A stretch of 64,000 nt of DNA from Methanococcoides burtonii DSM 6242 (GTDB taxonomy: Archaea; Halobacteriota; Methanosarcinia; Methanosarcinales; Methanosarcinaceae), in NCBI RefSeq assembly GCF_000013725.1, contig NC_007955.1, positions 1,209,579 through 1,273,578 of the forward strand, read 5' to 3'. Within the stretch, counting starts at the first letter, position 1; the number at the start of each line of letters is the position of its first letter. The notes under the pieces are model-generated. The model searched no databases, was not told the DNA's origin, and saw only the letters and a program-made list of their open reading frames with translations. Made by a program: the position numbers and the translations under genes. Below are positions 1 to 64,000 of this stretch, one piece after another.

Positions 1-842
1 GGGTGGATATTGACTGTGATTTTGGAATTCGTGATTATTCTATTTTGGATAGTATCGAGCAAATATCTGGACGTATTAATCGAGAGTGTGATGCACAAAA
101 AGCAGATATTTCTAAATTATTTGTGATTAAATACAAAGATGGGGATACAGCCGATTCTAAAAAGATATATGGTAATCAAGAGCGATATAAAATATTGAAT
201 AATATGGAAGATGGGATGGAGGAAGAAATTCTTTCGACAAAACATTTTGATACATATTATGGCAAGTTGTCTGAGGAAGTTAAGAAAATTGCAAGGGATA
301 ATTTTAAACCAATTCAGGGCAAAATTGCAAATTTACAGTATCAATCTATAAATAATGAATTGGATGTAATTGATACTAAGGTTGGAAAAGTTGATATTTT
401 CATTTGTGATGAGATTCCGCTTAATAATTTATCCAAGTATGACCGAGAAAAGATTAGGGCATTGATAAATGATCCTCGAATTGTGAATGCAGAAAAAGAT
501 GCTAAAATTATAATTGATGATGTTATAATTTCAAGCAATGTTTATGTGGTCTGGAAGGAGATTCTTAGTTCGACTAATAAATTTGAAGATGTGTATATTA
601 GAAGAAAAATAACGAGTTTGTTTAATCAATTTGTTATTTCAATTACTAATATCAAAAATAATGCATATGATTCGGATTTATTTGATTTTCTTCAAACTGA
701 GGGATTTGTTGAGGTGGATGAGCGTTTTGATGTTGTTTTATCAACTCCGAAGTTTTTAGAGTACTATTCATTTGATGATGGTCTTAAGTCATATGAGATT
801 AAGGAAGCAATTAATAATCGATCAATGGGTGTAATTTTATAA
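1..842 (+). CDS. cas3: CRISPR-associated helicase Cas3, C-terminal part (5' truncated by window edge)
   Basis: This is the 3' end of the Cas3 helicase of a type I CRISPR system, which unwinds and degrades DNA marked by Cascade. The visible 280 residues open inside the helicase core: VDIDCDFGIRD corresponds to motif V and QISGRINRECD to motif VI of the superfamily 2 helicase. The remaining 250 residues are the Cas3 C-terminal region. The frame is open to base 1, so the HD nuclease and Walker A lie upstream of the window. It ends in TAA about 105 bases before cas4 and points the same way as cas4-cas1-cas2. It is AT-rich, like the other cas genes here. Confidence 0.9.
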   Translation, partial: VDIDCDFGIRDYSILDSIEQISGRINRECDAQKADISKLFVIKYKDGDTADSKKIYGNQERYKILNNMEDGMEEEILSTKHFDTYYGKLSEEVKKIARDNFKPIQGKIANLQYQSINNELDVIDTKVGKVDIFICDEIPLNNLSKYDREKIRALINDPRIVNAEKDAKIIIDDVIISSNVYVVWKEILSSTNKFEDVYIRRKITSLFNQFVISITNIKNNAYDSDLFDFLQTEGFVEVDERFDVVLSTPKFLEYYSFDDGLKSYEIKEAINNRSMGVIL

Positions 843-910
843 TTGTTTTATTTGTTGTTTCTTTTTGACAATAGGGTACAAAAAGCAATAAATCTCTTAT
901 AATTAACTAA

Positions 911-947
911 TGCTATATATTTATATAGTATCAGTATCAACCTTTTT
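911..947 (+). promoter_or_regulatory. Probable promoter of cas4-cas1-cas2 (TATA box)
   Basis: A strongly TATA-like run (ctatatatttatatag, about 913-928) sits roughly 28 bases before the cas4 ATG at 948. No Shine-Dalgarno sequence is visible before that ATG. With normal archaeal spacing, transcription would begin within a few bases of the start codon. The cas4-cas1-cas2 mRNA may therefore be leaderless and separate from the cas3 transcript. Confidence 0.45.
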
Positions 948-1547
948 ATGATGATTTTTATGACTGATTCCTTTCAAAATCCATCAAAAACCACGAATTC
1001 ACTAGATGTGTCAAATGATGTGTTGCTTAATACTTTTATTAAAATAACCGGTGTTAAGATCAACTACTACCACATCTGCCACACTAAGCTGTGGCTTTTT
1101 TCTCACAATATAGCTCTTGAACATGAAAACGAAAATGTCAATATCGGCAAACAGATTCATGAAGATAGTTATAGTAAAAATAAAAAAGAGATTACAATTG
1201 ATAATACGATCAGCATCGATTTTGTGAAGAAACGTGATGATATTCTTGAATTGCATGAAATTAAAAAGACTAAGAGTATGGAAGATGCTCATTTACAGCA
1301 AATGCTTTACTATATTTATTATTTAAAGAAAAGGGGGATTGATTCATATGGGGTTATGAATTATCCTCTTTTAAATCAGACTCGGGAAGTGGTGCTAACA
1401 AGTGATGATGAAATGAAGATCGAGGATGATATCATAAATATCGAGAAGATTATCACAGGCAGAATGCCACACCCTAAACGCATACGTATTTGTCCAAAGT
1501 GTGCATATTTTGAGTTTTGTTTTTGTGGCGAAGTGGATGATGATTGA
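948..1547 (+). CDS. cas4: CRISPR-associated exonuclease Cas4
   Basis: Cas4 is a RecB-like nuclease with an iron-sulfur cluster that trims prespacers and helps choose the PAM during spacer acquisition. The 199-residue protein has the expected cysteines: one near the N-terminus (YHICHTKLW, about residue 35) and a C-terminal set (CPKCAYFEFCFC, about 183-194). The nuclease core is the LHEIKKTKSMEDAHLQQ segment, with the catalytic Glu-x-Lys and downstream Gln-x-x-x-Tyr. The size fits subtype I-B. Three ATGs lie close together at 948, 951 and 960, so the exact start is uncertain. It is followed by cas1 and cas2 in the usual adaptation-module order. Confidence 0.93.
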   Translation: MMIFMTDSFQNPSKTTNSLDVSNDVLLNTFIKITGVKINYYHICHTKLWLFSHNIALEHENENVNIGKQIHEDSYSKNKKEITIDNTISIDFVKKRDDILELHEIKKTKSMEDAHLQQMLYYIYYLKKRGIDSYGVMNYPLLNQTREVVLTSDDEMKIEDDIINIEKIITGRMPHPKRIRICPKCAYFEFCFCGEVDDD

Positions 1548-1589
1548 TATTGCGGTTTGGTTATAAATATTAGAATGGGGGAGAATCCA

Positions 1590-2591
1590 ATGCGAGCAGA
1601 TTATTACATATTGCAGGATGGGATTTTAAAGAGAAAGGAAAATACGGTCTATTTTGTGAATAAGGATGAGAAGAGAGTTTTACCTATCAATAAAATATAT
1701 TCAATTTATGCATACGGTAAGTTATCCTTTTCATCAGGTGTAGTTTCATACCTTTCAAAAAATGGTATTCCGATACATTTTTTTAATTATTATGGTTTTT
1801 ATGAAGGAAGCATGTATCCACGAGAGACGCTCATTAGTGGCGATCTTGTAATTCATCAAGCATCTCATTATCTTGATAGTGAAAAAAGGATGCTTTTGGC
1901 AGGAAAGTTCATTGAAGGTGCATGTGGTAACATTCTTAAGAATTTAAAGTATTATTCAAGAACAAAGGAGGATTGTCAAGATGCGATGAATTCCTATGTT
2001 AGTTCGATAGAATCGGAATTAAGTCGCTTACCAAATGCGGATTCCATTCCTAAAATGATGAATGTTGAAGGGCGTATGAGATATATCTATTACAATGCAT
2101 TGGATGAGATATTTCCGGAAGATTATAGAATTGTGACAAGAACAAGACGTCCTCCTGGAAATAAAATGAATACTCTTATTAGTTTTGGAAATTCGTTGAT
2201 GTATACGACTGTTCTTTCTGAGATTTATAATACTCAATTAAATCCAACTATTTCTTATCTTCATGAACCTTTTGAACGACGTTTTTCTCTTGCTCTTGAT
2301 GTGAGCGAAATATTTAAGCCCATAATAATTGATCGAATTATTCTTAAACTTGTTAATAAGAATATGTTAGATGATAATTGTTTTATGGGTGAGATCGGTG
2401 ATATGCTGTTGAGTGAAAAAGGCAAGAAGATATTCTTACAAGAATATAATTCTAAATTAAGTACTACTATTAAACACAAAGGGTTAAAGCGAAATGTTTC
2501 TTATAAAAGGCTAATTAGGCTGGAACTTTATAAATTATCAAAGCATGTGATTGAAGACGAAGAATATGTTCCTCTTGTGATGTGGTGGTAA
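1590..2591 (+). CDS. cas1: CRISPR integrase Cas1 (type I-B)
   Basis: Cas1 is the metal-dependent integrase that, with Cas2, inserts new spacers at the leader end of the array. The N-terminal beta domain begins DYYILQDGILKRKENTV. The helical catalytic domain carries the NVEGRMRYIYY, TRRPPGNKMNTLISFGNSL and YLHEPFERRFSLALD blocks, with the conserved Glu, His and Asp residues of the active site. I place the start at ATG 1590 because a GGGGGAG ribosome site lies six bases upstream. An in-frame TTG at 1557 would add 11 residues of poor character. The resulting 333 residues match the family length. cas2 begins one base after the stop codon. Confidence 0.95.
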   Translation: MRADYYILQDGILKRKENTVYFVNKDEKRVLPINKIYSIYAYGKLSFSSGVVSYLSKNGIPIHFFNYYGFYEGSMYPRETLISGDLVIHQASHYLDSEKRMLLAGKFIEGACGNILKNLKYYSRTKEDCQDAMNSYVSSIESELSRLPNADSIPKMMNVEGRMRYIYYNALDEIFPEDYRIVTRTRRPPGNKMNTLISFGNSLMYTTVLSEIYNTQLNPTISYLHEPFERRFSLALDVSEIFKPIIIDRIILKLVNKNMLDDNCFMGEIGDMLLSEKGKKIFLQEYNSKLSTTIKHKGLKRNVSYKRLIRLELYKLSKHVIEDEEYVPLVMWW

Positions 2592-2592
2592 T

Positions 2593-2856
2593 ATGTATGT
2601 GATAATTGTCTACGATGTTGGTGTGGAACGATTGAACAAAGTACGTATCTTCTTGAAGCAATATCTTAATTGGGTTCAAAATAGTGTTTTGGAAGGGGAA
2701 CTTACAAAAGCGGAGTATTTTAAAATACAATCTCATTTAAAACAACTCATAAATAAAGACGAAGATAGCATTTTTATTTATCGGGTAAAAGATTATAAGT
2801 ATCTTGAATTTGATGAATTAGGAACCAGACCCATTGAAATCGATACAATTATCTAA
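2593..2856 (+). CDS. cas2: CRISPR-associated protein Cas2
   Basis: Cas2 is the small ferredoxin-fold dimer that bridges two Cas1 dimers in the spacer integration complex. The 87-residue sequence opens with MYVIIVYDVGVERLNKVRIF, where the Asp of YDV is the family landmark. It continues with LNWVQNSVLEGELTKAEY, the typical second strand and helix. The gene begins one base after the cas1 stop, so translation is probably coupled. The CRISPR leader starts directly after it. Confidence 0.95.
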   Translation: MYVIIVYDVGVERLNKVRIFLKQYLNWVQNSVLEGELTKAEYFKIQSHLKQLINKDEDSIFIYRVKDYKYLEFDELGTRPIEIDTII

Positions 2857-3048
2857 TTTTTCGTGGATCTTTATATAGTCTCTTCTAAATGAGACATCCA
2901 CAAATACAAGTCTTTATTTTATGGTTATAATGAGTTGTTTTTTATAGTATAATACCTGACTATAATTAAGAATAATCGCAATCAAGAATTGTATTTATGA
3001 TTTTTTAAAATCAGATGTATGTTCTTAATATGTGGATATTTTTGCTTG
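2857..3048 (+). promoter_or_regulatory. CRISPR leader
   Basis: This is 192 bases of AT-rich sequence between cas2 and the first repeat. Its position, and the decayed repeat at the opposite end of the array, identify it as the leader that carries the array promoter and guides integration. A TATA-like stretch (tttttatagtataatac) lies near 2940-2955. At 3005-3015 it contains ttaaaatcaga, identical to positions 2-12 of the CRISPR repeat, 34 bases before repeat 1. Confidence 0.75.
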
Positions 3049-4413
3049 GTTAAAATCAGACCTTAGAGGGATTGAAACGTAGCAATTGTAACGAGGTGCG
3101 ATATGGGAATACAAGTTAAAATCAGACCTTAGAGGGATTGAAACTACGATGCCGAAATACATGTGAGGTTAGGGTCATGGTTAAAATCAGACCTTAGAGG
3201 GATTGAAACCGCGCTAACAATAGCAGAACTTGCAGCACACAGTCACGTTAAAATCAGACCTTAGAGGGATTGAAACATTGACGGGAATCAGGTAGCTGTC
3301 GCTACATCCAAAGTTAAAATCAGACCTTAGAGGGATTGAAACACGCTGACGTAATCCGTGTCAAGGGGTGGACAAAATGTTAAAATCAGACCTTAGAGGG
3401 ATTGAAACAACTGTCAAACCAAGGTAGCAAAGATAAGCATCTTGGTTAAAATCAGACCTTAGAGGGATTGAAACGTGGAAATATGGGTATAATGTATATT
3501 TGATGAGTGGTTAAAATCAGACCTTAGAGGGATTGAAACGCAGTTCTTCGATCTGTTCCCACCGAGCCTTCCTAGGTTAAAATCAGACCTTAGAGGGATT
3601 GAAACGATTGTGCCCACAGTTCAATGGTATCACCATCTCCAAGTTAAAATCAGACCTTAGAGGGATTGAAACTGTGGTGATGTTCATTGTAGTGAATGTC
3701 CTTTTCGAGTTAAAATCAGACCTTAGAGGGATTGAAACATAGCATGAACACCTCTTTTAGAAATTGGGATGGTGGTTAAAATCAGACCTTAGAGGGATTG
3801 AAACTCACAACTTCGCTTCTGGGTGCGCTGGTGGCTAAATGTTAAAATCAGACCTTAGAGGGATTGAAACTCACACGTTCCCATAACAGAAATGCACAAC
3901 ACGCAAGTTAAAATCAGACCTTAGAGGGATTGAAACGCTTCCACTGGACATGATTAATCATGATAGATTATAGTTAAAATCAGACCTTAGAGGGATTGAA
4001 ACAATGTATTGGCAGGTTCGGACATCTCAAGTGGGACTGTTAAAATCAGACCTTAGAGGGATTGAAACGACGATGCAATCTATCGGGTCAGAGCTACCTC
4101 CAAGTTAAAATCAGACCTTAGAGGGATTGAAACAGATTATAAAACTTTGGAATTGGATTTGAGATAATAGTTAAAATCAGACCTTAGAGGGATTGAAACT
4201 ATGTTGCTTCTCCGCTTTTAGCCCACAGTTCAATGGTTAAAATCAGACCTTAGAGGGATTGAAACGGGATTCTCAATCGTCCACTAACATCCAACCAAGG
4301 ACAGACGATGCAGTTGGCGTTAAAATCAGACCTTAGAGGGATTGAAACATGTTTGTTGACCCCGACGGCGCATTGGGCCATATGTTAAAATCAGACCTTA
4401 GAGGGATTAAAAT
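3049..4413 (+). CRISPR. CRISPR array, 21 repeats and 20 spacers, I-B type repeat
   Basis: The repeat is 30 bases. It starts gttaaaatcagaccttag and ends agggattgaaac, so the crRNA 5' handle would be ATTGAAAC. Repeats start at 3049, 3115, 3180, 3247, 3313, 3379, 3445, 3510, 3576, 3643, 3709, 3775, 3841, 3907, 3973, 4039, 4104, 4170, 4236, 4319 and 4384. By eye the first 20 are identical. The last is altered at its 3' end (ggattaaaat instead of ggattgaaac), which marks it as the old, leader-distal end. Nineteen spacers are 35-37 bases; spacer 19 (4266-4318) is 53. Spacers 9 and 18 share a 15-base block. The uniform repeats and intact adaptation genes suggest an active locus. Confidence 0.99.
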
Positions 4414-4531
4414 ATCATTGTACTTTAACATTATTTTATATTCTACGCAGTTCTAAATTGAAATTGGAGAAATTGAAATATATATTGAGCCACCTATTAC
4501 CCCTAAGAACACGATTATCGAGAGAACAAAC

Positions 4532-5872
4532 ATGGAATCCCTCAAAAAAAGCATTCTGGAAAAGATAAAGCCAACTGAAAAGGAAAGGGAACACCTGACC
4601 AAAGTGGCCGATGAGCTGATGTACAAGATAGATTGCCTTACATTCAAGGTCGGTCTGGTAGGTGTAAAAACACAGCTTGTAGGCTCCGCTGCAAGAGGTA
4701 CCTGGATATCCGGCACACATGACCTTGACATATTCATCACATTTCCGGATGATACCAGCCGTGAAGACCTTGAAAGCTATGGTCTGTCAGTTGGCAGACA
4801 GGTGGCAAAGGAGGCGGAACATTGGGATGAACATTATGCTGAACATCCATACGTGAAGATGCGATACAAGGGTTTCGATGTGGATCTGGTCCCTTGTTAT
4901 AGCGTTTCCAGTGCCAGTTCTATTATTTCGGCAGTGGACAGGACACCTTTCCACAACGAGTTTATCAAGGCAAATCTGAACGGTCTTGAGGATGAGGTTC
5001 TGCTTCTCAAGCAGTTCATGAGAGGGACTGGAGTTTATGGCTCAGAGCTCAAGACCGAAGGATTTTCAGGCTATCTGACCGAGCTTCTGGTCATCAATTA
5101 CGGCTCATTCGAAAAGGTACTGGAAGCAGCATCTAACTGGAGACCGGGTCTGCTTCTCGATATTCTGGAACACGGAAAACTGAAGTTCGAGGACCCTCTG
5201 GTCGTCATAGACCCCACAGACCCGAAAAGGAATGTAGCGGCTGCACTCTCTCTGGACAAGTTCTGCACATTTGTTGATATGGCTCGCAGTTTCCTTTGCA
5301 ATCCGGACGAAAGCATGTTCTTCTCATCTTTGATCCCACCAATATCTGATAATGAGATAGTTGAACGGCTGGAAAAGAAAGGTTCCTCACTACTGGCCAT
5401 CGTCTTCAAGACACCGGATGTGGTCGATGATATATTCTATCCCCAGTTCGCTAAGATGGAGAACTCGGTGGTCCCAATGCTCGATAAGAACGAATTTACC
5501 GTACTCAAAGCTGGAAAATGGAGTGGTGAGGATTCTGTTGTGATGCTGGAACTTATGTCAGGCACTTTGCCGAATGTCAAAATGCACAGAGGTCCTCCGG
5601 TATGGGTACGTGATCATGCCGAGAAGTTCAGGGACAAATACGTTGACAATGAGGATGCTTACTCATTTACGATCAAGGATGGTTTCTATGTGGCTGAAAT
5701 TCCACGAAAGCATATCTCAGCTGTAGAGCTTCTTAAAAAAGAACTTGCGAACTGTTCCCTTGGAAAACACATTTCCAAAAGTGTAAAAGAGGGCTTTGAA
5801 ATTCTCGAAGGTGAGCAAGTGCTTGAACTGAAAGAAGATGGGTTTAGAAGCTACCTCAAAAGCTGGTTGTGA
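4532..5872 (+). CDS. cca: CCA-adding enzyme (archaeal class I tRNA nucleotidyltransferase)
   Basis: The enzyme adds or repairs the 3' CCA end of tRNAs without a nucleic-acid template. The nucleotidyltransferase signature is at residues 51-69 (GSAARGTWIS followed by GTHDLDIFI), giving catalytic Asp64 and Asp66. The third carboxylate is in GFDVDLVP (Asp116/Asp118). The helical tRNA-binding region contains LLKQFMRGTGVYGSELKTEG. At 446 residues it has normal family length. It follows the CRISPR array by about 120 bases and converges on the glycosylase gene with a 25-base gap. Both tRNA genes in this window encode CCA, so repair would be its role for them. Confidence 0.95.
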   Translation: MESLKKSILEKIKPTEKEREHLTKVADELMYKIDCLTFKVGLVGVKTQLVGSAARGTWISGTHDLDIFITFPDDTSREDLESYGLSVGRQVAKEAEHWDEHYAEHPYVKMRYKGFDVDLVPCYSVSSASSIISAVDRTPFHNEFIKANLNGLEDEVLLLKQFMRGTGVYGSELKTEGFSGYLTELLVINYGSFEKVLEAASNWRPGLLLDILEHGKLKFEDPLVVIDPTDPKRNVAAALSLDKFCTFVDMARSFLCNPDESMFFSSLIPPISDNEIVERLEKKGSSLLAIVFKTPDVVDDIFYPQFAKMENSVVPMLDKNEFTVLKAGKWSGEDSVVMLELMSGTLPNVKMHRGPPVWVRDHAEKFRDKYVDNEDAYSFTIKDGFYVAEIPRKHISAVELLKKELANCSLGKHISKSVKEGFEILEGEQVLELKEDGFRSYLKSWL

Positions 5873-5897
5873 GCTGAAACAAAACTTATATCTGGAA

Positions 5898-6737
5898 TTA
5901 GACCAGGCCTTCAAGCCGTTTCTGGTAGAACAGGTACTGTTGAGCATAACCACAGTACTCACCGAAATAGTGTCTTCCCCATTTTCCTATTTTTGTTTTT
6001 GTGGCATTGCCTTCAAAATAGGGGTCGTTTCCGTAATAGGCCTTGACTATCTTCTCGACATGGGTATCCACAGGGAACCCTTCCATTTTCGCAAAAGCGA
6101 ACAGCAGTATGCAATCAGCCACCTTTTCCCCGATACCCTCCAGCTTCATCAGTTCGTTCTTGGCTTCGCCATAGTCGAGACTGAACAGTTCATCGAGCAC
6201 AATATCGCCATTGATGACAGCATTCGCAGCTTTAATTATTCTTGCTGTGCGAAATCCCATCTTGCATTCACAAAGATCATCACAACTGGATGCTGCGAGA
6301 GCTTCAACTTTTGGGAAACTGTAATGACCTTTCTCAAGTTCTTCCCCGAAGAGTGCTGACAGCATGTATATGTTCTTCTTTATACGGGGGATGTTCGAAG
6401 CGGTTGCGAGCATGTAGGAGATCAGACATTCCCAGGGGTCCTGGCGTATAAGTCGCAATCCTCTGTATTTGCTGATGGCGACATCCATGTGCTCATCCTT
6501 GTTTATCTGTTTGAATATTGCCGGCAAGTCATCATCCAGTCTGAAATACCTATGAAAAAAGTCCTCATCAAGAGAGGAATCTACCAGAAGGTCACCTGTC
6601 TCTGGACTCTGGCTTATGCGTGCAACAACACCATTGATAACGCCTGTCCACCAGTCACCGTCCCTGTCCCAGCGGAATACCTGACCACAGTCCAGTGTAT
6701 ATTCAAGGTTGAGATCTTCTGTTTTGATTGTGTACAT
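5898..6737 (-). CDS. ogg: 8-oxoguanine DNA glycosylase/AP lyase (OGG1 type)
   Basis: This is a base-excision repair enzyme that removes oxidised guanine and nicks the abasic site. The N-terminal 100 residues resemble the OGG1 beta domain (YTLDCGQVFRW). The helix-hairpin-helix and GPD motif follows: LEGIGEKVADCILLF with catalytic Lys205, then FPVDTHVEKI with Asp224. The closing HYFGEYCGYAQQYLF is typical of the family. Its 279 residues fit a full-length enzyme. It lies 62 bases downstream of iorB on the same strand, but a TATA-like stretch in that gap suggests its own promoter. Whether the substrate is strictly 8-oxoguanine is inferred from the domain layout. Confidence 0.9.
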   Translation of the reverse strand: MYTIKTEDLNLEYTLDCGQVFRWDRDGDWWTGVINGVVARISQSPETGDLLVDSSLDEDFFHRYFRLDDDLPAIFKQINKDEHMDVAISKYRGLRLIRQDPWECLISYMLATASNIPRIKKNIYMLSALFGEELEKGHYSFPKVEALAASSCDDLCECKMGFRTARIIKAANAVINGDIVLDELFSLDYGEAKNELMKLEGIGEKVADCILLFAFAKMEGFPVDTHVEKIVKAYYGNDPYFEGNATKTKIGKWGRHYFGEYCGYAQQYLFYQKRLEGLV

Positions 6738-6799
6738 CTGTGAACAACTGCCACTTGTTATAGTAAATATATGAAAAAATAAAATGTGAAGTTATGGTC

Positions 6800-7390
6800 T
6801 TATTCGACCATACTTCTCCCCATCTCAAAGGCCTTCACGTTGGTATCGATGGTCTTTGGAGGTACCATCTCTTTTACACGGTTCAGTAGTGTTTCGGTCT
6901 TGATGGGCAGGAAGTTGGAGACTGCACCTACAAGGACCACGTTCATAGCCTGTCTGCTTCCGGCCTCTGCCGCTTTCTCGGTCGCGTTGAACGCGATTAC
7001 TCTGTGGGTCTTTTTGAGTTCCGCTACGATGCTTTCAACATCAGGATACTCTGCCTTTCCAGTGTTAACTGTAACCGGATAAACTGCTTCAGTGTTCATG
7101 ATGACAACACCATCGTCTGCAAGTGAATCTATATAGCGTAGTGCTTCTACCGGTTCCAGTGCAAGAAGACAGTCTGCACCTTTGAGAGGGATCATGGACC
7201 CAAGGTCACAGCCTATACGTATATGGTTGACCACTGAACCGCCACGTTGTGCCATTCCGTGAGTTTCCGCTGCACGAACTCCGTAGTTCTCAAGCACTGC
7301 GGACTTTCCGATGATGTCTGAAGCGAGAATTGCTCCCTGTCCTCCGACACCTGATATTACGAGATCGAACTTAGATGCTTTACTGCTCAT
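6800..7390 (-). CDS. iorB: Indolepyruvate:ferredoxin oxidoreductase, beta subunit
   Basis: The beta subunit works with IorA to convert aryl pyruvates and CoA to aryl acetyl-CoA, reducing ferredoxin; the reverse reaction serves aromatic amino acid synthesis. The protein has 196 residues and begins with the gamma-type 2-oxoacid oxidoreductase domain: FDLVISGVGGQGAILASDIIG, then the ETHGMAQRGGSVVNHIRIG block. Its ATG overlaps the iorA stop by four bases (ATGA), so the two are translationally coupled. No iron-sulfur motif is present here; those are in IorA. Confidence 0.94.
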   Translation of the reverse strand: MSSKASKFDLVISGVGGQGAILASDIIGKSAVLENYGVRAAETHGMAQRGGSVVNHIRIGCDLGSMIPLKGADCLLALEPVEALRYIDSLADDGVVIMNTEAVYPVTVNTGKAEYPDVESIVAELKKTHRVIAFNATEKAAEAGSRQAMNVVLVGAVSNFLPIKTETLLNRVKEMVPPKTIDTNVKAFEMGRSMVE

Positions 7391-9192
7391 TTCTGAATCT
7401 CCTTTATCGCATCGAATTTACATACTTCTGCACACAGTCCACATCCGGTACACGTTGCATTGATCGTAGACTTCTTGTTCTCTTTGTCAAATTCAATTGC
7501 AGGGCAACCAAGGTTCACACACATCCTACAGCCTACACACTTGTCATGGTCTACTTTGAATGGTGTCAGCCTGATACCGGTTCTGCGTGCGTAGATGATA
7601 CAGGGTTGTTTTGATATTATCACTGATGTGCCTTCGTAATCCTTTGCACGTTTGAATGCTTCGACCGTTGCGTTCACATCGAAGGAATCGACAACTTCGA
7701 CGAACTCGGCACCGAGTCCGCGACAGAGCTGCTCAAGGTCGATCTCCTTTGTGGTCTCACCTGTAGATGTCAGTCCCATGCCGGGGTTTGGCTGGTGACC
7801 GGTCATTGCAGTGATACGGTTGTCCAGAATTGCAACTGTGATGTTCGCCTTATTATATACTGCATTGAGCAATCCGTTCATTCCGGTATGGAAGAACGTT
7901 GAATCTCCAATGGAACAGCAGATAGGCTGCTTTTCGCCAGAGTGATAGATGCCTGATGCAACGGTGATACTTCCTCCCATACACAAGGTGGTGTCCACGG
8001 TTCCATTCTGTATGCCCAGTGTGTAACATCCAATATCACCTGGGAAGACCGCGTTCTTGCCAAATACCTTTTTCATTGCATAGTAGGTAGCCCTATGTGA
8101 ACATCCTGCACACATTGCAGGTGGCCTTAGTGGCAGTTCCATTTCGATCTCCTTGATCACCGGCAGACCGGATTCGATTTTGAAAACATCTGCGATGGCC
8201 TTTACACAATGGTCAACATTAAGTTCGCCAACTCTTGGGACAGTACCATCTGTCTTTCCGATGATCTTAATGCTGCTTTCCATGTCCTTTGCAATGATCT
8301 TGCAACGGTCTTCCACAATAGGCTCAAGTTCTTCGATGACGAGAACGGTATCGACCTGCTCGTACATCCTTTTGATAAGTCCTTCAGGGACCGGGTATGC
8401 ACCGATCTTCAAGTATGATGCAGATACTCCAAGGTTATCAATAGCTTCCTTTGCATAGACCGAAGCGATACCTGCTGCGATGACTCCGATCCTGGAGGCC
8501 TCATTGATGGTAAGTTCGTTCCACGGAGATATCTCAAGCTCTTCCTGGATACCATCCTGTATTGAAAGAAGGTGTGGATGCCTGACAACCGCATTGCTTG
8601 GGACCATTACCCAGCGGGATGGGTCCTTCTCGAACTTGGCTTCCACTCTGTGGTCAGTGATCTCACCAAGTTCGATATCTGCCTTGCCGTGTGATATTCT
8701 GGTGGTCGGTCTGAATATTACCGGAAGCTCGAACTTTTCGGAAAGCTCAAAGGCATAAGGTATCATGTCCTTTGCTTCCTGTGGAGTGGAAGGGTCGAGA
8801 CATGGCATAAGTGAGAATTCTGAATATATACGTGAATCCTGCTCATTCTGGGATGAGTGACATCCGGGATCGTCAGCTACAATGACGACCATTCCGCCCT
8901 TGACTCCCATGTAGGATAGTGTCATAAGAGGGTCTGCTGCAACGTTCAGACCTACGTGTTTCATGGTAACTACAGAACGCACACCAGTCATGCCAGCTCC
9001 TGCAGCAACTTCCATTGCAACTTTTTCATTAACGGACCATTCGACATAAAAGTCGCGTTCCTTCATTTTGGACAACGTATCGACGATCTCAGAAGAAGGC
9101 GTACCCGGATATCCGGAAATGACACGTCCTCCTCCTTCCACGATACCGCGTGCGATCGCTACGTTCCCAAGCATATACTCGCGTGTGCTCAT
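7387..9192 (-). CDS. iorA: Indolepyruvate:ferredoxin oxidoreductase, alpha subunit
   Basis: The catalytic subunit binds thiamine pyrophosphate and carries the ferredoxin-type clusters. The N-terminal pyrimidine-binding half contains GYPGTPSSEIVDTLS. The diphosphate-binding half contains AMCAGCSHRATYYAMKK and FPGDIGCYTLGIQNGTVDTT. Two 4Fe-4S motifs end the protein: CVGCRMCVNLGCPAIEF and CTGCGLCAEVCKFDAI. Its 601 residues are normal for the family. It is the first gene of the iorA-iorB pair, with a 135-base AT-rich upstream gap that should hold the promoter. Confidence 0.95.
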   Translation of the reverse strand: MSTREYMLGNVAIARGIVEGGGRVISGYPGTPSSEIVDTLSKMKERDFYVEWSVNEKVAMEVAAGAGMTGVRSVVTMKHVGLNVAADPLMTLSYMGVKGGMVVIVADDPGCHSSQNEQDSRIYSEFSLMPCLDPSTPQEAKDMIPYAFELSEKFELPVIFRPTTRISHGKADIELGEITDHRVEAKFEKDPSRWVMVPSNAVVRHPHLLSIQDGIQEELEISPWNELTINEASRIGVIAAGIASVYAKEAIDNLGVSASYLKIGAYPVPEGLIKRMYEQVDTVLVIEELEPIVEDRCKIIAKDMESSIKIIGKTDGTVPRVGELNVDHCVKAIADVFKIESGLPVIKEIEMELPLRPPAMCAGCSHRATYYAMKKVFGKNAVFPGDIGCYTLGIQNGTVDTTLCMGGSITVASGIYHSGEKQPICCSIGDSTFFHTGMNGLLNAVYNKANITVAILDNRITAMTGHQPNPGMGLTSTGETTKEIDLEQLCRGLGAEFVEVVDSFDVNATVEAFKRAKDYEGTSVIISKQPCIIYARRTGIRLTPFKVDHDKCVGCRMCVNLGCPAIEFDKENKKSTINATCTGCGLCAEVCKFDAIKEIQK

Positions 9193-9327
9193 ATTTTATC
9201 TCCTGCCATTCTCATAAATAGGCATTATTAATAAATATGTGGGTGGGATCCGGCAGGAGCTTGTTTTTTGGGATGTCTGATGTTGTACGTTGTTGTATAT
9301 GTAATTATAATCTCATATTTTTAATTA

Positions 9328-11265
9328 TCAATTTTCGACATCTCCCACCCCTACGAAAACAAGGTTAGTTTCCATCGGAAAAATATCGGCATCATTCATT
9401 TTGATATCCTGTTTTATGACCTCTATTTTATGATCCTCTATCTGAAGACCGGAATTATTCAGGTACTCCATCACAAGCCGATTTCCCTCAATGTCTGCTT
9501 CCTCAAGAGCCTGGGAGTAAGTTCGGAATCGCTTTCTACCGGTAGGGGTAAACATCATTGTGATTGATTTATTCCCCTCATACACGTTACGAATAAGTAT
9601 TTCAACTCTCTTAGTGACTTTGCCTACTATAGCACCAACAGCATTTCCAACTTCTGCATATTCAGGTAAAATAATCTCTGCATCAATTGCATCCCGTATA
9701 TTATCAACGTAAGCCTGAACTGGACCTCCAAGTAAGACCACTGGCACTCCTACCTTGAACTTTGTGATGTATTGATCTTTATTCTCAATTATTTTTTTGA
9801 TATGGACATGATCAATTTCTCTCAACAGGTATGACATGACATAAGCAGCCATATTTTCACCAAAAACATTTTTAATTTCCTCACAAAATGTTGTGTGATC
9901 TGAATGGGTCATTTTGGATAAAATTCCGGCTGCAATTCTGGAAGCTTCACAATCCCATTCCGTATAATCCCCGAGAACATGTAAAGCATCGGTTGGAGTA
10001 AATCCAATTGCATGAACAATTTTTTTCTTGATCAAAAGGTCTAGAAATACAGATGATGGCAGCCCATCAGTGAAAATTTCATTGATTGAGGTTGGCTCAT
10101 CACCGATGCGATCAAACAATTTTTTTTCGGTTTTGCTCATCCTGTCGGTTTTGTGACCTGCTCGTACATAGAATTTAGTTGGCTGTATATTTTCGCATAA
10201 TTGTATTTTTGAAGGAATAGATGTTCTCTTTAATTTTTCCTTTATTGCAGGCCATTTTGTTGCAGCCATACAAATTGGGATAACTCTGCGTGGTCCAACA
10301 CTTATTCTTCCATTTTTGATCCAGATGTGACTATCGCCCCCCATTGCTGAAGTTTCCATGCGTATAGCTTTCACTTTCGTCTTCCATCCACCAACGACAG
10401 CCCCTTCATCCGTGATCTCTGGGATTCCATCAGTCACTTTTGCAACATCAGTACTGGTACCGCCAACATCGATGACGATACAATCTTTCATTTTTGAAAG
10501 ATATGATGCACCAACGAGGCTTGCGGCCGGTCCTGTAAATACAGATTCGATCGGATGTTTGAGGGCCTCAACAATACCCACAACAGAACCATCACATTTT
10601 AGCATCATGATTTTAGCATCGATTCCACGCCTTTCGATCTCTGAAACCACTGCATTCATGAATTTCGTGGAAATGGGGACCAACTGGGCATCAATGTAAG
10701 CTGTTACTCCTCTTTCATAGGATCCCAGTGATTGCGAAAGTTCATGTCCACAAACTACAGGCAATCCTGTCATTTCTTCTATGATCTCTTTAGTTTTTAG
10801 TTCATGATCCGGATTCCTGATGCTGAAATGAGAAGAAACCGCAAAAGCTGCTACTTTGTCCTTTGTTTCGAGAATAAAATCCCTGATGTTTTTAGTGTCT
10901 AAAGAATGGATCTCCATTCCATTTGAGCTATGACCGCCCTGAACATTAATGGTGTAAGGAATTTTAGAATCTGTAGGTTTAATTACATCACCTATCATGA
11001 TAAGTGCAACATCATGTCCTGATGATCTTTCCGACACAGTATTTTCAAGAACGGCGTTTGTTGCAAGAGTTGTAGATACAGAGATCTTTGATACATTATT
11101 CAAATAAGAAGGGTTCAAAGAATCAAGAGCATTCTGAATTCCAGGAAGTGGATCAGGATATGTAGTGGGTGATTTTGTACTGTCTATTACTTTGCCATCG
11201 TCTTCTCTCACGATCACAGCATCGGTGTATGTGCCACCGGCATCAATTCCAAGTCCGTACTTCAT
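9328..11265 (-). CDS. Hydantoinase A/oxoprolinase family protein
   Basis: This belongs to the acetate-kinase-fold HyuA family, which includes ATP-dependent 5-oxoprolinase, N-methylhydantoinase A and acetone carboxylase subunits. The phosphate-1 motif is KYGLGIDAGGTYTDAVIV. The second half of the fold is marked by CIVIDVGGTSTDVAKV and GPAASLVGASYL. Its C-terminus is divergent. I start it at ATG 11265 because a GGGGGA site lies five bases upstream; another ATG at 11277 would add MGDS. No hyuB partner is adjacent. The FMN-binding protein gene ends about 45 bases upstream on the same strand, so the two are probably co-transcribed. The substrate cannot be read from the sequence. Confidence 0.8.
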   Translation of the reverse strand: MKYGLGIDAGGTYTDAVIVREDDGKVIDSTKSPTTYPDPLPGIQNALDSLNPSYLNNVSKISVSTTLATNAVLENTVSERSSGHDVALIMIGDVIKPTDSKIPYTINVQGGHSSNGMEIHSLDTKNIRDFILETKDKVAAFAVSSHFSIRNPDHELKTKEIIEEMTGLPVVCGHELSQSLGSYERGVTAYIDAQLVPISTKFMNAVVSEIERRGIDAKIMMLKCDGSVVGIVEALKHPIESVFTGPAASLVGASYLSKMKDCIVIDVGGTSTDVAKVTDGIPEITDEGAVVGGWKTKVKAIRMETSAMGGDSHIWIKNGRISVGPRRVIPICMAATKWPAIKEKLKRTSIPSKIQLCENIQPTKFYVRAGHKTDRMSKTEKKLFDRIGDEPTSINEIFTDGLPSSVFLDLLIKKKIVHAIGFTPTDALHVLGDYTEWDCEASRIAAGILSKMTHSDHTTFCEEIKNVFGENMAAYVMSYLLREIDHVHIKKIIENKDQYITKFKVGVPVVLLGGPVQAYVDNIRDAIDAEIILPEYAEVGNAVGAIVGKVTKRVEILIRNVYEGNKSITMMFTPTGRKRFRTYSQALEEADIEGNRLVMEYLNNSGLQIEDHKIEVIKQDIKMNDADIFPMETNLVFVGVGDVEN

Positions 11266-11310
11266 ACTGTCCCCCATTCCTTCTTCATAAAAACAATTGG
11301 CTTTATCTGA

Positions 11311-11769
11311 TTATTCATCATTCATTCCATATTGTCTGCCATGCAAATCATCTATGTCAATACGTATGACTGCCACTCCCTTGACGTCTAGATCATCAAT
11401 ACTGTATTCTTTATTGTGGTAGCGATCAATAATGATCTTAAGACCTTCTTTTATTTCTTTTTCATCTTCCAGAATTGTTGCAGTTCCGTAGCCTACAACG
11501 CTTTGGTATTTCATATAATATGAACAGGGTTCATCTGATGGAAGAGTTTCATAAAAAGTATCCACTTCAAAACAAACATTTTTATTTTGTTTTATAAGGT
11601 TGATCTTAGTACCTTTTCGGGAACTATGTAAATATATGGTATTATCCTTGTATCCGAATGAGATTGGTACGATGTAAGGCTTTTCATTACTACAAAGTCC
11701 CAACCTTAGGTATTGTGCATCTAAAAGTATGTCTTCAAGTGCTTTGTTATCTCTTATTTTTTTACCCAT
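11311..11769 (-). CDS. Pyridoxamine 5'-phosphate oxidase-like FMN-binding protein
   Basis: This is a 152-residue split-barrel flavoprotein of the PNPOx-like/NimA group. Members bind FMN or a related flavin cofactor and reduce small molecules or act as flavin carriers. Typical stretches are YLRLGLCSNEKPYIVPISFGY, TIYLHSSRKGTKINLI, VCFEVDTFYE and SVVGYGTATILED, in the family order. The C-terminal IRIDIDDLHGRQYG is also typical. It heads a probable two-gene unit with the hydantoinase-like gene. It is unlikely to make pyridoxal phosphate itself, because the substrate-binding C-terminus of true PdxH is absent. Confidence 0.78.
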   Translation of the reverse strand: MGKKIRDNKALEDILLDAQYLRLGLCSNEKPYIVPISFGYKDNTIYLHSSRKGTKINLIKQNKNVCFEVDTFYETLPSDEPCSYYMKYQSVVGYGTATILEDEKEIKEGLKIIIDRYHNKEYSIDDLDVKGVAVIRIDIDDLHGRQYGMNDE

Positions 11770-11819
11770 TATACCAAATCCACTTTCTCTAATACAATTT
11801 TACAAATAAGAAAATTACT

Positions 11820-11840
11820 CTCTTTCTTTATATATACCTA
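11820..11840 (-). promoter_or_regulatory. Probable TATA promoter of the FMN-protein/hydantoinase unit
   Basis: On the minus strand the sequence reads ggtatatataaagaaag, a strong archaeal TATA box about 60 bases before the ATG at 11769. A palindrome (aaaggcatgtgccttt, 11858-11873) lies just upstream and could be an operator or the end of another transcript. Confidence 0.45.
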
Positions 11841-11934
11841 AGCTATTGGTATTTTCCAAAGGCATGTGCCTTTTCCAGTAGTGTTAGTATATATGCCATT
11901 TTAAAAATATATTCAAATTTAGACCTTTATCTGA

Positions 11935-12219
11935 AAGAAGGGGGATGCGATTAATGCTCTATCACTATTATATTTTGACAATTGTTCAGAACCAATAAGG
12001 CAGTATGTGGAACATCCAGAACATAAATTTGATGGCAAGGTGACAAACAATATTGATATGCAGAAGCCTGAAGGGGATAGGTTTGGATTATACTTGAATA
12101 TTGAGAAATTTCATGAATGGGTGCTTTGTCTGACTCTCGATGATGTTCGGGAAGGGGGGATTGAACACAGGAGTACGTTGAAACAACTGAAGGACAGAGT
12201 TGGGGAATGGGGATTATAG
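11935..12219 (+). other. Open frame without a good start, probable gene remnant
   Basis: The frame is open from 11935 to a TAG at 12217-12219 and reads plausibly (PEHKFDGKVTNNIDM, GDRFGLYLNIEKFHEW). It has no ATG, no ribosome site, and only a GTG at 12007. If TAG were read through it would add three residues before a TAA. I do not recognise the product. It lies in a 1-kb region otherwise without genes and is best treated as a relic. Confidence 0.25.
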
Positions 12220-12339
12220 TCTAAATACTAAGGGATAAAGAAAGTAATTGATAGCTTTCTCTAAAATTGATATGAAATAGAAATATTAATGCCTGAAGAA
12301 GCGTCCTAAATTTATCTATGACAGAAATTGAAGCTTTCA

Positions 12340-12480
12340 AAAACAGAGGGGATGAAGGAGGATTGACATCCCCACTCCCAATATTATATTAAGTCGAACC
12401 ACCACCACCACAGCGTTCGTGCTTTCAGACCGTACCACCGGAGTCGTGAATAACACATAGCTCTTAATATACACTAATCA
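12340..12480 (-). mobile_element. Possible right end of a TnpB/IS605-type element (relic)
   Basis: A hairpin with a seven-base stem (ggggatg at 12348-12354, catcccc at 12367-12373) lies beside an open minus-strand stretch. That stretch encodes TPVVRSESTNAVVVVVRLN, which resembles the degenerate C-terminal tails of archaeal TnpB proteins. No transposase core is present. The match to an IS605-family right end is from memory of such ends, not from a search. The rest of 12220-12777 holds nothing I can name. Confidence 0.25.
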
Positions 12481-12777
12481 ATTAATCTTATATTAACTTA
12501 TCGAATATACTTTTGAAGTCATACTACTCATTATTATGAAATCGGAATAAGATCAGGTGTTGTCTACTTTCTCATAAGCCTGAACGAAGCGAGAGAGTTG
12601 GTATTGCTGAGAGTTGTAAACAGTTTATTCTCAATGCTCATGTAAGAGAACGCTTTGAACAATGAGAATAACTTGTCTCAAATGATTAATTTTTGTGGAG
12701 ATCTGCTGCCAGTGAGGTGATGAGGTACGCTCATCACCTCGTTTCACAATCCAGAAGCAAGATCTGGCTGGAGGAAC

Positions 12778-14667
12778 TCAGTCCTCCAATGAGGACACAT
12801 CCCCAGGATCCATTCCAAGCTCCTGTGCCTTAAGCAACCTTCTCATGATCTTCCCGCTTCGGGTTTTTGGCAGCGAGTCAACAAATTCGATCTCAGAAGG
12901 CATTGCAATTGGACCCAGGTTCATCCTTACATGATACAAAAGATCAAGCTTCAGTTTATCGGATGAGTTGAAGCCCATGCGAAGTATGACGAAAGCTTTG
13001 ATGGAATCCCCTTTAAGAGGATCAGGTTTTCCTATTACAGCAGCTTCAGCCACAGCTTCATGGGATACAAGTGCACTCTCTACCTCTGCACTTCCAATAT
13101 TGTGACCGGCAACGATAAGGACATCGTCGGCACGTCCCTGTATCATGATATAACCATCCTCATCCTTTACGGCAAGATCACCTGCACTGTAGTAATTCTT
13201 GATAGTTGTCCAATACTGGCGATATCTTTCATCATTACCATAAACGGTCCTCATCATGGAAGGCCAGGGTTGCTTTATTACAAGGAAACCACCTGTTCCT
13301 GCAGGCACCGGGTCACCATTCTCATCTACAACATCAACAACCACACCTGGTACAGGTCTTCCTGTGAATCCCGGTTTCATGGGCTCTCCAACCGCTGTGG
13401 TGAGCATGTGCATACCCGTCTCCGTCTGCCACCAGGTATCCAGAACAGGGCATTTTTCTTTGCCGATCACACGATAATACCACTTGAACGCTTCTGGGTT
13501 CAGTGGTTCGCCAACAGAACCTAGTATTCTCAGGGAACTCAGATTGTATTTCCCAGGCCATTCCTCTCCCATCCTCATGAACATGCGTACCGCTGTTGGT
13601 GCCGTATAGAAGACGCTCACATCAAACTCCTCTATCATGCTCCACCAGACTCCCGGATCAGGGTAGTCAGGTGTTGTCTCAGAAATGAGGATCGTTGCAC
13701 CCATGGAAAGGGGACCATAGACAATGTAGCTGTGACCCGTGATCCAGCCAGGGTCTGCAGTACACCACAGGACATCATTATCCTTGAGGTCTAAAACGTT
13801 CTTTGTGGTGTAGTATGTGCCTACCATGTAGCCACCGCAAGTATGAACTATCCCCTTGGCCGGACCGGTTGTTCCGCTGGTGTAGAGAATGAACAATGGG
13901 TCCTCGGAATCCATTATTTCAGGCTCACACTCTTTCTCCACATCTTCCATTATCTCATAGAAGTCAACCTCTATCTCAGAAAAGAGTTCAATTTGAGGTG
14001 TCATTCTTCTCAGGACCACTATCTTCTCAACGCATGACGCATTAACCACAGCTTCATCCACAAGGGACTTCAGGTCAATGCGCTTACCACGCCGAATGCT
14101 TGCATCTGCAGTAATGACGACTTTTGCCTGTGCATCCTTTATCCTGGAATGCAATGCTTTAGCACCAAAGCCTCCGAACACGACACTATGGATCGCACCG
14201 ATACGTGCACATGCCAGCATGGCCACGATCTGCTCAGGGACCTGTGGCATGTATATGCATACCGTGTCACCTTTCCCAACGCCCAAAGATTTGAGACCAT
14301 TGGAAAATCTCATGACATCGCGGTAAAGCTGACGATATGTGATAACCTGTTCTTCTCCATTATCACCTACCCAGATCATTGCAACTTTGTTCCTTCTCCC
14401 ATTGAAGACATGGCGGTCAAGGCAGTTGTGGGTGATGTTCATTTTGGCATTGGTGAACCATTTTGCATAGGGATGGTCCCATTCCATCACCTTGTCCCAC
14501 TTTTCGAACCATTCAAGTTCCTCTGCAACATTTTCCCAGTGTTTTTCAGGATCCTTGAGAGATTCACTATAAACCTTTTCATAATCCTGCATCCAGGAAT
14601 TTTCCTTTACCGATGGATCAGGAAAATAGCTTTTACTATCCAGCTTAACGTCAAATTTTTCAGACAT
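12778..14667 (-). CDS. acs: Acetyl-CoA synthetase, AMP-forming
   Basis: The enzyme activates acetate to acetyl-CoA with ATP, giving AMP and pyrophosphate. The 629-residue protein has the full adenylate-forming set: the P-loop-like [11 protein letters not shown], the [18 protein letters not shown] block, the [10 protein letters not shown] motif, the YSAGDLA Asp, and the C-terminal [11 protein letters not shown] with the catalytic lysine. [14 protein letters not shown] is the hinge region. In a methylotrophic methanogen this would serve acetate assimilation; that role is inferred. It stands alone, with a TATA-like stretch (minus strand, about 14690-14704) some 30 bases before the ATG. Confidence 0.95.
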
Positions 14668-15274
14668 GTTCTATCTGTTCCTAACTATTATTCATTATAT
14701 ATTTCACATGACCTGACCTAGTTTCAGATCAATTGAACTCATCTCTGGAACCATAGAATAAACTCCACCAGGCAAAAATTAAGCCGGTTGATATGGATGT
14801 TCATGGAACCAAATAAGGAAGAGATAATGAAACCATAGGTCAATAGTTCCCATCCATCACGAATAATAATGAAAGATGTATATGCCTGTTGTGGTCTCTG
14901 GATCGAAATGAAGAAAACGTGACCTTAAAAGAACGCTGAAAAAGAATTTCAGGGGAAATGTACTTGATTTACTTTCCCAATAACATTTTGATCATGTAAA
15001 CCCCAACAACCAGAATCAATAGGCATTGCAAGGATGGGGACTGAGAATGTATTTCATGAAGTAAAAAGAGGACCAAAGACGATTGAATATGATATGTTTA
15101 GATTTGATCAGTTTGTTCATTTAATTGTGGAATGGGTGAGAAGAAAGTTGAAAGCAAAGCTAAATGTTAAGTGTTTTAGGTGAATATGAGGATTTTATGG
15201 GGGGGGCGGAAATATTAGTGAAGCACTGAATTTAGGGATTTAATGATTCTTGTTGTTACTACCTATTTCTATAA
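14668..15274. other. Intergenic region, 607 bases, no confident gene
   Basis: AT-rich sequence holding the acs promoter at its left edge. A 49-codon frame on the plus strand (ATG 15034, TGA 15183; reads MGTENVFHEVKRGPK then FDQFVHLIVEWVRRKL) is protein-like. It has only a weak ribosome site, so I treat it as a possible small gene or relic. A run of eight G at about 15198-15206 is the only other oddity. Confidence 0.3.
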
Positions 15275-16639
15275 TTATTGATGTCTTATTTTATTACCTA
15301 AAATAAATCCAAGTAATCCGATCAATAATATGCTTATTATTGTTTGTAATAGACTAATAAACTGAATTCGATTAGGTACATTTGTCAATTCTTCGGGATT
15401 AATCGTTACCATTCTTTGAAAACTTATCCATAATGCCTGGTAAATGGATGTTAAGGATAGCGCAAAGTAATAGATGATGGCAAAAAGTAGGAATGTAGCA
15501 AATAAAGTTCGTGTTATTCTTGTCAAACTTTCACCATATTTACATAAAATATCGGCAAGATAACTCAAAAATATTTGGAACGAAATCTTAAATTTTGTAT
15601 AATATGATATATAATTTGAGTTTTTTTTCTTTATCTCTAATTCATTTTTCAATCGTTCGCGCTCAATCCTTTTGGCTTGCACATAAGCCCAATTGGAATC
15701 TTGCATATAACCTTTAGTTAGCCAAAACCCACTTAGATATCTAAAGATATCTTCTGCATCTGTAAATCTGTCATTTAAAGATTCTTCTGGCTTCCAATCT
15801 CTGCCTTTTATACCACTCTCTTTTGAATATTCCAGGAAGTCTCTGTAAGAATCTTCATCTTGCTGTAGGATTCTTTCATCTTTAAGGTTTTCTTTTCTTA
15901 TAGTTGCACCTTCGCTAAAATACGTATAATGCAAGCTACTATTGCTTATTTTACAATATCGAAAAACGACTACACCCTTGAAAAGAGTTCTGTAAAAGTC
16001 ACAATATTTAATAGTTGAGTCTTGAAATGTTGCCAGATTAATATCAGAATATTTAAAATCACTCCATGAAATCTTAGCCTTACGAAATCTAGATTCAATT
16101 AGTTTACATCTTCTAAAATTAATATTTTTAAGTATGGATAAATCAAAATTACAGTTTATTAATAGTGCTTTTTCAAATGTAACATCTTCAAGTTGAGCAT
16201 TTTTAAAAACAACATCATATATTTGTGATGGGCTATAGTTACATTCTTTGATATGTGTGCCCTCAAATGATACATTTTCAAGGTATATATCTTTAAATGC
16301 AACATGTTTAATACTCGATAGAGTAAAATTGCAGTCCTATATATCTGCGTTTTCAAACGTTACATTTTCAAGTTGAGCATCTCTAAATGTTACATTTTTA
16401 ATCTTTGATGAATCAAGATTGCAGTTTTTTATAATTGCATTGTCAAATGTTACATTTTCAAGTTGAGCGCCTTTGAATGTAACATTATCAAGTATTCTAC
16501 CTTGCTGACCTTCCTTAGAAAAGATTACATTTTTAATAATGTAATCTGAGAAATCACACCCATTTACATCTGTTTCGGACTAATCTTTATTTTCGATGCG
16601 TTTAGTCTCTAAAGACTTTTTTTCACAATCACAATCCAA
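15275..16639 (-). CDS. Pentapeptide-repeat protein with 2-TM channel-like end and two in-frame TAG codons
   Basis: Reading the minus strand, one frame stays open from TTG 16639 to TAA 15275 except for TAG at codon 20 (16580-16582) and codon 101 (16337-16339). Between and after them it encodes about 200 residues of pentapeptide repeats, such as GAQLENVTFDNAIIKNCNL, then NAQLEDVTFEKALLINCNF. A hydrophilic linker (NLKDERILQQDEDSY) follows, then two membrane segments (TLFATFLLFAIIYYFALSL and a C-terminal one). The layout is that of pentapeptide/two-TM ion-channel proteins, but no TxGYG filter is seen. Neither stretch ended by a TAG has an ATG or GTG start. Either both TAGs are pyrrolysine or the gene is broken. 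From the second TAG on, the nearest usable start is TTG 15934, which would give a 219-residue C-terminal piece. Confidence 0.6.
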
Positions 16640-17062
16640 ATAAACTTGAATGTTTATTTCAATACCCCCAATTATCTATAAGATTCTAACTATTTAAAAA
16701 TCTCGCTATGGTCTAGTGATTCTTTATAAATTGGAATTTTCAGCATCCTGATGTTTGTTGATTTAAAAACCGAAAACAGGTTTTGTGACATTAATTTAAG
16801 ATATTCAGTGGGGTATATGGCTTCAGAATAGTAAGGAAAATATGAGTTGTTTTAGGATAACTTCCTGATGCATAATCTTATTTTTTGAGGCACTTTATAT
16901 AAATTCAATTCAAATTTAAATAACTAATGCATTTGAAAAACTGCCAAAACACCACAGTTATCCACGGTACTGCCAAAACCATCCTTCCTTTCTCAGTACT
17001 TAACCACGCTTATATAAGGCTGTGATAATGTAGCAGTACTGACAATTAATGGCGGTGATTCA
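16640..17062. promoter_or_regulatory. Intergenic region with promoter of the regulator/ferredoxin/oxidoreductase genes
   Basis: A TATA box (ttatataa, 17010-17017) is placed to start transcription near 17040, ahead of ATG 17063 with a ggcggtgat ribosome site. Around it the motif gtactg or its complement recurs: ggtactgccaaaacc (about 16968), tcagtactt (about 16993), and gcagtactgac (about 17033), plus ctgccaaaac at about 16942. These look like operator half-sites, perhaps for the regulator encoded next. Left of 16900 I see nothing more. Confidence 0.45.
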
Positions 17063-17410
17063 ATGATAGACTTCGCATGTAAAGAATTCAAAATTAAAGA
17101 TGTGATAAAATGTGCTCTGAACCTGACAAGGGCTGACATGAAAGTATTGGAGTACTTCTTTGAAGAACCCGATAATTGGAGCAAAACGGAACGTATAGCA
17201 ACTCATATGGAACTCGATCTCTCAACGGTCCAGAGGTCTGTCAAGAAGCTGCATGAAAAGAAAATACTTACACGATCACAGAACAATCTCGATGGGGGCG
17301 GTTATTCATTCATTTACAAAATCAACAACAAGAAAGAGATCAAGGAACTGATTATGGGAATTGTCAGCAAATGGGCGGCAAAAGTAGAACAGGAACTGGA
17401 GGATTGGTAA
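17063..17410 (+). CDS. Winged-helix transcriptional regulator (MarR/TrmB-like)
   Basis: This is a 115-residue cytoplasmic DNA-binding protein. The helix-turn-helix is NWSKTERIATHMELDLSTVQRSVKKL (about residues 41-66), followed by a wing (LTRSQNNLDGGGYSFIYKI) and a C-terminal amphipathic helix suitable for dimerisation. Two cysteines lie in the N-terminal 20 residues (FACKEF, IKCALN); they could sense redox state, but that is speculation. The gene's stop codon abuts the ATG of the membrane ferredoxin gene. It probably controls this operon and the oxidoreductase gene that follows, using the repeated gtactg sites upstream. Confidence 0.75.
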   Translation: MIDFACKEFKIKDVIKCALNLTRADMKVLEYFFEEPDNWSKTERIATHMELDLSTVQRSVKKLHEKKILTRSQNNLDGGGYSFIYKINNKKEIKELIMGIVSKWAAKVEQELEDW

Positions 17411-18028
17411 ATGCTTAAAATAACACCTTATCTTGGTTCATTGGTAGTGATCGTTTCCATTGCCGGTCTCTGGTATCCGATACTTGGTTACTTTATGCTA
17501 ATCGTCATGGGCACATTGTTCGTAACGAGCATCTTCAGAGGACGTTGGTTCTGTGGAAATCTCTGTCCACGTGGGAGCTACTTCGATTACGGTATCATCA
17601 AGATCTCAAAGAAAAGAAAGATCCCCAAGATCCTGTCAAGCATGTGGGTAAGGATACCTGCATTCACTCTCATGATGACCCTCATGATATACCGCATCTC
17701 AGTGACATTTGCAGCACAGAACACCTTCGAACTCATCGGTGTCATCCTTGTTTCAATGTGTCTTACGACCACGATCATTGGTACACTACTTGGAAGCTAC
17801 TTCAACACAAGGTCCTGGTGCAACGCTTGTCCAATGGGAACTATGCAGAGGATCATCGGCGGTAAGAAATACCAGCTTAAGATGGACCATGAGGCATGTG
17901 TTGACTGCAAACTCTGTGAAAAGGTCTGCCCAATGGAACTTGAAGTTCGTGATATCGGAAACAACCCGGACTGTATCAAATGTGGTCGATGTATTGACGT
18001 TTGTCCCAAAGATGCACTTTCATTCTGA
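17411..18028 (+). CDS. NapH-like membrane ferredoxin
   Basis: This 205-residue membrane protein probably passes electrons between a quinone-like or phenazine carrier and iron-sulfur partners. It has four to five hydrophobic segments. Paired cysteine motifs of the NapH/polyferredoxin type (CGNLCPRGSYFD at about residues 47-58, CNACPMGTMQR at about 137-147) are followed by two 4Fe-4S ferredoxin motifs (CVDCKLCEKVCP and CIKCGRCIDVCP). It starts immediately after the regulator's stop. The large FAD/Fe-S oxidoreductase follows on the same strand, so it may be its membrane electron partner. The physiological acceptor is not shown by the sequence. Confidence 0.8.
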   Translation: MLKITPYLGSLVVIVSIAGLWYPILGYFMLIVMGTLFVTSIFRGRWFCGNLCPRGSYFDYGIIKISKKRKIPKILSSMWVRIPAFTLMMTLMIYRISVTFAAQNTFELIGVILVSMCLTTTIIGTLLGSYFNTRSWCNACPMGTMQRIIGGKKYQLKMDHEACVDCKLCEKVCPMELEVRDIGNNPDCIKCGRCIDVCPKDALSF

Positions 18029-18043
18029 ATGGAGATGATCGGT

Positions 18044-18071
18044 TTCCAATTTCATTTTTTTTAAATTGGAA
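18044..18071 (+). terminator. Hairpin between ferredoxin and oxidoreductase genes
   Basis: A perfect nine-base inverted repeat (ttccaattt at 18044-18052, aaattggaa at 18063-18071) encloses a T-rich loop. It lies 15 bases after the ferredoxin stop and may attenuate or end that transcript. A separate AT-rich promoter region (ttaataattttatattg) precedes the next gene. Confidence 0.4.
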
Positions 18072-18136
18072 TCTACATTAACTACACTTAATAATTTTAT
18101 ATTGAATGACTACCCAACCTATAAGGGGGAGAACAT

Positions 18137-21100
18137 ATGGCAAGAAACACAGCAGATCTGAATTCCTCTCAGCAGGAAGAAATTACCGCCATATTTGGCG
18201 ATCGTGTGAACTTAAGCAAAAGAGAAAGACACTTCTATTGTCACGATGTCGGTGCGTTGCCGTCAATGGCAAAGATGATGTTAGGCAATACAGATCCTGC
18301 TGCGATTGTAAAATTGCGTACCGAGGATGATATTGTCAAACTGATGGAATTCGCGCGAAAATATTCTATTCCTATCGTCCCCCGTGCAGGTGCATCATCC
18401 GGTTATGGTGGTGTCATTCCTACAAAAGGTGGTATCGTTGCAGACGTTAATCTGCTGAACGACATTGTGTCCATCGATACTGAGAACATGACAGTTACCG
18501 TTGGAGCTGGTATCATTTGGGAACGTCTTGAAAGAAAGCTCAACAAAGAGAACCTCTCTGTATGTTCCATGCCTTCAAGTGCTCCGGCAGCAACGGTCGG
18601 TGGCTGGCTTGCACAGAACGGTATCGGTTATGGCAGCTATGAATATGGCTGGTCCCAGGATACAATGATCTCTGCAAGGGCAGTATTGCCAAACGGTGAG
18701 ATCAGGGATTTCTCAGGTGATGAAATGGATGCTCTCATTGGAAGTATGGGAACTATAGGCATCATCACTCAGATCACCCTTAATATAAGAAACAAAGAAG
18801 ACACCGCTATAATCTCTGCGGAATTTGCTGATCCGGCATCCATGCAGAAATCTCTCCAGGCGGTAAAAGAAGCAAAAGTGCCGCTGTGGTCTATTGCATT
18901 TATAAATCCCGATTGGGCAGGCATGAAAAATGAAATGCCGTTTTCTACCCATCATAGCGAACCGGTTGTTGAGGACAGACCGGAATTACCCAAGTCATAT
19001 ATTTGTAACTTCATTTATCCTGAGTCAAGGGATGTTAGTGCCCTTGAAAATATTATCACCAGCAATGGTGGAAAAGTCCTTTCTGATGCCATCTCCAAAC
19101 ATGAAGCTGGAGAATGGTTCCGTTCCATGAAGGTAAAGAGGCTCGGTCCTTCCTTTATTCCTGCAGAGATAATCGTACCTCTGGACAAGGTGGGCAAAGT
19201 TGTCAGTGAGATCAAGCAGAAGATCGATCTTCCTGTACTTATGGAAGGTATGGTGGCAAAGGACGGCAATGTCATACTGCTTTGTTTCATACCTCACTCA
19301 GAAAGGTCGTTCAAGTTCAACCTCGCTTTCACCCTGGGTATCAGTATCGTCAAGATCGCTGAGGATAACGGCGGAAGGATATACGCTTCAGGTCTTTACT
19401 TTGCAAAAGAGGCAGAGAAGGTCTATGGTAACCGTCTCAAGAAGATGCTTGACCTCAAACAACAGGTCGATCCTGCTGACATAATGAACCCTGAAACAAT
19501 TACGGGTAAAGGAATTCTCAAGACCGGTATCACATTATCAAAAGCATTCGAGCCAATGATGAGGTTCGTGGGTAACCGTAGTGGTGTCGGGGTTGAGAAG
19601 TTCACTAAACAGAAGGACATTGAAGCCGACATTGTTTCTCATGCTTACACCTGTGCTCAATGTGGTTATTGTGTCGAGGAATGTGACCAGTACTACGGTC
19701 GTGGCTGGGAATCCCAGTCTCCAAGAGGCAAGTGGTTCTTCATCAAGGAATACCTCGCCGGCAGGGACAAGATGACACAGGAGCAGGTGGACACTTTCCT
19801 TGCCTGTACTACCTGTGAGCTTTGTGACCACAGATGCCAGCTCGACCTTCCAATAAATGATTCCTGGATGACCCTGAGGAAAGAACTGGTACTGAACCGT
19901 GGCAAGATGACCATCCCGCCATTCGAGATAATGGCTTCCAGTTTGCTCAAAGAGCGAAATATCTGGGGAGAATATCTTAAGAATAGGGAAGAATGGATCC
20001 CTGAAGACCTTAAGCCAAAGATCAAGGACAAGGCCGAATACGCCTACTTCGCAGGATGTACTGCATCCTTTGTGGAGAAGGATATTGCTGAGGCTTCAGT
20101 CCGTCTGCTCACAGATGCAGGTCTGGAGATAACATATCTCGGCAAGGAAGAGTCATGTTGTGGTATCCCTATGCTTGCAGCTGGTAAGTGGGATGTTTTC
20201 GAAAAGATCATGAGGATGAACATCGAGAACATGAAGAAGAAAGGTGTTAAGACCGTTATCACTTCCTGTCCTGCATGCTGGTTGGTATGGGACACATTCT
20301 ATCGCCAGTGGGCGGAGAAGCTCGGTATTGAATACGACTTCGAGGCCAAACACTATTCACAGGTGCTGGAGGACAAGCTCGATGTGCTTTCGGAGAAGTT
20401 CGTCAAGCCACTCGATAAGGTAGTGACCATACACGATGCATGTCACATGGGTCGTGCAGGCGGAATCTACGAACCCCCAAGAAACCTTATTAAAGCAGTA
20501 CCCGGCGTTGATTTCCGTGAAATGGAACACAACAGGGAGAACGGTCATTGCTGTGGTTCAGTGCTCACACTGGTCGCTAATCCGGAAGTTGCGAGTGTTG
20601 TTGGTAACATGCGACTGAAGGAAGCCGAGGATATCGGTGCCGAGATCATGGTTGCAGCCTGTCCATGCTGTCAGGTACAGTTGAGGATAGCTGCCGAGAA
20701 CAGTGGCAGTCCGGTGGACGTTCAGGATCTTTCGGCAACGGTTGCCCGTAGTCTTGGGTATGATATACCTGACACGACAAACGCTGCACTCACAGCCTGG
20801 TTAACGTTCGACCAGATGATCCATCTGCTAAGACCTGAGAACATGACCGACCTGATGGTAGAGCTGCTTCCAGAGATGATGGCTGCAATGCCTGCTCCGC
20901 TGCGTGGTATGATGAAGATGGTAAAGTATGTACCAGGCATGGACCTCATGATGAAGCCAATGATGCCTATCATGATGCCAATGCTTCTGCCAGGCATAAT
21001 GCCAAAGGTCATGCCAGAGATGCTCGAAGCTGTGGGAAGGCGTGTTCAGATGTCCGATGATCTGAGAGAACAGATGCCTGACCTCATGCCAGAAGCGATG

Positions 21101-21184
21101 GGGAACCTGATGCCTAACATGCTTCCACAGATCGTTCCGCTGTTGACTCCGAGGATGATCAAGTACATCAAGGAAGATATGTAA
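18137..21184 (+). CDS. FAD-linked/Fe-S oxidoreductase, GlcD-GlcF type fusion with Met-rich tail
   Basis: This 1015-residue fusion resembles D-lactate/glycolate dehydrogenases. Residues about 45-220 form the FAD-binding PCMH domain (IVPRAGASSGYGG, SSAPAATVGGWLAQNGIG). A FAD-oxidase C domain follows to about 470. Then come two 4Fe-4S motifs (CAQCGYCVEECDQYYG, CTTCELCDHRCQLDLP) and two CCG domains like those of HdrD/GlcF (ESCCGIPML with SCPACWLVW; HCCGSV with ACPCCQVQL). The last 115 residues contain 27 methionines in LMPEMMP-like patterns, which is unusual. The start has a strong GGGGGAGA site. The substrate (lactate, glycolate or another hydroxy acid) cannot be told from sequence. Confidence 0.88.
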   Translation: MARNTADLNSSQQEEITAIFGDRVNLSKRERHFYCHDVGALPSMAKMMLGNTDPAAIVKLRTEDDIVKLMEFARKYSIPIVPRAGASSGYGGVIPTKGGIVADVNLLNDIVSIDTENMTVTVGAGIIWERLERKLNKENLSVCSMPSSAPAATVGGWLAQNGIGYGSYEYGWSQDTMISARAVLPNGEIRDFSGDEMDALIGSMGTIGIITQITLNIRNKEDTAIISAEFADPASMQKSLQAVKEAKVPLWSIAFINPDWAGMKNEMPFSTHHSEPVVEDRPELPKSYICNFIYPESRDVSALENIITSNGGKVLSDAISKHEAGEWFRSMKVKRLGPSFIPAEIIVPLDKVGKVVSEIKQKIDLPVLMEGMVAKDGNVILLCFIPHSERSFKFNLAFTLGISIVKIAEDNGGRIYASGLYFAKEAEKVYGNRLKKMLDLKQQVDPADIMNPETITGKGILKTGITLSKAFEPMMRFVGNRSGVGVEKFTKQKDIEADIVSHAYTCAQCGYCVEECDQYYGRGWESQSPRGKWFFIKEYLAGRDKMTQEQVDTFLACTTCELCDHRCQLDLPINDSWMTLRKELVLNRGKMTIPPFEIMASSLLKERNIWGEYLKNREEWIPEDLKPKIKDKAEYAYFAGCTASFVEKDIAEASVRLLTDAGLEITYLGKEESCCGIPMLAAGKWDVFEKIMRMNIENMKKKGVKTVITSCPACWLVWDTFYRQWAEKLGIEYDFEAKHYSQVLEDKLDVLSEKFVKPLDKVVTIHDACHMGRAGGIYEPPRNLIKAVPGVDFREMEHNRENGHCCGSVLTLVANPEVASVVGNMRLKEAEDIGAEIMVAACPCCQVQLRIAAENSGSPVDVQDLSATVARSLGYDIPDTTNAALTAWLTFDQMIHLLRPENMTDLMVELLPEMMAAMPAPLRGMMKMVKYVPGMDLMMKPMMPIMMPMLLPGIMPKVMPEMLEAVGRRVQMSDDLREQMPDLMPEAMGNLMPNMLPQIVPLLTPRMIKYIKEDM

Positions 21185-21235
21185 GTTAAAACAGGAATAT
21201 ATGAATAAAAAAGGATGGGGATAATGCAGATCGCA

Positions 21236-21622
21236 TCAATCTTTCGTCCTTTTTGTTTTCTTTGAAGTTTTTTCCTTTTTCTCTTTTTTTGGAAGTGAAC
21301 TCACATAAGTATAGGATATATCCAGCCATTTCCTTAACTCCATCTCATCATCGTAAACAGATGGTGGAAGGATTGCATATTCTCTCATTCGCCTGCCATT
21401 TGGTGTGAAAGGTGTTGCTTCATCGTGTTCAGCATACAATTTTTGCTGGTCCTCTTCTTTAAGGCGCAGCATTATGCCATCGCCATGAACGCCCACGAAC
21501 ATGTTTCCCTTCACAAAATGAACTGGACTGCCGAACATCTTCCTGAACTCAGCATCGTATTCTGCTACGTATTCCCCAACCAGTTCCCCAAGTTCTTCAG
21601 AAGCCTTTTTCCATTTTCTCAT
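21236..21622 (-). CDS. TfoX N-terminal domain protein
   Basis: This 128-residue soluble protein has the TfoX N-terminal fold: KMFGSPVHFVKGNMFVGVHGDGIMLRL, then the YAEHDEATPFTPNGRRMREY block and a closing LRKWLDISYTYVSSLP. The tail is extremely basic (KKEKKEKTSKKTKRTKD) and may contact nucleic acid. In bacteria TfoX is linked to competence regulation. In archaea this single-domain version has no established role, and I infer none. It stands alone between two plus-strand units. Confidence 0.75.
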   Translation of the reverse strand: MRKWKKASEELGELVGEYVAEYDAEFRKMFGSPVHFVKGNMFVGVHGDGIMLRLKEEDQQKLYAEHDEATPFTPNGRRMREYAILPPSVYDDEMELRKWLDISYTYVSSLPKKEKKEKTSKKTKRTKD

Positions 21623-21919
21623 ACTAAAAACTATCAGGAAGATAAGATATATAGATAACGTCAGGAATTATTTGACCTTAATATTTTGTATTCTTCACAG
21701 GAGGGTATTAAGCTATTGTTTTCAAGCTAAAACATCCCACATTTATAATTAAGTAAGCCCAATTTAATCTTATTATCCTTTATTTCTGTCAGATATATGT
21801 TGTGTATTTGGAACAATTCATGTTATTTTGAAATATCTTAAATAACACAAAATAATAACGATTTATTAATAAATATGTAAAAAGTATTATTTTTAAATAA
21901 ATACTTTCATATATCATTC
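21623..21919. other. AT-rich intergenic region with the fetAB promoter
   Basis: Very AT-rich and without open frames of note. The run tatttttaaataaatac at about 21888-21903 is a TATA candidate that would start transcription near 21920-21925, at the left arm of the inverted repeat described next. Confidence 0.4.
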
Positions 21920-22025
21920 GTGTGGAATAGTATTCAAAATCCTTTACTAAAAGGGAGTTGTATGGTATCTTAAGGGATAACCATGCTATTCTGATTAATA
22001 TATTCTCATAAACCTATTCCACATC
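21920..22025 (+). promoter_or_regulatory. Candidate structured RNA leader upstream of fetAB
   Basis: A perfect ten-base stem can form between tgtggaatag (21921-21930) and ctattccaca (22014-22023). It encloses two smaller hairpins: ccttt/aaagg (21941-21945 with 21950-21954) and atggtatc/gat-a-accat (21962-21969 with 21976-21984, one bulged A). The closed element ends 21 bases before the fetA ATG, with the ribosome site gaagga just outside it. A multibranched leader in front of a metal-transporter operon suggests a cis-acting regulatory RNA. No known riboswitch class is recognised, and folding energy was not computed. Confidence 0.4.
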
Positions 22026-22044
22026 AGAAGGAATCTAACAGCTA

Positions 22045-22674
22045 ATGAATTCAGAACTTTTGAAGTATAAGGATATCTCTCTTAGGTATGGCGAGAAGGA
22101 AGTTTTGTCTCACTTCAACCTTGACATCAAAAAAGGAGATCGCATATTGTTGAAAGGCAGGTCAGGTTCAGGCAAATCCACACTTTTGAAGATGGCCATT
22201 GGTTTTGCCCATCAAACAAGTGGCAGTCTTTATTATAATAACAAGCTCCTTGATTCCAATACTGTATGGGATGCAAGAAAAAGGATTGCTTATGTATCTC
22301 AGGACCTTGATATCTATGAAGGGTCTGTTAATGAATTTATCGAGGAGGTTTTTTCCTATTCATCCAATGAAGGTAAACTGGACCTGATAAAACTTAGAAG
22401 GCTTCTTGTTTATCTGGGTTTTGAGAAGGACGTTCTTGATATGGATTTTGAGGACCTGTCCGGTGGCGAGAAGCAGAGAATAGGCATAATCATGTCAGTG
22501 CTCATTGGGAAGGATATTTACTTGCTTGATGAGATCACTTCATCTCTTGATAGTGCACTGAAGGAAAAGGTCGCTAATTATTTTCTGGAACGCAAAGATT
22601 GGACACTTGTGATAATTTCCCATGATGATGTGTGGGATAAGGAAAATGTCAGAGTCGTACCGGTGGGTGTTTGA
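22045..22674 (+). CDS. fetA: ABC transporter ATP-binding protein, FetA-like
   Basis: This is the ATPase of a small ABC exporter linked in bacteria to iron export and peroxide resistance. It has 209 residues with all nucleotide-binding motifs: Walker [14 protein letters not shown] (about residues 38-50), Q-loop YVSQDLDIYEG, signature LSGGEKQRIG, Walker B KDIYLLDEITS and the H-loop IISHDD. The short length and lack of extra domains match FetA. It ends in TGA immediately followed by the ATG of the UPF0014 permease gene, which is the main reason for the FetA assignment. The 5' leader appears structured. Confidence 0.82.
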   Translation: MNSELLKYKDISLRYGEKEVLSHFNLDIKKGDRILLKGRSGSGKSTLLKMAIGFAHQTSGSLYYNNKLLDSNTVWDARKRIAYVSQDLDIYEGSVNEFIEEVFSYSSNEGKLDLIKLRRLLVYLGFEKDVLDMDFEDLSGGEKQRIGIIMSVLIGKDIYLLDEITSSLDSALKEKVANYFLERKDWTLVIISHDDVWDKENVRVVPVGV

Positions 22675-23472
22675 ATGGAAGCCTATGATATTAGCTATCT
22701 GGCCCTGGTAGCATGTTTTCTTTTGCTTGCAATTCCACTTTTAGTGAGTCACTACCTTAAACTTGGGATCATACGCGAAACCGTTGTTTCGGCTTCAAGG
22801 ATGATCTTGCAACTTATTTTCGTGGGATTTTTCCTGACAGTGTTATTTGATCTGAACAATTCCATTGTGAATCTTTTGTGGTTATTCGTAATGATCCTCA
22901 TGGCAACCTATGCTACAATAAACGATATCGGACTTGATATAAAGAAGTTACTTTTACCAACAATATTTTCATTTATAGTAGGAAATTTTTTGATATTACT
23001 TTACTTCAATACATTCGTGGTGAACCTTGAGAACCTTTTCGATGCCCGATATTTGATCCCCATATTCGGAATGTTCCTTGGAAATTCCCTTCGTGGCAAT
23101 CTCGTAAGTATAAGCAACTTTTATGATACTATCAGGAGGAACGAGAATCGTTATCTCTACAGTTTGTCACTGGGTGCGAAAAAGTCTGAAGCCATACTTC
23201 CCTATGCCCGAAAAAGTATCAAGCTTGCATTAAAACCTTCTATAGCAAGCATGTCAACTGTAGGCATAGTCTCATTGCCGGGAATGATGACCGGTCAGAT
23301 AATTGCAGGCTCCAGCCCGATCCTTGCTATCAAGTACCAGATGGCCATAATGGTCGGAATATATGTTTCCACTGTGATGACGGTCACCATTGGTATATTC
23401 ATGACTACCCGTTCAAGTTTTGACGATTATGGTATTCTTAAAGAAGACATATTCAAGTCAACAATTGACTGA
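22675..23472 (+). CDS. fetB: ABC transporter permease, FetB/UPF0014 family
   Basis: This is the membrane partner of the preceding ATPase, with 265 residues and about seven hydrophobic segments. Family blocks include SASRMILQLIFVGFFL near residue 40, IPIFGMFLGNSLRGN, the charged SLGAKKSEAILPYARKSIK loop that should contact the ATPase, and STVGIVSLPGMMTGQIIAG. In Escherichia coli the FetAB pair exports iron; the metal in this archaeon is inferred. There is no gap to fetA, so the two are co-translated. Confidence 0.85.
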   Translation: MEAYDISYLALVACFLLLAIPLLVSHYLKLGIIRETVVSASRMILQLIFVGFFLTVLFDLNNSIVNLLWLFVMILMATYATINDIGLDIKKLLLPTIFSFIVGNFLILLYFNTFVVNLENLFDARYLIPIFGMFLGNSLRGNLVSISNFYDTIRRNENRYLYSLSLGAKKSEAILPYARKSIKLALKPSIASMSTVGIVSLPGMMTGQIIAGSSPILAIKYQMAIMVGIYVSTVMTVTIGIFMTTRSSFDDYGILKEDIFKSTID

Positions 23473-23622
23473 ACATACCATTATTTATCTTTTCTTTTTT
23501 GATGAATTTCTTGCTTCTTAAGGCTACGAATTATTTTGTAGCTTAAATAAAGACTTTATATCTACGAGCTATTTGTTTATATTATACCTTCATAAAATCG
23601 ATAATATAAGGAACCGATCATC

Positions 23623-24105
23623 ATGAAAAATAGATCTCTCATATTAGGAGTAACATTACTGATCCTCATTGCATCCGCGTTTGCAATGGGTTGTACTGAC
23701 AACGCTACGGAATCCGATGCTGACACTGGAGTGGATGCAGGTGGACCAGCATTTACAGGCGATGGTGTTCAGGGAAATATCATCTTTGATGAACCTGTAG
23801 AGTCCTTCTCAAATGCCACCATCTATCTGAAAGTAGAGGACGTAAGCCTCCAGGACGTATCCTCTGTGACCATTTCCGAGAACTTCATTAGTAGTGTATC
23901 CATGGATGCAGATGATATTCAGACAGTACCATATCTGATATATCACCCTGAACTTGATGAAAGAATGACCTATTCCCTTTCAGTCCATGTGGACGTGAAT
24001 GGGGATGGAAGTCTCTCAAATGGTGATTATTACAGCACCTGGCACAACCCTGTACCTACAGAATCAGGCATGCACGATCTTGATGTTCATGTGGAAATGA
24101 TCTGA
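23623..24105 (+). CDS. Lipoprotein with YbaY/YscW-like domain
   Basis: This 160-residue secreted protein has a signal peptide (KNRSLILGVTLLILIASAFA) and a lipobox ending MGC at about residue 24, so it is probably anchored outside the membrane by a lipid. The mature part begins with an acidic linker. It then has a beta-rich domain (GNIIFDEPVESFSNATIYLKVED, VPYLIYHPELDERMTYSLSVHVD) like the YbaY/YscW lipoprotein family. An EF-hand-like calcium loop, DVNGDGSLSNGD, lies within it. It has its own upstream AT-rich promoter region. Its role is not known. Confidence 0.7.
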   Translation: MKNRSLILGVTLLILIASAFAMGCTDNATESDADTGVDAGGPAFTGDGVQGNIIFDEPVESFSNATIYLKVEDVSLQDVSSVTISENFISSVSMDADDIQTVPYLIYHPELDERMTYSLSVHVDVNGDGSLSNGDYYSTWHNPVPTESGMHDLDVHVEMI

Positions 24106-24139
24106 TCATTAAATCTAAAGTAAAAAGGGGAATATCTTT

Positions 24140-24469
24140 ATGGACTGTGCAGTAAATCCCGTAAACATCGAGAAATTCCTGATCCTTCCTATTGCTGAAG
24201 GGTCAAGGACTGTAACTGAAGTACTTTCAAAAGAGGGTTCTTTCAAGATACTGGAAGTGCTTTCGGAAGATCCACTTTCTCTCCGGCAGATTTCCCGAAA
24301 GACCGGACTTCCTTTTGTGGATGTTGAAAATAAGATCATGGCTCTGGTAGAGTCTGATCTTGTAGAGAGAAAGAGCATATCCTCCGGTCTGGAAGAGGAA
24401 AAATATATCTACGGACCTTCCAATAGGTTCATTGTATTCTCTTCTGAAGACAATACTACGGTTGTATGA
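24140..24469 (+). CDS. Winged-helix DNA-binding protein (ArsR-like), soluble
   Basis: A 109-residue protein built around one winged helix-turn-helix: RTVTEVLSKEGSFKILEVL, then PLSLRQISRKTGLPFVDVENKI. It is clearly related to the N-terminal domain of the next gene product (compare SFKILEVLSEDPLS with SLKILDLLSEEPMS), so the two look like tandem paralogues. Its stop overlaps the next ATG by the ATGA arrangement, implying coupled translation and perhaps heterodimer formation. It has no membrane segment. Target genes are unknown; the lipoprotein gene upstream is the nearest candidate. Confidence 0.75.
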   Translation: MDCAVNPVNIEKFLILPIAEGSRTVTEVLSKEGSFKILEVLSEDPLSLRQISRKTGLPFVDVENKIMALVESDLVERKSISSGLEEEKYIYGPSNRFIVFSSEDNTTVV

Positions 24470-26001
24470 GATCAATCCCTGGTGCAAATATGGTCACTAA
24501 AGACGTTGAAAATAAGAACAAGAATGAACCTGATGATACGGATCAGGATAGTTCGGAAAATATAGTTGTACTTCCGCTCAACGAAGATTCAAAGAAGATC
24601 ACTCAGACGCTTTCCAATGAGAAATCCCTGAAGATACTGGATCTTCTATCCGAAGAGCCGATGTCTGCAACGGATATCTCGAAAAAGCTCGGTCTTTCCA
24701 TTACTACTATCAAGTACAACATTGACAGTTTGCTGGAAGCTGACCTTATCAAGGTACACAGGATCAAATGGAGTGCCAAAGGGCGTGAGGTCAAGCTCTA
24801 TGAACCGGTACAGAAATTGATCATTGTAGCTCCGGGGAATATGAATGTCAGCAGGGCCTCCATAATTAGTATGCTTCAACAGTACATCGGTGTTATCGGT
24901 GCTGCATTCCTTGGTGCTGCAGGTATTCAGTATCTGTCAAGACCAGTTCCAATAGAGAATGGGGGTACTTTCGAACCTGTAATGATGGATGTTGCCATGG
25001 AATCTGAAGTTCTCCGTGATGCACCAATGGATATGGCCCCTTCACTTGCTTCTGATGAGGCCGTGGGCGAAGTTGCAAAGGTAGTTCCTGAAGCAGCTGG
25101 TCCTCAGATAGTGGACAGTATACAGACATTCTTTTCGAACCTTTCAGATAACATAGGGCTCTGGTTCTTCCTGGGATGTCTTTTTGCAGTCATTTTGATG
25201 ATGTTAAAAGGATGTTATTATGACAATGCCAGCAGTTCCACAAAGAGGTCCGTAAAACGCTACATTCTGCCGTTGATGCTTGTTGGTGTTGTGGTAGCTG
25301 CACTTTCTGTGGGAATGGCTCCGACAGAAGATGACCAATTCATTTATCCTGAGATCGAGAAAATACCAGCTGACCATGTTTTCACAGAAGAGGATAATGG
25401 AAGTACTGTATCGGTTAATGCTGGAAGTATTGTGCGTATCGATCTTGATGCACCTTCGGAAGGGTACTGGTATCTTTCCGGGAGAGATGACCTGTTCCTA
25501 AATGAAAAAGGCTATGGATATTCATCATCATACAGCCCTGTTGACGATGATTCTGTCTATGGATGGACTTTTGAAACTCCGTCCATTGGTGAGAAATCGA
25601 TTATGTTAGAATACAATTCATGGAATGACCAGACATCTGTTCCGAGCGACTTTGAGATGACCTTGATAGTGGAAGGTGACAATGAACTGTATCCGTCATT
25701 TGTTGTGGATGGCTACTATTATGATGATGCGATCGAGCTTGAACAAGGCGAGTGGATGCTCATCAGACTGTTCGAATCTACAGCGGATACATATGCATGG
25801 AACATGACGTTGACGGACGGGCTCCAGCTTAAAAGGGACCAGTTTATCCCACAGTCAAAGGGCTCCCTCTATGGAAAACATGAGTGGAAGATCGAGGCTA
25901 TTGCAGCTGGTGAACAGAATATCTCTGCCATAAATATGAAACAAAAGGTTGACATTACTGGATATGAACAGATTTTTGACCTTACGGTCAAGGTCCTTTG
26001 A
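24466..26001 (+). CDS. Membrane-anchored winged-helix regulator with two chagasin-like outer domains
   Basis: The 511-residue protein has three parts. Residues about 35-125 are a cytoplasmic winged helix (ATDISKKLGLSITTIKYNI). Three hydrophobic segments follow (around YIGVIGAAFLGAAGIQYL, LWFFLGCLFAVILMMLKG and YILPLMLVGVVVAALSVG). The remaining 200 residues are predicted to face outward and contain two beta-rich units. The first has NGSTVSVNAGSIVRIDLDAP. The second has GEWMLIRLFESTADTYAWNM and HEWKIEAIAAGEQNISAI. Both resemble the I42/chagasin inhibitor fold, with its GxTVxVxxG and hEWxxxAxxxG patterns. It looks like a one-component transmembrane regulator. A second ATG at 24490 could be the real start. 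Confidence 0.7.
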   Translation: MRSIPGANMVTKDVENKNKNEPDDTDQDSSENIVVLPLNEDSKKITQTLSNEKSLKILDLLSEEPMSATDISKKLGLSITTIKYNIDSLLEADLIKVHRIKWSAKGREVKLYEPVQKLIIVAPGNMNVSRASIISMLQQYIGVIGAAFLGAAGIQYLSRPVPIENGGTFEPVMMDVAMESEVLRDAPMDMAPSLASDEAVGEVAKVVPEAAGPQIVDSIQTFFSNLSDNIGLWFFLGCLFAVILMMLKGCYYDNASSSTKRSVKRYILPLMLVGVVVAALSVGMAPTEDDQFIYPEIEKIPADHVFTEEDNGSTVSVNAGSIVRIDLDAPSEGYWYLSGRDDLFLNEKGYGYSSSYSPVDDDSVYGWTFETPSIGEKSIMLEYNSWNDQTSVPSDFEMTLIVEGDNELYPSFVVDGYYYDDAIELEQGEWMLIRLFESTADTYAWNMTLTDGLQLKRDQFIPQSKGSLYGKHEWKIEAIAAGEQNISAINMKQKVDITGYEQIFDLTVKVL

Positions 26002-26227
26002 TATTTATAATTAACTTTCAATGGAGCTAAGATATTCATATGAATGGTCCAAAGATCGTATAAAAGATAAATAGGGGGTAATGGGAGCATTTTGTTACCC
26101 TGCAATTGGAAAAGTAGTTGTATTACAAGGAAAAAGGCTGTATTTGCCCCATGATGCCCCATGACCGAAAAACCGGGTATTACGCACGGATACTACTGGC
26201 ACACATGGTTCTGAAAAAGAACAGATT

Positions 26228-26246
26228 GGGATGTAATTTCCATCCC
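26228..26246 (+). terminator. Hairpin followed by T-run
   Basis: gggatg (26228-26233) pairs with catccc (26241-26246) and is followed by atttttacta. It lies between two convergent genes and could end transcription from the left. The 227 bases before it hold no gene. Confidence 0.4.
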
Positions 26247-26264
26247 ATTTTTACTATTTTTTAG

Positions 26265-27245
26265 TTATACTGCCCGGTAATACGTTCCATTCTCTGAGCT
26301 TATGCCGATGATCTTCTGATCATCCACCAGTCCTTCGATTGTCGGGGAGAGTTCTTCATTATCAATATCAAGAGATTGAACTACCTGATCAAATGTACAG
26401 GGTCTCCGAAGTATGAGATCATATACCTCGTCCGTAAGGTTCTCGTGTTCTATATTCGATCTCTTTCTTTTCAGACCTTTGAGTACCAGCCTTACCCTCT
26501 CCCTTCCAAGTTCCTCATCGAACTTCTGTGCAATCTCTTTGAGCCTTGTTTCAGTTACCGGGATGATAAAATCTTCAGCAGGTGGTCGGCTTATGGTCAA
26601 TATCTCTATCTCATCTGGATCGATGAACTTGAGAACTTCGATCTGTTTATCGATTTCCGGATCGCTTGAGTTTGTAAGATAACCATTATTTGAGTCAAGC
26701 AGCATGATCTCTATGGCAACCTTTGGACCTTTCATTTTCTGCAGTTGTTTTAGTCCTTTGATTATATCCTGAAGTTCAATTCCTTCTGCAGGTCTGTTGA
26801 TAGCCTGAAATGTGTCTTCATTTCCTGACACAAGTGTAGCGACTACAAGATCGGCCTTTGAAAGGTTATTTCTGACGTCCTCTCTGTTCACGAGTGATGA
26901 ATTTGTAATTACACAAATGGGAACATTGCTTATGTTCCTTATCTGTTCGATCATGTTACCCAGTTCCAGGTTCAATGTAGGTTCACATGTCCCTGAAAAT
27001 GTTATGTAATCAAGATCATCCACTTTCTTGTGATAATTAGCAAGGCTGTCGATCACTTCTTCAGTTGTTACAAGATCTGTTGCTTCTGATGGTGTCGATA
27101 TTTTCCAGTCCACATGTCCAAGCTGGCAGTAGACACAATCGAAATTGCAGTTCTTCCGGAAGTCACTTTTTTTAATGATATCAATTCCAAGCGACCTTCC
27201 AAGTCTTCTTGAAAGGATTGGTCCGTAGATGATCCTTGAGCTCAT
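26265..27245 (-). CDS. Radical SAM protein, COG0731-type
   Basis: This 326-residue iron-sulfur enzyme begins with IIYGPILSRRLGRSLGIDII, then the radical-SAM cysteine motif CNFDCVYCQLG (CxxxCxxC). YITFSGTCEPTLNLELG serves as the SAM-binding glycine-rich segment. This arrangement is that of the archaeal Fe-S oxidoreductase family COG0731. A C-terminal extension (about residues 250-326) resembles a winged-helix domain. I prefer ATG 27245; a GTG three codons upstream is also in frame. The substrate is not established for this branch. It is next to, and on the same strand as, the DUF134 gene. Confidence 0.8.
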   Translation of the reverse strand: MSSRIIYGPILSRRLGRSLGIDIIKKSDFRKNCNFDCVYCQLGHVDWKISTPSEATDLVTTEEVIDSLANYHKKVDDLDYITFSGTCEPTLNLELGNMIEQIRNISNVPICVITNSSLVNREDVRNNLSKADLVVATLVSGNEDTFQAINRPAEGIELQDIIKGLKQLQKMKGPKVAIEIMLLDSNNGYLTNSSDPEIDKQIEVLKFIDPDEIEILTISRPPAEDFIIPVTETRLKEIAQKFDEELGRERVRLVLKGLKRKRSNIEHENLTDEVYDLILRRPCTFDQVVQSLDIDNEELSPTIEGLVDDQKIIGISSENGTYYRAV

Positions 27246-27316
27246 TTTGATCACATTTGTTGATGTTTACCTTGATTCTGTTTTGTGTAGAAACTGCCGT
27301 TAATTGCCCGTTTTAA

Positions 27317-27898
27317 TCATTTTCGGATCATAGGTTTTCCGCATTCGGGACAGATTACCTGAGCACAAGGGGTACCTGGCTGGTGAGTTTGTTCATAACC
27401 GCAGTTCGGACATTTACATACACCCCCTGTTCCTACAACATTATTTCCGTTACCAGCACGGAATCCCCTTTGCCCTCTGCCTTGATTCTGACCTCCTATC
27501 GGTCCTTGACCTCTGCCTTGATTCTGTCCTCCTATCGGTCCTTGACCTCTAGGTTGATTCTGTCCTCCTATCGGTCCTTGACCTCTAGGTCCTGTTCCAT
27601 CCTTTCCTGGCATTGTATAATCTCCTCCTTCTACTCGTATTGATTTTCCATTTACTAATGCATCTGCTATTTTCTGCAATGTTCTTTGGAGCGTCCTTTG
27701 AAATGTGGACTGGTGTATTTGCATCGTCTGAGCTGCATTTTCCTGTTTCATTTTTTCAAGAGTGCTCAGTCTGAGGGTTTCCAGTTCATCAATGGTTATG
27801 TTCACTTCTTCCATATCTTTCAGACAAGTGCCAGATGGCTTGAAATGCCTTGTATTGTAGTCGAAATTAACCATTTTTCGTTTTCTTGGCCGTCCCAT
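27317..27898 (-). CDS. DUF134 DNA-binding protein with glycine repeats and zinc ribbon
   Basis: The N-terminal 90 residues are a DUF134 helix-turn-helix protein: GRPRKRKMVNFDYNTRHFKPSG, then VNITIDELETLRLSTLEKM and QTMQIHQSTFQRTLQRTLQK. A flexible middle contains three tandem copies of RGQGPIGGQNQ plus one residue, encoded by 36-base DNA repeats. The C-terminus is a zinc ribbon (CKCPNCGYEQ and CAQVICPECGKP). ATG 27898 gives the usual MGRPRK start; an upstream in-frame start would add eight unlikely residues. DUF134 proteins are predicted regulators often found with metal-cluster proteins. Its target here is unknown. Confidence 0.8.
   Translation of the reverse strand: MGRPRKRKMVNFDYNTRHFKPSGTCLKDMEEVNITIDELETLRLSTLEKMKQENAAQTMQIHQSTFQRTLQRTLQKIADALVNGKSIRVEGGDYTMPGKDGTGPRGQGPIGGQNQPRGQGPIGGQNQGRGQGPIGGQNQGRGQRGFRAGNGNNVVGTGGVCKCPNCGYEQTHQPGTPCAQVICPECGKPMIRK
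27470..27600 (-). repeat. Tandem 36-base repeats inside the DUF134 gene
   Basis: About three copies of a 36-base unit, containing tcctatcggtccttgacctct on the plus strand in each, encode the RGQGPIGGQNQ peptide repeats. The copies differ at only a few positions, so recent slippage or duplication is likely, and copy number may vary between strains. Confidence 0.8.
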
Positions 27899-27939
27899 AT
27901 TATGCATTATAATGCATAACATACATAAACTTAACGTTC

Positions 27940-28729
27940 GGCTTTGTAGAAATCCTCATCCAAACTAAAAACACAGTCTTGATAAATCTGTCAAGATTGT
28001 GCAATATCACTTTGAACTTCACTTATTTACTTGATTTCTATACTTTCTCGCACGCAAGTTTTCTCCATATTTTCTTTTCAAAACCGAAAACATCGTTTCA
28101 CTCAAATTTCGCATAGAGTATATCTTGCTATCGAATTCCCGTAACATGTTATTACGATATCTTTCTTTGATTCACTTTCGTTCACGTTTTCTTAGTGGAA
28201 CAATTGCTATTGATCCAAGTTTCCCCCTTGCTAATTCGTGGATGTTTTCAAAATCATAGGCTTTATCCATCACATAATATATAGATCTCCTATTGCGATG
28301 ACATTGCAATAGCAATGTCTTTGCATGTTTTGCATCATGAACAGATTTACCAGATATCTTGTAACCAGTGATTACAAATTTACTAACAACAACTGAAATG
28401 CTAGTTTTAACGTAACTTCGCCTCCACTTTTTAATTCGCCAGGAATAATAATTGCTACAATAACCACTTGTGAACCCAGTGGAATCAATTGCATTAATGT
28501 CAATTGAATCTCTATTTTTATATAATCGGTCAAGTGTTTTCCTAAAGATAGTATCCAAAACAACAGAATACGTACGAGTAACAAATTTCTGAAATGTGTT
28601 CCAGATTTATAATTTGGAACAAACACAATCATCCCCTTATTTTTTTTGTTGGAGAACAATCACATGGGACTTATTATTGTAAAAATGAGTGGCTTAGTCG
28701 AAGTTAGAAAAGAGGATTTCTACAGAGCC
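27940..28729 (-). mobile_element. Decayed insertion sequence with 18-base terminal inverted repeats
   Basis: The ends are ggctttgtagaaatcctc (27940-27957) and, inverted, ggctctgtagaaatcctc (28712-28729), which differ at one base. They enclose 790 bases with the remains of a DDE transposase on the minus strand. No clear target-site duplication is seen. The element is too short to hold a full transposase of this type, so an internal deletion is likely. Confidence 0.75.
28022..28620 (-). pseudogene. Transposase fragment, IS5/IS4-like DDE type
   Basis: The minus strand encodes IDINAIDSTGFTSGYCSNYY, then YVMDKAYDFENIHEL and, after an in-frame TGA at about 28169-28171, LSETMFSVLKRKYGENL with RARKYRNQ at the end. 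These are the first Asp, second Asp and final Glu regions of a DDE transposase. The N-terminal part is missing and a stop interrupts the C-terminal part, so the gene is dead. The IS5-type assignment comes from the spacing and the KYGENLRARKYR ending, not from a search. Confidence 0.7.
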
Positions 28730-28974
28730 CTTTTTTGATACTGAAATTGTCTGTGAGCTTATAGCTCACAAGAGCTTTCAATAGACTGTTGATGTCAATA
28801 CCATGTTTATTGTGTTTACCAAAACAGTGGGAAAATTAAGGGCACATACAGTTTTTCAACGCTCAGGATGGTTCTAATCGGAAAGGATATATTGGTATTA
28901 GGAACTATTTCGTATGTTCTTAGCATGGTTTACATTTTTGTCGATTCAAACAAAACTAAGAAAATTTATATTAA

Positions 28975-29215
28975 TTTTGACTGTCAAACTTGGGTTTTAT
29001 GTAAAAGACAATGGTATTGGAATTCCGAATGATAAACTTGGCATCATATTCGATCTTTTCAAACAAGTCGATTCTTCGCTTAGCAGAAATTTTGGTGGGA
29101 CCGGACTTTGACTCTCCATATCTAAACAACTGATCGAATTACACGGTGGAAATATTCAAGTTGAGAGTGAAGAAAGGAAATGTAGTATATTTAAATTTAC
29201 GATTCCAAAGAAACC
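28975..29215 (+). pseudogene. Histidine kinase ATPase-domain fossil
   Basis: The frame reads [37 protein letters not shown], then TGA, then LSISKQLIELHGGNIQVES and IFKFTIPKK. These are the G1, F and G2 boxes of a HATPase_c domain. The TGA (29109-29111) replaces the glycine codon of the usual GTGLGLSI motif. No kinase core or sensor domain is found upstream, where the decayed insertion sequence lies. It is the 3' remnant of a lost two-component kinase. The 250 bases before it hold nothing else I can name. Confidence 0.75.
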
Positions 29216-29274
29216 TTTGATCATGGTCAAAACAAACAATAACATTATTCAACCTCAAAAACATCAACTACCAC

Positions 29275-30123
29275 ATGAACACATCTCCAAAGATTCCCAT
29301 CACCGATGAACACATGCACATTGACCCACGTGCAAAGGGACTCAAAGCGGTCAAAGAGTTCCAGAATGCAGGCGGAACTCACATCATCCTTGTAACAAAA
29401 CCAACGTGGACCATAGGAGTGGAAGTTACAAGACCGGAGGATTACAAGATAGTGTTTGATGAGACCGTTGACCTTGCCAACCAGATCAACGAGACCGGTG
29501 TCACAGCATTCCCGGTCCTTGGAGTTCATCCTGCGGAGATAAACAAACTGAACGAACGTATGGAACTTGAAAAGGCAGTGGAGCTTATGAAAGGCGGGCT
29601 TGAGATCGCTTCAGAGTACGTTGAAGAAGGGCTTGCAGTGGGGCTTAAAAGTGGAAGACCGCACTACCCGGTGTCAGAAGAGATATGGGATGCATCCAAT
29701 ACTATCATGGAACATGGGTTCACACTGGCAAAGGGTGCCGGTTGTGCCATCCAGTTGCATACTGAAAGCGTTGGGGAACCGGAACTGATAGACATCACTG
29801 AAAGAGCAAAAAGGACCGGCATTCAGCTCAATAGAGTGGTCAAGCATTACGCCCCACCGCTTGTTAATGTCTGTGAAAGGCTTGGCATCTTCCCGGGTGT
29901 CTTGGCAGGAAAAGGAGCCATTGAAGAAGCTCTTGAGCAGGGCACTCGCTTCATGATGGAGACCGATTACATCGATGATCCTGAAAGACCAGGAGCTGTC
30001 CTTGGACCAAAGACCATTCCCCGAAGGACATTGAAACTGGTAGAAGAGTATGGGGAAGAACTATTCTGGAAAATTCACAAGGAGAATGTGGAAGAGGTCT
30101 ATGAGGTGGAGATCGAATTGTAA
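29275..30123 (+). CDS. TatD-related metal-dependent hydrolase (COG1099 type)
   Basis: This 282-residue protein has an amidohydrolase-like TIM barrel. Metal ligands are visible as DEHMHIDPRAKG (HxH at about residues 13-15), LGVHPAEIN, a His in AIQLHTESVGEPELID, a His in VVKHYAPP and an Asp in MMETDYIDDPERPG. The family is widespread in archaea; activity as a DNase or other phosphohydrolase is not established for this branch. It directly follows the histidine-kinase fossil, so its promoter region has probably been rearranged. Base composition is richer in G+C than the fossil DNA to its left. Confidence 0.82.
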   Translation: MNTSPKIPITDEHMHIDPRAKGLKAVKEFQNAGGTHIILVTKPTWTIGVEVTRPEDYKIVFDETVDLANQINETGVTAFPVLGVHPAEINKLNERMELEKAVELMKGGLEIASEYVEEGLAVGLKSGRPHYPVSEEIWDASNTIMEHGFTLAKGAGCAIQLHTESVGEPELIDITERAKRTGIQLNRVVKHYAPPLVNVCERLGIFPGVLAGKGAIEEALEQGTRFMMETDYIDDPERPGAVLGPKTIPRRTLKLVEEYGEELFWKIHKENVEEVYEVEIEL

Positions 30124-30186
30124 AAGCAGATCGTTCAACGACCTGTCAGGAGCAATTACAACCAAGCCATTATGATTAGACAAAAT

Positions 30187-30312
30187 TCATGCTTCCTCAA
30201 ATGTCATAACTTCATAAGATAAGAGTTCTCCTTCCTCGTCTTCTTCCTCTTCCCATGTTCTGACCCAGATTGTATTCTCAAGAAATGTCTGAAAATCCGA
30301 TTCATCCGTCAT
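30187..30312 (-). CDS. Possible small acidic protein, 41 residues
   Basis: A 41-codon frame from ATG 30312 to TGA 30187 encodes MTDESDFQTFLENTIWVRTW, then a run of eight acidic residues, and ends YEVMTFEEA. Amino-acid choice looks like a genuine small protein and not random frame. The ribosome site is weak. It lies convergent to the TatD-like gene. I know no function. Confidence 0.4.
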   Translation of the reverse strand: MTDESDFQTFLENTIWVRTWEEEEDEEGELLSYEVMTFEEA

Positions 30313-30663
30313 TGTTTATAAACAAAACAATTTCATCAGCACATTCCTTATGCAAAAATTGAAAGATTAATTGCACTGTTTTCGAAGAGGGGTATACCAT
30401 GATATGAGTAGATGAGAGAACGATAAATGTGCGAGGAGTATGAGAAGTTCAAATCTAAGCCCTCACACAACAAAGTAGGGGATATAAGTAAGTCGAAAAA
30501 AGATTTAATGAACCTTTTGACTGTGATTTTAATGTTATTAGGATAGATCGTATGCATGAATGGGATGTTTTTATGGAATTTCATGGATATAATCATCCCA
30601 CCATAAGAAAAAGAAAGATTATCAGGAGTATTTTCGTTTTCATAGATTCACCTTTACGAAATC
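30313..30663. other. Intergenic region, 350 bases
   Basis: Short frames on the plus strand look partly coding (for example PFDCDFNVIRIDRMHEWDV followed by FMEFHGYNHPT near 30510-30600) but none has a start or full length. This is possibly a gene relic. I see no RNA gene or repeat. Confidence 0.3.
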
Positions 30664-31914
30664 TCAAATCCTTTTCTTCATATTTCTGAAAATCATGAAC
30701 ATCGAGAGAACTGCAATAAATGTGCTAAACCCAGGTGTATCCTCAGGAGTAGATGCAGGTTCAGACTTCATAGTTGTTGAAGGTGCAGATGTAAGTTCTA
30801 CATCAAGGTTGATCACTGATATTGCCATTTTGTCACCATTGATTGCCATAGTTACAATTTTATCCCCTTTGGGTGACCACTGAGGCATCAAACCTTCATC
30901 AATTCTAATCTGGTCAGTTCCATCACTGTTCATGATCCAGATTTCATATTCTCCAATGTTCCCGGAATTGAAAACAATTTTACTTCCATCAGGCGACCAG
31001 TCTGGATAAGACTGTGATACAAAATACTTGGAATTATTGGTAAGAGGTTTTTTATTGCTACCATCAGTATCCATTACCCATATGCTGGATGTGTAATTTT
31101 CATGATCTCCCTTTACATAAACTATTTTTGTACCATCAGGCGACCAGTCAATATTGTAAGCAGATCCATCTACAAGTTGTATTTTATCGGATCCGTCTTT
31201 GTTCATGATCCAGATTCCACCATTGCCGGATTCATTTGATACAAAAGCTATTTTTTCTCCATCTGATCTCCATGTTGCCCCGATGTTATCTTTTCTACTG
31301 GTGGTGAGCTTTAGATTATTACTACCATCGTGATCGACAATCCAGATATCGTAATCTTTAGAGACTTTAGAAATGTTGAACATTTGTTCTTTTTTGCCAT
31401 TTATTTCTACGGTTTCCCAAACATTCCTGTTTTCAGAAGATGCAGAAACATAAACGATCTGTGAACTGCCTGGACTCCATGAAATGCCCCATCTGCCCGC
31501 CAAACCAAGCAGATTGTTTTCAAGGTGTGCTCCATAAGTTAACTGTCTTTTATCTGAACCATCGATATCCATAATCCAAAGTTCATGATTGCCTGTAGCA
31601 TTTGAAACGAATAGGAGTTTTGTTCCATCAGGAGATAAAGGACTATTATATCCAAGTCCGAGCATACTATCTCCAGAAGCGAGTTGAATTTTGTTACTTC
31701 CATCAGCATCCATCATCCAAAAGTCTACAACCCAATCTCCTGACGTTATGTTTTCGAGATCTGATGATGTGTAAATGATTTTGTCACCATCAGTAGACCA
31801 TTGGGGATATCCAATGGATTCTGTTTCATCAGTAAGTTGCAATATTTCACTTGCATTGACAATGTTGGCTGAAAAAAAGCAAAGAAAGAAGATCAGGAGT
31901 AATTTTGTTTTCAT
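30664..31914 (-). CDS. TolB-type beta-propeller surface protein with PGF-CTERM anchor (copy 2)
   Basis: The 416-residue protein has an N-terminal signal peptide (KTKLLLIFFLCFFSANIVNA). About seven PD40/TolB propeller repeats follow, recognisable by WSPDGTKIVYVS-like strands and MDxDGSNKxQL turns. It ends with a Thr/Pro-rich linker and TPGFSTFIAVLSMFMIFRNMK, a PGF-CTERM signal for archaeosortase processing and lipid attachment. It should therefore sit on the outer cell surface. It is the last gene of a four-gene operon and a paralogue of the gene before it. The ligand is unknown. Confidence 0.82.
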   Translation of the reverse strand: MKTKLLLIFFLCFFSANIVNASEILQLTDETESIGYPQWSTDGDKIIYTSSDLENITSGDWVVDFWMMDADGSNKIQLASGDSMLGLGYNSPLSPDGTKLLFVSNATGNHELWIMDIDGSDKRQLTYGAHLENNLLGLAGRWGISWSPGSSQIVYVSASSENRNVWETVEINGKKEQMFNISKVSKDYDIWIVDHDGSNNLKLTTSRKDNIGATWRSDGEKIAFVSNESGNGGIWIMNKDGSDKIQLVDGSAYNIDWSPDGTKIVYVKGDHENYTSSIWVMDTDGSNKKPLTNNSKYFVSQSYPDWSPDGSKIVFNSGNIGEYEIWIMNSDGTDQIRIDEGLMPQWSPKGDKIVTMAINGDKMAISVINLDVELTSAPSTTMKSEPASTPEDTPGFSTFIAVLSMFMIFRNMKKRI

Positions 31915-31935
31915 AAATACACCTTTACGAAACTA

Positions 31936-33159
31936 TCAGTTCCTTCTATTTATGTTTTTACCAAGCATAAAGAACGAAAGCATTGCAATAACAGCACTAA
32001 ATCCCGGTGTTTTTTCTTCTGGATGTTGAATGTCCTCTGGTACATATTCCATAGGAATTGCAGGTTCAGATTTGAATTTTTCATCAAGAGCAATCACTGA
32101 TACAACTGAATTATTGCCACTTTTTCCCGTAAAAGCAATTTTGTTACCCATAGGGGACCATTGTGGCATCCATCCTTTCGCTAAAACGGTTTCATTTGTC
32201 CCATCCACGTCCATTACAATGATTTTCGGATCTGACTCATTTTTGTACGTGGTATCAAATGCAATCTTTTCCCCATCCGGGGAGAATTCCGGCCGTGCAT
32301 CCCACCTATCGTGCCTGCCAGTTAATTTTTTTTTATCACTTCCATCAGAGTTCATCACCCAAATTGAATGCGATGAATTGAAAAAAGTGGAAAGGTTAGA
32401 AGTATTAAGGACACTGGGTGAAACATATGCGATCTTTGTACCATCCATTGACCATTTGATATCCAATTCCTTTTCCTCGGAATTGGATAATTGTAACTTT
32501 CCGGTTCCATCGTAATTCATTACCCATATATCCGGATATCCACCACGATCTGAACGAAAAACTATTTTGTTTCCATGAGGTTGCCACAAAAACTGGGAAT
32601 CATTTTCATCCCCCTGAGTAATTAGGACTTTTTCTGTTCCATCGGGATTAAGGAGCCATAACTTTTTGGATTTGTCCACCATGAATATTTTAGTTGTGTT
32701 TTGAGCCCAACCATAGTATTCCGCATTTGAGCTGCCTTTAACTTTATTTTTGCTTGTTCCATCAGCATTCATAATCTGTATGTCGGTTTTTAGAAAAACT
32801 GGAATATCGCCAATAATTTCCACTCCCAACAGAGAGCCATAAAGGAGTTTGTCCCCATCAGGAGACCATGGATTGTCAGTAGGACTAAAACCAGAGATTA
32901 AAAAAAGAGGTCCTAATGATTTGCCGGACGTAAGTTGTGTTTTGTTGCTTCCATCGATGTCCATCATCCAGGTTTTTGTGTTTCCAATAGCTCCTACCTC
33001 AGAAAGTGTGTGATATACTATCATTTCTCCATCAGGAGACCATTGAGGAAATCCGTTGGATTCGGTTCCGTCTGTTAACTCTATAGTCTCATTTGCACTT
33101 ACGTGAGTGATTGAGACAAATAGTACTAAAATTATCAGAATCAAGCTAATATTTGACAT
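31936..33159 (-). CDS. TolB-type beta-propeller surface protein with PGF-CTERM anchor (copy 1)
   Basis: This is a 407-residue paralogue of the neighbouring propeller protein. It has a signal peptide (SNISLILIILVLFVSITHVSA) and repeated WSPDGxKIxF and MNxDGSDKxKL units. The C-terminal anchor region is KTPGFSAVIAMLSFFMLGKN with basic residues after it. The repeats diverge from copy 2 along their whole length, so the duplication is not recent. It begins 15 bases after the Ig-like gene's stop and is followed 21 bases later by copy 2. Confidence 0.82.
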   Translation of the reverse strand: MSNISLILIILVLFVSITHVSANETIELTDGTESNGFPQWSPDGEMIVYHTLSEVGAIGNTKTWMMDIDGSNKTQLTSGKSLGPLFLISGFSPTDNPWSPDGDKLLYGSLLGVEIIGDIPVFLKTDIQIMNADGTSKNKVKGSSNAEYYGWAQNTTKIFMVDKSKKLWLLNPDGTEKVLITQGDENDSQFLWQPHGNKIVFRSDRGGYPDIWVMNYDGTGKLQLSNSEEKELDIKWSMDGTKIAYVSPSVLNTSNLSTFFNSSHSIWVMNSDGSDKKKLTGRHDRWDARPEFSPDGEKIAFDTTYKNESDPKIIVMDVDGTNETVLAKGWMPQWSPMGNKIAFTGKSGNNSVVSVIALDEKFKSEPAIPMEYVPEDIQHPEEKTPGFSAVIAMLSFFMLGKNINRRN

Positions 33160-33174
33160 GTATTCCCCGCAGAT

Positions 33175-33900
33175 TTAATCTATGCCACAAGTAACATATG
33201 CACTACCAGAAAGTGTTGTTGGAATCCAATATATCAGCGCATGACACTCAGCAGTTAGATTAATTCTTACACTTGTAGAGCTATCCATAAAATGTGAAGG
33301 CAAATCAATTACCTCAATTCCTTCACCATTACAGTAGTTATGTACTTCAATTTCTCTTTCAAAGTGTGCTGGCTCAGGATCTTCTGGATATGTAATTACT
33401 TGCCAAGTGATAACAAACTGCAAGGATTGATCGCAGGATGTAACAATAGTATGGTTTTGAGCTCTATATCCTTCACATACAAGCGATGACCAATGAATTT
33501 CTATATAGTAGGTTCCATCAAATTTGTGATACAAAATTGAATTGTCAATCTCAATTGATGCATTTTCTGTAGCAGAATTGGTATCAGGGGATGATTGTCC
33601 AGTACCTGCTATTTCATCAACGTTCCAAATCCACGACTTTGACACTACAACGCCATCTTTCTCTGCCTCCACTTTTAATTCATGGCTTCCAAATACAGCA
33701 TCGTCGATGTAGGTATAATCAGTATTTGCCGTTGGATAATTGTTTGTCTGAACCACGACACCATCTAGCTTCCACCTTAGAACGTTGCAATTCAGGTTAA
33801 CACTTGCTTTGAATGTTCTTGATTCGCCAGCATAGTTAGAAATCGGTGATTCCGGACTTATCAATGTAATTTCAAGATCAGGTGTGCCTCCGCCTCCCAT
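33175..33900 (-). CDS. Ig/PKD-like protein of unknown function
   Basis: The 241-residue product starts with MGGGGTPDLEITLISPESP and an immunoglobulin-like domain (YAGESRTFKASVNLNCNVLRW, then KLDGVVVQTNN and GSHELKVEAEKDG) of the kind seen in methanogen surface proteins. The second half is beta-rich and has six cysteines (VCEGY, TSCDQ, NYCNG, TAECHA, VTCGID), which suggests disulfides. There is no signal peptide, which is odd for such a protein. A GGAGGT ribosome site supports the start. It begins two bases after the P-loop gene's stop, so the genes are translated together. Confidence 0.6.
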   Translation of the reverse strand: MGGGGTPDLEITLISPESPISNYAGESRTFKASVNLNCNVLRWKLDGVVVQTNNYPTANTDYTYIDDAVFGSHELKVEAEKDGVVVSKSWIWNVDEIAGTGQSSPDTNSATENASIEIDNSILYHKFDGTYYIEIHWSSLVCEGYRAQNHTIVTSCDQSLQFVITWQVITYPEDPEPAHFEREIEVHNYCNGEGIEVIDLPSHFMDSSTSVRINLTAECHALIYWIPTTLSGSAYVTCGID

Positions 33901-33902
33901 AA

Positions 33903-34952
33903 TTACACCTCCAGGTATCCTTCTTTAATCAGGTATTGTGGTAAAATCCAACCATTGCAAAATATCATATTATCCTCCTTACTGAGTATCGGATGATTTC
34001 GATTTTCCCACCATATGTCACAATCCGGTGTCCAAAATTTATTGTTGTAAACTTCATATAAACAGCCCTCTTCTCCTATGGGAGTTCCAACAGGTTCTTT
34101 CTTTATTTTTAGGTATATATTGTGTGGATTACTTTTCATACGTGCGCTAGTATGTGGGTCTTCACAAGATTTGGGTGCTGTTTCCAGATAACATGATGGC
34201 TGATAACATATCACGGGGGTTTTTGCCGGTTTGTAGAGCAATTTCAAACTTTCATCAAGACAGGAACCAACAATTGCGAGATCGTATTTTTCTTTCCGGT
34301 AATCTTTCATAAATTTTAGGTACTCATACCCATACCATTTCAGATTTGGGAAGATGTCCCAGAATTCAGCTGGAAAAGCACCGACAGCAATTACTTTTTT
34401 ATCGCTTTTTGGGAATGTCATTTTTGGGTTAATTGTATCAAATACAATTTCTTCTGCATGATGGAGATTGAAAGAGGTGTCAACACAGGGGAAATCAATT
34501 TTTGAAGGAACTTTTGTGATAATATTCTGGACATTCTTCTCATTAATTTGATCCCAGAATTCTGAAAAAGTAGGACTTATTCCTAAGACAAACTTTTTCC
34601 AGTTATCTTTCACCTCATAGGAAACAACTTCATTGATGTTGTGGAACAGGTCGATATATGTGGCACCAATTGGCCCATGTGGAAGCGTCACTTCAAGGAT
34701 ATACCTGTCATATCCTTCAGGTATCCATTGTTCAAGTGCTTCTTTACTTTTGGCAGCCTCTAGGGGAAGAGTATAATGGTAGCATCCATTTTGTAGAAAA
34801 GTTCCAACATCATACTGTCCTTTCATAGTTTGCAGGCATGCCACTTTCAGACCTTTCGATTTGAACTCTTTCTCAAGCAGAAGCGCTGTTGTAGTTTTTC
34901 CTTGCTCACACGGCGATGCAAGGACATAGATTTGATTTTGATTTTCATCCAT
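33903..34952 (-). CDS. P-loop NTPase related to BioD/CobB-type enzymes, unknown function
   Basis: The 349-residue cytoplasmic protein opens with IYVLASPCEQGKTTTALLLE, a Walker A of the deviant dethiobiotin-synthetase/CobB kind. KGLKVACLQTMKGQYDVGT, a switch-like Asp, and an RYILEVTLPHGPIGATYID Walker B region follow. The second half is rich in Cys, Trp and Tyr (CYQPSCYLET, TPDCDIWWENRNH) and matches no domain I know. It heads the four-gene operon: a GGGGGA ribosome site precedes its ATG and a TATA box (minus strand, about 35016-35030) lies 60-70 bases upstream. Pairing of a BioD-like NTPase with surface propellers is unusual. Confidence 0.6.
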   Translation of the reverse strand: MDENQNQIYVLASPCEQGKTTTALLLEKEFKSKGLKVACLQTMKGQYDVGTFLQNGCYHYTLPLEAAKSKEALEQWIPEGYDRYILEVTLPHGPIGATYIDLFHNINEVVSYEVKDNWKKFVLGISPTFSEFWDQINEKNVQNIITKVPSKIDFPCVDTSFNLHHAEEIVFDTINPKMTFPKSDKKVIAVGAFPAEFWDIFPNLKWYGYEYLKFMKDYRKEKYDLAIVGSCLDESLKLLYKPAKTPVICYQPSCYLETAPKSCEDPHTSARMKSNPHNIYLKIKKEPVGTPIGEEGCLYEVYNNKFWTPDCDIWWENRNHPILSKEDNMIFCNGWILPQYLIKEGYLEV

Positions 34953-35428
34953 ATGAGGATCCCCCTAATTTATTTGACTGATTGGCTAAAAAAACATATC
35001 AAATCTATTTATAATTTTTGATTATGTGTGTTACCATTTTAGATCATAATGTGACATCCTATAAAAAGGAGGACGGTTTTCAAGATGTTAAAACCGGATT
35101 TGATATGTCATCAATAATACAGCGTAACACTAATTAGAATTACATGATTTTCCTCATACTGACTCTTAATTCCTATATGATTTATGTTTGCATTTTTTGA
35201 AAAAAAGTTGAAAAGGACTTTTATTAACAATTTATGGAAACTGAATCTCGGGATAAATCGGAAAAAGCACTCTTAAACGCGTGTTACATGATATACTGCA
35301 AAGCGACAACATGTTCAAGTACATAAGTACGGATTAAATTCCAATCACATTTCAACCCAACAGCAAACCTTTAATCCTCTCACTCAAATATCTTTTATTC
35401 GACTTAATCTAAAAATACCCACAAAAAC
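34953..35428. other. Intergenic region, 476 bases, with inverted repeats
   Basis: The left part holds the promoter of the leftward operon. At 35052-35110 two nested inverted repeats occur: tgacat/atgtca outside (35052-35057, 35105-35110) and cggtttt/aaaaccg inside (35074-35080, 35090-35096). A ribosome-site-like aaggagga and a ten-codon ATG frame lie within them. The right part should hold the uvrA promoter; the ATG of uvrA has no obvious ribosome site. Confidence 0.35.
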
Positions 35429-38254
35429 ATGTCCCTGAAAAATATAATCGTAAAAGGTGCTAAAGAGCACAATCTCAAGAATGTAGACGTTACATTCCCG
35501 CGTGATAAACTGATAGTCATAACCGGACTCAGCGGATCAGGAAAATCATCCCTTGCTTTTGATACCATCTATGCAGAAGGTCAGAGGCGATACGTGGAAT
35601 CATTGTCAGCTTATGCAAGGCAATTTCTAGGGCTCATGGAAAAACCGGATGTTGAATACATCGAAGGGCTTTCCCCTGCAATTTCTATAGAACAGAAAAC
35701 AACCAGCAAGAATCCGCGTTCCACGGTCGGTACTGTCACAGAGATATATGATTACCTGAGGTTGCTCTATGCAAGAATAGGAATACGACACTGCCCTAAA
35801 TGTGGCAAGGCTATCGAACCTCAAAGCGTTGACCAGATAGTCGATAGTATATTGAAGATAAAGGAAGGCTCTAAGATACATATCCTTGCACCTCTTGTGC
35901 GGGAACGTAAGGGGGAATACAAAAAATTGCTCGCCGAACTTCGTACAGAAGGGTTTGCACGTGCAAGGGTCGATGGCGAGATAATAGCCCTTGAGGATGC
36001 AGAGACAATTGGGCTGGGACGTTATAACAAACACAATATCGAAGCCGTAGTGGACAGGATCGTAATAAAGGACGACATTCGGGAAAGAGTGACAGATGCC
36101 GTTGAGACCGCACTGGAGAAAAGCGGTGGCACACTGGTAGTTCATGTGCTTGACAAAGAGGAAATGGTCTTCAGTGAAAATCTGGCATGCACCGATTGTG
36201 AAATTGGTTTTGAGGACATGGAGCCATCGGCATTCTCGTTCAACAGCCCCCAGGGAGCATGCGAGGAATGTCATGGCCTTGGAACCTCCATGGAGTTCGA
36301 TCCTGAACTTATCGTACCCGACACCACCCTTTCATTGCATGAAGGAGCCATCGAACATTGGGGCAAGAAAGATGGGTACTACATGCAGTCACTGGGATCC
36401 ATTGCGCAGCGCTATGGGTTCTCCATGGATGTGCCTTTTGAGGACCTTGCACCTGAGCACAAGGATATAATCTTTAACGGTGCCAGCGGGTTGATCGATT
36501 ATGTGCACATCGGTAAGAACGGCGGGATGTGGAAACACAAGGGTAAGTTCAATGGGGTCATCGCCAATATATCAAAGATATACAATAGCACAGAATCCGA
36601 GAATAGAAAAGATACCCTGAAAAAGTACATCACCACCAAACCCTGCACATCCTGCAATGGAGACAGGCTAAAACCCGCAAGTCTTGCAGTTACTATTAAT
36701 GAACAGAACATTCTCAAGGTCACCCGTATGTCCGTGGAGATTGCCCTATTGTTCTTCGAAGAACTTGAAACAAAGCTCACACCCCGCGAATATTCCATTG
36801 CGAGACTCATACTCAAGGAAATTAAGGCAAGACTGGGCTTCCTGATGGATGTGGGACTTGATTACCTTACCCTGAGCCGTTCAGCAGCCACCCTGTCGGG
36901 CGGAGAAGCCCAAAGGATAAGGCTTGCTACACAGATCGGCTCCAGCCTTATGGGTGTTCTGTACATTCTTGACGAGCCGAGTATCGGTCTGCATCAGAGA
37001 GATAATCTCAGGCTCATTAACACGTTAAAGCATCTGAGAGATATTGGAAATACCGTCATAGTGGTTGAGCATGATGAAGAGACCATCATGAACTGCGATC
37101 ATGTTGTTGACATGGGACCAGGGGCAGGCATACACGGTGGGGAGATAGTCGCAGAAGGAACTCCTGAAGAGATAATGGCCCATCCAGATTCACGTACCGG
37201 ACAATACATGAGTGGTAAACTGGAGATCGCCATACCGGAAAAAAGGCGTGAACCCACAGGGAAACTTGTTATTGTAGGGGCTTCACAGAACAATCTCAAG
37301 GGGATCGATGTAGATTTCCCGCTTGGAGTAATGACCTGTGTTACCGGAGTATCAGGTTCCGGAAAAAGTACGCTTATCAATGAGACATTGAACAAGGTCC
37401 TGTCACAGAAATTGAATCGTTCCCGCGAGAGACCGGGCAAATATAAGGATATAAAAGGTCTTGAACTGGTGGATAAGGTCATCACTATCGACCAGTCGCC
37501 AATAGGACGAACACCGCGCTCAAACCCCGCCACATATACCAATCTGTTCACACCCATACGAGAACTGTTCTCACAGACAAAGATGGCAAAGACACGTGGC
37601 TACAAGCCCGGAAGATTTAGCTTCAATGTTCGTGGCGGCAGATGTGAGACATGTTCAGGTGACGGGACCATAACGATCGAGATGCACTTTTTGCCTGACG
37701 TTTATGTGCCGTGTGAGGTATGTCACGGAAAACGGTACAACCATGAGACACTGGAAGTGAATTACAAGGACAAAAATATCGCTGATGTCCTTGATATGAC
37801 CGTTGAGGAAGCCCTGGGATTCTTTGAGAATGTACCGAAGATAAGGAATAAGCTACAAACCCTTTTCGATGTCGGCCTGGGATATATAAAACTGGGACAG
37901 TCTTCAACAACGTTATCTGGAGGAGAAGCCCAGCGTGTGAAGCTTGCGACCGAACTTAGTCGCCGTTCCACCGGAAAAACGGTATTTATCCTTGATGAAC
38001 CGACCACAGGACTTCATTTTGATGACGTGAACAAACTGCTTGACGTACTTCAAAGATTGGTGGAAACAGGAAATACCGTTATTGTGATCGAGCACAATCT
38101 CGATGTCATCAAGACCGCTGACTGGGTCATCGATCTTGGACCTGAAGGAGGGGAACGTGGTGGCAAAGTTATCGCAAAGGGAACGCCTGAGAAGGTCTCG
38201 AAGGTCAAAGGCTCTTATACAGGAGAGTTCCTGAAAAAAGCACTCAAGAAATAA
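35429..38254 (+). CDS. uvrA: Excinuclease ABC subunit A
   Basis: UvrA is the damage-sensing ATPase of bacterial-type nucleotide excision repair, acquired by many methanogens. The 941 residues contain two ABC cassettes. The first has Walker [15 protein letters not shown] (about residue 32) and signature [12 protein letters not shown]. The second has [13 protein letters not shown] (about residue 645) and [12 protein letters not shown]. Zinc motifs are CPKCGK, CTDC...CEEC, and CETCSGDG...[28 protein letters not shown] and the [12 protein letters not shown] block are family hallmarks. uvrB and uvrC are not in the window. The gene converges on fmdE, sharing a terminator hairpin. Confidence 0.98.
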
Positions 38255-38284
38255 TGAGAAAAATGAAAGGAATGAAGTTTAATT

Positions 38285-38310
38285 GATATCTGACCCACAG
38301 GTCAGATATC
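38285..38310. terminator. Bidirectional terminator hairpin between uvrA and the FmdE-like gene
   Basis: A perfect 11-base inverted repeat, gatatctgacc (38285-38295) and ggtcagatatc (38300-38310), with a four-base loop. It lies 30 bases after the uvrA stop and overlaps the stop codon and last two codons of the convergent fmdE-like gene (TGA at 38302-38304). Confidence 0.7.
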
Positions 38311-38886
38311 ATGTCCTTCAAAGCATGAAAGGCAGACAATCTTACCTTCCTTTACACGCAGACGTGTTTCCATGGCTTCCTCGCCACATTCCGCGCATGC
38401 TATGGAACGATAGACCATTGCTTTTTCCGGCGGTTCTGTTTCAACGTTCGTAACGGTGAACAAATCCTCATCTGGAATGTCGAGGATGGCATAGGCATTC
38501 TCAGCATGTCTTTTTCTGAACTCCTCAAGCTCCTCAGCGGTGGCAGTTCCATTTCTTACCTTTGGGAAAAGTTCATTGTACTTTTCATCGTTGCTCCGTT
38601 TACGGGGATTTACGGATATTCGCAGAGCATTGCGGTCTCCTCTCTTGAAGAAAGTGTAGACGTGCTTGCCAAGGTCTTTAAAGACAAGATTGCCCTTTCC
38701 AAATGTGCAACCATTGATGACCTGTATAGCATCGACAGAGCATGATTTGTTCTCTACGACAACTACTAATTCTTCATCCTCTGAACGGTCCTTGAACTGC
38801 TCAGCAGCATAGGTGCCTATTCTGTAACCGATAACCAGTCCCGGACAAAGGTGACCGTGAAACTCTATTGCGTCTTTCAGATCCAT
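38302..38886 (-). CDS. FmdE-family protein with zinc ribbon
   Basis: The 194-residue protein belongs to the FmdE (formylmethanofuran dehydrogenase subunit E) family. IEFHGHLCPGLVIGYRIG at residues 7-24 supplies the conserved His/Cys metal site. NKSCSVDAIQVINGCTFGKG is the second cysteine block. The C-terminus is a zinc ribbon (IACAECGEEAME, then IVCLSCFEGHD). FmdE co-purifies with formylmethanofuran dehydrogenase, but its exact role is unsettled. Many FmdE-like proteins are encoded apart from fmd/fwd operons, as here. It starts nine bases after purB on the same strand, so the two are probably co-transcribed. Confidence 0.85.
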   Translation of the reverse strand: MDLKDAIEFHGHLCPGLVIGYRIGTYAAEQFKDRSEDEELVVVVENKSCSVDAIQVINGCTFGKGNLVFKDLGKHVYTFFKRGDRNALRISVNPRKRSNDEKYNELFPKVRNGTATAEELEEFRKRHAENAYAILDIPDEDLFTVTNVETEPPEKAMVYRSIACAECGEEAMETRLRVKEGKIVCLSCFEGHDI

Positions 38887-38895
38887 TGTACCACC

Positions 38896-40236
38896 TTATA
38901 ACTGAGCCCTGAGCTTTGCCACAACGTTCTCGACCTGAGCTACTGCGGTACCGATGTACATGTCAGGATCAAGAAGATCGTTGATCTCAGATTCGTTCAA
39001 ATACTTTGTAACGTCCGGTCTGCTGAGGAGGACATCCTTGAGATGCTTTCCTGATTCGTGGGCTTCCATTGCGGAACTGCGCACGATCTCATGAGCTTCC
39101 TGCCTGCCAACACCGCGTTTTGCCAGATCGATCATGATAGCTTCACCCATGTTAAGACCACGTAAGAGATCGAGGTTCTTGCGGATGTTCTCAGGATAGA
39201 ATCTCAGATTCTCTATAACGCCTATTGCGAGCTTTAAGAGATGGTCTGTAAGGACACAGCTTTCAGGGAAAACTATCCTTTCGCAGGAGGAGTTAGTGAG
39301 GTCACGTTCATCCCAGAGGGTGTTGTTCAGAAGTTCCGGCTCGACCATTGAACGAACGATACGTGCTAGACCACTTATCTGTTCTGATTTGATAGGGTTC
39401 CTCTTGTGAGGCATTGTGGATGAACCTACCTGGTTCTTGCGGAAGCTTTCCTCCACTTCTGCGATCTCGCTTCTCTGGAGGGTGCGTATCTCCACAGCGA
39501 TCTTGTCAAGGGTGGTTACTGTGTTTGCCATCCACATGACGAATTCTGCGTGGCGGTCACGCTGGATGATCTGATTTGAAACATCAACACTGCCAAGACC
39601 GAGATATTCCATTGCGTGTGCCTGGATCTCGATACCATCTTTACCGAATGCTGCCTGTGTACCCACAGCGCCTGTCATCTGACCTACCAGAAGGCGTGGT
39701 GTAAGCTGTGCTAAGCGTTCGAGGTGCCTTGCGACCTCACTTGCCCAGATAGCAAACCTCAGGCCGTATGTGGTCGGCACACCGATCTGACCGTGTGTCC
39801 TGCCGGCACAGACAGTGTTCTTGTGCTCTTCCGCTTTTGTGAGCAGTACATCAAGAAGTGTTCTTGTCTTTTCCTCAAGGATAGCAACAGCATCCATCAT
39901 CTGAAGAGCAGTAGCTGTGTCCAGGATGTCGTTGGAAGTTGCACCAAAGTGTACCCACTTGGCAGCATCATCTGTACATTGCTCAGAAATAGCAATAACA
40001 ATGGCCATCATGTCATGGTGGATCTCATCCTCGATCTCAGCAACTCTCTCGATCTTTACATGAGCTATGCTTTTCTCGATCTCTGCTGCAGCTTCAGCAG
40101 GCACCATACCGATCTTTGCTTCGGCATTTGAGAGTGCTGCTTCGGTCTTTAAGAGCTTTTCAAGACGGTTTGCCTCGCTCCAGACATATTTCATTTCGTC
40201 AGTACCGTAACGGTATTCGATAGGATGGATTGCCAT
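38896..40236 (-). CDS. purB: Adenylosuccinate lyase
   Basis: PurB acts twice in purine synthesis, releasing fumarate from SAICAR and from adenylosuccinate. The 446-residue protein carries the fumarase-superfamily signature SSTMPHKRNPIKSEQISG, in which the serine is catalytic. AGRTHGQIGVPTTYGLRFA and the HFGATSNDILDTATAL block hold the catalytic histidines. The N-terminus (YRYGTDEMKYVWSEANR) is typical. It is read away from the small regulator gene at 40318, with an 81-base gap, and is followed at nine bases by the FmdE-like gene. Confidence 0.96.
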   Translation of the reverse strand: MAIHPIEYRYGTDEMKYVWSEANRLEKLLKTEAALSNAEAKIGMVPAEAAAEIEKSIAHVKIERVAEIEDEIHHDMMAIVIAISEQCTDDAAKWVHFGATSNDILDTATALQMMDAVAILEEKTRTLLDVLLTKAEEHKNTVCAGRTHGQIGVPTTYGLRFAIWASEVARHLERLAQLTPRLLVGQMTGAVGTQAAFGKDGIEIQAHAMEYLGLGSVDVSNQIIQRDRHAEFVMWMANTVTTLDKIAVEIRTLQRSEIAEVEESFRKNQVGSSTMPHKRNPIKSEQISGLARIVRSMVEPELLNNTLWDERDLTNSSCERIVFPESCVLTDHLLKLAIGVIENLRFYPENIRKNLDLLRGLNMGEAIMIDLAKRGVGRQEAHEIVRSSAMEAHESGKHLKDVLLSRPDVTKYLNESEINDLLDPDMYIGTAVAQVENVVAKLRAQL

Positions 40237-40317
40237 GTCTTTTGGTCTCCTTTGATGTGGAATTGATTTACTAATGAACTATAGTGGGTAAATAAACAAC
40301 AAACCCATAAATAGACT

Positions 40318-40845
40318 TTGTTTGTCAAGTTTGAAGCCCAGGAAGATAATCATTTCAGAGCCTTGAAGGTCCTTGCATACATCGGATTACAATCCGAAGG
40401 AAGTGCAGACTTCCAGGACATATTAGATAACCTTGACATTCAAAAAAGTACACTCTGGCGTTATATCAGTTCTTTAAGAGAACAAGGATTGATTGACATT
40501 AGCAGAAGCTACCATACTTGTGTATTCTTCAAGAAACGTTCAGTATGGGAACAACTCCGGGACCCATTGCTTGCAATAGTCACAGCTCTGGATATAGGTC
40601 TTAAGAAGATCAATGGAGAGTATTTCATTGATTCCGGTATGATTCGCCGTTATCGTGACAGGACGAAAAACCTGAAACCGATAAAGAAAAAGGAATCAAG
40701 AAATCCAAAGTTTGAAAAGATAGTCGTTGAGACCATCCGAGAAGCTGAACAGCTTAACAAGGAGTTCAAGGAGCTTGGAATTAACAAGCGTGCTTCTGTT
40801 CTGTCTACTCACAATACTATGAGGTATAGTCGGGTGATTGGGTGA
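40318..40845 (+). CDS. Winged-helix regulator with TTG start
   Basis: A 175-residue protein with an N-terminal IclR/MarR-like helix-turn-helix: FQDILDNLDIQKSTLWRYIS, then SLREQGLIDISRSY. The basic middle (RRYRDRTKNLKPIKKKE) and C-terminal helices are not recognised. A stop lies two codons upstream in frame and the only usable start is TTG 40318. A TATA-like taaataaac about 25 bases before it would make the mRNA leaderless. It diverges from purB across 81 bases, so it may regulate itself or purB-fmdE; that is inference. Confidence 0.65.
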   Translation: MFVKFEAQEDNHFRALKVLAYIGLQSEGSADFQDILDNLDIQKSTLWRYISSLREQGLIDISRSYHTCVFFKKRSVWEQLRDPLLAIVTALDIGLKKINGEYFIDSGMIRRYRDRTKNLKPIKKKESRNPKFEKIVVETIREAEQLNKEFKELGINKRASVLSTHNTMRYSRVIG

Positions 40846-41000
40846 GCGGTAGCTATCGAAAAGCGGTGAATTAAGTTTGACATTCTTGAATGAAATGTAA
40901 AACTTAGGAATGAGCTGATTTATAAATTACTTTCAACAAGCTCATCATAACTATATATATCAAGCAGAAATACTAATTACTATGAAGACGAGTGAAGCCC

Positions 41001-41855
41001 ATGATTACCCATAAACAAAGAGCACTTCTATCTGTAATAGATCGATTAAATGAAAGAGGCAATGCCACGAAGTTTATGATTGTCAAAAATCTGTTTTTAC
41101 TATCAGTTGAAGAAAATATAGGTAAAGTAATAAAATTCTATCATTTTTTCCCTTATCATTACGGACCTTTTTCAAATGCATACTATGCAGATATAACAAA
41201 ACTTCAAAGTGATGGATTAATTATAGAAAATGATCATCACTTAGAGTTAACTGAAAAAGGAAAAGACGTATCAACAAAAACTGAACGGAAAGCGATATTT
41301 CGAATTAGGAGAGTTGCTAATAAATTTAGTTCTGATAAACAAATTCGTGAATATGTATATGAAAAATATCCAGAATTCACCGTGAAAAGTAAGCTGGTTG
41401 ATAACAAAGAAAAGCAGTTGATTCCGGGCTTGTTTTCAATTGGTTACGAAGGAAGGGACATTGATCAATTTCTTAATTTGTTAATTCAAAATAACATAAA
41501 TATTCTTGCTGATGTCAGAAAAAATCCTTTTAGCATGAAGTTTAGCTTTACAAAAAAGAAATTAAGTACCTATCTTGAAAAAATAGGTATACAGTACATT
41601 CATATTCCAGATTTGGGCATAGAAAGTGATGATCGAAAAGAATTAAATTCTATGACAGACTACCAAAATTTATTTAAAGAATATGCTGATTCAACACTTA
41701 AAAGAAATAAAGAACACCTTGATTATATTTATGAATTGAGCCAAAGCAATAGAGTTGCTATGATGTGCTTTGAAGCTGATATAGATATGTGTCATAGAGG
41801 TGTTATTGCAAAATCAATTGCAAATAGTAAAGGGATAGAGGTCGTAGATATTTGA
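41001..41855 (+). CDS. DUF488 protein with N-terminal winged-helix (SocA/Panacea-like) domain
   Basis: The 284-residue fusion has two domains. Residues about 1-100 look like a winged helix of the DUF4065/SocA kind: KFMIVKNLFLLS, then YHFFPYHYGPFSNAYYADIT and KLQSDGLIIEN. Residues about 145-284 are DUF488: PGLFSIGYEGRDIDQFLNLL, LADVRKNPFSMKFSFTK, and MMCFEADIDMCHRGVIAKS with the conserved Cys-His-Arg. DUF488 biochemistry is unknown. A TATA box (actatatatatc, about 40950) precedes it; GTG 40992 is an alternative start. The gene is much richer in A+T than purB or uvrA and overlaps the next gene by four bases. Confidence 0.75.
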   Translation: MITHKQRALLSVIDRLNERGNATKFMIVKNLFLLSVEENIGKVIKFYHFFPYHYGPFSNAYYADITKLQSDGLIIENDHHLELTEKGKDVSTKTERKAIFRIRRVANKFSSDKQIREYVYEKYPEFTVKSKLVDNKEKQLIPGLFSIGYEGRDIDQFLNLLIQNNINILADVRKNPFSMKFSFTKKKLSTYLEKIGIQYIHIPDLGIESDDRKELNSMTDYQNLFKEYADSTLKRNKEHLDYIYELSQSNRVAMMCFEADIDMCHRGVIAKSIANSKGIEVVDI

Positions 41856-42613
41856 ACCCAAATACAATTGAGCAAGTTCTGGTTTTAGTTCGCGCAACTC
41901 CAGAAAAAAGTAAAAGATATGGACATACTGTTTGTGTTGCAGGTGTAAATCAAAACAATGAGCTACGCAGATTATATCCTTTTAGATTTAATTATGGGGA
42001 TCGCTTGATTAAATTCAAAAAGAAAGATGTAATTGAAGTTAATATTACCAATCCCGATAGCGATATGAGAAGGGAGAGCAGGAAAGCTTCCAGTCACAAA
42101 AATTTATTTTCTCCTCTTAATGACGAAGAAGTCTTAGATCGAATTGCCCCACTCATCTCATCAATTGAAAAATTGAATGTCGAGGATGCAAGTTTAGGCA
42201 TTGTACGACCAATTATAGAAGACGTTGAAGTCATAATTAATAGCACAGATATTATGGATAAACAAGCATTTTTTACTCAGGCAGGAGAGTATTCCGCTCA
42301 AGGTAGAGAAAGAGTAAAGATGCCTGTTGAGGTGCGATATCTATTCAAATGTGAAGGAGAAACAACTTGCAACGGTCATAAAATAATAGTTCTTGATTGG
42401 GAAATAAATGAATTAGTGCGAAATATTATGCAAAAAGATAAAGATCCTAAATCAATTAAAGAAAAAATTAGGTACAAGATGATTGATTATATGGCAAAAA
42501 AAGAGCTTTATCTTATACTAGGAACTCATTTTCAATACAAAACTTGGATGATTATTGGTATTTTTTATCCAGACAAAATTGATAAATCACAAAAAAAACT
42601 TTTTGAATTCTGA
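41852..42613 (+). CDS. Unknown protein translationally coupled to the DUF488 gene
   Basis: A 253-residue protein that starts with TTG inside the stop of the DUF488 gene (TTGA overlap). The N-terminal half is beta-rich: QVLVLVRATPEKSKRYGHTV, then CVAGVNQNNELRRLYPFRF and LIKFKKKDVIEVNIT. The C-terminal half has VEVRYLFKCEGETTCNGHKI followed by IVLDWEINELVRNI. It may be one of the dual-OB-fold proteins found beside DUF488 in other prokaryotes, but I recall this only loosely and give it low weight. It has no membrane segment or signal peptide. It shares its high A+T content with the partner, so the pair was probably acquired as a unit. Confidence 0.6.
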   Translation: MNPNTIEQVLVLVRATPEKSKRYGHTVCVAGVNQNNELRRLYPFRFNYGDRLIKFKKKDVIEVNITNPDSDMRRESRKASSHKNLFSPLNDEEVLDRIAPLISSIEKLNVEDASLGIVRPIIEDVEVIINSTDIMDKQAFFTQAGEYSAQGRERVKMPVEVRYLFKCEGETTCNGHKIIVLDWEINELVRNIMQKDKDPKSIKEKIRYKMIDYMAKKELYLILGTHFQYKTWMIIGIFYPDKIDKSQKKLFEF

Positions 42614-42653
42614 AACGTAAAAAAGACATTGTGCAATATGTGGGAGATATAAA

Positions 42654-42836
42654 ATGGATGAAGAACGCATGAGATCATTAAAAGGTGAATGGAAGTGTGT
42701 ACACTCACAAAACGAATGGTGTACATTTGATCGGATGACTGAGAACGGTCATATCTGTTTGTCAGGTAAACCATGCAATGGATATGAGGATGGGGATTCC
42801 TGCTCATTCAAAGAAACGGTCGAAGATCTTAGATAA
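42654..42836 (+). CDS. Small cysteine-rich protein, 60 residues
   Basis: A short protein with five cysteines in a zinc-finger-like pattern: WKCVHSQNEWCTF, HICLSGKPCNG and DSCSFKE. A gggag ribosome site lies nine bases before the ATG, which supports real translation. It follows the unknown partner gene by 40 bases on the same strand and may belong to that transcript. The fold and function are unknown; metal binding is inferred from the cysteines. Confidence 0.55.
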   Translation: MDEERMRSLKGEWKCVHSQNEWCTFDRMTENGHICLSGKPCNGYEDGDSCSFKETVEDLR

Positions 42837-43153
42837 ATCCTGTCATATTAATAAAACAACAACATTTTTTACCCCGTTCCCTTAGGTACACTCTTAAGGA
42901 CTATGTCTCACTATTGAGACATTCAGCTCGAACATGCTCGAAATTGACTTTCAAAAACTCCAAGAGAAATCGAGATTAATCATATTTTCCCCTCTAAAAA
43001 TGATAAAACTTTGACTCTCATGCACATGTGAGAGAGGTTGGAAATATGGTCTGCGGTTTGAACTGGAAGTCCTCTACCATCTTTGAGCTTACAACATCCT
43101 CATCCTGGGTATCATTGTCCCCGGTTACAGGAGCTTCATCTACTGGTGGCACT
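42837..43153. other. Intergenic region, 317 bases
   Basis: Contains a small hairpin (gtctca ctat tgagac, about 42906-42921). On the minus strand it has an open stretch rich in Asp, Val and Pro (APVTGDNDTQDEDVVSSKM, about 43018-43170) that may be the out-of-frame tail of the integrase relic. No complete gene. Confidence 0.3.
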
Positions 43154-43372
43154 TTATATTCTGGAGCCATATCCTCCAGAGGACGCTCTTGAATGCCTGA
43201 AAAGATGTGGATGAATCCTCTTATTAATACCTGGACTTTTAGCCAATCTTCTAAGGATCATAAGGCAGCCCATATATTGCATGTGTTGCCCTTTTTTGAT
43301 ATTGCCTTTATTCACACACATAACTATCTGAATCGCCCCTGTGTGGATGTATTTCCAACCAGGCGGCAACAT
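43154..43372 (-). pseudogene. Tyrosine recombinase (integrase) remnant
   Basis: The frame encodes RRLAKSPGINKRIHPHLFRH followed by SRA. This is the conserved box of archaeal phage-type integrases with the His and Arg of the catalytic set (HPHLFRHSRA). The usual continuation with the tyrosine nucleophile is missing; the frame runs into SSGGYGSRI and stops. No N-terminal core-binding domain is present. This is a fossil of an integrated element, beside the AT-rich DUF488 block and 600 bases from tRNA-Arg. Confidence 0.6.
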
Positions 43373-43534
43373 AAGGACAACTCGAGATAATGTGTATTCT
43401 TCTCATTCCAGTTTTGCCATATAACTGGATAATACCGCCAACTTAACAATATGATGCCAATAATCTGTGAAAAAATAAAGGGAATGTTTATCTACTGATA
43501 GGGAACATAATTATTTAGTGTAGGGGGAAAAATT

Positions 43535-43942
43535 GTGGAAAAATTACATGTGTTCTTTAAGAAACTTGACAGGAATGAGTTTACAAGTCAGGACATAGAC
43601 CTACTTGTTAAACAGATGACAGATGATGCGAAACAGGGGATCATTGCACTGACAAAGGAAGACAGGCAATGGTTTGAAACCTATGCGTTCGGATTACAGC
43701 AATTTGAAGTGCTTTGCAGTAAAGACTCGTCTAAAATGAGAGCAGGGGACTGGAGACAGGCAGTGGATGATTTTAGCAAAGTCCGGTTCTTTGTGGATGA
43801 TATGGAAGAGAAGAAGCTCGTCAAAAATGTATTCTGGAATGTAGAAGGAATAGTTACATTCGATATCCCTGATAACGCAGGATACAGGAACTTCATTTAT
43901 TGCAGGATCAAAAGTTATCTTGAAAAACTTTATAGAAAATAA
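43535..43942 (+). CDS. Conserved-looking protein of unknown function, 135 residues
   Basis: Starts at GTG 43535 with a GGGGGA ribosome site seven bases before. The sequence is soluble and largely helical (RNEFTSQDIDLLVKQMTDD, EDRQWFETYAFGLQQFEVL). It has an acidic middle and a C-terminal beta/helix unit (GIVTFDIPDNAGYRNFIYCR). I recognise no domain. It ends 23 bases before the 3' end of the convergent tRNA-Arg gene. Codon use resembles the core genes more than the AT-rich block to the left. Confidence 0.6.
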   Translation: MEKLHVFFKKLDRNEFTSQDIDLLVKQMTDDAKQGIIALTKEDRQWFETYAFGLQQFEVLCSKDSSKMRAGDWRQAVDDFSKVRFFVDDMEEKKLVKNVFWNVEGIVTFDIPDNAGYRNFIYCRIKSYLEKLYRK

Positions 43943-43965
43943 TTCCAGATGCTAAAAAGAGTCCG

Positions 43966-44040
43966 TGGCGGGCCCGCCGGGAATCGAACCCGGGTTCTAA
44001 GCTCCGGAGGCTAAAATGATATCCACTACACTACGAGCCC
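43966..44040 (-). tRNA. tRNA-Arg (anticodon CCG)
   Basis: On the minus strand the gene begins gggctcgtagtgtagtgg and ends with an encoded CCA. The acceptor stem gggctcg pairs with cgggccc (one G-T pair). The T arm ccggg-ttcgatt-cccgg is intact. The anticodon loop is ctccgga, so the anticodon is CCG and the codon read is CGG. The anticodon stem has one T-T mismatch. Integrase genes of archaeal elements often target such tRNA genes, and an integrase relic lies 600 bases away, but no attachment-site duplicate was found by eye. Confidence 0.9.
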
Positions 44041-44472
44041 ATTAAATGAATTTGGATTGCTTTGAATAATAATATTCGGATACAAGATCAACACCATATT
44101 GACATCCGATCAACAAAATGCTTATAATTCCGAACATAATCACTACATGTAAAATTAACTATATTAAATAATAGGTTTAGATAAGGGTCAAAGCAAAAAT
44201 ATCAATGAACTTTGAATTTATTGATTCTCCACTACAACCAATTGGATAAATTCCAAAATATGGCCACCGGAATTTGATCATAAACTAAAATTAAGAGTAA
44301 TGTATCCACCTAACAGTATCTCATTGACATAAAATAAGTATTAAAAACATATTAATATAGAATTGTATTAATTAAATGTAGTCGATGAAAAACAGTTAAA
44401 GGTACTTATATTAAGATTTGCATATAGTGCTAATAAATAATCATAAGTGAAAGCAACATAGCGGTATCAAAT
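44041..44472. other. Intergenic region, 432 bases
   Basis: AT-rich DNA containing the promoters of the leftward tRNA gene and the rightward kinase gene (TATA-like attaatatagaattgtatt near 44350-44370). There is no open frame, repeat or RNA gene that I can recognise. Confidence 0.4.
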
Positions 44473-45996
44473 ATGGAGATCTCAAAAAAGGAAAATGAAC
44501 TCGATGAGGCTGATGAACTCCGAACAAAACTCAAGCTTGCTAACAAAAAAATAGAAGAGATAGAAGAGTTCAATAAATTGCACATTGAAAATCTCAATGA
44601 TGTTATATTCAGCATCAATGAACAAGGTAATTTCACATACATTAGCCCTGCTATTGAAGATTTTACAGGGTACAGAGCGGAAGAAGTAATGGGCACTTCT
44701 TTTATGCAGTACATCCATCCAGATGATCTTCCAGGATTGCTTCAGGATATTGACCTTACCCTCGAAGGTGAACACAAACCGTATATGTTCAGAGTAGTAT
44801 CAAAAACAGGCAACATAACCTATGTACATACTTCATCAAGAGGTATTCTAAAGAATGGAAAGGTTGTTGGGATCAATGGAATAATGGTTAATATTGCTCA
44901 ACTTAAGGTGATCGAATTCGAGCTCATGAAACAAAAAGAAAAAGCTCAGCATTATCTGGATGTAGCAGGGGTTGCGATAATCGTCATTGACAATGATCAC
45001 AGAATATCACTTGTAAATAAAAAAGCCTGTGGACTTCTGGGATATAAAGAACATGAGTTGCTCAATCGAAACTGGTTTGAAATGGTAGTTCCAGAAGAAA
45101 TACGTGATTCTGTAGCTCAAACATTTACATTTTCGTGTTCTGAAAATGCTTTATCGACTCCATTTGAATGTGCCATAAATACAAAAGAAAAACAGAATAA
45201 GTTATGCTCCTGGAAATGCACGCAATTGAAGGATGAGAATGGGAACACGAATGGCTACATACTGGCCGGAGAAGACATTACGGAACGTAAACAGGTGGAG
45301 GAAGCTCTATTAAATGCTAAGCATATGGCGGAAGATGCCAATCGGACAAAGAGTGAGTTCATAGCAAATATGAGCCATGAGCTTAGAACGCCTCTTAATG
45401 CAATTATAGGTTTTTCGGAAATCCTTATTGAAAAAAAGTTTGGAGATTTAAATGATAAACAGGATAAATATCTGAACAATATTTTTATAAGTGGAAAAAA
45501 GCTTCTGGAAATTATCAATTCAATACTCGAGATATCAAAGATCGAATCAGGAAATATTGAAATAAACTATAAGACCATCAGCCTTGGAGACTTAATCGAG
45601 GACTTAAAGGAAGATATCAAAGAAAAACTTCCGGATCAAGCTGAAATGGTATCTTTTGAGATATTAACGAACATCGAAAATATTATAGTTGATATTAACA
45701 AGGTCGAAAAATCAGTACTTCACCTAATAGAGAATGCTATTAAATTCTCAGATAAAACCCAGCATGTGGAAGTAAGTCTTGAGTCTGTTGATGAAATGAT
45801 AGCATTCAAGGTCACAGATAGAGGAATAGGGATAACAGAAGAAGATATCAAGAGGTTATTCAAGCCATTTAATCAGCTGGATGCCTCTTCCACCCGCGTT
45901 TACGGTGGGTTGGGAATAGGATTATACATTATAAAAAAGATTGCAGAATTACATGGCGGTGGCCTTGCAATAAAAAGTGAGTTAGAAAAAGGGTAA
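44473..45996 (+). pseudogene. PAS-domain histidine kinase truncated at its 3' end by an insertion sequence
   Basis: A cytoplasmic sensor kinase of 507 residues. A coiled coil (about 1-40) leads to a PAS domain (DVIFSINEQGNFTYISPAIED) and a second PAS with PAC (CAINTKEKQNKLCSWKCTQL). HisKA follows, with the phospho-His in NMSHELRTPLNAIIGFSEIL. The ATPase domain has N box HLIENAIKFS, G1 DRGIGI and G2 GGLGIGLYIIKK. The TAA stop at 45994-45996 is supplied by the IS66-type element. The lost end, 14 codons reading SSFTFAIPTKPSNQ, is found beyond the element at 47697-47742. The protein may still fold, since only the last strand is missing. No response regulator is adjacent. Confidence 0.88.
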
Positions 45997-47688
45997 CTAT
46001 TCAGCCACCTTTGCGTGCTAAAATCCCCCCACCTCAATTTATTTCATCTTCTGACATGGATTTTTACGAAAAAAGTAAGTAGTAGCATTCTATTTAAGTT
46101 CACACCCAAAAAATCAATTGGTTTTGCCAAACAGGAGGTGAATGAACACGAAACGCAAAGAAATCCTAGCAGTTTATGAACAAGGTCCCGAAGCAGTTGT
46201 CACTCTTGTCACTACATTGTACGACATCATTGCTGAACAACAAAGGATCATAGAACTACAAGCTGCCAGAATAACCGAACTCGAAGAACGAGTTAAAAAA
46301 TTGGAAGAGCAACTCAAAAAAAACAGCCGAAACAGCAGTAAACCACCTTCAACTGATGTTTTTATTAATGAGAAACCAAAAACAAAAAGCAGACGAAAAA
46401 AGAGTGGAAAGAAACCAGGTGGTCAGAAAGACCATCCTGGAACTACTCTCAGAATGGTAGATGTTCCTGACGAAGTTATAATTCACAAAGTACACAAATG
46501 TAGCAATTGTGAAAGATCGCTTGAAGATATAGAAGTTAAAGATCATGAAAAAAGGCAAGTATTTGACATACCTCCCATTAAACTTCAAGTAACAGAACAT
46601 CGTGCTGAAATCAAGTCCTGTCCTCACTGCGGTTGCAAGAACAAAGCTACTTTTTCAGAAAAGGTTAAACAACCCACGCAATATGGCTTGCGTCTTGCAT
46701 CATTAGCAGTCTACTTACATGATTATCAATTACTTCCTTATGAACGCAGCTGTGAATTGCTAGCTGATGTTTGTGGATGTGAAATAAGTCCCGCTACTTT
46801 GGCCAGGGCAGAAAAGACATGTTTTGAAAAACTTGAAGATTTCGAACAGCAGATCAAGAACTTCTTAATAGAATCTCCTGTGATAAATTGTGATGAAACT
46901 GGTATGAGGATAGAAGGAAAACGACAGTGGTTACATGTTGCTTCTACAAACAAAATGACATGTTATTATCCTCATCAAAAAAGAGGCTCTGACGCAATGA
47001 ATGCGATGGGAATCTTACCAAATTTCAATGGTACAGTAGTTCATGATTTCTGGAAATCATATTACAAATATGATTGTGATCATTCGATCTGTAATGCTCA
47101 TCTATTGCGAGAATTAACAAGTGTAAGCGAGAACGATAATCAATTGTGGTCAAAAGCTATGAATATTCTACTTATTGATGTCAAAAAGTCAGTTGACCAG
47201 ATCCGAGGAATGTCTGGTTGTATGAAACCAGAGAGAATTAAAGAGTTTGAAGATTGGTACGGCCAGATTATTCATATTGGGATAGAAGAAAATCCTCAAC
47301 TTCAAGCCAAATCAAAGAAGCGAGGAAGAACTAAACAAACCACAGCAAAAAATCTGCTGGATCGGTTTATTGGTTATAAAAATGATATTCTCAGGTTTAT
47401 GCATGATCTAAAAGTTCCATTTGAGAATAATCTTGCAGAAAGGGATGTGAGAATGATGAAAGTACAGCAGAAGATATCGGGTACATTCCGAAGTATGCAA
47501 GGAGCATTAATTTTCTCGCGGGTAAGAAGTTACATTTCTACTGTTAAGAAGAATCAGATTCCTGTGATGGATGCAATTCGAAATGCAATTGCTGGAATGC
47601 CATTTATTCCAACAATTGTTTGAGCTTCTAATCTTTTTGTGTAAAGGTTGGTCATACAGGATTGATTATAGGTAGGCTGAATAGTTAC
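45993..47688 (+). mobile_element. IS66-family insertion sequence, 1696 bases, 8-base target duplication
   Basis: The ends are inverted repeats: gtaactattcagcc at 45993-46006 and its complement at 47675-47688, followed inward by acc on the left and tacc on the right. The flanks are identical eight-base copies, gaaaaagg, at 45985-45992 and 47689-47696, the duplication size expected for IS66. The element carries one transposase gene and none of the small tnpA/tnpB genes of bacterial IS66 members. Clean ends and an exact duplication indicate a fairly recent insertion. Confidence 0.93.
46142..47623 (+). CDS. tnpC: IS66-type transposase
   Basis: The 493-residue transposase opens with a leucine-zipper-like coiled coil (IIELQAARITELEERVKKL) and the KNSRNSSKPPSTD motif of IS66 proteins. 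A zinc-finger region follows (CSNCERSL, CPHCGCKN). The DDE catalytic core has the first Asp in PVINCDETGMRIEG, the second in VVHDFWKSYYKYDCDHSICN and the Glu in PFENNLAERDVRMMK. GTFRSMQGALIFSRVRSYIST closes the core. It has an aggaggtg ribosome site. Length and motif order suggest an intact, possibly active enzyme. Confidence 0.94.
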   Translation: MNTKRKEILAVYEQGPEAVVTLVTTLYDIIAEQQRIIELQAARITELEERVKKLEEQLKKNSRNSSKPPSTDVFINEKPKTKSRRKKSGKKPGGQKDHPGTTLRMVDVPDEVIIHKVHKCSNCERSLEDIEVKDHEKRQVFDIPPIKLQVTEHRAEIKSCPHCGCKNKATFSEKVKQPTQYGLRLASLAVYLHDYQLLPYERSCELLADVCGCEISPATLARAEKTCFEKLEDFEQQIKNFLIESPVINCDETGMRIEGKRQWLHVASTNKMTCYYPHQKRGSDAMNAMGILPNFNGTVVHDFWKSYYKYDCDHSICNAHLLRELTSVSENDNQLWSKAMNILLIDVKKSVDQIRGMSGCMKPERIKEFEDWYGQIIHIGIEENPQLQAKSKKRGRTKQTTAKNLLDRFIGYKNDILRFMHDLKVPFENNLAERDVRMMKVQQKISGTFRSMQGALIFSRVRSYISTVKKNQIPVMDAIRNAIAGMPFIPTIV

Positions 47689-47696
47689 GAAAAAGG

Positions 47697-47742
47697 TAGC
47701 TCATTCACTTTTGCAATTCCAACAAAACCATCGAATCAGTGA
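47697..47742 (+). pseudogene. Detached 3' end of the interrupted histidine kinase gene
   Basis: Directly after the second gaaaaagg copy the sequence reads on in the kinase frame, encoding SSFTFAIPTKPSNQ and TGA (47740-47742). Joined to the left part without the element, it restores a 521-residue kinase with a normal ATPase-domain end. Confidence 0.9.
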
Positions 47743-47758
47743 TAGTATAACTAAAAAA

Positions 47759-47782
47759 TGTTACACAAATAATCGTGTAACA
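47759..47782. terminator. Hairpin terminator between kinase and small regulator
   Basis: tgttacac (47759-47766) pairs with gtgtaaca (47775-47782), followed by ttaatatttttt. It sits 17 bases after the original kinase stop and 11 bases beyond the stop of the convergent winged-helix gene. Confidence 0.55.
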
Positions 47783-47792
47783 TTAATATTTT

Positions 47793-47987
47793 TTAATTCG
47801 TAATATCATAATAGCATCTTTTTGGAGAGCATACAAGACCTTTTTTCTTGAGACTGGCGAGTGATTTACTAACCAGCTTATTGTCAATGCCAGTAGCTTC
47901 TGCAACATCGCCAGGTCTTAATGGCTCTTCAGAATCTTCCAGAACTTTTAAAATCATTTCTTCATTTGTATCTAAAGCATTGGTCAT
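47793..47987 (-). CDS. Small winged-helix DNA-binding protein
   Basis: A 64-residue protein consisting of a single winged helix: EMILKVLEDSEEPLRPGDVA, then EATGIDNKLVSKSLASLKKK and the wing GLVCSPKRCYYDI. Two cysteines flank the wing. It is on the same strand as the ribosomal/RNA polymerase operon, 177 bases after rpsJ, with a separate gaggtaat ribosome site. Such tiny regulators are common in methanogens; its targets are unknown. Confidence 0.7.
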   Translation of the reverse strand: MTNALDTNEEMILKVLEDSEEPLRPGDVAEATGIDNKLVSKSLASLKKKGLVCSPKRCYYDITN

Positions 47988-48116
47988 GATAATTACCTCT
48001 CAAATGCTAAACATTTGAATATAGAACAACAAACACTGTTTTATAATTATTACTATAAAAATATAAGCTTAAATAAGTAAGAAAAAATGAGAAGTAAGCA
48101 AAGTAGGAGGAGAAAT

Positions 48117-48138
48117 GTTACAGATAAATATCTGTAAC
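48117..48138 (-). terminator. Hairpin downstream of rpsJ
   Basis: A perfect ten-base inverted repeat, gttacagata and tatctgtaac, with a two-base loop lies 26 bases after the rpsJ stop on the minus strand. It is a likely 3' end or processing site for the long operon transcript. No T-run follows. Confidence 0.45.
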
Positions 48139-48164
48139 TAATTCAAGTCGTTTTTCAATCGTGC

Positions 48165-48476
48165 TCAATTCTGGAGTACGATCTCAATACTGATATCTTT
48201 TGGAACCTGAATCCTCATGAGTTGTCTAAGTGCACGCTCATCAGCTGCAATGTCAATAAGTCTTTTGTGGACACGCATTTCCCAGTGGTCCCATGTTGCT
48301 GTACCATCGCCACTTGGGCTCTTCCTTACAGGAACTACCAACTTCTTTGTTGGAAGTGGAACTGGACCGGATATGCTTACTCCAGTGCGGTTTGCAATGG
48401 CTTTCACCTGGTCGCAAACACCATCGAGGTTTACAGGACTTGTGCCTGATAATCGTATTCTTGCTTTCTGTGCCAT
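48165..48476 (-). CDS. rpsJ: Ribosomal protein uS10
   Basis: This 103-residue small-subunit protein lies near the mRNA decoding region. Characteristic stretches are [40 protein letters not shown] and [20 protein letters not shown]. Length is normal for archaea. It is the last gene of the str operon, 31 bases after tuf, which is the conserved archaeal position. A taggagg-type ribosome site precedes its start. Confidence 0.97.
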
Positions 48477-48507
48477 TTTTTCCTCCTATAAAAAAAAGTG
48501 AAGAGTG

Positions 48508-49776
48508 TTATTTCTTCTGTGTAACACTCATGCACATGCCCGCAGCGATCGTCATACCCATATCACGGATAGCGAATCTGCCGAGCTGTGGAATCTCACT
48601 TACAGGCTCAATGCACATTGGCCTTGTTGGCTTGATCGTAACGATAGCTGCATCTCCAGCCTTGATGTAGGTTGGGTTCTCTTCCTTGACCTGACCGCTC
48701 TTTGGATCCAACTTCTTGTTGATGGCCATGAGAGTACAGGCAGTCTGAGCTGTGTGGCAGTGGAATACCGGTGTGTATCCGACTGTGATAGCGGATGGGT
48801 GCTGAAGGACAACGATCTGTCCGGTGAACTCATCAGCTACCGATGGTGGCTTATCTGCAGGACCACATACGTCACCTCTCCTGACGTCGTTCTTTCCAAT
48901 ACCTCTTACGTTCCAACCGATGTTGTCACCAGGTACAGCCTGATCCCATTCTTCGTGGTGCATCTCAATTGACTTGACCTCACCAGTTGCGCCGCTTGGC
49001 ATGAAGGTGACCTTCTGGCCCTTTTTCATGATACCGGTCTCTACCCTACCTACTGGAACGGTACCGATACCGGAAATGGTGTATGCATCCTGTACTGGGA
49101 TACGGAGTGGAAGTGTATCTGGCTTACTTGGCACTGTAAGATTATTGAGGCATTCAAGCAATGCTGGACCAGTGTACCATGGAGTGTTAGCGCTTGATTT
49201 TGTTATGTTGTCGCCTTCGAATGCGGAAGTTGGAATGAATGGGACATCGTCTGCCTTGAATCCTACCATACCGAGGAGCTGTGATACTTCTTTCTTGACC
49301 TCGTTGTATCTGTCCTCGCTGTATTTAGCTGCGTCCATCTTGTTAATAGCAACGATAAGCTGGTTGATACCAAGGGTCCTGGAAAGGAAAACGTGCTCCT
49401 TTGTCTGTGCCATTACCCCATCAGGTGCTGCAACTACAAGAACAGCTGCATCTGCCTGGGAAGCACCAGTGATCATGTTCTTTACGAAATCTCTGTGGCC
49501 TGGGCAGTCAACTACTGTAAAGTAGTACTTGTCGGTATCGAATCTCTTGTGTGAGATATCGATGGTAACTCCTCTCTCACGCTCTTCCTTGAGTGTGTCC
49601 ATGACCCATGCAAATGCGAAGGATTCCTTACCCTTCTCTTTTGCTTCTGCCTTATATTTCTCGATAAGGTGTGCAGGTACTGCGCCTGTCTCGAACATCA
49701 ACCTTCCGACAAATGTTGATTTACCGTGGTCAACGTGTCCGATAACTGCTAAGTTCATATGTGGTTTATCAGCCAT
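48508..49776 (-). CDS. tuf: Translation elongation factor 1-alpha (EF-Tu equivalent)
   Basis: A GTPase that brings aminoacyl-tRNA to the ribosome. G motifs are [15 protein letters not shown], the switch [27 protein letters not shown] and [10 protein letters not shown]. The 422 residues include domains 2 and 3 ([40 protein letters not shown]). It lies 122 bases downstream of fusA; the TATA-like and AT-rich gap may add a promoter. If the organism makes pyrrolysine, this factor would also deliver that tRNA; that is inference. Confidence 0.98.
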
Positions 49777-49898
49777 GATAATATTCTCCTTTATTTTTAA
49801 TTGGTATAATCTGTAATTTTGAGCATAATGGTTGTTTCTACTATTAAACCTTTCCAGCGAATTGTCTCAGGTAGAAAAAAGATGGATTTACATCCACC

Positions 49899-52091
49899 TT
49901 ACATGCTCATAAAGTCTTCTGCCTGTGGCAAAGCTGCCTTGAGTCCTTTTCGCTTGCGGATACCTGTAACAACTTCGGTCATGAGACTCATTGGAAGTGG
50001 TTCGAAACCTGCGAACTCTGTACTCCACATTGCTCGACCTTCTGTTGCGGATCTGATATCACCAGCGAATCCGAATAGCTCTGAAACTGGTGCTTTGGAC
50101 TCGATGACGGTTGTATCCCCTTCGGAAGTCATGTCTATAATGACACCGCGACGGCCCTGGATCTCCTTGGTTGCTCCACCCATCTGCTCCTGCGGGACCT
50201 GGATGAATACCTTCTGATATGGTTCAAAGAGCGTATCATCAGCCATAAGCATTGCAGCCTGGATTGCCTGTCTTGATGCAGGAATTACCTGTGCAGGGCC
50301 TCTGTGGACAGCGTCCTCATGGAGTTTTGCATCCATGAGCTTTACTTTGACACCCATGCATGGTTCCTTGGAAAGTGGTCCAGCCTTCATGACCTCGGTG
50401 AATCCCTCAATGATAAGCTCCATTGTTTCGTTCAGGTACTGAATGCCCTTTGTCATATCGAAATAAGCATTGCTCTCGAAGATATTTACGATCTTCTTTG
50501 CTTCATCTTTATTAAGACCTGCTGCCATGAGCTTCTCCCTTCTCTCAACTTCAGGCATCCTCATGGAGATCTCGTCATTGCGTATAAGCTCACGGACTTC
50601 TGGCTCCAGTGGCTCGACGATAACATAGAATCTGTTGTGCCTGTTAGGGGATTTACCTTCCACAGGACCTGCTGTACCTGTGATGGTCTCACGATATACG
50701 ACAAGTGGAGGTGTTGTTGTGATCTCCACACCTTTGTCACGCTCGATCCTGTGAGCAATGACCTCAAGGTGAAGTTCACCCATACCAGCCATTAAGTGCT
50801 CACCGGTCTCTTCATCAAGAGTTATCTTGAGTGTTGGGTCTTCTTTAGCGACCTGGCGAAGAACTTCAACGAGCTTTGGAAGGTCCTTCATGTGCTTTGC
50901 TTCGACTGCAACAGTAACTACAGGTTCACTTGCGTGCTTGATGCTCTCGAAAGGCTCCATACCTTCAAGTGTGGTTACTGTGGCACCTACAAATGCATCC
51001 CTGAGACCTGTTACCGCTGCAATGTTACCTGCAGGGATCGCATCAACTTCAAGCCTCTCAGGGCCCATGAAAACACCGACCTGCTGGATTCTGTTCGTCT
51101 TTGATGCACCTGAAACGTAAACTTCCATACCACGGGAAAGTGAACCGCTGAAAAGTCTACCTGTTGAAACTTCTCCTGCGTGTGGGTCCATGCTAATATC
51201 AGTTACCATGAAAGCAACATCTCCCTTGGCATCTGCAACAGACATCTGCTTACCGATACCGGACTCATGGTCACCATGCCAGATAGCTCCGACCCTGCCC
51301 TTCTGTGCATCGATAGGACTTGGAAGGAATCTGATAACCATATCGTTAACTGCTTCGTGGAGTGGACATTTTTCAGCAAGTGACTTCATGTCTTCTTCAC
51401 GGCAGTAATTGAAAACTTCACTAAAGCTTACACCGGTCTTCTTCATCATAGGGACACTGATAGCCCAGTTGTAAAGAGCGGAACCGAATGCTACAGTACC
51501 CTCAGCTGCATCTACTCTCCAGCCTGCGTTATAGCGCTCTTCGTTCATACCTTTGATAAGCTTGTTTACGTGATCGATGAGCTTTCCGAGCCTGATCTGC
51601 ATCTCCTGATCATCGACCTGCAACTCGTTGATAAGACGGTCTACCTTGTTAATGAAAAGTACCGGCTTTACGTGCTCTTTCAGTGCCTGTCTCAGAACGG
51701 TTTCGGTCTGAGGCATTGTACCTTCAACAGCATCGATGACAACTACAGCGCCATCTACTGCACGCATTGCACGGGTTACATCGCCACCAAAGTCAACGTG
51801 ACCAGGTGTGTCAATAAGATTGATAAGATATTCCTTGCCCTCATATTCGTGCACCATTGACACGTTAGAGGAGTCGATCGTGATACCTCTTTCCTGCTCC
51901 TCTGCGTCAGAATCCATGAACAACTGGCGGCCTGCGAGCTCCTTGGAGATCATCCCAGCGCCTGCGAGGAGGTTATCTGAAAGAGTTGTTTTTCCGTGAT
52001 CGATGTGAGCTACAATACCGATGTTCCTGATCATTAATGGATTGCTCATCAGCGCTGTAACACGCTCAACCATTTTCTTCCTTCGTCCCAT
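49899..52091 (-). CDS. fusA: Translation elongation factor 2
   Basis: The translocation GTPase, with 730 residues. GTP-binding motifs are [50 protein letters not shown] and FINKVDRL. The C-terminal [20 protein letters not shown] contains the histidine that archaea convert to diphthamide. It follows rpsG by 48 bases in the same operon. The start is ATG 52091, giving [15 protein letters not shown] as in related archaeal EF-2 proteins. Confidence 0.98.
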
Positions 52092-52139
52092 GATAAAACC
52101 TACAATTGAATAATTATATAAAATAAAAAAGGAACACGA

Positions 52140-52700
52140 TTAACGTGCTGCCTTTGCGACTCTTTCCTTTCCATCCTTTCTGTTGATGGAAAAGCACTTT
52201 GCATCACGGTTAGAAGCTGCGATGAGCTCGGATGCAAGACATTCTGCTGCAGAGCGCTTTGATTTGAAAGCTGTCTGATTAGAACCTATTGATATATTTC
52301 TCAATGCATGGTCAACACGCCTCTGTGGAGCTGTATCAACTGCCTTTGGTACAGAGATACCACCGTATTTAAGTCTGACAACTTCTTCCCTTGGACCAGC
52401 ATTTGAAACAGCTTCTACGAGAACCTGAACAGGATTCTTCTTTGTCTTCGAGTTAACGATGTCAAAAGCCTCATCCACAATACGAAGAGCGATCTGCTTC
52501 TTACCGGTGTTCTGTGCATTACGCATTACATTGTTCACAAGACGCTCGACGATTGTAATGTCGGACTTGTTGAACTGCTGCCTTGCGTGTTTACCTGATG
52601 TATGTGGCACGATAACAGGATCGAGGTTGACATATCTCTTGATACCAGCGTCAGCGACTTCGACCTCTGTAAGGTCCCACTTTCCGAATAACTTGTACAT
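52140..52700 (-). CDS. rpsG: Ribosomal protein uS7
   Basis: A small-subunit head protein that contacts the E-site tRNA. I place the start at ATG 52700, because a ccaaggagat ribosome site lies just upstream and [20 protein letters not shown] is the normal archaeal N-terminus. A longer in-frame option would overlap rpsL. Conserved stretches are [26 protein letters not shown]-like [16 protein letters not shown] and [13 protein letters not shown]. The resulting 186 residues are normal for archaea. rpsL ends four bases before it. Confidence 0.96.
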
Positions 52701-52704
52701 GGAA

Positions 52705-53133
52705 TTATCTCCTTGGTTTTTCCTTTCTGCCAATGACCATTTCTCTCAATGATACATTGTTCACAGCAATGACCTTGAAGCGCACGCCAGGAATATCACC
52801 CATTGCACCACCCATACGGCCACCTATTCTTTCTACGGTCACTTCATCGTGCTCATCAATAAAATTGATAGCACCATCACCGGGACAGAAAGCTGTTGCC
52901 TGACGACCGTTCTTGATCAACTGGATCCTAACACATTTCCTGATAGCGGAGTTAGGCTGTTTTGCCTCGACACCTACCTTCTCAAGTACTATTCCACGAC
53001 CCTGTGGCGCACCACTTAGAGGGTCAGATTTAATATCCAGACCTAAGGTACGCCTGCTGTACCCGGTGTCTTTCCACCTAGCATCTTTGCGAACCTGCTG
53101 AAGTCTGTGAGCTGCATACTTTCCATTTGGCAT
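52705..53133 (-). CDS. rpsL: Ribosomal protein uS12
   Basis: A decoding-centre protein of 142 residues. The archaeal form is recognised by [20 protein letters not shown] and [20 protein letters not shown], the latter containing the PNSA loop that reaches the A site. DVPGVRFKV-like [20 protein letters not shown] closes it. Upstream is the nusA gene with a 77-base gap; downstream rpsG follows almost directly. Confidence 0.98.
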
Positions 53134-53210
53134 ATATTATCCTCCCAATTAATTTTCCGTAAATTTTCGTAATAAATCAGTTGAATTTGATCATTTGTGT
53201 GAACAGCAGT

Positions 53211-53636
53211 TCACTGTAAGATGACATCATCGATATAGTGATGGCGACCTACTACCCTTTTAATCTTATCGATATTGCTTCCGTTACGCCCTATAGCAAG
53301 TCCTTTTTCATTTGCTGCCACATCCACATAGGCAATATTCTTATCGCCTTTACTGGATATTCTGACAGACCTAACAGACACAGTACCGAAAGCATTCTTT
53401 ATAAATGTAACCGGTTCGGCCGAATATTCGATGAGTTCAATGTGTTTGTCAACGGACAGTTTCACCCGATTGAGATTATCCCCACATTTCCCAATAGCTG
53501 CACCCATGTCACCAGTATTTACGACATAAATGACCCTATCGTCATCGATAATGCAATCCTTAATAGAAGCGTGAGTCACACTTTCAAACAGTGCAATGTA
53601 TCTGATACATTCTGTTGAAAGTCTGATCTCACCCAA
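53211..53636 (-). CDS. nusA: NusA-like transcription factor (KH domains only)
   Basis: The archaeal NusA homologue contains only the two KH RNA-binding domains (141 residues). Its KH motifs are VNTGDMGAAIGKCGDNLNRV and NEKGLAIGRNGSNIDKIKRV, both with the GxxG loop. I choose the TTG start at 53636, giving MGEIRLSTECIRYIALFESV, because an aggag ribosome site lies nine bases upstream. The longer in-frame option runs into the eL30 gene. It sits between eL30 and uS12, the conserved archaeal order. It probably takes part in transcription elongation or termination. Confidence 0.93.
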   Translation of the reverse strand: MGEIRLSTECIRYIALFESVTHASIKDCIIDDDRVIYVVNTGDMGAAIGKCGDNLNRVKLSVDKHIELIEYSAEPVTFIKNAFGTVSVRSVRISSKGDKNIAYVDVAANEKGLAIGRNGSNIDKIKRVVGRHHYIDDVILQ

Positions 53637-53652
53637 ATGATACAACTCCTGA

Positions 53653-53940
53653 TTAAATAACTGCAAGTATATCGGATTCGCCTGCATCCATGATTGCCAT
53701 GGTAGCAATGGTAAATGCCTTACCACATACAGGACCTAGATCAACACCTGTACCAGCATAATTTAAAATAGGTACGCTGGTTGCCTCTATCTGATCTCTT
53801 ATGTTTGCAGGGCAGTTGGATGCAAGAACTACCATCTTTGCTTCGTTTTTAACTGCTGCCTCAATAGTGCGGTTCGCACCCATGATAACAGTACCTGTCC
53901 TGATAACTTTGATAAGTGCTTTATCAATATTAATATCCAT
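53653..53940 (-). CDS. rpl30e: Ribosomal protein eL30 (L7Ae/L30e family)
   Basis: A 95-residue large-subunit protein of the kink-turn-binding L7Ae/L30e superfamily: [20 protein letters not shown], then [20 protein letters not shown] and [20 protein letters not shown]. It lies between rpoA2 and nusA, as in most archaea. The nusA start codon follows its stop by 16 bases. Confidence 0.95.
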
Positions 53941-54030
53941 TTTACATCAACCCATCTATATTGTCAATTTGAGATTTGTATTCTAATATCTGAATCCTTA
54001 TATCTACTTTCTGGTTGCAGCCCAATGCTC

Positions 54031-55191
54031 TTAAAGATTTTTGAGAGGATTTCTTGCAACCAGGTGAACATCACCAGTACCGAGCTTGATCGGCTGACCG
54101 ACAATAATGTTCTCAGTAACACCATTAAGTTCATCGATATCACCGCGCATACCGGCATCAAGCAAGTGATTAACAGTAACCTCGAACGCTGCACGGGCAA
54201 ACACACTGGCCTTCTCACCGGAAATACCGTGACGACCGATCTGCTTTACCTCTCCATCACAAGTCATGATGTCCGACACAAGCATGAGGTGGCGGATATC
54301 CACAGTAAGACCCTGCTCACGCAGAGTGTCACTGGCTTCCTTAATGATGGCAAAACGAGCAGCTTCAATGCCGAACACTTCATAGATCTCACCAATATTG
54401 TTAGTAGAGGTCCTTGAAAGGTCTATACCTTCGACTTCGAGAATCTCCTTAAGCATGGAGCCTTCAGTGTAAAGAGTGTATTCATCACCATCCTTTCTGA
54501 TAACTACCCTCTTGATACCCTCAATACCTTTCAAAGTGATACCATGAATGTTCTTGGCAAGCTGGAGCAGATCCCTGTATAGAGGTTCCTTCGGGATCAC
54601 AATGATCTGATTTGCAACCTCACTGGGGATCTTTACATTTACTTTAAGACCCTCTGCGAGTTTCTCAGCAATGGCATCAACATCAATGTCCCTCTGCAAG
54701 AGCATCTTCTCGTTAAGATCGAGGATAAGGTTCATGTTAGCAAGATCGGTCGTAACGTCCGCCAGATGCTCGATATGAGTAGCTTCGATCTCCCATGCAA
54801 CCTTCCTTGCGAAGTCCCTGTCTGCAGCGTGCTCTTTAGCAAGAGCGACGGTCATCATCGGAGTACTTGGAGTCTTCCTTGCATCCACGATCTCGATAAG
54901 ACGTGGCAAACCCAACGTAACGTTGATCTCAGCCACACCAGCGTAGTGGAAAGTACGCATGGTCATCTGAGTGCCAGGTTCACCAATGGACTGTGCAGAG
55001 ACCACACCAACCGCTTCACATGGCTCAACGCATGCATAATTGTAGTCTGCCATGACACGTTCGATGATCTCTTCCATTTCTTTTTTCGTGACACCGACAC
55101 CAACTACATCCTTTCTTAACGTAGCAAGTGTCGTCATTGGAAGCGGAAGACCGCTTATCATAGAATCGATAGTAGCTTCACTGATGGACAT
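54031..55191 (-). CDS. rpoA2: DNA-directed RNA polymerase subunit A''
   Basis: This is the C-terminal third of the largest RNA polymerase subunit, encoded separately in archaea. The 386 residues include the bridge-helix/trigger-loop continuation [20 protein letters not shown] and [20 protein letters not shown]. The jaw and clamp-closing part is [20 protein letters not shown] with NVIVGQP-like [18 protein letters not shown]. Its ATG overlaps the rpoA1 stop in a TAATG arrangement, so synthesis of A' and A'' is coupled. Confidence 0.98.
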
Positions 55192-57842
55192 TATGCCACC
55201 TCCTTACCTGTAACAGACCTGACAACACGGTGTATTGCTTCAGGCTTACTATAATCACTCTTTGTGGAGTCGATACCATCTTCACCGTACTTGAATTGTA
55301 CAATGACACCTCTCGTCTCACGCACAGAACCATCATACTGCACCTCAAGGTCCTGCAGCGCATTCACAAGACGCCTCTGAAGGTAACCTGACTGAGAAGT
55401 ACGGACCGCAGTATCCACAAGACCTTCACGACCACCAATTGCGTGGAAGAAATACTCAGTAGGATTCAATCCGCTCTTGTAACTTGCTTTCACGAAACCG
55501 TGAGCATCAGCACCAAGGTCACCCTTATCGAAGTGAGGGAGAGTCCTTCCTGCATAACCTCTTCTTATACGCTCACCACGAACCGCCTGCTGACCGACAC
55601 AAGCCGCCATCTGTGTCAAGTTCAAAATAGAACCACGAGCACCAGACCTTGCCATTATAACCGCAGAGTTCTCAAGACCAAGACTCTTATCAGCCATTCC
55701 TCCAGTATCATCCCTGGCTTTACCCAGAGTCTGCATGATCCTCATTTCAATGGTCTCATCAAGGGTCCTGCCCGGCAAAGCTTCAAGCTCCTTGTTCTCA
55801 TACGCCTGAACAAGTTCAGCCACCTCTTTTTCAGCATCCTGTAGCCTTATAGCAATGCCTTCCTTGGCTTCTAACGGAATATCCTCATCACTGATACCAA
55901 AGCTCAGTCCTGTGTGCATAACACCCCTGATAGCAAGCCTTGTGAAATCATCTACGAACTTTGCACCTGCGGTGGTACCGAATTCTTTAACGACCTTATC
56001 AAGAACACGTCCTTTGAACGCACCGATTGCCTGCTCATCGATAGTACCTTTGATAAGTTCACCATCTTCGATGACAACATAAGCATCGTACTCACAGTCC
56101 CCTTTCTTACAGGTATCACACTTGAAACATACCTGCGCAGGGAACTCGACATAAAGTCCCTTAGGAAGGATCTGACTGAAGATCTGCTTTCCGTTCCAAT
56201 AAGGCTCACCATCTTCAAGATGACCAGCAGGCTCTGGAAGCACACGCAATTCAGACTTACGGAGAAGCTCCAGTGCATCGTTCTTACTGATGAACTTTTC
56301 ATTCCTTGTCAAAAGGAACAGACCGGAAATGTGATCGTGGATACCACCGATGATAGGACCACCGAAACGCGGGGAAAGGATATTTTCCTGAACCTGCATA
56401 AGGATACTTGCCTCTGCACGTGACTCTTCGGTCTGAAGAACGTGCATGTTCATCTCATCACCATCAAAATCAGCATTGTATGGCGGACATACAGCCGGAT
56501 TGAGCTTGAAGGTCTTATTAGGAAGTACCTTTACGCGATGTGCCATGATACTCATCTTGTGCAGTGAAGGCTGCCTATTGAACAGTACAATATCTCCATC
56601 CTGCATCTGCCTTTCAATGCTCCACCCAGGCTCGAGCTTCTCAAGAAGTTCTTCTTTGTTGAGCTCTGTGACCTTGATACGACGTTCATCATCACGGATA
56701 ACATAATTCGCACCCGGATGAACTTCACGTCCACGGCGAACATATTCCCGCATAAGATCAATGTTCTTTGAAATGACCCTTACAGGAATTGTCATATGTT
56801 GTGCAATAGAAAGGGGAACACCAACTTCATTAATACTAAGGTTGGGATCAGGAGATACCACAGTACGTGCAGAGAAGTTCACACGCTTACCCGACAGACT
56901 TCCTCTGAAACGTCCTTCCTTACCCTTAAGACGCTGGGTCAATGTTTTCAGTGGCCTTCCTGACCTGTGCCTTGCAGGAGGTACACCTGAAACCTCATTA
57001 TCGAAATAGGTTGTAAGGTGATATTGTAAGAGCTCCCAAAGATCCTCAATAATAAGCTGAGGAGCACCAGCATCCCTATTCTCCTGGAAACGCTGGTTTA
57101 TACGAATGATGTCCACGAGCTTGTGGGTCAGATCATCCTCACTGCGCTGACCGGATTCAAGCGTGATGGATGGCCTCACAGTGACCGGAGGTACCGGAAG
57201 AACTGTAAGGATCATCCATTCAGGACGAGCAGTATCAGGGTTCATCCCCATTACACGGATATCATCATCAGAGATGTTCTCAAACCTGTCCCGTATCTCG
57301 GTAGGGGTCAGCTTATGACCATTCTCAATGTACTCACTTGGCTTCTCGAACTTTATATCGAGCTGCTCCTCATTACAATAAGGGCATGTCTTTGACTTCC
57401 TTGCTTCCTTGAAGACATTATTAATAACATCATCAGGAAGGTGGCCCATATCCTTTTGCTTGGCCAGCTGTTCAAGGAAGTCCCTCTTTTTACTTTCTTC
57501 GAGTAGAAGGGAACTGCATTTACAACAGACCGAACGTAAGATCTTACGAAGGATCTTATTGAAACCAACGTGAATAACAGGTGCTACAAGTTCGATATGC
57601 CCGAAATGACCAGGGCATTCTCCAGCACGGCTTCCACATGATTTACATTTAAGTCCAGGGTCGATCACACCAAGACGAAGGTCCATAAGACCCATGTCTA
57701 TCGGATAACCGTCATCATCATAGGTATCCGCAGTTATGATCGATGTAACACTCATTTTACGTACTTCTCGCGGAGAGATCAAACCGAATTTGATCGCACC
57801 GATCCTCTTTGGTATTGAGGGTACCATATTATCCATCTGCAT
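55191..57842 (-). CDS. rpoA1: DNA-directed RNA polymerase subunit A'
   Basis: The N-terminal two-thirds of the largest subunit, about 880 residues. Zinc sites are [18 protein letters not shown] and the CCKC/CPYC pair. Clamp and active-site landmarks are [40 protein letters not shown] and the catalytic [12 protein letters not shown] that binds magnesium. The start is uncertain among GTG 57851 and ATGs 57842, 57836 and 57827. I use 57842 because GGTGTGAT lies just upstream. The gene overlaps or abuts the rpoB1 stop. Confidence 0.97.
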
Positions 57843-57847
57843 TATTA

Positions 57848-59662
57848 TCACACCGCATCATCAAGTCTAAGTCTTGGAGCAACCCCAAGGGATTTGATCT
57901 CATCAAGAAGCAACTTGAAAGCATAACTCATTTCCACCGGGTGAATATCCGTTTCAGCACCACAGTTCGAACAGTATCTGATATTACGAGTCCTGTCAAA
58001 AGTTGCCACCATACCACATTGAGCGCATACAAGTTCTACGACCTTGTCAGACTCATCGAGAAGCCTTTCCTTCAAGGTCATCGCAGCACCGTGCCCGATC
58101 AGTACATCCCTTTCCATCTCACCAAACCTAAGACCACCTTCGCGAGCACGACCCTCGGTTGGCTGACGGGTCAATACCTGCACAGGGCCTCTGGACCTTG
58201 CATGGATCTTTGATGCGACCATGTGGTGGAGTTTCTGGTAAAGGATAACACCAACAAAAACATCCGCCTGGATCTTCTTACCAGTAACACCATCACAGAA
58301 CACCTCTTTCCCTGTATGTGAGAAACCACGATTCTTAAGCCCATCGCGAATACCATCCTCCATATCACCGGAGAATGCAGTGCCCCACTTACGCTGACCT
58401 TCAAGAGAACCGAGTTTCCCACCGATCATTTCCAGAACGTGAGCAACGGTCATACGTGAAGGGATAGCATGAGGATTAATAACAAGATCAGGAACCATAC
58501 CCAGTTCCGTAAATGGCATATCATGATACGGAACTATCAATCCGATAACACCCTTCTGACCGTGTCTTGATGCGAACTTGTCACCGATCTCAGGGATCCT
58601 TTCATCCCTGATTTTCACCTTTGCGAGCCTTGTACCATTGATAGATTCAGTAAGAATAACAGTATCAACAATACCTTTCTCGTTCGAGCGCATCGTAATT
58701 GCACTTTCTCTGCGCTGTTCAATGGTTATACCAAAGTCAGACTGTTCTTCAAGGAACCTTGGAGGACTTGTCTTACCAATAAGCACATCATTTGGACCTA
58801 CAACAGTCTCAGGATTTACAAGACCGTCAATGTCGAGGTTTGCATATGCATCTGCACTACGGGCACCTCTGAACTCAGAATCAGGGATCTCGAACTTGTC
58901 TTCCTGTCCACCAGGATAACGGCGTTCTTCACCTTCGAAGGTCCTCAGGAAGTGGCTTCTTCCAAGTCCTCTCTGAATGGAACCTTTATTGAAAACCAGT
59001 GCATCCTCAATGTTATGCCCTTCGTAGGACATGACAGCGACAACGAAGTTCTGCCCAGCAGGACGCTCATCGAAATGGATAGCATCACAGGTCTGAGTGC
59101 GTGTCATTGCCTTCTGCGGATAGTGAAGCACATGCGCACGTGTATCAGGCCTAAGTTTCAGGTTGGATGAAGAAACTCCTATACACTGCTTGATCATAGC
59201 TGCACCCATCGTGTTCCTCGGAGAAGCATTGTGCTCAGGATATGGAACCATACCGGTACAGATACCAAGCATCAAGGAAGGATCGATCTCTAGATGAGTG
59301 TGGTTAGGAGTAAGGTCTTCTTCATAAAGACCAATGAATGCATTCTCTTCCTCCTCAGCATCCAGATATTCAACATATCCCATGTCCAGAAGATCGCGGA
59401 ACGAGATCTCACCATCCCGGACTTTCTCGACATACTCTGCCGTGATCGACGGGACACCATTTTCAACAACTATTGCAGGCCTTCTTGCACGACCTATATC
59501 AGAACTGAGGATCACTTCATGAATATCCTCATAAAGCGTTACATTCAACTGGTGAGGCAACATGCCACTACGGCGCTGCCCCCTAATACTCTCGACAAGC
59601 TCTACCGGATCATTGTGAGTTCCGATAAGTTCCCCATCGAGGAAGACTTTTGCTTCAACCAT
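57848..59662 (-). CDS. rpoB1: DNA-directed RNA polymerase subunit B'
   Basis: The C-terminal part of the second largest subunit, split from B'' as in methanogens. The 604 residues contain [40 protein letters not shown], the hybrid-binding [19 protein letters not shown] and the zinc site CAQCG...CSNCGAET. Its ATG overlaps the rpoB2 stop (TAATG). It ends with TGA where rpoA1 begins, so the chain of coupled polymerase genes is continuous. Confidence 0.98.
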
Positions 59663-61344
59663 TATTGTGCCTCCGTCTCATCGCCGCCCACGGGATCGGC
59701 ATTTTCATCCATGAATTCATGATAGTCAACATCGTTAGGTCCAGGCTCTGCTTTAACCTCGACCTTCTCAGCAGGTTCATCGGTATCCGTATGAGGTGCC
59801 AGTTCCAGATCTTCCTCATAATCCACATCAGCAGCCAGTTCCAATATAATTTCTGGAACGTAGAGCTCCACATGGGCTACACCAAGCCCATAGAGGACAT
59901 TTTTAACAACATCTTTATCCTCCAGACCAGTCGAAAGTTCGACCATCTGAGCAAAGTTCTTCACAAGACCACAATTCGGACCTTCCGGAGTCTCTGAAGG
60001 ACAAAGACGTCCCCACTGGGTTGGGTGAAGATCACGGGCCTCAAAGTGAGGTTGCGCCCTTGAAAGTGGAGAAATGACACGCCTTAAGTGAGAAAGAGTT
60101 GAAATGTAATCTGTGCGGTCAAGCAACTGTGATACACCACTTCTTCCGCCAACCCAGTTACCAGTGGCAAGAGGGTGCTGAAGACGGTCGGTAAGAACAT
60201 CCGCACGCACAAGTGTCGCGACATTCAGTTCCCTGTTCCTCATGTTAGCCCTTTCAAGCTGGTACTTCACATCACGTGCAAGACGGTTGAAAGCTACCCG
60301 GAAAAGATCCTCCATAAGGTCACCTGTTAGCTTAAGCCTCTTGTTAGAGTAGTGATCCTTGTCATCATCAGAGCGCCTTTTAAGAGCAAGCTCGAAGCAT
60401 GATTCTGCCATTCTACCAAGGAAATGTGCTTTTGGTATCCTGTCAGCAGGATCGTTGCCAAGATGCGGAAGAAGATAACGGTCGATAACATAGTTCGCAC
60501 GCTTCATCTGGTATTCCCTTGCCTGGCCGGAAGCCACGCGACCACCGATCTTCTCAATAGCATCTTCTATTGTGAAGACCTCTGCCTCTTCAAGGTTCTC
60601 GAACATGAATTTCATAATCTCAGGGTCAGTTGAAACGATCTTTGCGACATCTTCATCAGTCTCAACCCCCAGAGCTCGCATCAATGTAATGAAATTGATA
60701 CGTCCGGAGATCGATGGGAATGAAATCTCCAAAAGGGATTTCCTGCCTCTTTCTACAACTACCAGTGCCCTGTAACCTCTCCTCTGAGAGAATACCTTTG
60801 AAACTTCAATAGAGTCCCCATAACGCTCACCAAGCTCAGTAAGGATCTTGTTAGGAGCGAGGTCCTCAAGTGTCATCACGACACGTTCTGTACCATTGAC
60901 AATGAAATATCCCCCAGGATCAAGTGGGTCCTCACCATGCTGGACCATTTCAGCATCACTAATACCAACAAGGTTACAGATATCTGATTTGATCATAACA
61001 GGAAGCTGGCCGACCTTTGCTTCCTTTGGCTCTCCTTCCTCACCATTCTGTACAACAGACATTTCCAGGAAAAGAGGAGCCGAATAAGAAAGGTTACGCA
61101 ACCTTGCCTCGTTTGGATACAATTTCTCAATTGCACCATCGGCTTCTTTTACTACTGGATGTTCCACCCTTATCTTACCAAGTTTGACATAGATATCCTC
61201 GAGATCGGTCTCGATTATACCTTGTTCATTAATGATCTTCTGAAGACCATGTTTGACAAACTTGTTATAAGAGTCGATGTGATGCTGCACAATCTTGTCC
61301 TTTGTGAAATAGGCTTCTGATAATACGCTCGTGTCTAACGCGAT
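59662..61344 (-). CDS. rpoB2: DNA-directed RNA polymerase subunit B'' (start codon probably ATC)
   Basis: The N-terminal part of the second largest subunit. Landmarks are [40 protein letters not shown], the lobe region, and [20 protein letters not shown]. The first canonical in-frame start is GTG 61290. However, the frame upstream of it encodes [18 protein letters not shown], which is the normal archaeal B'' N-terminus. That stretch is open to a TAA at 61363-61365 and contains no ATG, GTG or TTG. A GAGGGT ribosome site (61351-61356) lies six bases before ATC 61344, so I mark ATC as the likely start (560 residues). A highly acidic tail (about 490-560) is unusual. rpoH lies upstream. Confidence 0.9.
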
Positions 61345-61531
61345 GATAGCACCCTCTTTTAATTAATTGGATTTTAGAATAGAAAAATGATTGGAATTAT
61401 TGGTCACTGCGACCATATTGCAGGCCACAGTATCAACTCGGTCGAATGCACTCTCGAAACAATGCATTAAAAAGCAACTAAAATAAGTGAATAAAGAATA
61501 AACAAGATCTTTCAAATATAAAAACCTCGTT

Positions 61532-61768
61532 TCACCCTATAACATATCTGTAATAAAGTGCTTCACCTGCTGTCTGGCTTTTGCGAATAACCTTCACAAC
61601 ATCACCAGGCTCCGCACCAATTTCCAGTGCGATAGGATCTGTTACTTTCAACTTCGGTAACTGCTCCCTTTCAACATTATAATGTGTTAGAACAGTTTTC
61701 AGATCATCCTCATCCATAATTTCATGATGGGGGATTAATTCGTGGTCAAGCAGGCTGAACTTACTCAA
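61532..61768 (-). CDS. rpoH: DNA-directed RNA polymerase subunit H (RPB5 C-terminal domain)
   Basis: A 78-residue subunit equivalent to the C-terminal domain of eukaryotic RPB5: KFSLLDHELIPHHEIMDEDD, KLKVTDPIALEIGAEPGDVV and KVIRKSQTAGEALYYRYVI. The start is TTG 61768, preceded by GGAGGAG with good spacing. An in-frame upstream ATG would add ten residues foreign to the family. It is the first gene of the polymerase/str operon, directly downstream of tRNA-Lys on the same strand. Confidence 0.96.
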   Translation of the reverse strand: MSKFSLLDHELIPHHEIMDEDDLKTVLTHYNVEREQLPKLKVTDPIALEIGAEPGDVVKVIRKSQTAGEALYYRYVIG

Positions 61769-61814
61769 ATTTACTCCTCCTAAAAAATATGCAAGCAATA
61801 TATTTCCAGATTGC

Positions 61815-61891
<77 letters not shown>

Positions 61892-62381
61892 ACGGCGATC
61901 ACTGCACTAGCACCATGAATGCCACCTCATACAGCGAGGTAACAAAGGAATACTAATATATAAAGATACCCATTGTGCATTGCACATAATTTTGGAGTGA
62001 ACCTACCACATATAAACATACAAAATATATCCTGAAATAAAGATGAAAGATGTATGGAATAGCCAATAAATATATATGCGATTATTTTTACTTTTTACGA
62101 AGTTGGGTCTTTTGTAGCAGGAGGAATTGAGAATGCAGCCTTTATTATGATCAAGCGCAGTTATCAGACAGATAACATGCCAAACTTATCTTTGCAAAAA
62201 ATATTCAGCCTGAATAACAACTTACAGAAAAAGTTGCACTAATATTCACAAAGACAGTCAAATGTTGCATCTTAAGGAATTCCATTATATGCATCCACCC
62301 ATATAAACATTGACATCAAGAATCACCTGCTAATTACTTGAATATCAAACGCAAATAAATATCAGCTAAAAAAACGACTAA
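61892..62381. other. Intergenic region, about 490 bases
   Basis: AT-rich and without a normal gene. It contains the tRNA-Lys promoter near 61950-61960 (aatatataaag). On the plus strand a perfect ribosome site aggagg (62119-62124) sits eight bases before ATG 62133, yet that frame is only five codons (MQPLL, TGA 62148-62150). A short palindrome, attcagcctgaat, lies near 62206. No RNA gene is recognised. Confidence 0.35.
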
Positions 62382-62415
62382 ATCAAAAAAATTGCAGGAC
62401 ATTATGTCCCGCAAT
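62382..62415 (-). terminator. Intrinsic-type terminator of ahcY
   Basis: On the minus strand attgcgggac and gtcctgcaat form a ten-base stem with one mismatch and a five-base loop, followed by seven T. The hairpin overlaps the ahcY stop codon (TAA at 62402-62404), so termination begins inside the last codons. Confidence 0.7.
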
Positions 62416-63637
62416 CCCATCCTTCCATATATTCGGTCTGATGAGGTTCAAGTTTATCAATTTCAATGCCCATTGATTTTAATTTCAATTCAGCAACATA
62501 CATATCAAGATCATGCGGAACAGGATGTACACCATTCTCAAGTTTGGTCTCAGCAATATATTTGACACATAGTGCCTGATTTGCAAAGCTCATATCCATG
62601 ACCTCTGCAGGATGACCATCGCCTGCTGCAAGATTAACAAGTCTACCATCTGCAAGAACATTAATCCTCTTACCCGCAACATTGTACTCCTTGATATTTT
62701 TCCTGACCGTCCTTACAGAACTGGCCATGGCAGTCAGCTCTTCAAGATTGATCTCCACATTGAAGTGACCTGAATTTGCAAGAATTGCACCATCTTTCAT
62801 TACCTCAAAATGCTTCTTTGAAAGGATATCGACATTACCCGTAGTTGTGACGAATATATCACCATACTTTGCAGCCTCGGCCATAGACATAACACGGTGA
62901 CCATCCATACGAGCCTCGAGTGCACGTATAGGGTCGATCTCTGTCACAATGACATCCGCACCAAGTCCTGAAGCACGCAGGGAAACACCCTTACCACACC
63001 AACCATATCCACCTATAACAACGGTCTTTCCAGCAACCAGAAGATTGGTGGTCCTCATAATACCATCCCATGATGACTGACCTGTACCATACCTATTATC
63101 GAAAAGGAATTTAGTCATTGCATCGTTTACTGCAACAACAGGCATCTTCAATGCCCCATCCTTTTCCATTGCCTTAAGCCTGTGAATACCAGTAGTTGTT
63201 TCCTCACAACCACCAAAAATATCAGAGAGCAGATCTGTGCGCTCAGTATGGAGTTTGAAGATAAGGTCTGCACCATCATCAATGGTGATATCAGGCTTCA
63301 TATCAAGCACTTTATCGATTGCCTCATAATATTCATCACTGCAGCAATCATACTTTGCATAGCAGTTGATATTATCACGCGTATTGAGAGCTGCTGAAAC
63401 ATCATCCTGTGTGCTCAACGGATTACAACCTGTGATAGTCACTTCAGCACCACCTATGGCAAGTGCCTCAACAAGAGCAGCTGTCTTTGCTTCGACATGC
63501 AAAGCCATTGCGATCTTATGCCCTTTCAAAGGCTGTTCACGTTCGAAATTCTCCCGAATGATAGAAAGAACAGGCATGTGACTGCGCACCCACCCGATCT
63601 TCATGTCACCGGATTCTATCAAATCTTTATCACTCAT
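62402..63637 (-). CDS. ahcY: S-adenosylhomocysteine hydrolase (archaeal form)
   Basis: The enzyme splits S-adenosylhomocysteine, or in methanogens S-inosylhomocysteine, made by methyltransferases. The 411 residues include ALHVEAKTAALVEALAIGGA, VAVNDAMTKFLFDNRYGTGQ, the NAD-binding VVIGGYGWCGKGVSLRASGL with VIVTEIDPIRALEARMDG, and NSGHFNVEINLEELT. It is followed by a terminator. The gene upstream on the same strand encodes a deaminase-type amidohydrolase. This fits the archaeal route in which the homocysteine adduct is deaminated before hydrolysis; the pairing is an inference from neighbourhood. Confidence 0.95.
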   Translation of the reverse strand: MSDKDLIESGDMKIGWVRSHMPVLSIIRENFEREQPLKGHKIAMALHVEAKTAALVEALAIGGAEVTITGCNPLSTQDDVSAALNTRDNINCYAKYDCCSDEYYEAIDKVLDMKPDITIDDGADLIFKLHTERTDLLSDIFGGCEETTTGIHRLKAMEKDGALKMPVVAVNDAMTKFLFDNRYGTGQSSWDGIMRTTNLLVAGKTVVIGGYGWCGKGVSLRASGLGADVIVTEIDPIRALEARMDGHRVMSMAEAAKYGDIFVTTTGNVDILSKKHFEVMKDGAILANSGHFNVEINLEELTAMASSVRTVRKNIKEYNVAGKRINVLADGRLVNLAAGDGHPAEVMDMSFANQALCVKYIAETKLENGVHPVPHDLDMYVAELKLKSMGIEIDKLEPHQTEYMEGWDCGT

Positions 63638-63685
63638 CTTTAGATCTCCAGTATAAATTTAAATATTGCATAAGGCGGAAACACA

Positions 63686-64000
63686 TCAATTCTTGGCATC
63701 TACCCTTGAAACCAGATCAGAAGCCGCCTGTTTTGCATCATTGATGACCTGTTGCTCATTCATGCAGAGCACTTTACGCTCATCCATAAGTACAACACCA
63801 TTTACAATAGTGGTCCTCACGTCATTTCCAGTTGCTGAATATACCAATTGAGAAGGCACATCGAACAAAGGAGAAAGGTGTGCTTTATTCATATCAATAA
63901 TAATGACATCAGCATTATAATCTTTCCTTAACACCCCACTATTGATATCAAGTGCTTTTGCACCATTGACAGTAGCCATCTCAAGCACCTGCTTTGCAGG
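63686..64000 (-). CDS. dadD: Amidohydrolase, probable 5'-deoxyadenosine/SAH deaminase (C-terminal part)
   Basis: Only the last 104 codons are in the window; the gene continues past base 64000. The visible part is the C-terminal end of an amidohydrolase: LEMATVNGAKALDINSGVLR, KDYNADVIIIDMNKAHLSPL and VYSATGNDVRTTIVNGVVLM. This is typical of MtaD/DadD deaminases, which act on 5'-deoxyadenosine, methylthioadenosine or S-adenosylhomocysteine. Its position 48 bases upstream of ahcY supports a role in recycling SAM by-products. The metal-binding residues lie outside the window, so the substrate is inferred. Confidence 0.75.
   Translation of the reverse strand, partial: PAKQVLEMATVNGAKALDINSGVLRKDYNADVIIIDMNKAHLSPLFDVPSQLVYSATGNDVRTTIVNGVVLMDERKVLCMNEQQVINDAKQAASDLVSRVDAKN

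What the first reader, a model, noticed from the sequence alone, without database searches (positions are those of the whole stretch)
15275..16639. Two in-frame TAG codons in a pentapeptide-repeat/channel-like gene: candidate non-methyltransferase pyrrolysine protein
The minus-strand frame is open for about 455 codons except for TAG at 16580-16582 and TAG at 16337-16339. Repeat structure is continuous across both. Both interruptions are TAG although TAA and TGA are the stops used by every confident gene here. The 80 codons between them contain no ATG, GTG or TTG, so that segment could only be made by read-through. At the second TAG, two sibling repeats carry Lys (IIKNCN, HIKECN), and pyrrolysine is a lysine derivative. 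Pyrrolysine outside methyltransferases has been reported (for example Thg1 in Methanosarcina). The plain alternative is a pseudogene.
Basis: partly seen in the sequence, partly recalled or inferred. Interest (0 to 1): 0.8.

Follow-up and report, generated by a model that had tools for sequence, protein, structure and literature searches.

The report
Membrane protein gene with two pyrrolysine codons
A methane-making archaeon carries a gene for a repeat-built membrane protein, probably an ion channel, that is interrupted by two UAG 'stop' codons; a sister species keeps both, so the cell most likely reads them as the rare amino acid pyrrolysine rather than stopping.

Summary
The genome (2,575,032 bp, matching Methanococcoides burtonii from memory) carries pylT-S-B-C-D. 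In 463 kb sampled, TAG ends only 7 of 274 gene-like ORFs, and at least three of those are read through (mtbB, mttB, and a histidyl-tRNA synthetase where TAG replaces a Lys codon of the congeners). A sister species (G003, 83% aa identity) keeps both TAGs at the same codons (26 and 107), with no TAA, TGA or frameshift. Neutral drift predicts about 5 TAA/TGA (P about 0.005); dN/dS is 0.26. A third species (G004, about 50%) has ATG, eight codons, then TAG near site 1. At site 2, neighbouring repeats carry Lys on the outward face. Best reading: a translated gene with two pyrrolysines, encoding a pentapeptide-repeat membrane protein weakly resembling the HalA channel of Hailong defence. Open points: no ATG/GTG/TTG precedes TAG1 in the sister species (an AUA at ideal Shine-Dalgarno spacing is the candidate start), and no peptide data. 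Pyrrolysine outside methyltransferases is already known, so this is a new, unusually well-conserved member of a known kind.

The parts
15275..16657 (-). Full proposed coding sequence, 460 codons plus TAA, from a candidate AUA start (16657-16655); two internal TAGs
   Evidence: only stops are TAG at codons 26 and 107 and TAA at 461; same TAG codons in G003. The start codon is inferred.
16580..16582 (-). TAG1, in-frame amber codon (codon 26), proposed pyrrolysine
   Evidence: same codon in G003; TAG within about 3 codons of this place in G004
16337..16339 (-). TAG2, in-frame amber codon (codon 107), proposed pyrrolysine at the outward i+1 position of a pentapeptide
   Evidence: same codon in G003; sibling repeats have Lys, Lys, Ile in the window species and Lys, Lys, Glu, Ile in G003
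16665..16669 (-). Shine-Dalgarno-like GGGGG, 7 nt before ATA 16657-16655
   Evidence: 7 nt is the commonest GGAGG-to-ATG spacing in sampled genes of this genome; identical in G003
16637..16639 (-). TTG, the only ATG/GTG/TTG upstream of TAG1; alternative start in this species only
   Evidence: the codon is TCA in G003
16691..16698 (-). TTTAAATA, TATA-box-like promoter element
   Evidence: read in the sequence; lies in a 97%-identical block in G003. Function inferred.
15901..16470 (-). Pentapeptide-repeat beta-helix region, including four 30-residue super-repeats (approximate bounds)
   Evidence: Pfam PF13599, PF13576 and PF00805; super-repeat table; predicted beta strands with block-mean pLDDT about 80-90 over most of residues 50-160
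15278..15710 (-). C-terminal helical and membrane region with HalA-like segment (approximate bounds)
   Evidence: NCBIfam NF051894 over residues 311-410, E 6.3e-7 on the C-terminal ORF alone, below the curated cut-off; long helices in the model, at low confidence

Best explanation
This is a living gene for a pentapeptide-repeat, C-terminally membrane-anchored protein (channel-like, HalA-like build), and both internal UAG codons are read as pyrrolysine by the cell's own tRNA-Pyl(CUA) and PylS. Translation most likely starts at an AUA codon placed 7 nt after GGGGG, or in this species possibly at TTG 16639, passes UAG at codon 26 in a short N-terminal segment, passes UAG at codon 107 on the outward face of the beta-helix, and ends at TAA. 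The residues probably arose by amber codons replacing codons such as Lys AAG and are tolerated rather than catalytic, because UAG is essentially a sense codon in this organism. Shown: intact pyl genes, conservation of both TAGs, purifying selection on the frame, rarity of TAG as a terminator. Inferred: pyrrolysine at these positions, the start codon, and the channel function.
For: pylS, pylB, pylC and pylD score far above cut-offs and tRNA-Pyl(CUA) lies beside pylS. G003 keeps both TAGs at codons 26 and 107, with no TAA or TGA and only in-frame indels of 90 and 9 nt. Neutral simulation of 173 substitutions gives a mean of 5.1 TAA/TGA, P(0)=0.0046. dN/dS is 0.26 over the frame. TAG terminates 7 of 274 coding-like ORFs in 463 kb, of which mtbB, mttB and hisS clearly continue in frame, and 2 of 136 and 2 of 135 in the two relatives. 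HisRS has TAG where the nine congeners that could be read have Lys AAG or AAA. G004 has ATG, 8 codons, TAG, then an open frame. Lys occupies the site-2 column in sibling repeats. Family members without TAG exist in another genus (G061) and on a Bacteroidales MAG contig, so the protein family is real.
Against: G003 has no ATG, GTG or TTG in frame before TAG1, so expression needs a non-canonical start there. Between the TAGs dN/dS is 0.57 with only 6 synonymous changes, so selection on protein sequence in that stretch alone is not proven; the whole 5' part is conserved at nucleotide level. G004's TAG is about 3 codons off in the gap-free alignment. Only three species carry TAG-bearing copies. 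No peptide, ribosome-profiling or RNA data were available.
Confidence: 0.8

Rival explanations
1. Pseudogene inherited by both species: start codon lost, two nonsense mutations fixed in the common ancestor, sequence now drifting.
For: No canonical start before TAG1 in G003; eight other genomes of the genus lack the gene, so it is dispensable; nonsynonymous and synonymous rates are not clearly different between the TAGs.
Against: Zero TAA/TGA and zero frameshifts after 173 substitutions (P about 0.005); dN/dS 0.21-0.26 after TAG2; 90-nt and 9-nt in-frame indels; G004 also has an otherwise open frame with TAG only.
Confidence: 0.1
2. Only the part after TAG2 is translated, from an internal start; the upstream repeats are a dead remnant or leader.
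For: Selection is clearest after TAG2. Internal TTG at 15934 in the window species and GTG at codon 129 in G003 could start shorter proteins.
Against: Those internal starts are at different places in the two species, and the one in the window species would delete the repeat domain; most of the upstream part is more conserved (mostly 85-98% per 60-nt bin) than the intergenic DNA (75-85%); repeats are in frame and in register across TAG2.
Confidence: 0.07
3. The TAGs are read through by another amino acid or mechanism, for example near-cognate suppression or a dedicated RNA element after TAG1.
For: A 10-bp hairpin lies about 30 nt downstream of TAG1 and the surrounding 250 nt are unusually conserved, including synonymous sites (dS 0.13 against 0.40-0.45, Fisher P 0.0009).
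Against: A tRNA-Pyl(CUA) and PylS are encoded; folding z-scores near both TAGs are only -1.6 and -1.5; the genome tolerates TAG in other genes.
Confidence: 0.03

Closest known systems
Thg1 (tRNA-His guanylyltransferase) of Methanosarcina acetivorans
   Different: TAG reported in that species only; here two TAGs, both conserved in a second species
Methylamine methyltransferases MtmB, MtbB, MttB
   Same: In-frame TAG conserved between species, same decoding machinery; mtbB and mttB with TAG are in this genome
   Different: Those have one functional pyrrolysine in a methyltransferase; here two, in a short N-terminal segment and on a beta-helix surface, with no catalytic role apparent
Archaeal 'Pyl code' in which all TAG codons are sense (Kivenson et al., Science 2025; from memory, not held in the library)
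   Same: TAG almost absent as terminator and widely sense, as found here
   Different: If M. burtonii and this gene are already listed there, the present case is a known example; I could not check
HalA, channel effector of the Hailong anti-phage system (NF051894, PDB 9nyi)
   Same: Pentapeptide repeats and a membrane region; C-terminal segment hits the HalA profile at E 6.3e-7
   Different: 66.8 bits against a cut-off of 250 for the whole protein; no HalB in the genome

Membership tests
Pyrrolysine-containing protein | Host encodes tRNA-Pyl(CUA), PylS and PylBCD | tested here: met
Pyrrolysine-containing protein | In-frame TAG followed by homologous, selected coding sequence | tested here: met
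Pyrrolysine-containing protein | TAG conserved in orthologues | tested here: met
   Both sites in G003; site 1 approximately in G004; absent in G061 and the Bacteroidales copy
Pyrrolysine-containing protein | Pyrrolysine seen in the protein by mass spectrometry | not testable with these tools
   no proteome data available
TAG-as-sense ('Pyl code') genome | TAG scarcely used as terminator | tested here: met
   7 of 274 coding-like ORFs in 463 kb, at least 3 of these read through; 18% of the genome sampled
Pentapeptide-repeat protein (Pfam PF13599/PF00805) | Profile match above gathering score | tested here: met
   121.1 bits against 38 for PF13599
HalA (NF051894) | Score above curated cut-off | tested here: not met
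   66.8 against 250 bits
HalA (NF051894) | Partner HalB encoded | tested here: not met
   no match to NF051895 at E 0.001 in the genome
Pseudogene | Mixed stops or frameshifts, relaxed selection | tested here: not met
   between the TAGs alone the test is inconclusive

The most novel reading that the evidence does not exclude
The early, conserved TAG near the N-terminus is a control point: the HalA-like membrane protein, possibly a defence effector, is made in full only when charged tRNA-Pyl is available, so its dose follows methylamine metabolism or is held down by partial termination.
Probability: 0.08. Interest if true: 0.85.

Novelty: new member of a known kind. Interest (0 to 1): 0.52.

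Why it matters
Well-documented pyrrolysine outside methylamine methyltransferases is sparse, and the 2010 review read here lists a single physically observed case. A gene with two amber codons, both kept after roughly 17% protein divergence, is a clean test of whether UAG is an ordinary sense codon in these archaea and whether pyrrolysine is tolerated or selected at non-catalytic surfaces. It also warns that annotation pipelines would call such genes pseudogenes. The same genome shows the likely route in HisRS: Lys AAG in the nearest relatives, TAG here.

Tried and rejected
Recoding hairpin (PYLIS-like): folds near both TAGs are not significant (z -1.6 and -1.5). Scans of genome contigs with the protein alone, of viral contigs and of plasmids found no relatives; the alignment found one Bacteroidales MAG copy. 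Phylum-wide search of 393 genomes added none beyond the four archaea. PADLOC gave no defence-family match for the archaeal proteins. The 2025 'Pyl code' paper and the Hailong paper are not in the library. My first count of G003 codons used a frame off by one and was redone.

Full report
WHAT IS THERE. The minus-strand frame 15275-16639 is open for 455 codons except for TAG at 16580-16582 and 16337-16339, and ends in TAA. Between the two TAGs there is no ATG, GTG or TTG. The protein read through both TAGs is a pentapeptide-repeat protein (Pfam PF13599, E 2e-35) with a C-terminal helical, hydrophobic region. The repeats form 30-residue super-repeats, and TAG2 falls at the i+1, outward-facing place of the pentapeptide ADIXD; the same column in the other super-repeats is Lys (AAA), Lys (AAA) and Ile. 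AlphaFold on the single sequence gives beta strands running through this place, with block-mean pLDDT about 80-90 over most of residues 50-160, and Foldseek finds pentapeptide beta-helices such as QnrB1 and MfpA.

THE GENOME. The window lies in a single-contig genome of 2,575,032 bases. It encodes PylS, PylB, PylC and PylD, all far above curated cut-offs, in the order S, B, C, D, with tRNA-Pyl(CUA) beside pylS. In 463 kb sampled, including the window, TAG ends 7 of 274 coding-like ORFs, against 136 TGA and 131 TAA. Two of the seven are the known TAG-containing methyltransferases for dimethylamine and trimethylamine. A third is histidyl-tRNA synthetase, whose TAG stands where the nine congeners that could be read have Lys AAG or AAA. 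A fourth is pylB, which the review PMC2933860 gives as ending in TAG in this species. The other three extend by only 6-7 codons, so reading their TAG as sense would cost little. The related genomes G003 and G004 show 2 of 136 and 2 of 135.

CONSERVATION. G003, of the same genus, has the orthologue at 82-83% amino acid identity and carries TAG at exactly the same two codons, 26 and 107 counted from the shared ATA. Its frame has no TAA or TGA. The two indels between the species within the frame are 90 nt (one whole super-repeat) and 9 nt, whereas the upstream intergenic DNA has single-base indels. If the frame were drifting, the 173 observed substitutions should have made about five TAA or TGA codons; none was seen, P about 0.005. 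dN/dS is 0.26 overall and 0.21-0.26 after TAG2. G004, at about 50% identity, begins with ATG, eight codons, then TAG and an open frame to TGA; its TAG lies about three codons from site 1 in a gap-free alignment, so homology of the codon is likely but not certain, and it lacks the repeats that hold site 2. G061, in another genus, and a Bacteroidales MAG contig have family members without any TAG.

WEAK POINTS. Before TAG1 the window species has one TTG (16639), which is TCA in G003, and G003 has no ATG, GTG or TTG until codon 129. Both species share GGGGGTATTGAAATAAAC; the ATA stands 7 nt after GGGGG, which is the commonest spacing between GGAGG and ATG in this genome. I take this AUA as the likely start; AUA is among the start codons that NCBI table 11 allows (own knowledge). 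This step is inference. Second, the first 110 codons and the promoter are conserved even at synonymous sites (dS about 0.13 against 0.40-0.45 downstream, Fisher P 0.0009), so selection on the protein cannot be separated from selection on the nucleic acid there, and dN/dS of 0.57 between the TAGs is not proof. A 10-bp hairpin follows TAG1 by about 30 nt, but the folding energy of the region is not unusual. Why this stretch is so conserved is unexplained.

HOW IT MOST LIKELY WORKS. UAG is essentially a sense codon in this organism, so no special element is needed: charged tRNA-Pyl enters at both codons and the ribosome goes on to TAA. The result is a protein of about 460 residues with one pyrrolysine in a short N-terminal segment and one on the outside of a beta-helix, followed by a membrane region. 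The C-terminal ORF taken alone hits HalA, the channel effector of the Hailong anti-phage system (NF051894, E 6.3e-7), and HalA (PDB 9nyi) also has a pentapeptide stretch. But the score is far below the HalA cut-off and the genome has no HalB. I therefore call it HalA-like in build, not a HalA. The orthologue of G004 lies within about 4 kb of a type I restriction subunit R relative and a TcmP relative, which fits a defence setting but shows nothing.

LYS TO PYL. At site 2 the sibling repeats carry Lys, and in HisRS the congeners carry Lys, with AAG in the most similar copies. Both fit an AAG to TAG change that is tolerated because the side chain still points outward as a long lysine derivative. 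This resembles the neutral evolution proposed for Thg1 (cited in PMC2933860).

COMPARISON AND NOVELTY. Pyrrolysine outside methyltransferases has precedents: Thg1, observed physically, plus transposase and TetR candidates (PMC2933860, PMC3639795). From memory, Kivenson and colleagues (Science 2025) report archaea in which all TAG codons are pyrrolysine; the paper is not in the library, and I could not check whether M. burtonii or this gene is listed. So this is a new member of a known kind, unusual for carrying two amber codons that are both conserved between species.

Noticed in passing
L040:6713-7945 (-), genome C1:2476713-2477945: The histidyl-tRNA synthetase gene has an in-frame TAG 33 codons before its TAA; nine congeners that could be read have Lys AAG or AAA there. 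A likely further non-methyltransferase pyrrolysine protein.
   Followed up: partly
L056:11458-16533 (-); L067:14466-15701 (+); L066:11820-12791 (+): Coding-like ORFs in G003 and G004 that end in TAG but continue in frame for 164, 85 and 119 coding-like codons.
   Followed up: no
window 16411-16710: Block 87-98% identical to G003 (mostly 93-98%) including synonymous sites, covering promoter, TAG1 and a 10-bp hairpin; more conserved than intergenic DNA or most of the gene.
   Followed up: partly
window 15278-15710 (-): C-terminal part resembles the HalA channel of the Hailong anti-phage system although no HalB is encoded.
   Followed up: partly
L044:2166-3134: Intact 322-aa relative without TAG on a Bacteroidales MAG contig, suggesting the family crosses domains.
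   Followed up: partly
L074 (G006:C111:4563-5390): A protein in a congener matches HalA over positions 74-338 of the profile (E 7.9e-9), below the cut-off.
   Followed up: no

Follow-up and report, generated by a model that had tools for sequence, protein, structure and literature searches.

Two overlapping genes of Methanococcoides burtonii, called A and B here, form a module that is not new, as it is already listed in PADLOC as the candidate system PDC-M19. Protein A joins an N-terminal domain resembling SocA, Panacea and the C-terminal domain of DarG to a DUF488 domain, and protein B is predicted to contain tandem OB folds. What is added here to the catalogue entry are the folds, the conserved residues, the gene orders, the N-terminal variants of A and the genomic contexts. 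We tentatively favour, at somewhat less than even confidence, the view that the pair is a mobile accessory module for defence, the core of which would be a DUF488 enzyme and a tandem-OB protein acting on DNA ends. This view draws on the near-constant pairing of the two genes, their mobility, their restriction and phage contexts and the conservation of their residues; from these, together with the predicted folds, we infer a ligand, a chemistry, a role for one cysteine of B (Cys28) and an antiviral effect.

Candidate systems of this kind in PADLOC derive from a 'guilt-by-embedding' screen and for the most part lack validation, according to the available part of PMC12988326, in which M19 is not named; A-B offers a tractable case among them. 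A literature search for PDC-M19 found no paper naming the system. The A-B pair was also not found described in the literature searched on DUF488, on its superfamily and sister domains, and on DuOB and RapZ, a set outside which the 2023 superfamily classification falls.

A catalogued gene pair in an acquired block

The window, that is, the whole 64,000-nucleotide stretch of DNA that was analysed, carries both genes on its forward strand. Gene A (PDC-M19A) occupies positions 40992-41855 and is 287 codons long when counted from a GTG at 40992; an ATG at 41001 is an alternative start, and the GTG is favoured because the relatives of A measure 286-287 aa. Gene B (PDC-M19B; 41852-42613) begins with TTG. 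The two share four nucleotides, TTGA (41852-41855), in which the stop of A is the start of B, as the first-pass annotation had it, and the DUF488 domain that it assigned to A was recovered by Pfam at 98.7 bits against a cut-off of 22.2. By eye, a Shine-Dalgarno-like GAGGT (41838-41842) lies 9 nt 5' of the TTG of B and a TATA-box-like TATATATA (40952-40959) is found upstream of A, about 33 nt 5' of its GTG, both on the forward strand. Protein A matches the PADLOC model for PDC-M19A (PDLC04505) at 6.5e-88 over residues 3-280, and B matches that for PDC-M19B (PDLC04507) at 8.3e-145 over residues 1-253; nearly full-length matches to both models, from adjacent genes that overlap by 4 nt, place the window's pair in PDC-M19. 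The PDC-M19B model matches all 63 of the B relatives scanned, and A and B also match PHROGs without an assigned function. The earlier description of B as a beta-rich protein without a family agrees with its lack of any Pfam or NCBIfam match and with its beta-rich predicted model.

The empty-site comparison with sister species settles the acquisition of this DNA. A variable insertion site at 40321-43476 is absent from three of them (L153, L154, L159), in which window positions 40320 and 43477 lie only about 45 bp apart, so that a helix-turn-helix gene, A, B, a 60-aa open reading frame (ORF) and an integrase relic are all missing. In L149 and L150 the same site is filled with other cargo, which has the helix-turn-helix gene on one side and a longer integrase relic on the other; in L149 it is a protein read as DUF262/GmrSD-like, and in L150 a long leucine-rich protein. 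The nucleotide match to sister species ends at 40859-40862 and, in L149 as in L150, sets in again at 42865, which delimits a private block of 40863-42864 containing A, B and the 60-aa ORF. The first-pass annotation had suspected acquired cargo, which these empty and alternatively filled sites bear out. It had also described the block as AT-rich, and the GC content is indeed low, at 31.8% in the block, 29.7% in A and 32.4% in B, compared with 41.2% across the window and 49.1% in purB. Composition alone is a weak sign, since other stretches of the window (1-3 kb and 15-17 kb) are equally AT-rich.

The site at 40321-43476 is a small Methanococcoides insertion hotspot, flanked by purB and by a conserved 135-aa gene upstream of tRNA-Arg, with cargo that differs by species. 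The nearby integrase relic and tRNA gene noted earlier were both located on the reverse strand. The former is a tyrosine-integrase relic at 43154-43372 (Pfam Phage_integrase 2.4e-4, below the cut-off) with 151-aa relatives in G090 and G095, and the tRNA-Arg lies at 43966-44040. No tRNA-derived att repeat was found within 40240-44200, which gives no support to the tRNA as the integration site. B is found in two of 11 Methanococcoides genomes; in the second genome with A-B (L151) the pair lies at another place, beside genes read as phage tail genes.

The small five-cysteine protein that had been grouped with A and B is a 60-aa ORF (42654-42836, forward strand) inside the cargo block. It does follow B, but it is placed outside the A-B module because it is conserved in two other genomes without A-B beside it. 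These relatives (L183 and L184, in 2 other genomes of 185 in the order; E below 1e-18; 72% and 70% identity) lie beside unrelated genes. Judged from this conservation, the ORF is probably a real, independent small protein.

Pairing of A and B and their predicted folds

The locus sample is made up of 86 loci, namely the best 80 of 207 chromosomal B matches and 6 viral ones; the B profile finds B in 85 of them and misses the short B of L060. Among these 85, DUF488 lies within 500 bp of B in 70 (within 60 nt in 68), 13 carry a solo form of B and two a truncated B. Outside the solo clade, DUF488 is beside B in 70 of 72 loci of this same sample, and on plasmids it adjoins B in 14 of the 15 loci examined (of 21 found), the exception being pSOG2, which has B and no DUF488 anywhere in the plasmid. 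A and B thus occur together almost always outside one derived clade, which answers the question of co-occurrence that the first-pass annotation had raised. The order is A before B at 60 of the 70 A-B loci, tail-to-tail at nine and B before A at one; ORF starts were set mechanically, so that exact overlaps are approximate. Near-full-length A is found at 20 places in 185 genomes of the order, with B beside 16 and absent at four, in one of which only the tail of B remains. Nine genomes have B and no PDC-M19A match. Methanosarcina acetivorans and Synechococcus elongatus also give matches to these families. The pairwise distances of A and B correlate with r 0.70 overall and r 0.07 among distant pairs. 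At L062 (G180:C11:132110-132685) the beginning of A and the tail of B have apparently been joined by a deletion, and a remnant is left.

The solo form of B is a single clade in the B tree (support 99), nested among paired forms. In Methanosarcinaceae it adjoins an aminotransferase gene, and further out lie GroEL-like and other conserved genes (names assigned by eye), and this clade has probably been domesticated. The solo-B loci L046-L054, L059 and L075 share a conserved chromosomal site and a change of Cys28 to Gly. A conserved locus, of the kind named earlier among the findings that would tell against the module, is seen in the solo-B clade, but the paired form is patchy and lies in variable sites.

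Protein A is made up of two domains, and its AlphaFold2 (AF2) model has a pLDDT of 96.1. The N-terminal domain (residues 2-135 from the ATG; 41004-41405, forward strand) matches the C-terminal domain of DarG (7yk3_B) with Z 12.4 and rmsd 3.2 over 129 aligned residues, the next row having Z 9.8 (AF2 model); sequence support for this likeness is weak (E 0.083). SocA_Panacea (PF13274) gives no Pfam match to the window's A at E up to 0.1 and is matched by 11 of 35 relatives (best 4.3e-5). The SocA-type N-terminus proposed earlier therefore stands through these relatives and the DarG fold, but not through a Pfam match of the window protein itself. Across the family, a Panacea-type domain was detected at 53 of 70 A-B loci and not found at 17, and in three archaeal A proteins (L037, L063, L067) ParB_N and HTH_ParB take its place according to Pfam. 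An archaeal ParB-fold fusion with DUF488-HTH is reported to bind CTP in the available part of PMC12704722. The N-terminus of A is winged-helix-like and basic, with a net charge of +7 and a pI of 9.5 (median +4 over the 35). A sequence test for DarG failed: the order's 'DarG' hits are macro domains, several of them fused to other parts, in which the profile of the A N-terminus detected no C-terminal domain. In L170, from a genome of the same order, an upstream ORF (40-591) with a stand-alone domain like the A N-terminus (profile 1.3e-9) lies 5' of a gene (1501-2781) whose product has a macro domain of the DarG type and, C-terminal to it, a further part.

The second domain of A (residues 154-271 from the ATG; 41460-41813, forward strand) matches DUF488 (PF04343) at 4.5e-28, and its DxR and CxE...CHR residues are conserved: each of the 86 pairs compared retains Y149, D171, R173, C256, E258, C264, H265 and R266. 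This half is Rossmann-like in the AF2 model, with diphthine synthase and tetrapyrrole methylases as its nearest structures (Z about 9). Members of the rhodanese-phosphatase superfamily load phosphate or sulfur onto a cysteine, and the 2023 superfamily classification of Burroughs and Aravind reportedly predicts DNA-end processing in conflict systems for the DUF488 clade. The related DUF4326 branch has been proposed to act on the ribose phosphates of ADP-ribose, as stated in part of PMC9503650. The DUF488 of A, with its motif residues intact, is a probable cysteine enzyme of the rhodanese-phosphatase type.

The AF2 model of B (pLDDT 86.8, pTM 0.84) was compared with known structures in three ways. 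Foldseek returned Teb1 (1.3e-4), RPA, POT1 and telomere end-binding proteins, VIA returned RPA and RecO (Z about 9.5, residues 1-99), and a viral structure library returned the baculovirus protein LEF-3 (2.2e-5). B is predicted from these models to be a tandem OB fold like that of single-stranded DNA (ssDNA) binders; the fold comparison covered residues 1-99 well, and in the second half the strand order fits an OB fold. The Pfam DuOB profile (PF22557, 'Dual OB-containing domain') matched neither the window's B nor any protein of its genome, and among 63 relatives it matched one, weakly (0.0021). Sequence comparison of B with solved structures was set aside, having yielded chance matches only.

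In an alignment of 109 B sequences, which includes near-copies of the same locus, R40, P43, R73, E75, D182, W183 and G224 are invariant. Position 28 (codon 41933-41935, forward strand) is Cys in 98 of 98 non-solo sequences and Gly in 11 of 11 solo ones, and so the partner cysteine disappears exactly where the enzyme is lost. This points at a role for Cys28 in a joint reaction with A. The change to Gly is one evolutionary event, which makes it a lead and no proof; a single clade underlies the link, and in pSOG2 B persists without DUF488.

Genomic contexts and candidate functions

Type I restriction (hsd) genes occur near 11 of 70 A-B loci and near none of 14 solo loci. They are concentrated close to the pair, at 4.3 per 100 kb within 0-4 kb against 0.62 at 4-10 kb, and hsdS and hsdR flank A-B in L084, L085, L102 and L106, a placement apparently shared by L083 (by eye). 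At 59 of the 70 A-B loci no hsd gene was detected within 10 kb, many contigs ending early; the hsd profiles were seeded with proteins of the same loci, so that distant subunits were missed. When the two closest neighbours on either side were taken at 72 loci, Pfam found N6_Mtase (10), ResIII (10), HsdM_N (7), Methylase_S (6) and Eco57I (6), in a scan of 237 of 238 proteins, one L064 ORF being left out of the Pfam and PADLOC tallies. MADS labels in the PADLOC neighbour tallies may stem from cross-matching methylase and specificity subunits; we make no MADS claim. Beside the window's own A-B no restriction genes were found, and the genome's three best N6-methylase matches are located elsewhere.

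On the B tree, phage-borne copies require a minimum of four changes; they include one in a Gordonia phage, beside its repressor and integrase region, copies among Mu-like virion genes, and two more. Some plasmid loci are surrounded by metal-resistance genes. The call for a check of defence islands is thus answered in part: hsd operons and phages do hold family members, but the window's pair has no restriction genes beside it. Similarly, the PADLOC candidate listing and the restriction and phage contexts speak for the defence role that the first-pass annotation had guessed from context, while the 59 loci lacking a detected hsd gene, the metal-resistance surroundings of some plasmid loci and the existence of A without B and of B without A speak against it; as a guess it is better supported than that annotation could know.

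A conserved gene of about 165-175 aa lies directly 3' of B in thermophilic archaea (L034, L037, L064, L073, L074), and its residues E36, D38, E64 and K66 are invariant in these five loci. We read this gene as a putative PD-(D/E)XK-like nuclease, a reading that neither Pfam (two of the five scanned) nor a PDB profile search supported.

It is possible to outline how a defence module of this composition could work. The OB folds of B would bind single-stranded nucleic acid or a DNA end, and the DUF488 of A, through its DxR and CxE...CHR residues, would work on the end held by B by phosphate, ribose or sulfur chemistry, with Cys28 of B forming part of a shared reaction site. The exchangeable N-terminus of A (SocA/DarG-CTD-like, ParB-like or none) would tether or control DUF488. 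Beside restriction systems, A-B may act on cut incoming DNA and block its repair or replication, and where it is set between hsdS and hsdR the module might disable or mark the cleaved DNA. A more specific version, which we regard as distinctly improbable, is that A-B is a novel type of system for modifying nucleic-acid ends. In it, C256 and C264 of DUF488 and Cys28 of B would form a composite or relay active site that transfers sulfur or phosphate and so marks or caps DNA ends, whether these come from restriction cleavage or are exposed by phages. Once A had been lost in Methanosarcinaceae, B would have been free of the reaction, with Cys28 changing to Gly, and the ParB-like and DarG-like N-termini would be exchangeable sensors.

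Alternatively, the module may serve the mobile elements themselves, DUF488 and the OB protein cleaning or protecting broken plasmid or phage ends, including those made by restriction, and thereby helping invaders. Such a repair role for plasmids and phages is the strongest rival, though in our judgement rather unlikely. Plasmids and phages do carry A-B, the predicted model of B resembles RPA, RecO and LEF-3, and some copies lie near RecT and a PD-(D/E)XK gene, near RadC and SSB, near SSB, or near Mre11/Rad50-like genes (L055, by eye). DUF488 is also placed near RadC and UvrD helicase on Methanoperedens plasmids in the available part of PMC9674854. These repair contexts are single cases with no background count, however, and the recurrent neighbours on chromosomes are restriction genes, between which (hsdS and hsdR) A-B lies at four loci.

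It has to be considered as well that the pair might work as DarTG does, by reversible modification or as a toxin-antitoxin, B modifying or blocking ssDNA and A neutralising and reversing the effect. The DarG C-terminal fold of residues 2-135 and the SocA_Panacea matches among the relatives of A invite this comparison, as do the position of A, upstream of B and overlapping or abutting it at most loci, and the placement of DarTG2, which likewise lies between hsdS and hsdR according to part of PMC12255303. The C-terminal domain of DarG blocks DarT via ssDNA mimicry, as described in part of PMC11481870, but the N-terminus of A is basic and no acidic ssDNA mimic, which weakens the idea for A. Moreover, the front domain was not found at 17 of 70 loci, and the model of B is OB-like, unlike an ADP-ribosyltransferase. 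A type II toxin-antitoxin system would not be expected to keep its toxin without the antitoxin, whereas the nine genomes with B and no PDC-M19A match, mainly of the solo clade, argue that B is tolerated alone, at least in its solo form. Taken together, we consider a DarTG-like mechanism quite unlikely.

A third idea is that A-B regulates the adjacent operon, the winged helix of A controlling hsd or phage genes with DUF488 and B as sensors of a nucleotide or end signal. The basic, winged-helix-like N-terminus would suit such a task, and restriction islands have small regulators such as RptR (part of PMC12255303), but the winged helix is absent at many loci where DUF488 and B persist and the enzyme motif is intact in 86 of 86, which leaves regulation very improbable. 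That A and B have been domesticated or serve metabolism, with no conflict role, and owe their contexts solely to a common mode of movement, seems scarcely probable, as the aminotransferase setting in Methanosarcinaceae that favours it is seen in the solo clade only, and elsewhere the family is patchy (two of 11 Methanococcoides) and found in variable sites, plasmids and phages.

A-B gives a clear handle on DUF488 proteins, which are widespread, as it offers a near-constant partner of predicted fold and an invariant enzyme motif. Should an activity on DNA ends prove true, its chemistry would, to our knowledge, be new for restriction-linked immunity.

Comparison with known systems

The comparison with DarTG is attractive because of the shared fold of the front domain and the embedding position, both systems being able to sit between hsdS and hsdR. 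In contrast to DarTG, A has no macro domain by Pfam and no DarT partner; it carries DUF488 instead, and B is predicted to be an OB protein. The basic charge, the solo form of B and the absence of the front domain at many loci argue against a direct copy of the DarTG mechanism. Toxin-antitoxin systems with Panacea (SocA-like) domains are similar in that the upstream one of two paired genes encodes a Panacea-like domain, but the A of the window falls below the Pfam reporting limit and B exists alone. B is not known to be a Panacea-linked toxin.

RPA, RecO, telomere end-binding proteins and LEF-3 share a predicted OB architecture with B; no sequence relationship to them was found, and B differs in its invariant R40, R73, E75, D182 and W183 and its pairing-linked Cys28. 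Within the DUF488 superfamily, A carries the intact motif residues. The likeness to PDC-M19, itself a catalogue entry, lies in the match of both window proteins to its models and in the adjacency of their genes.
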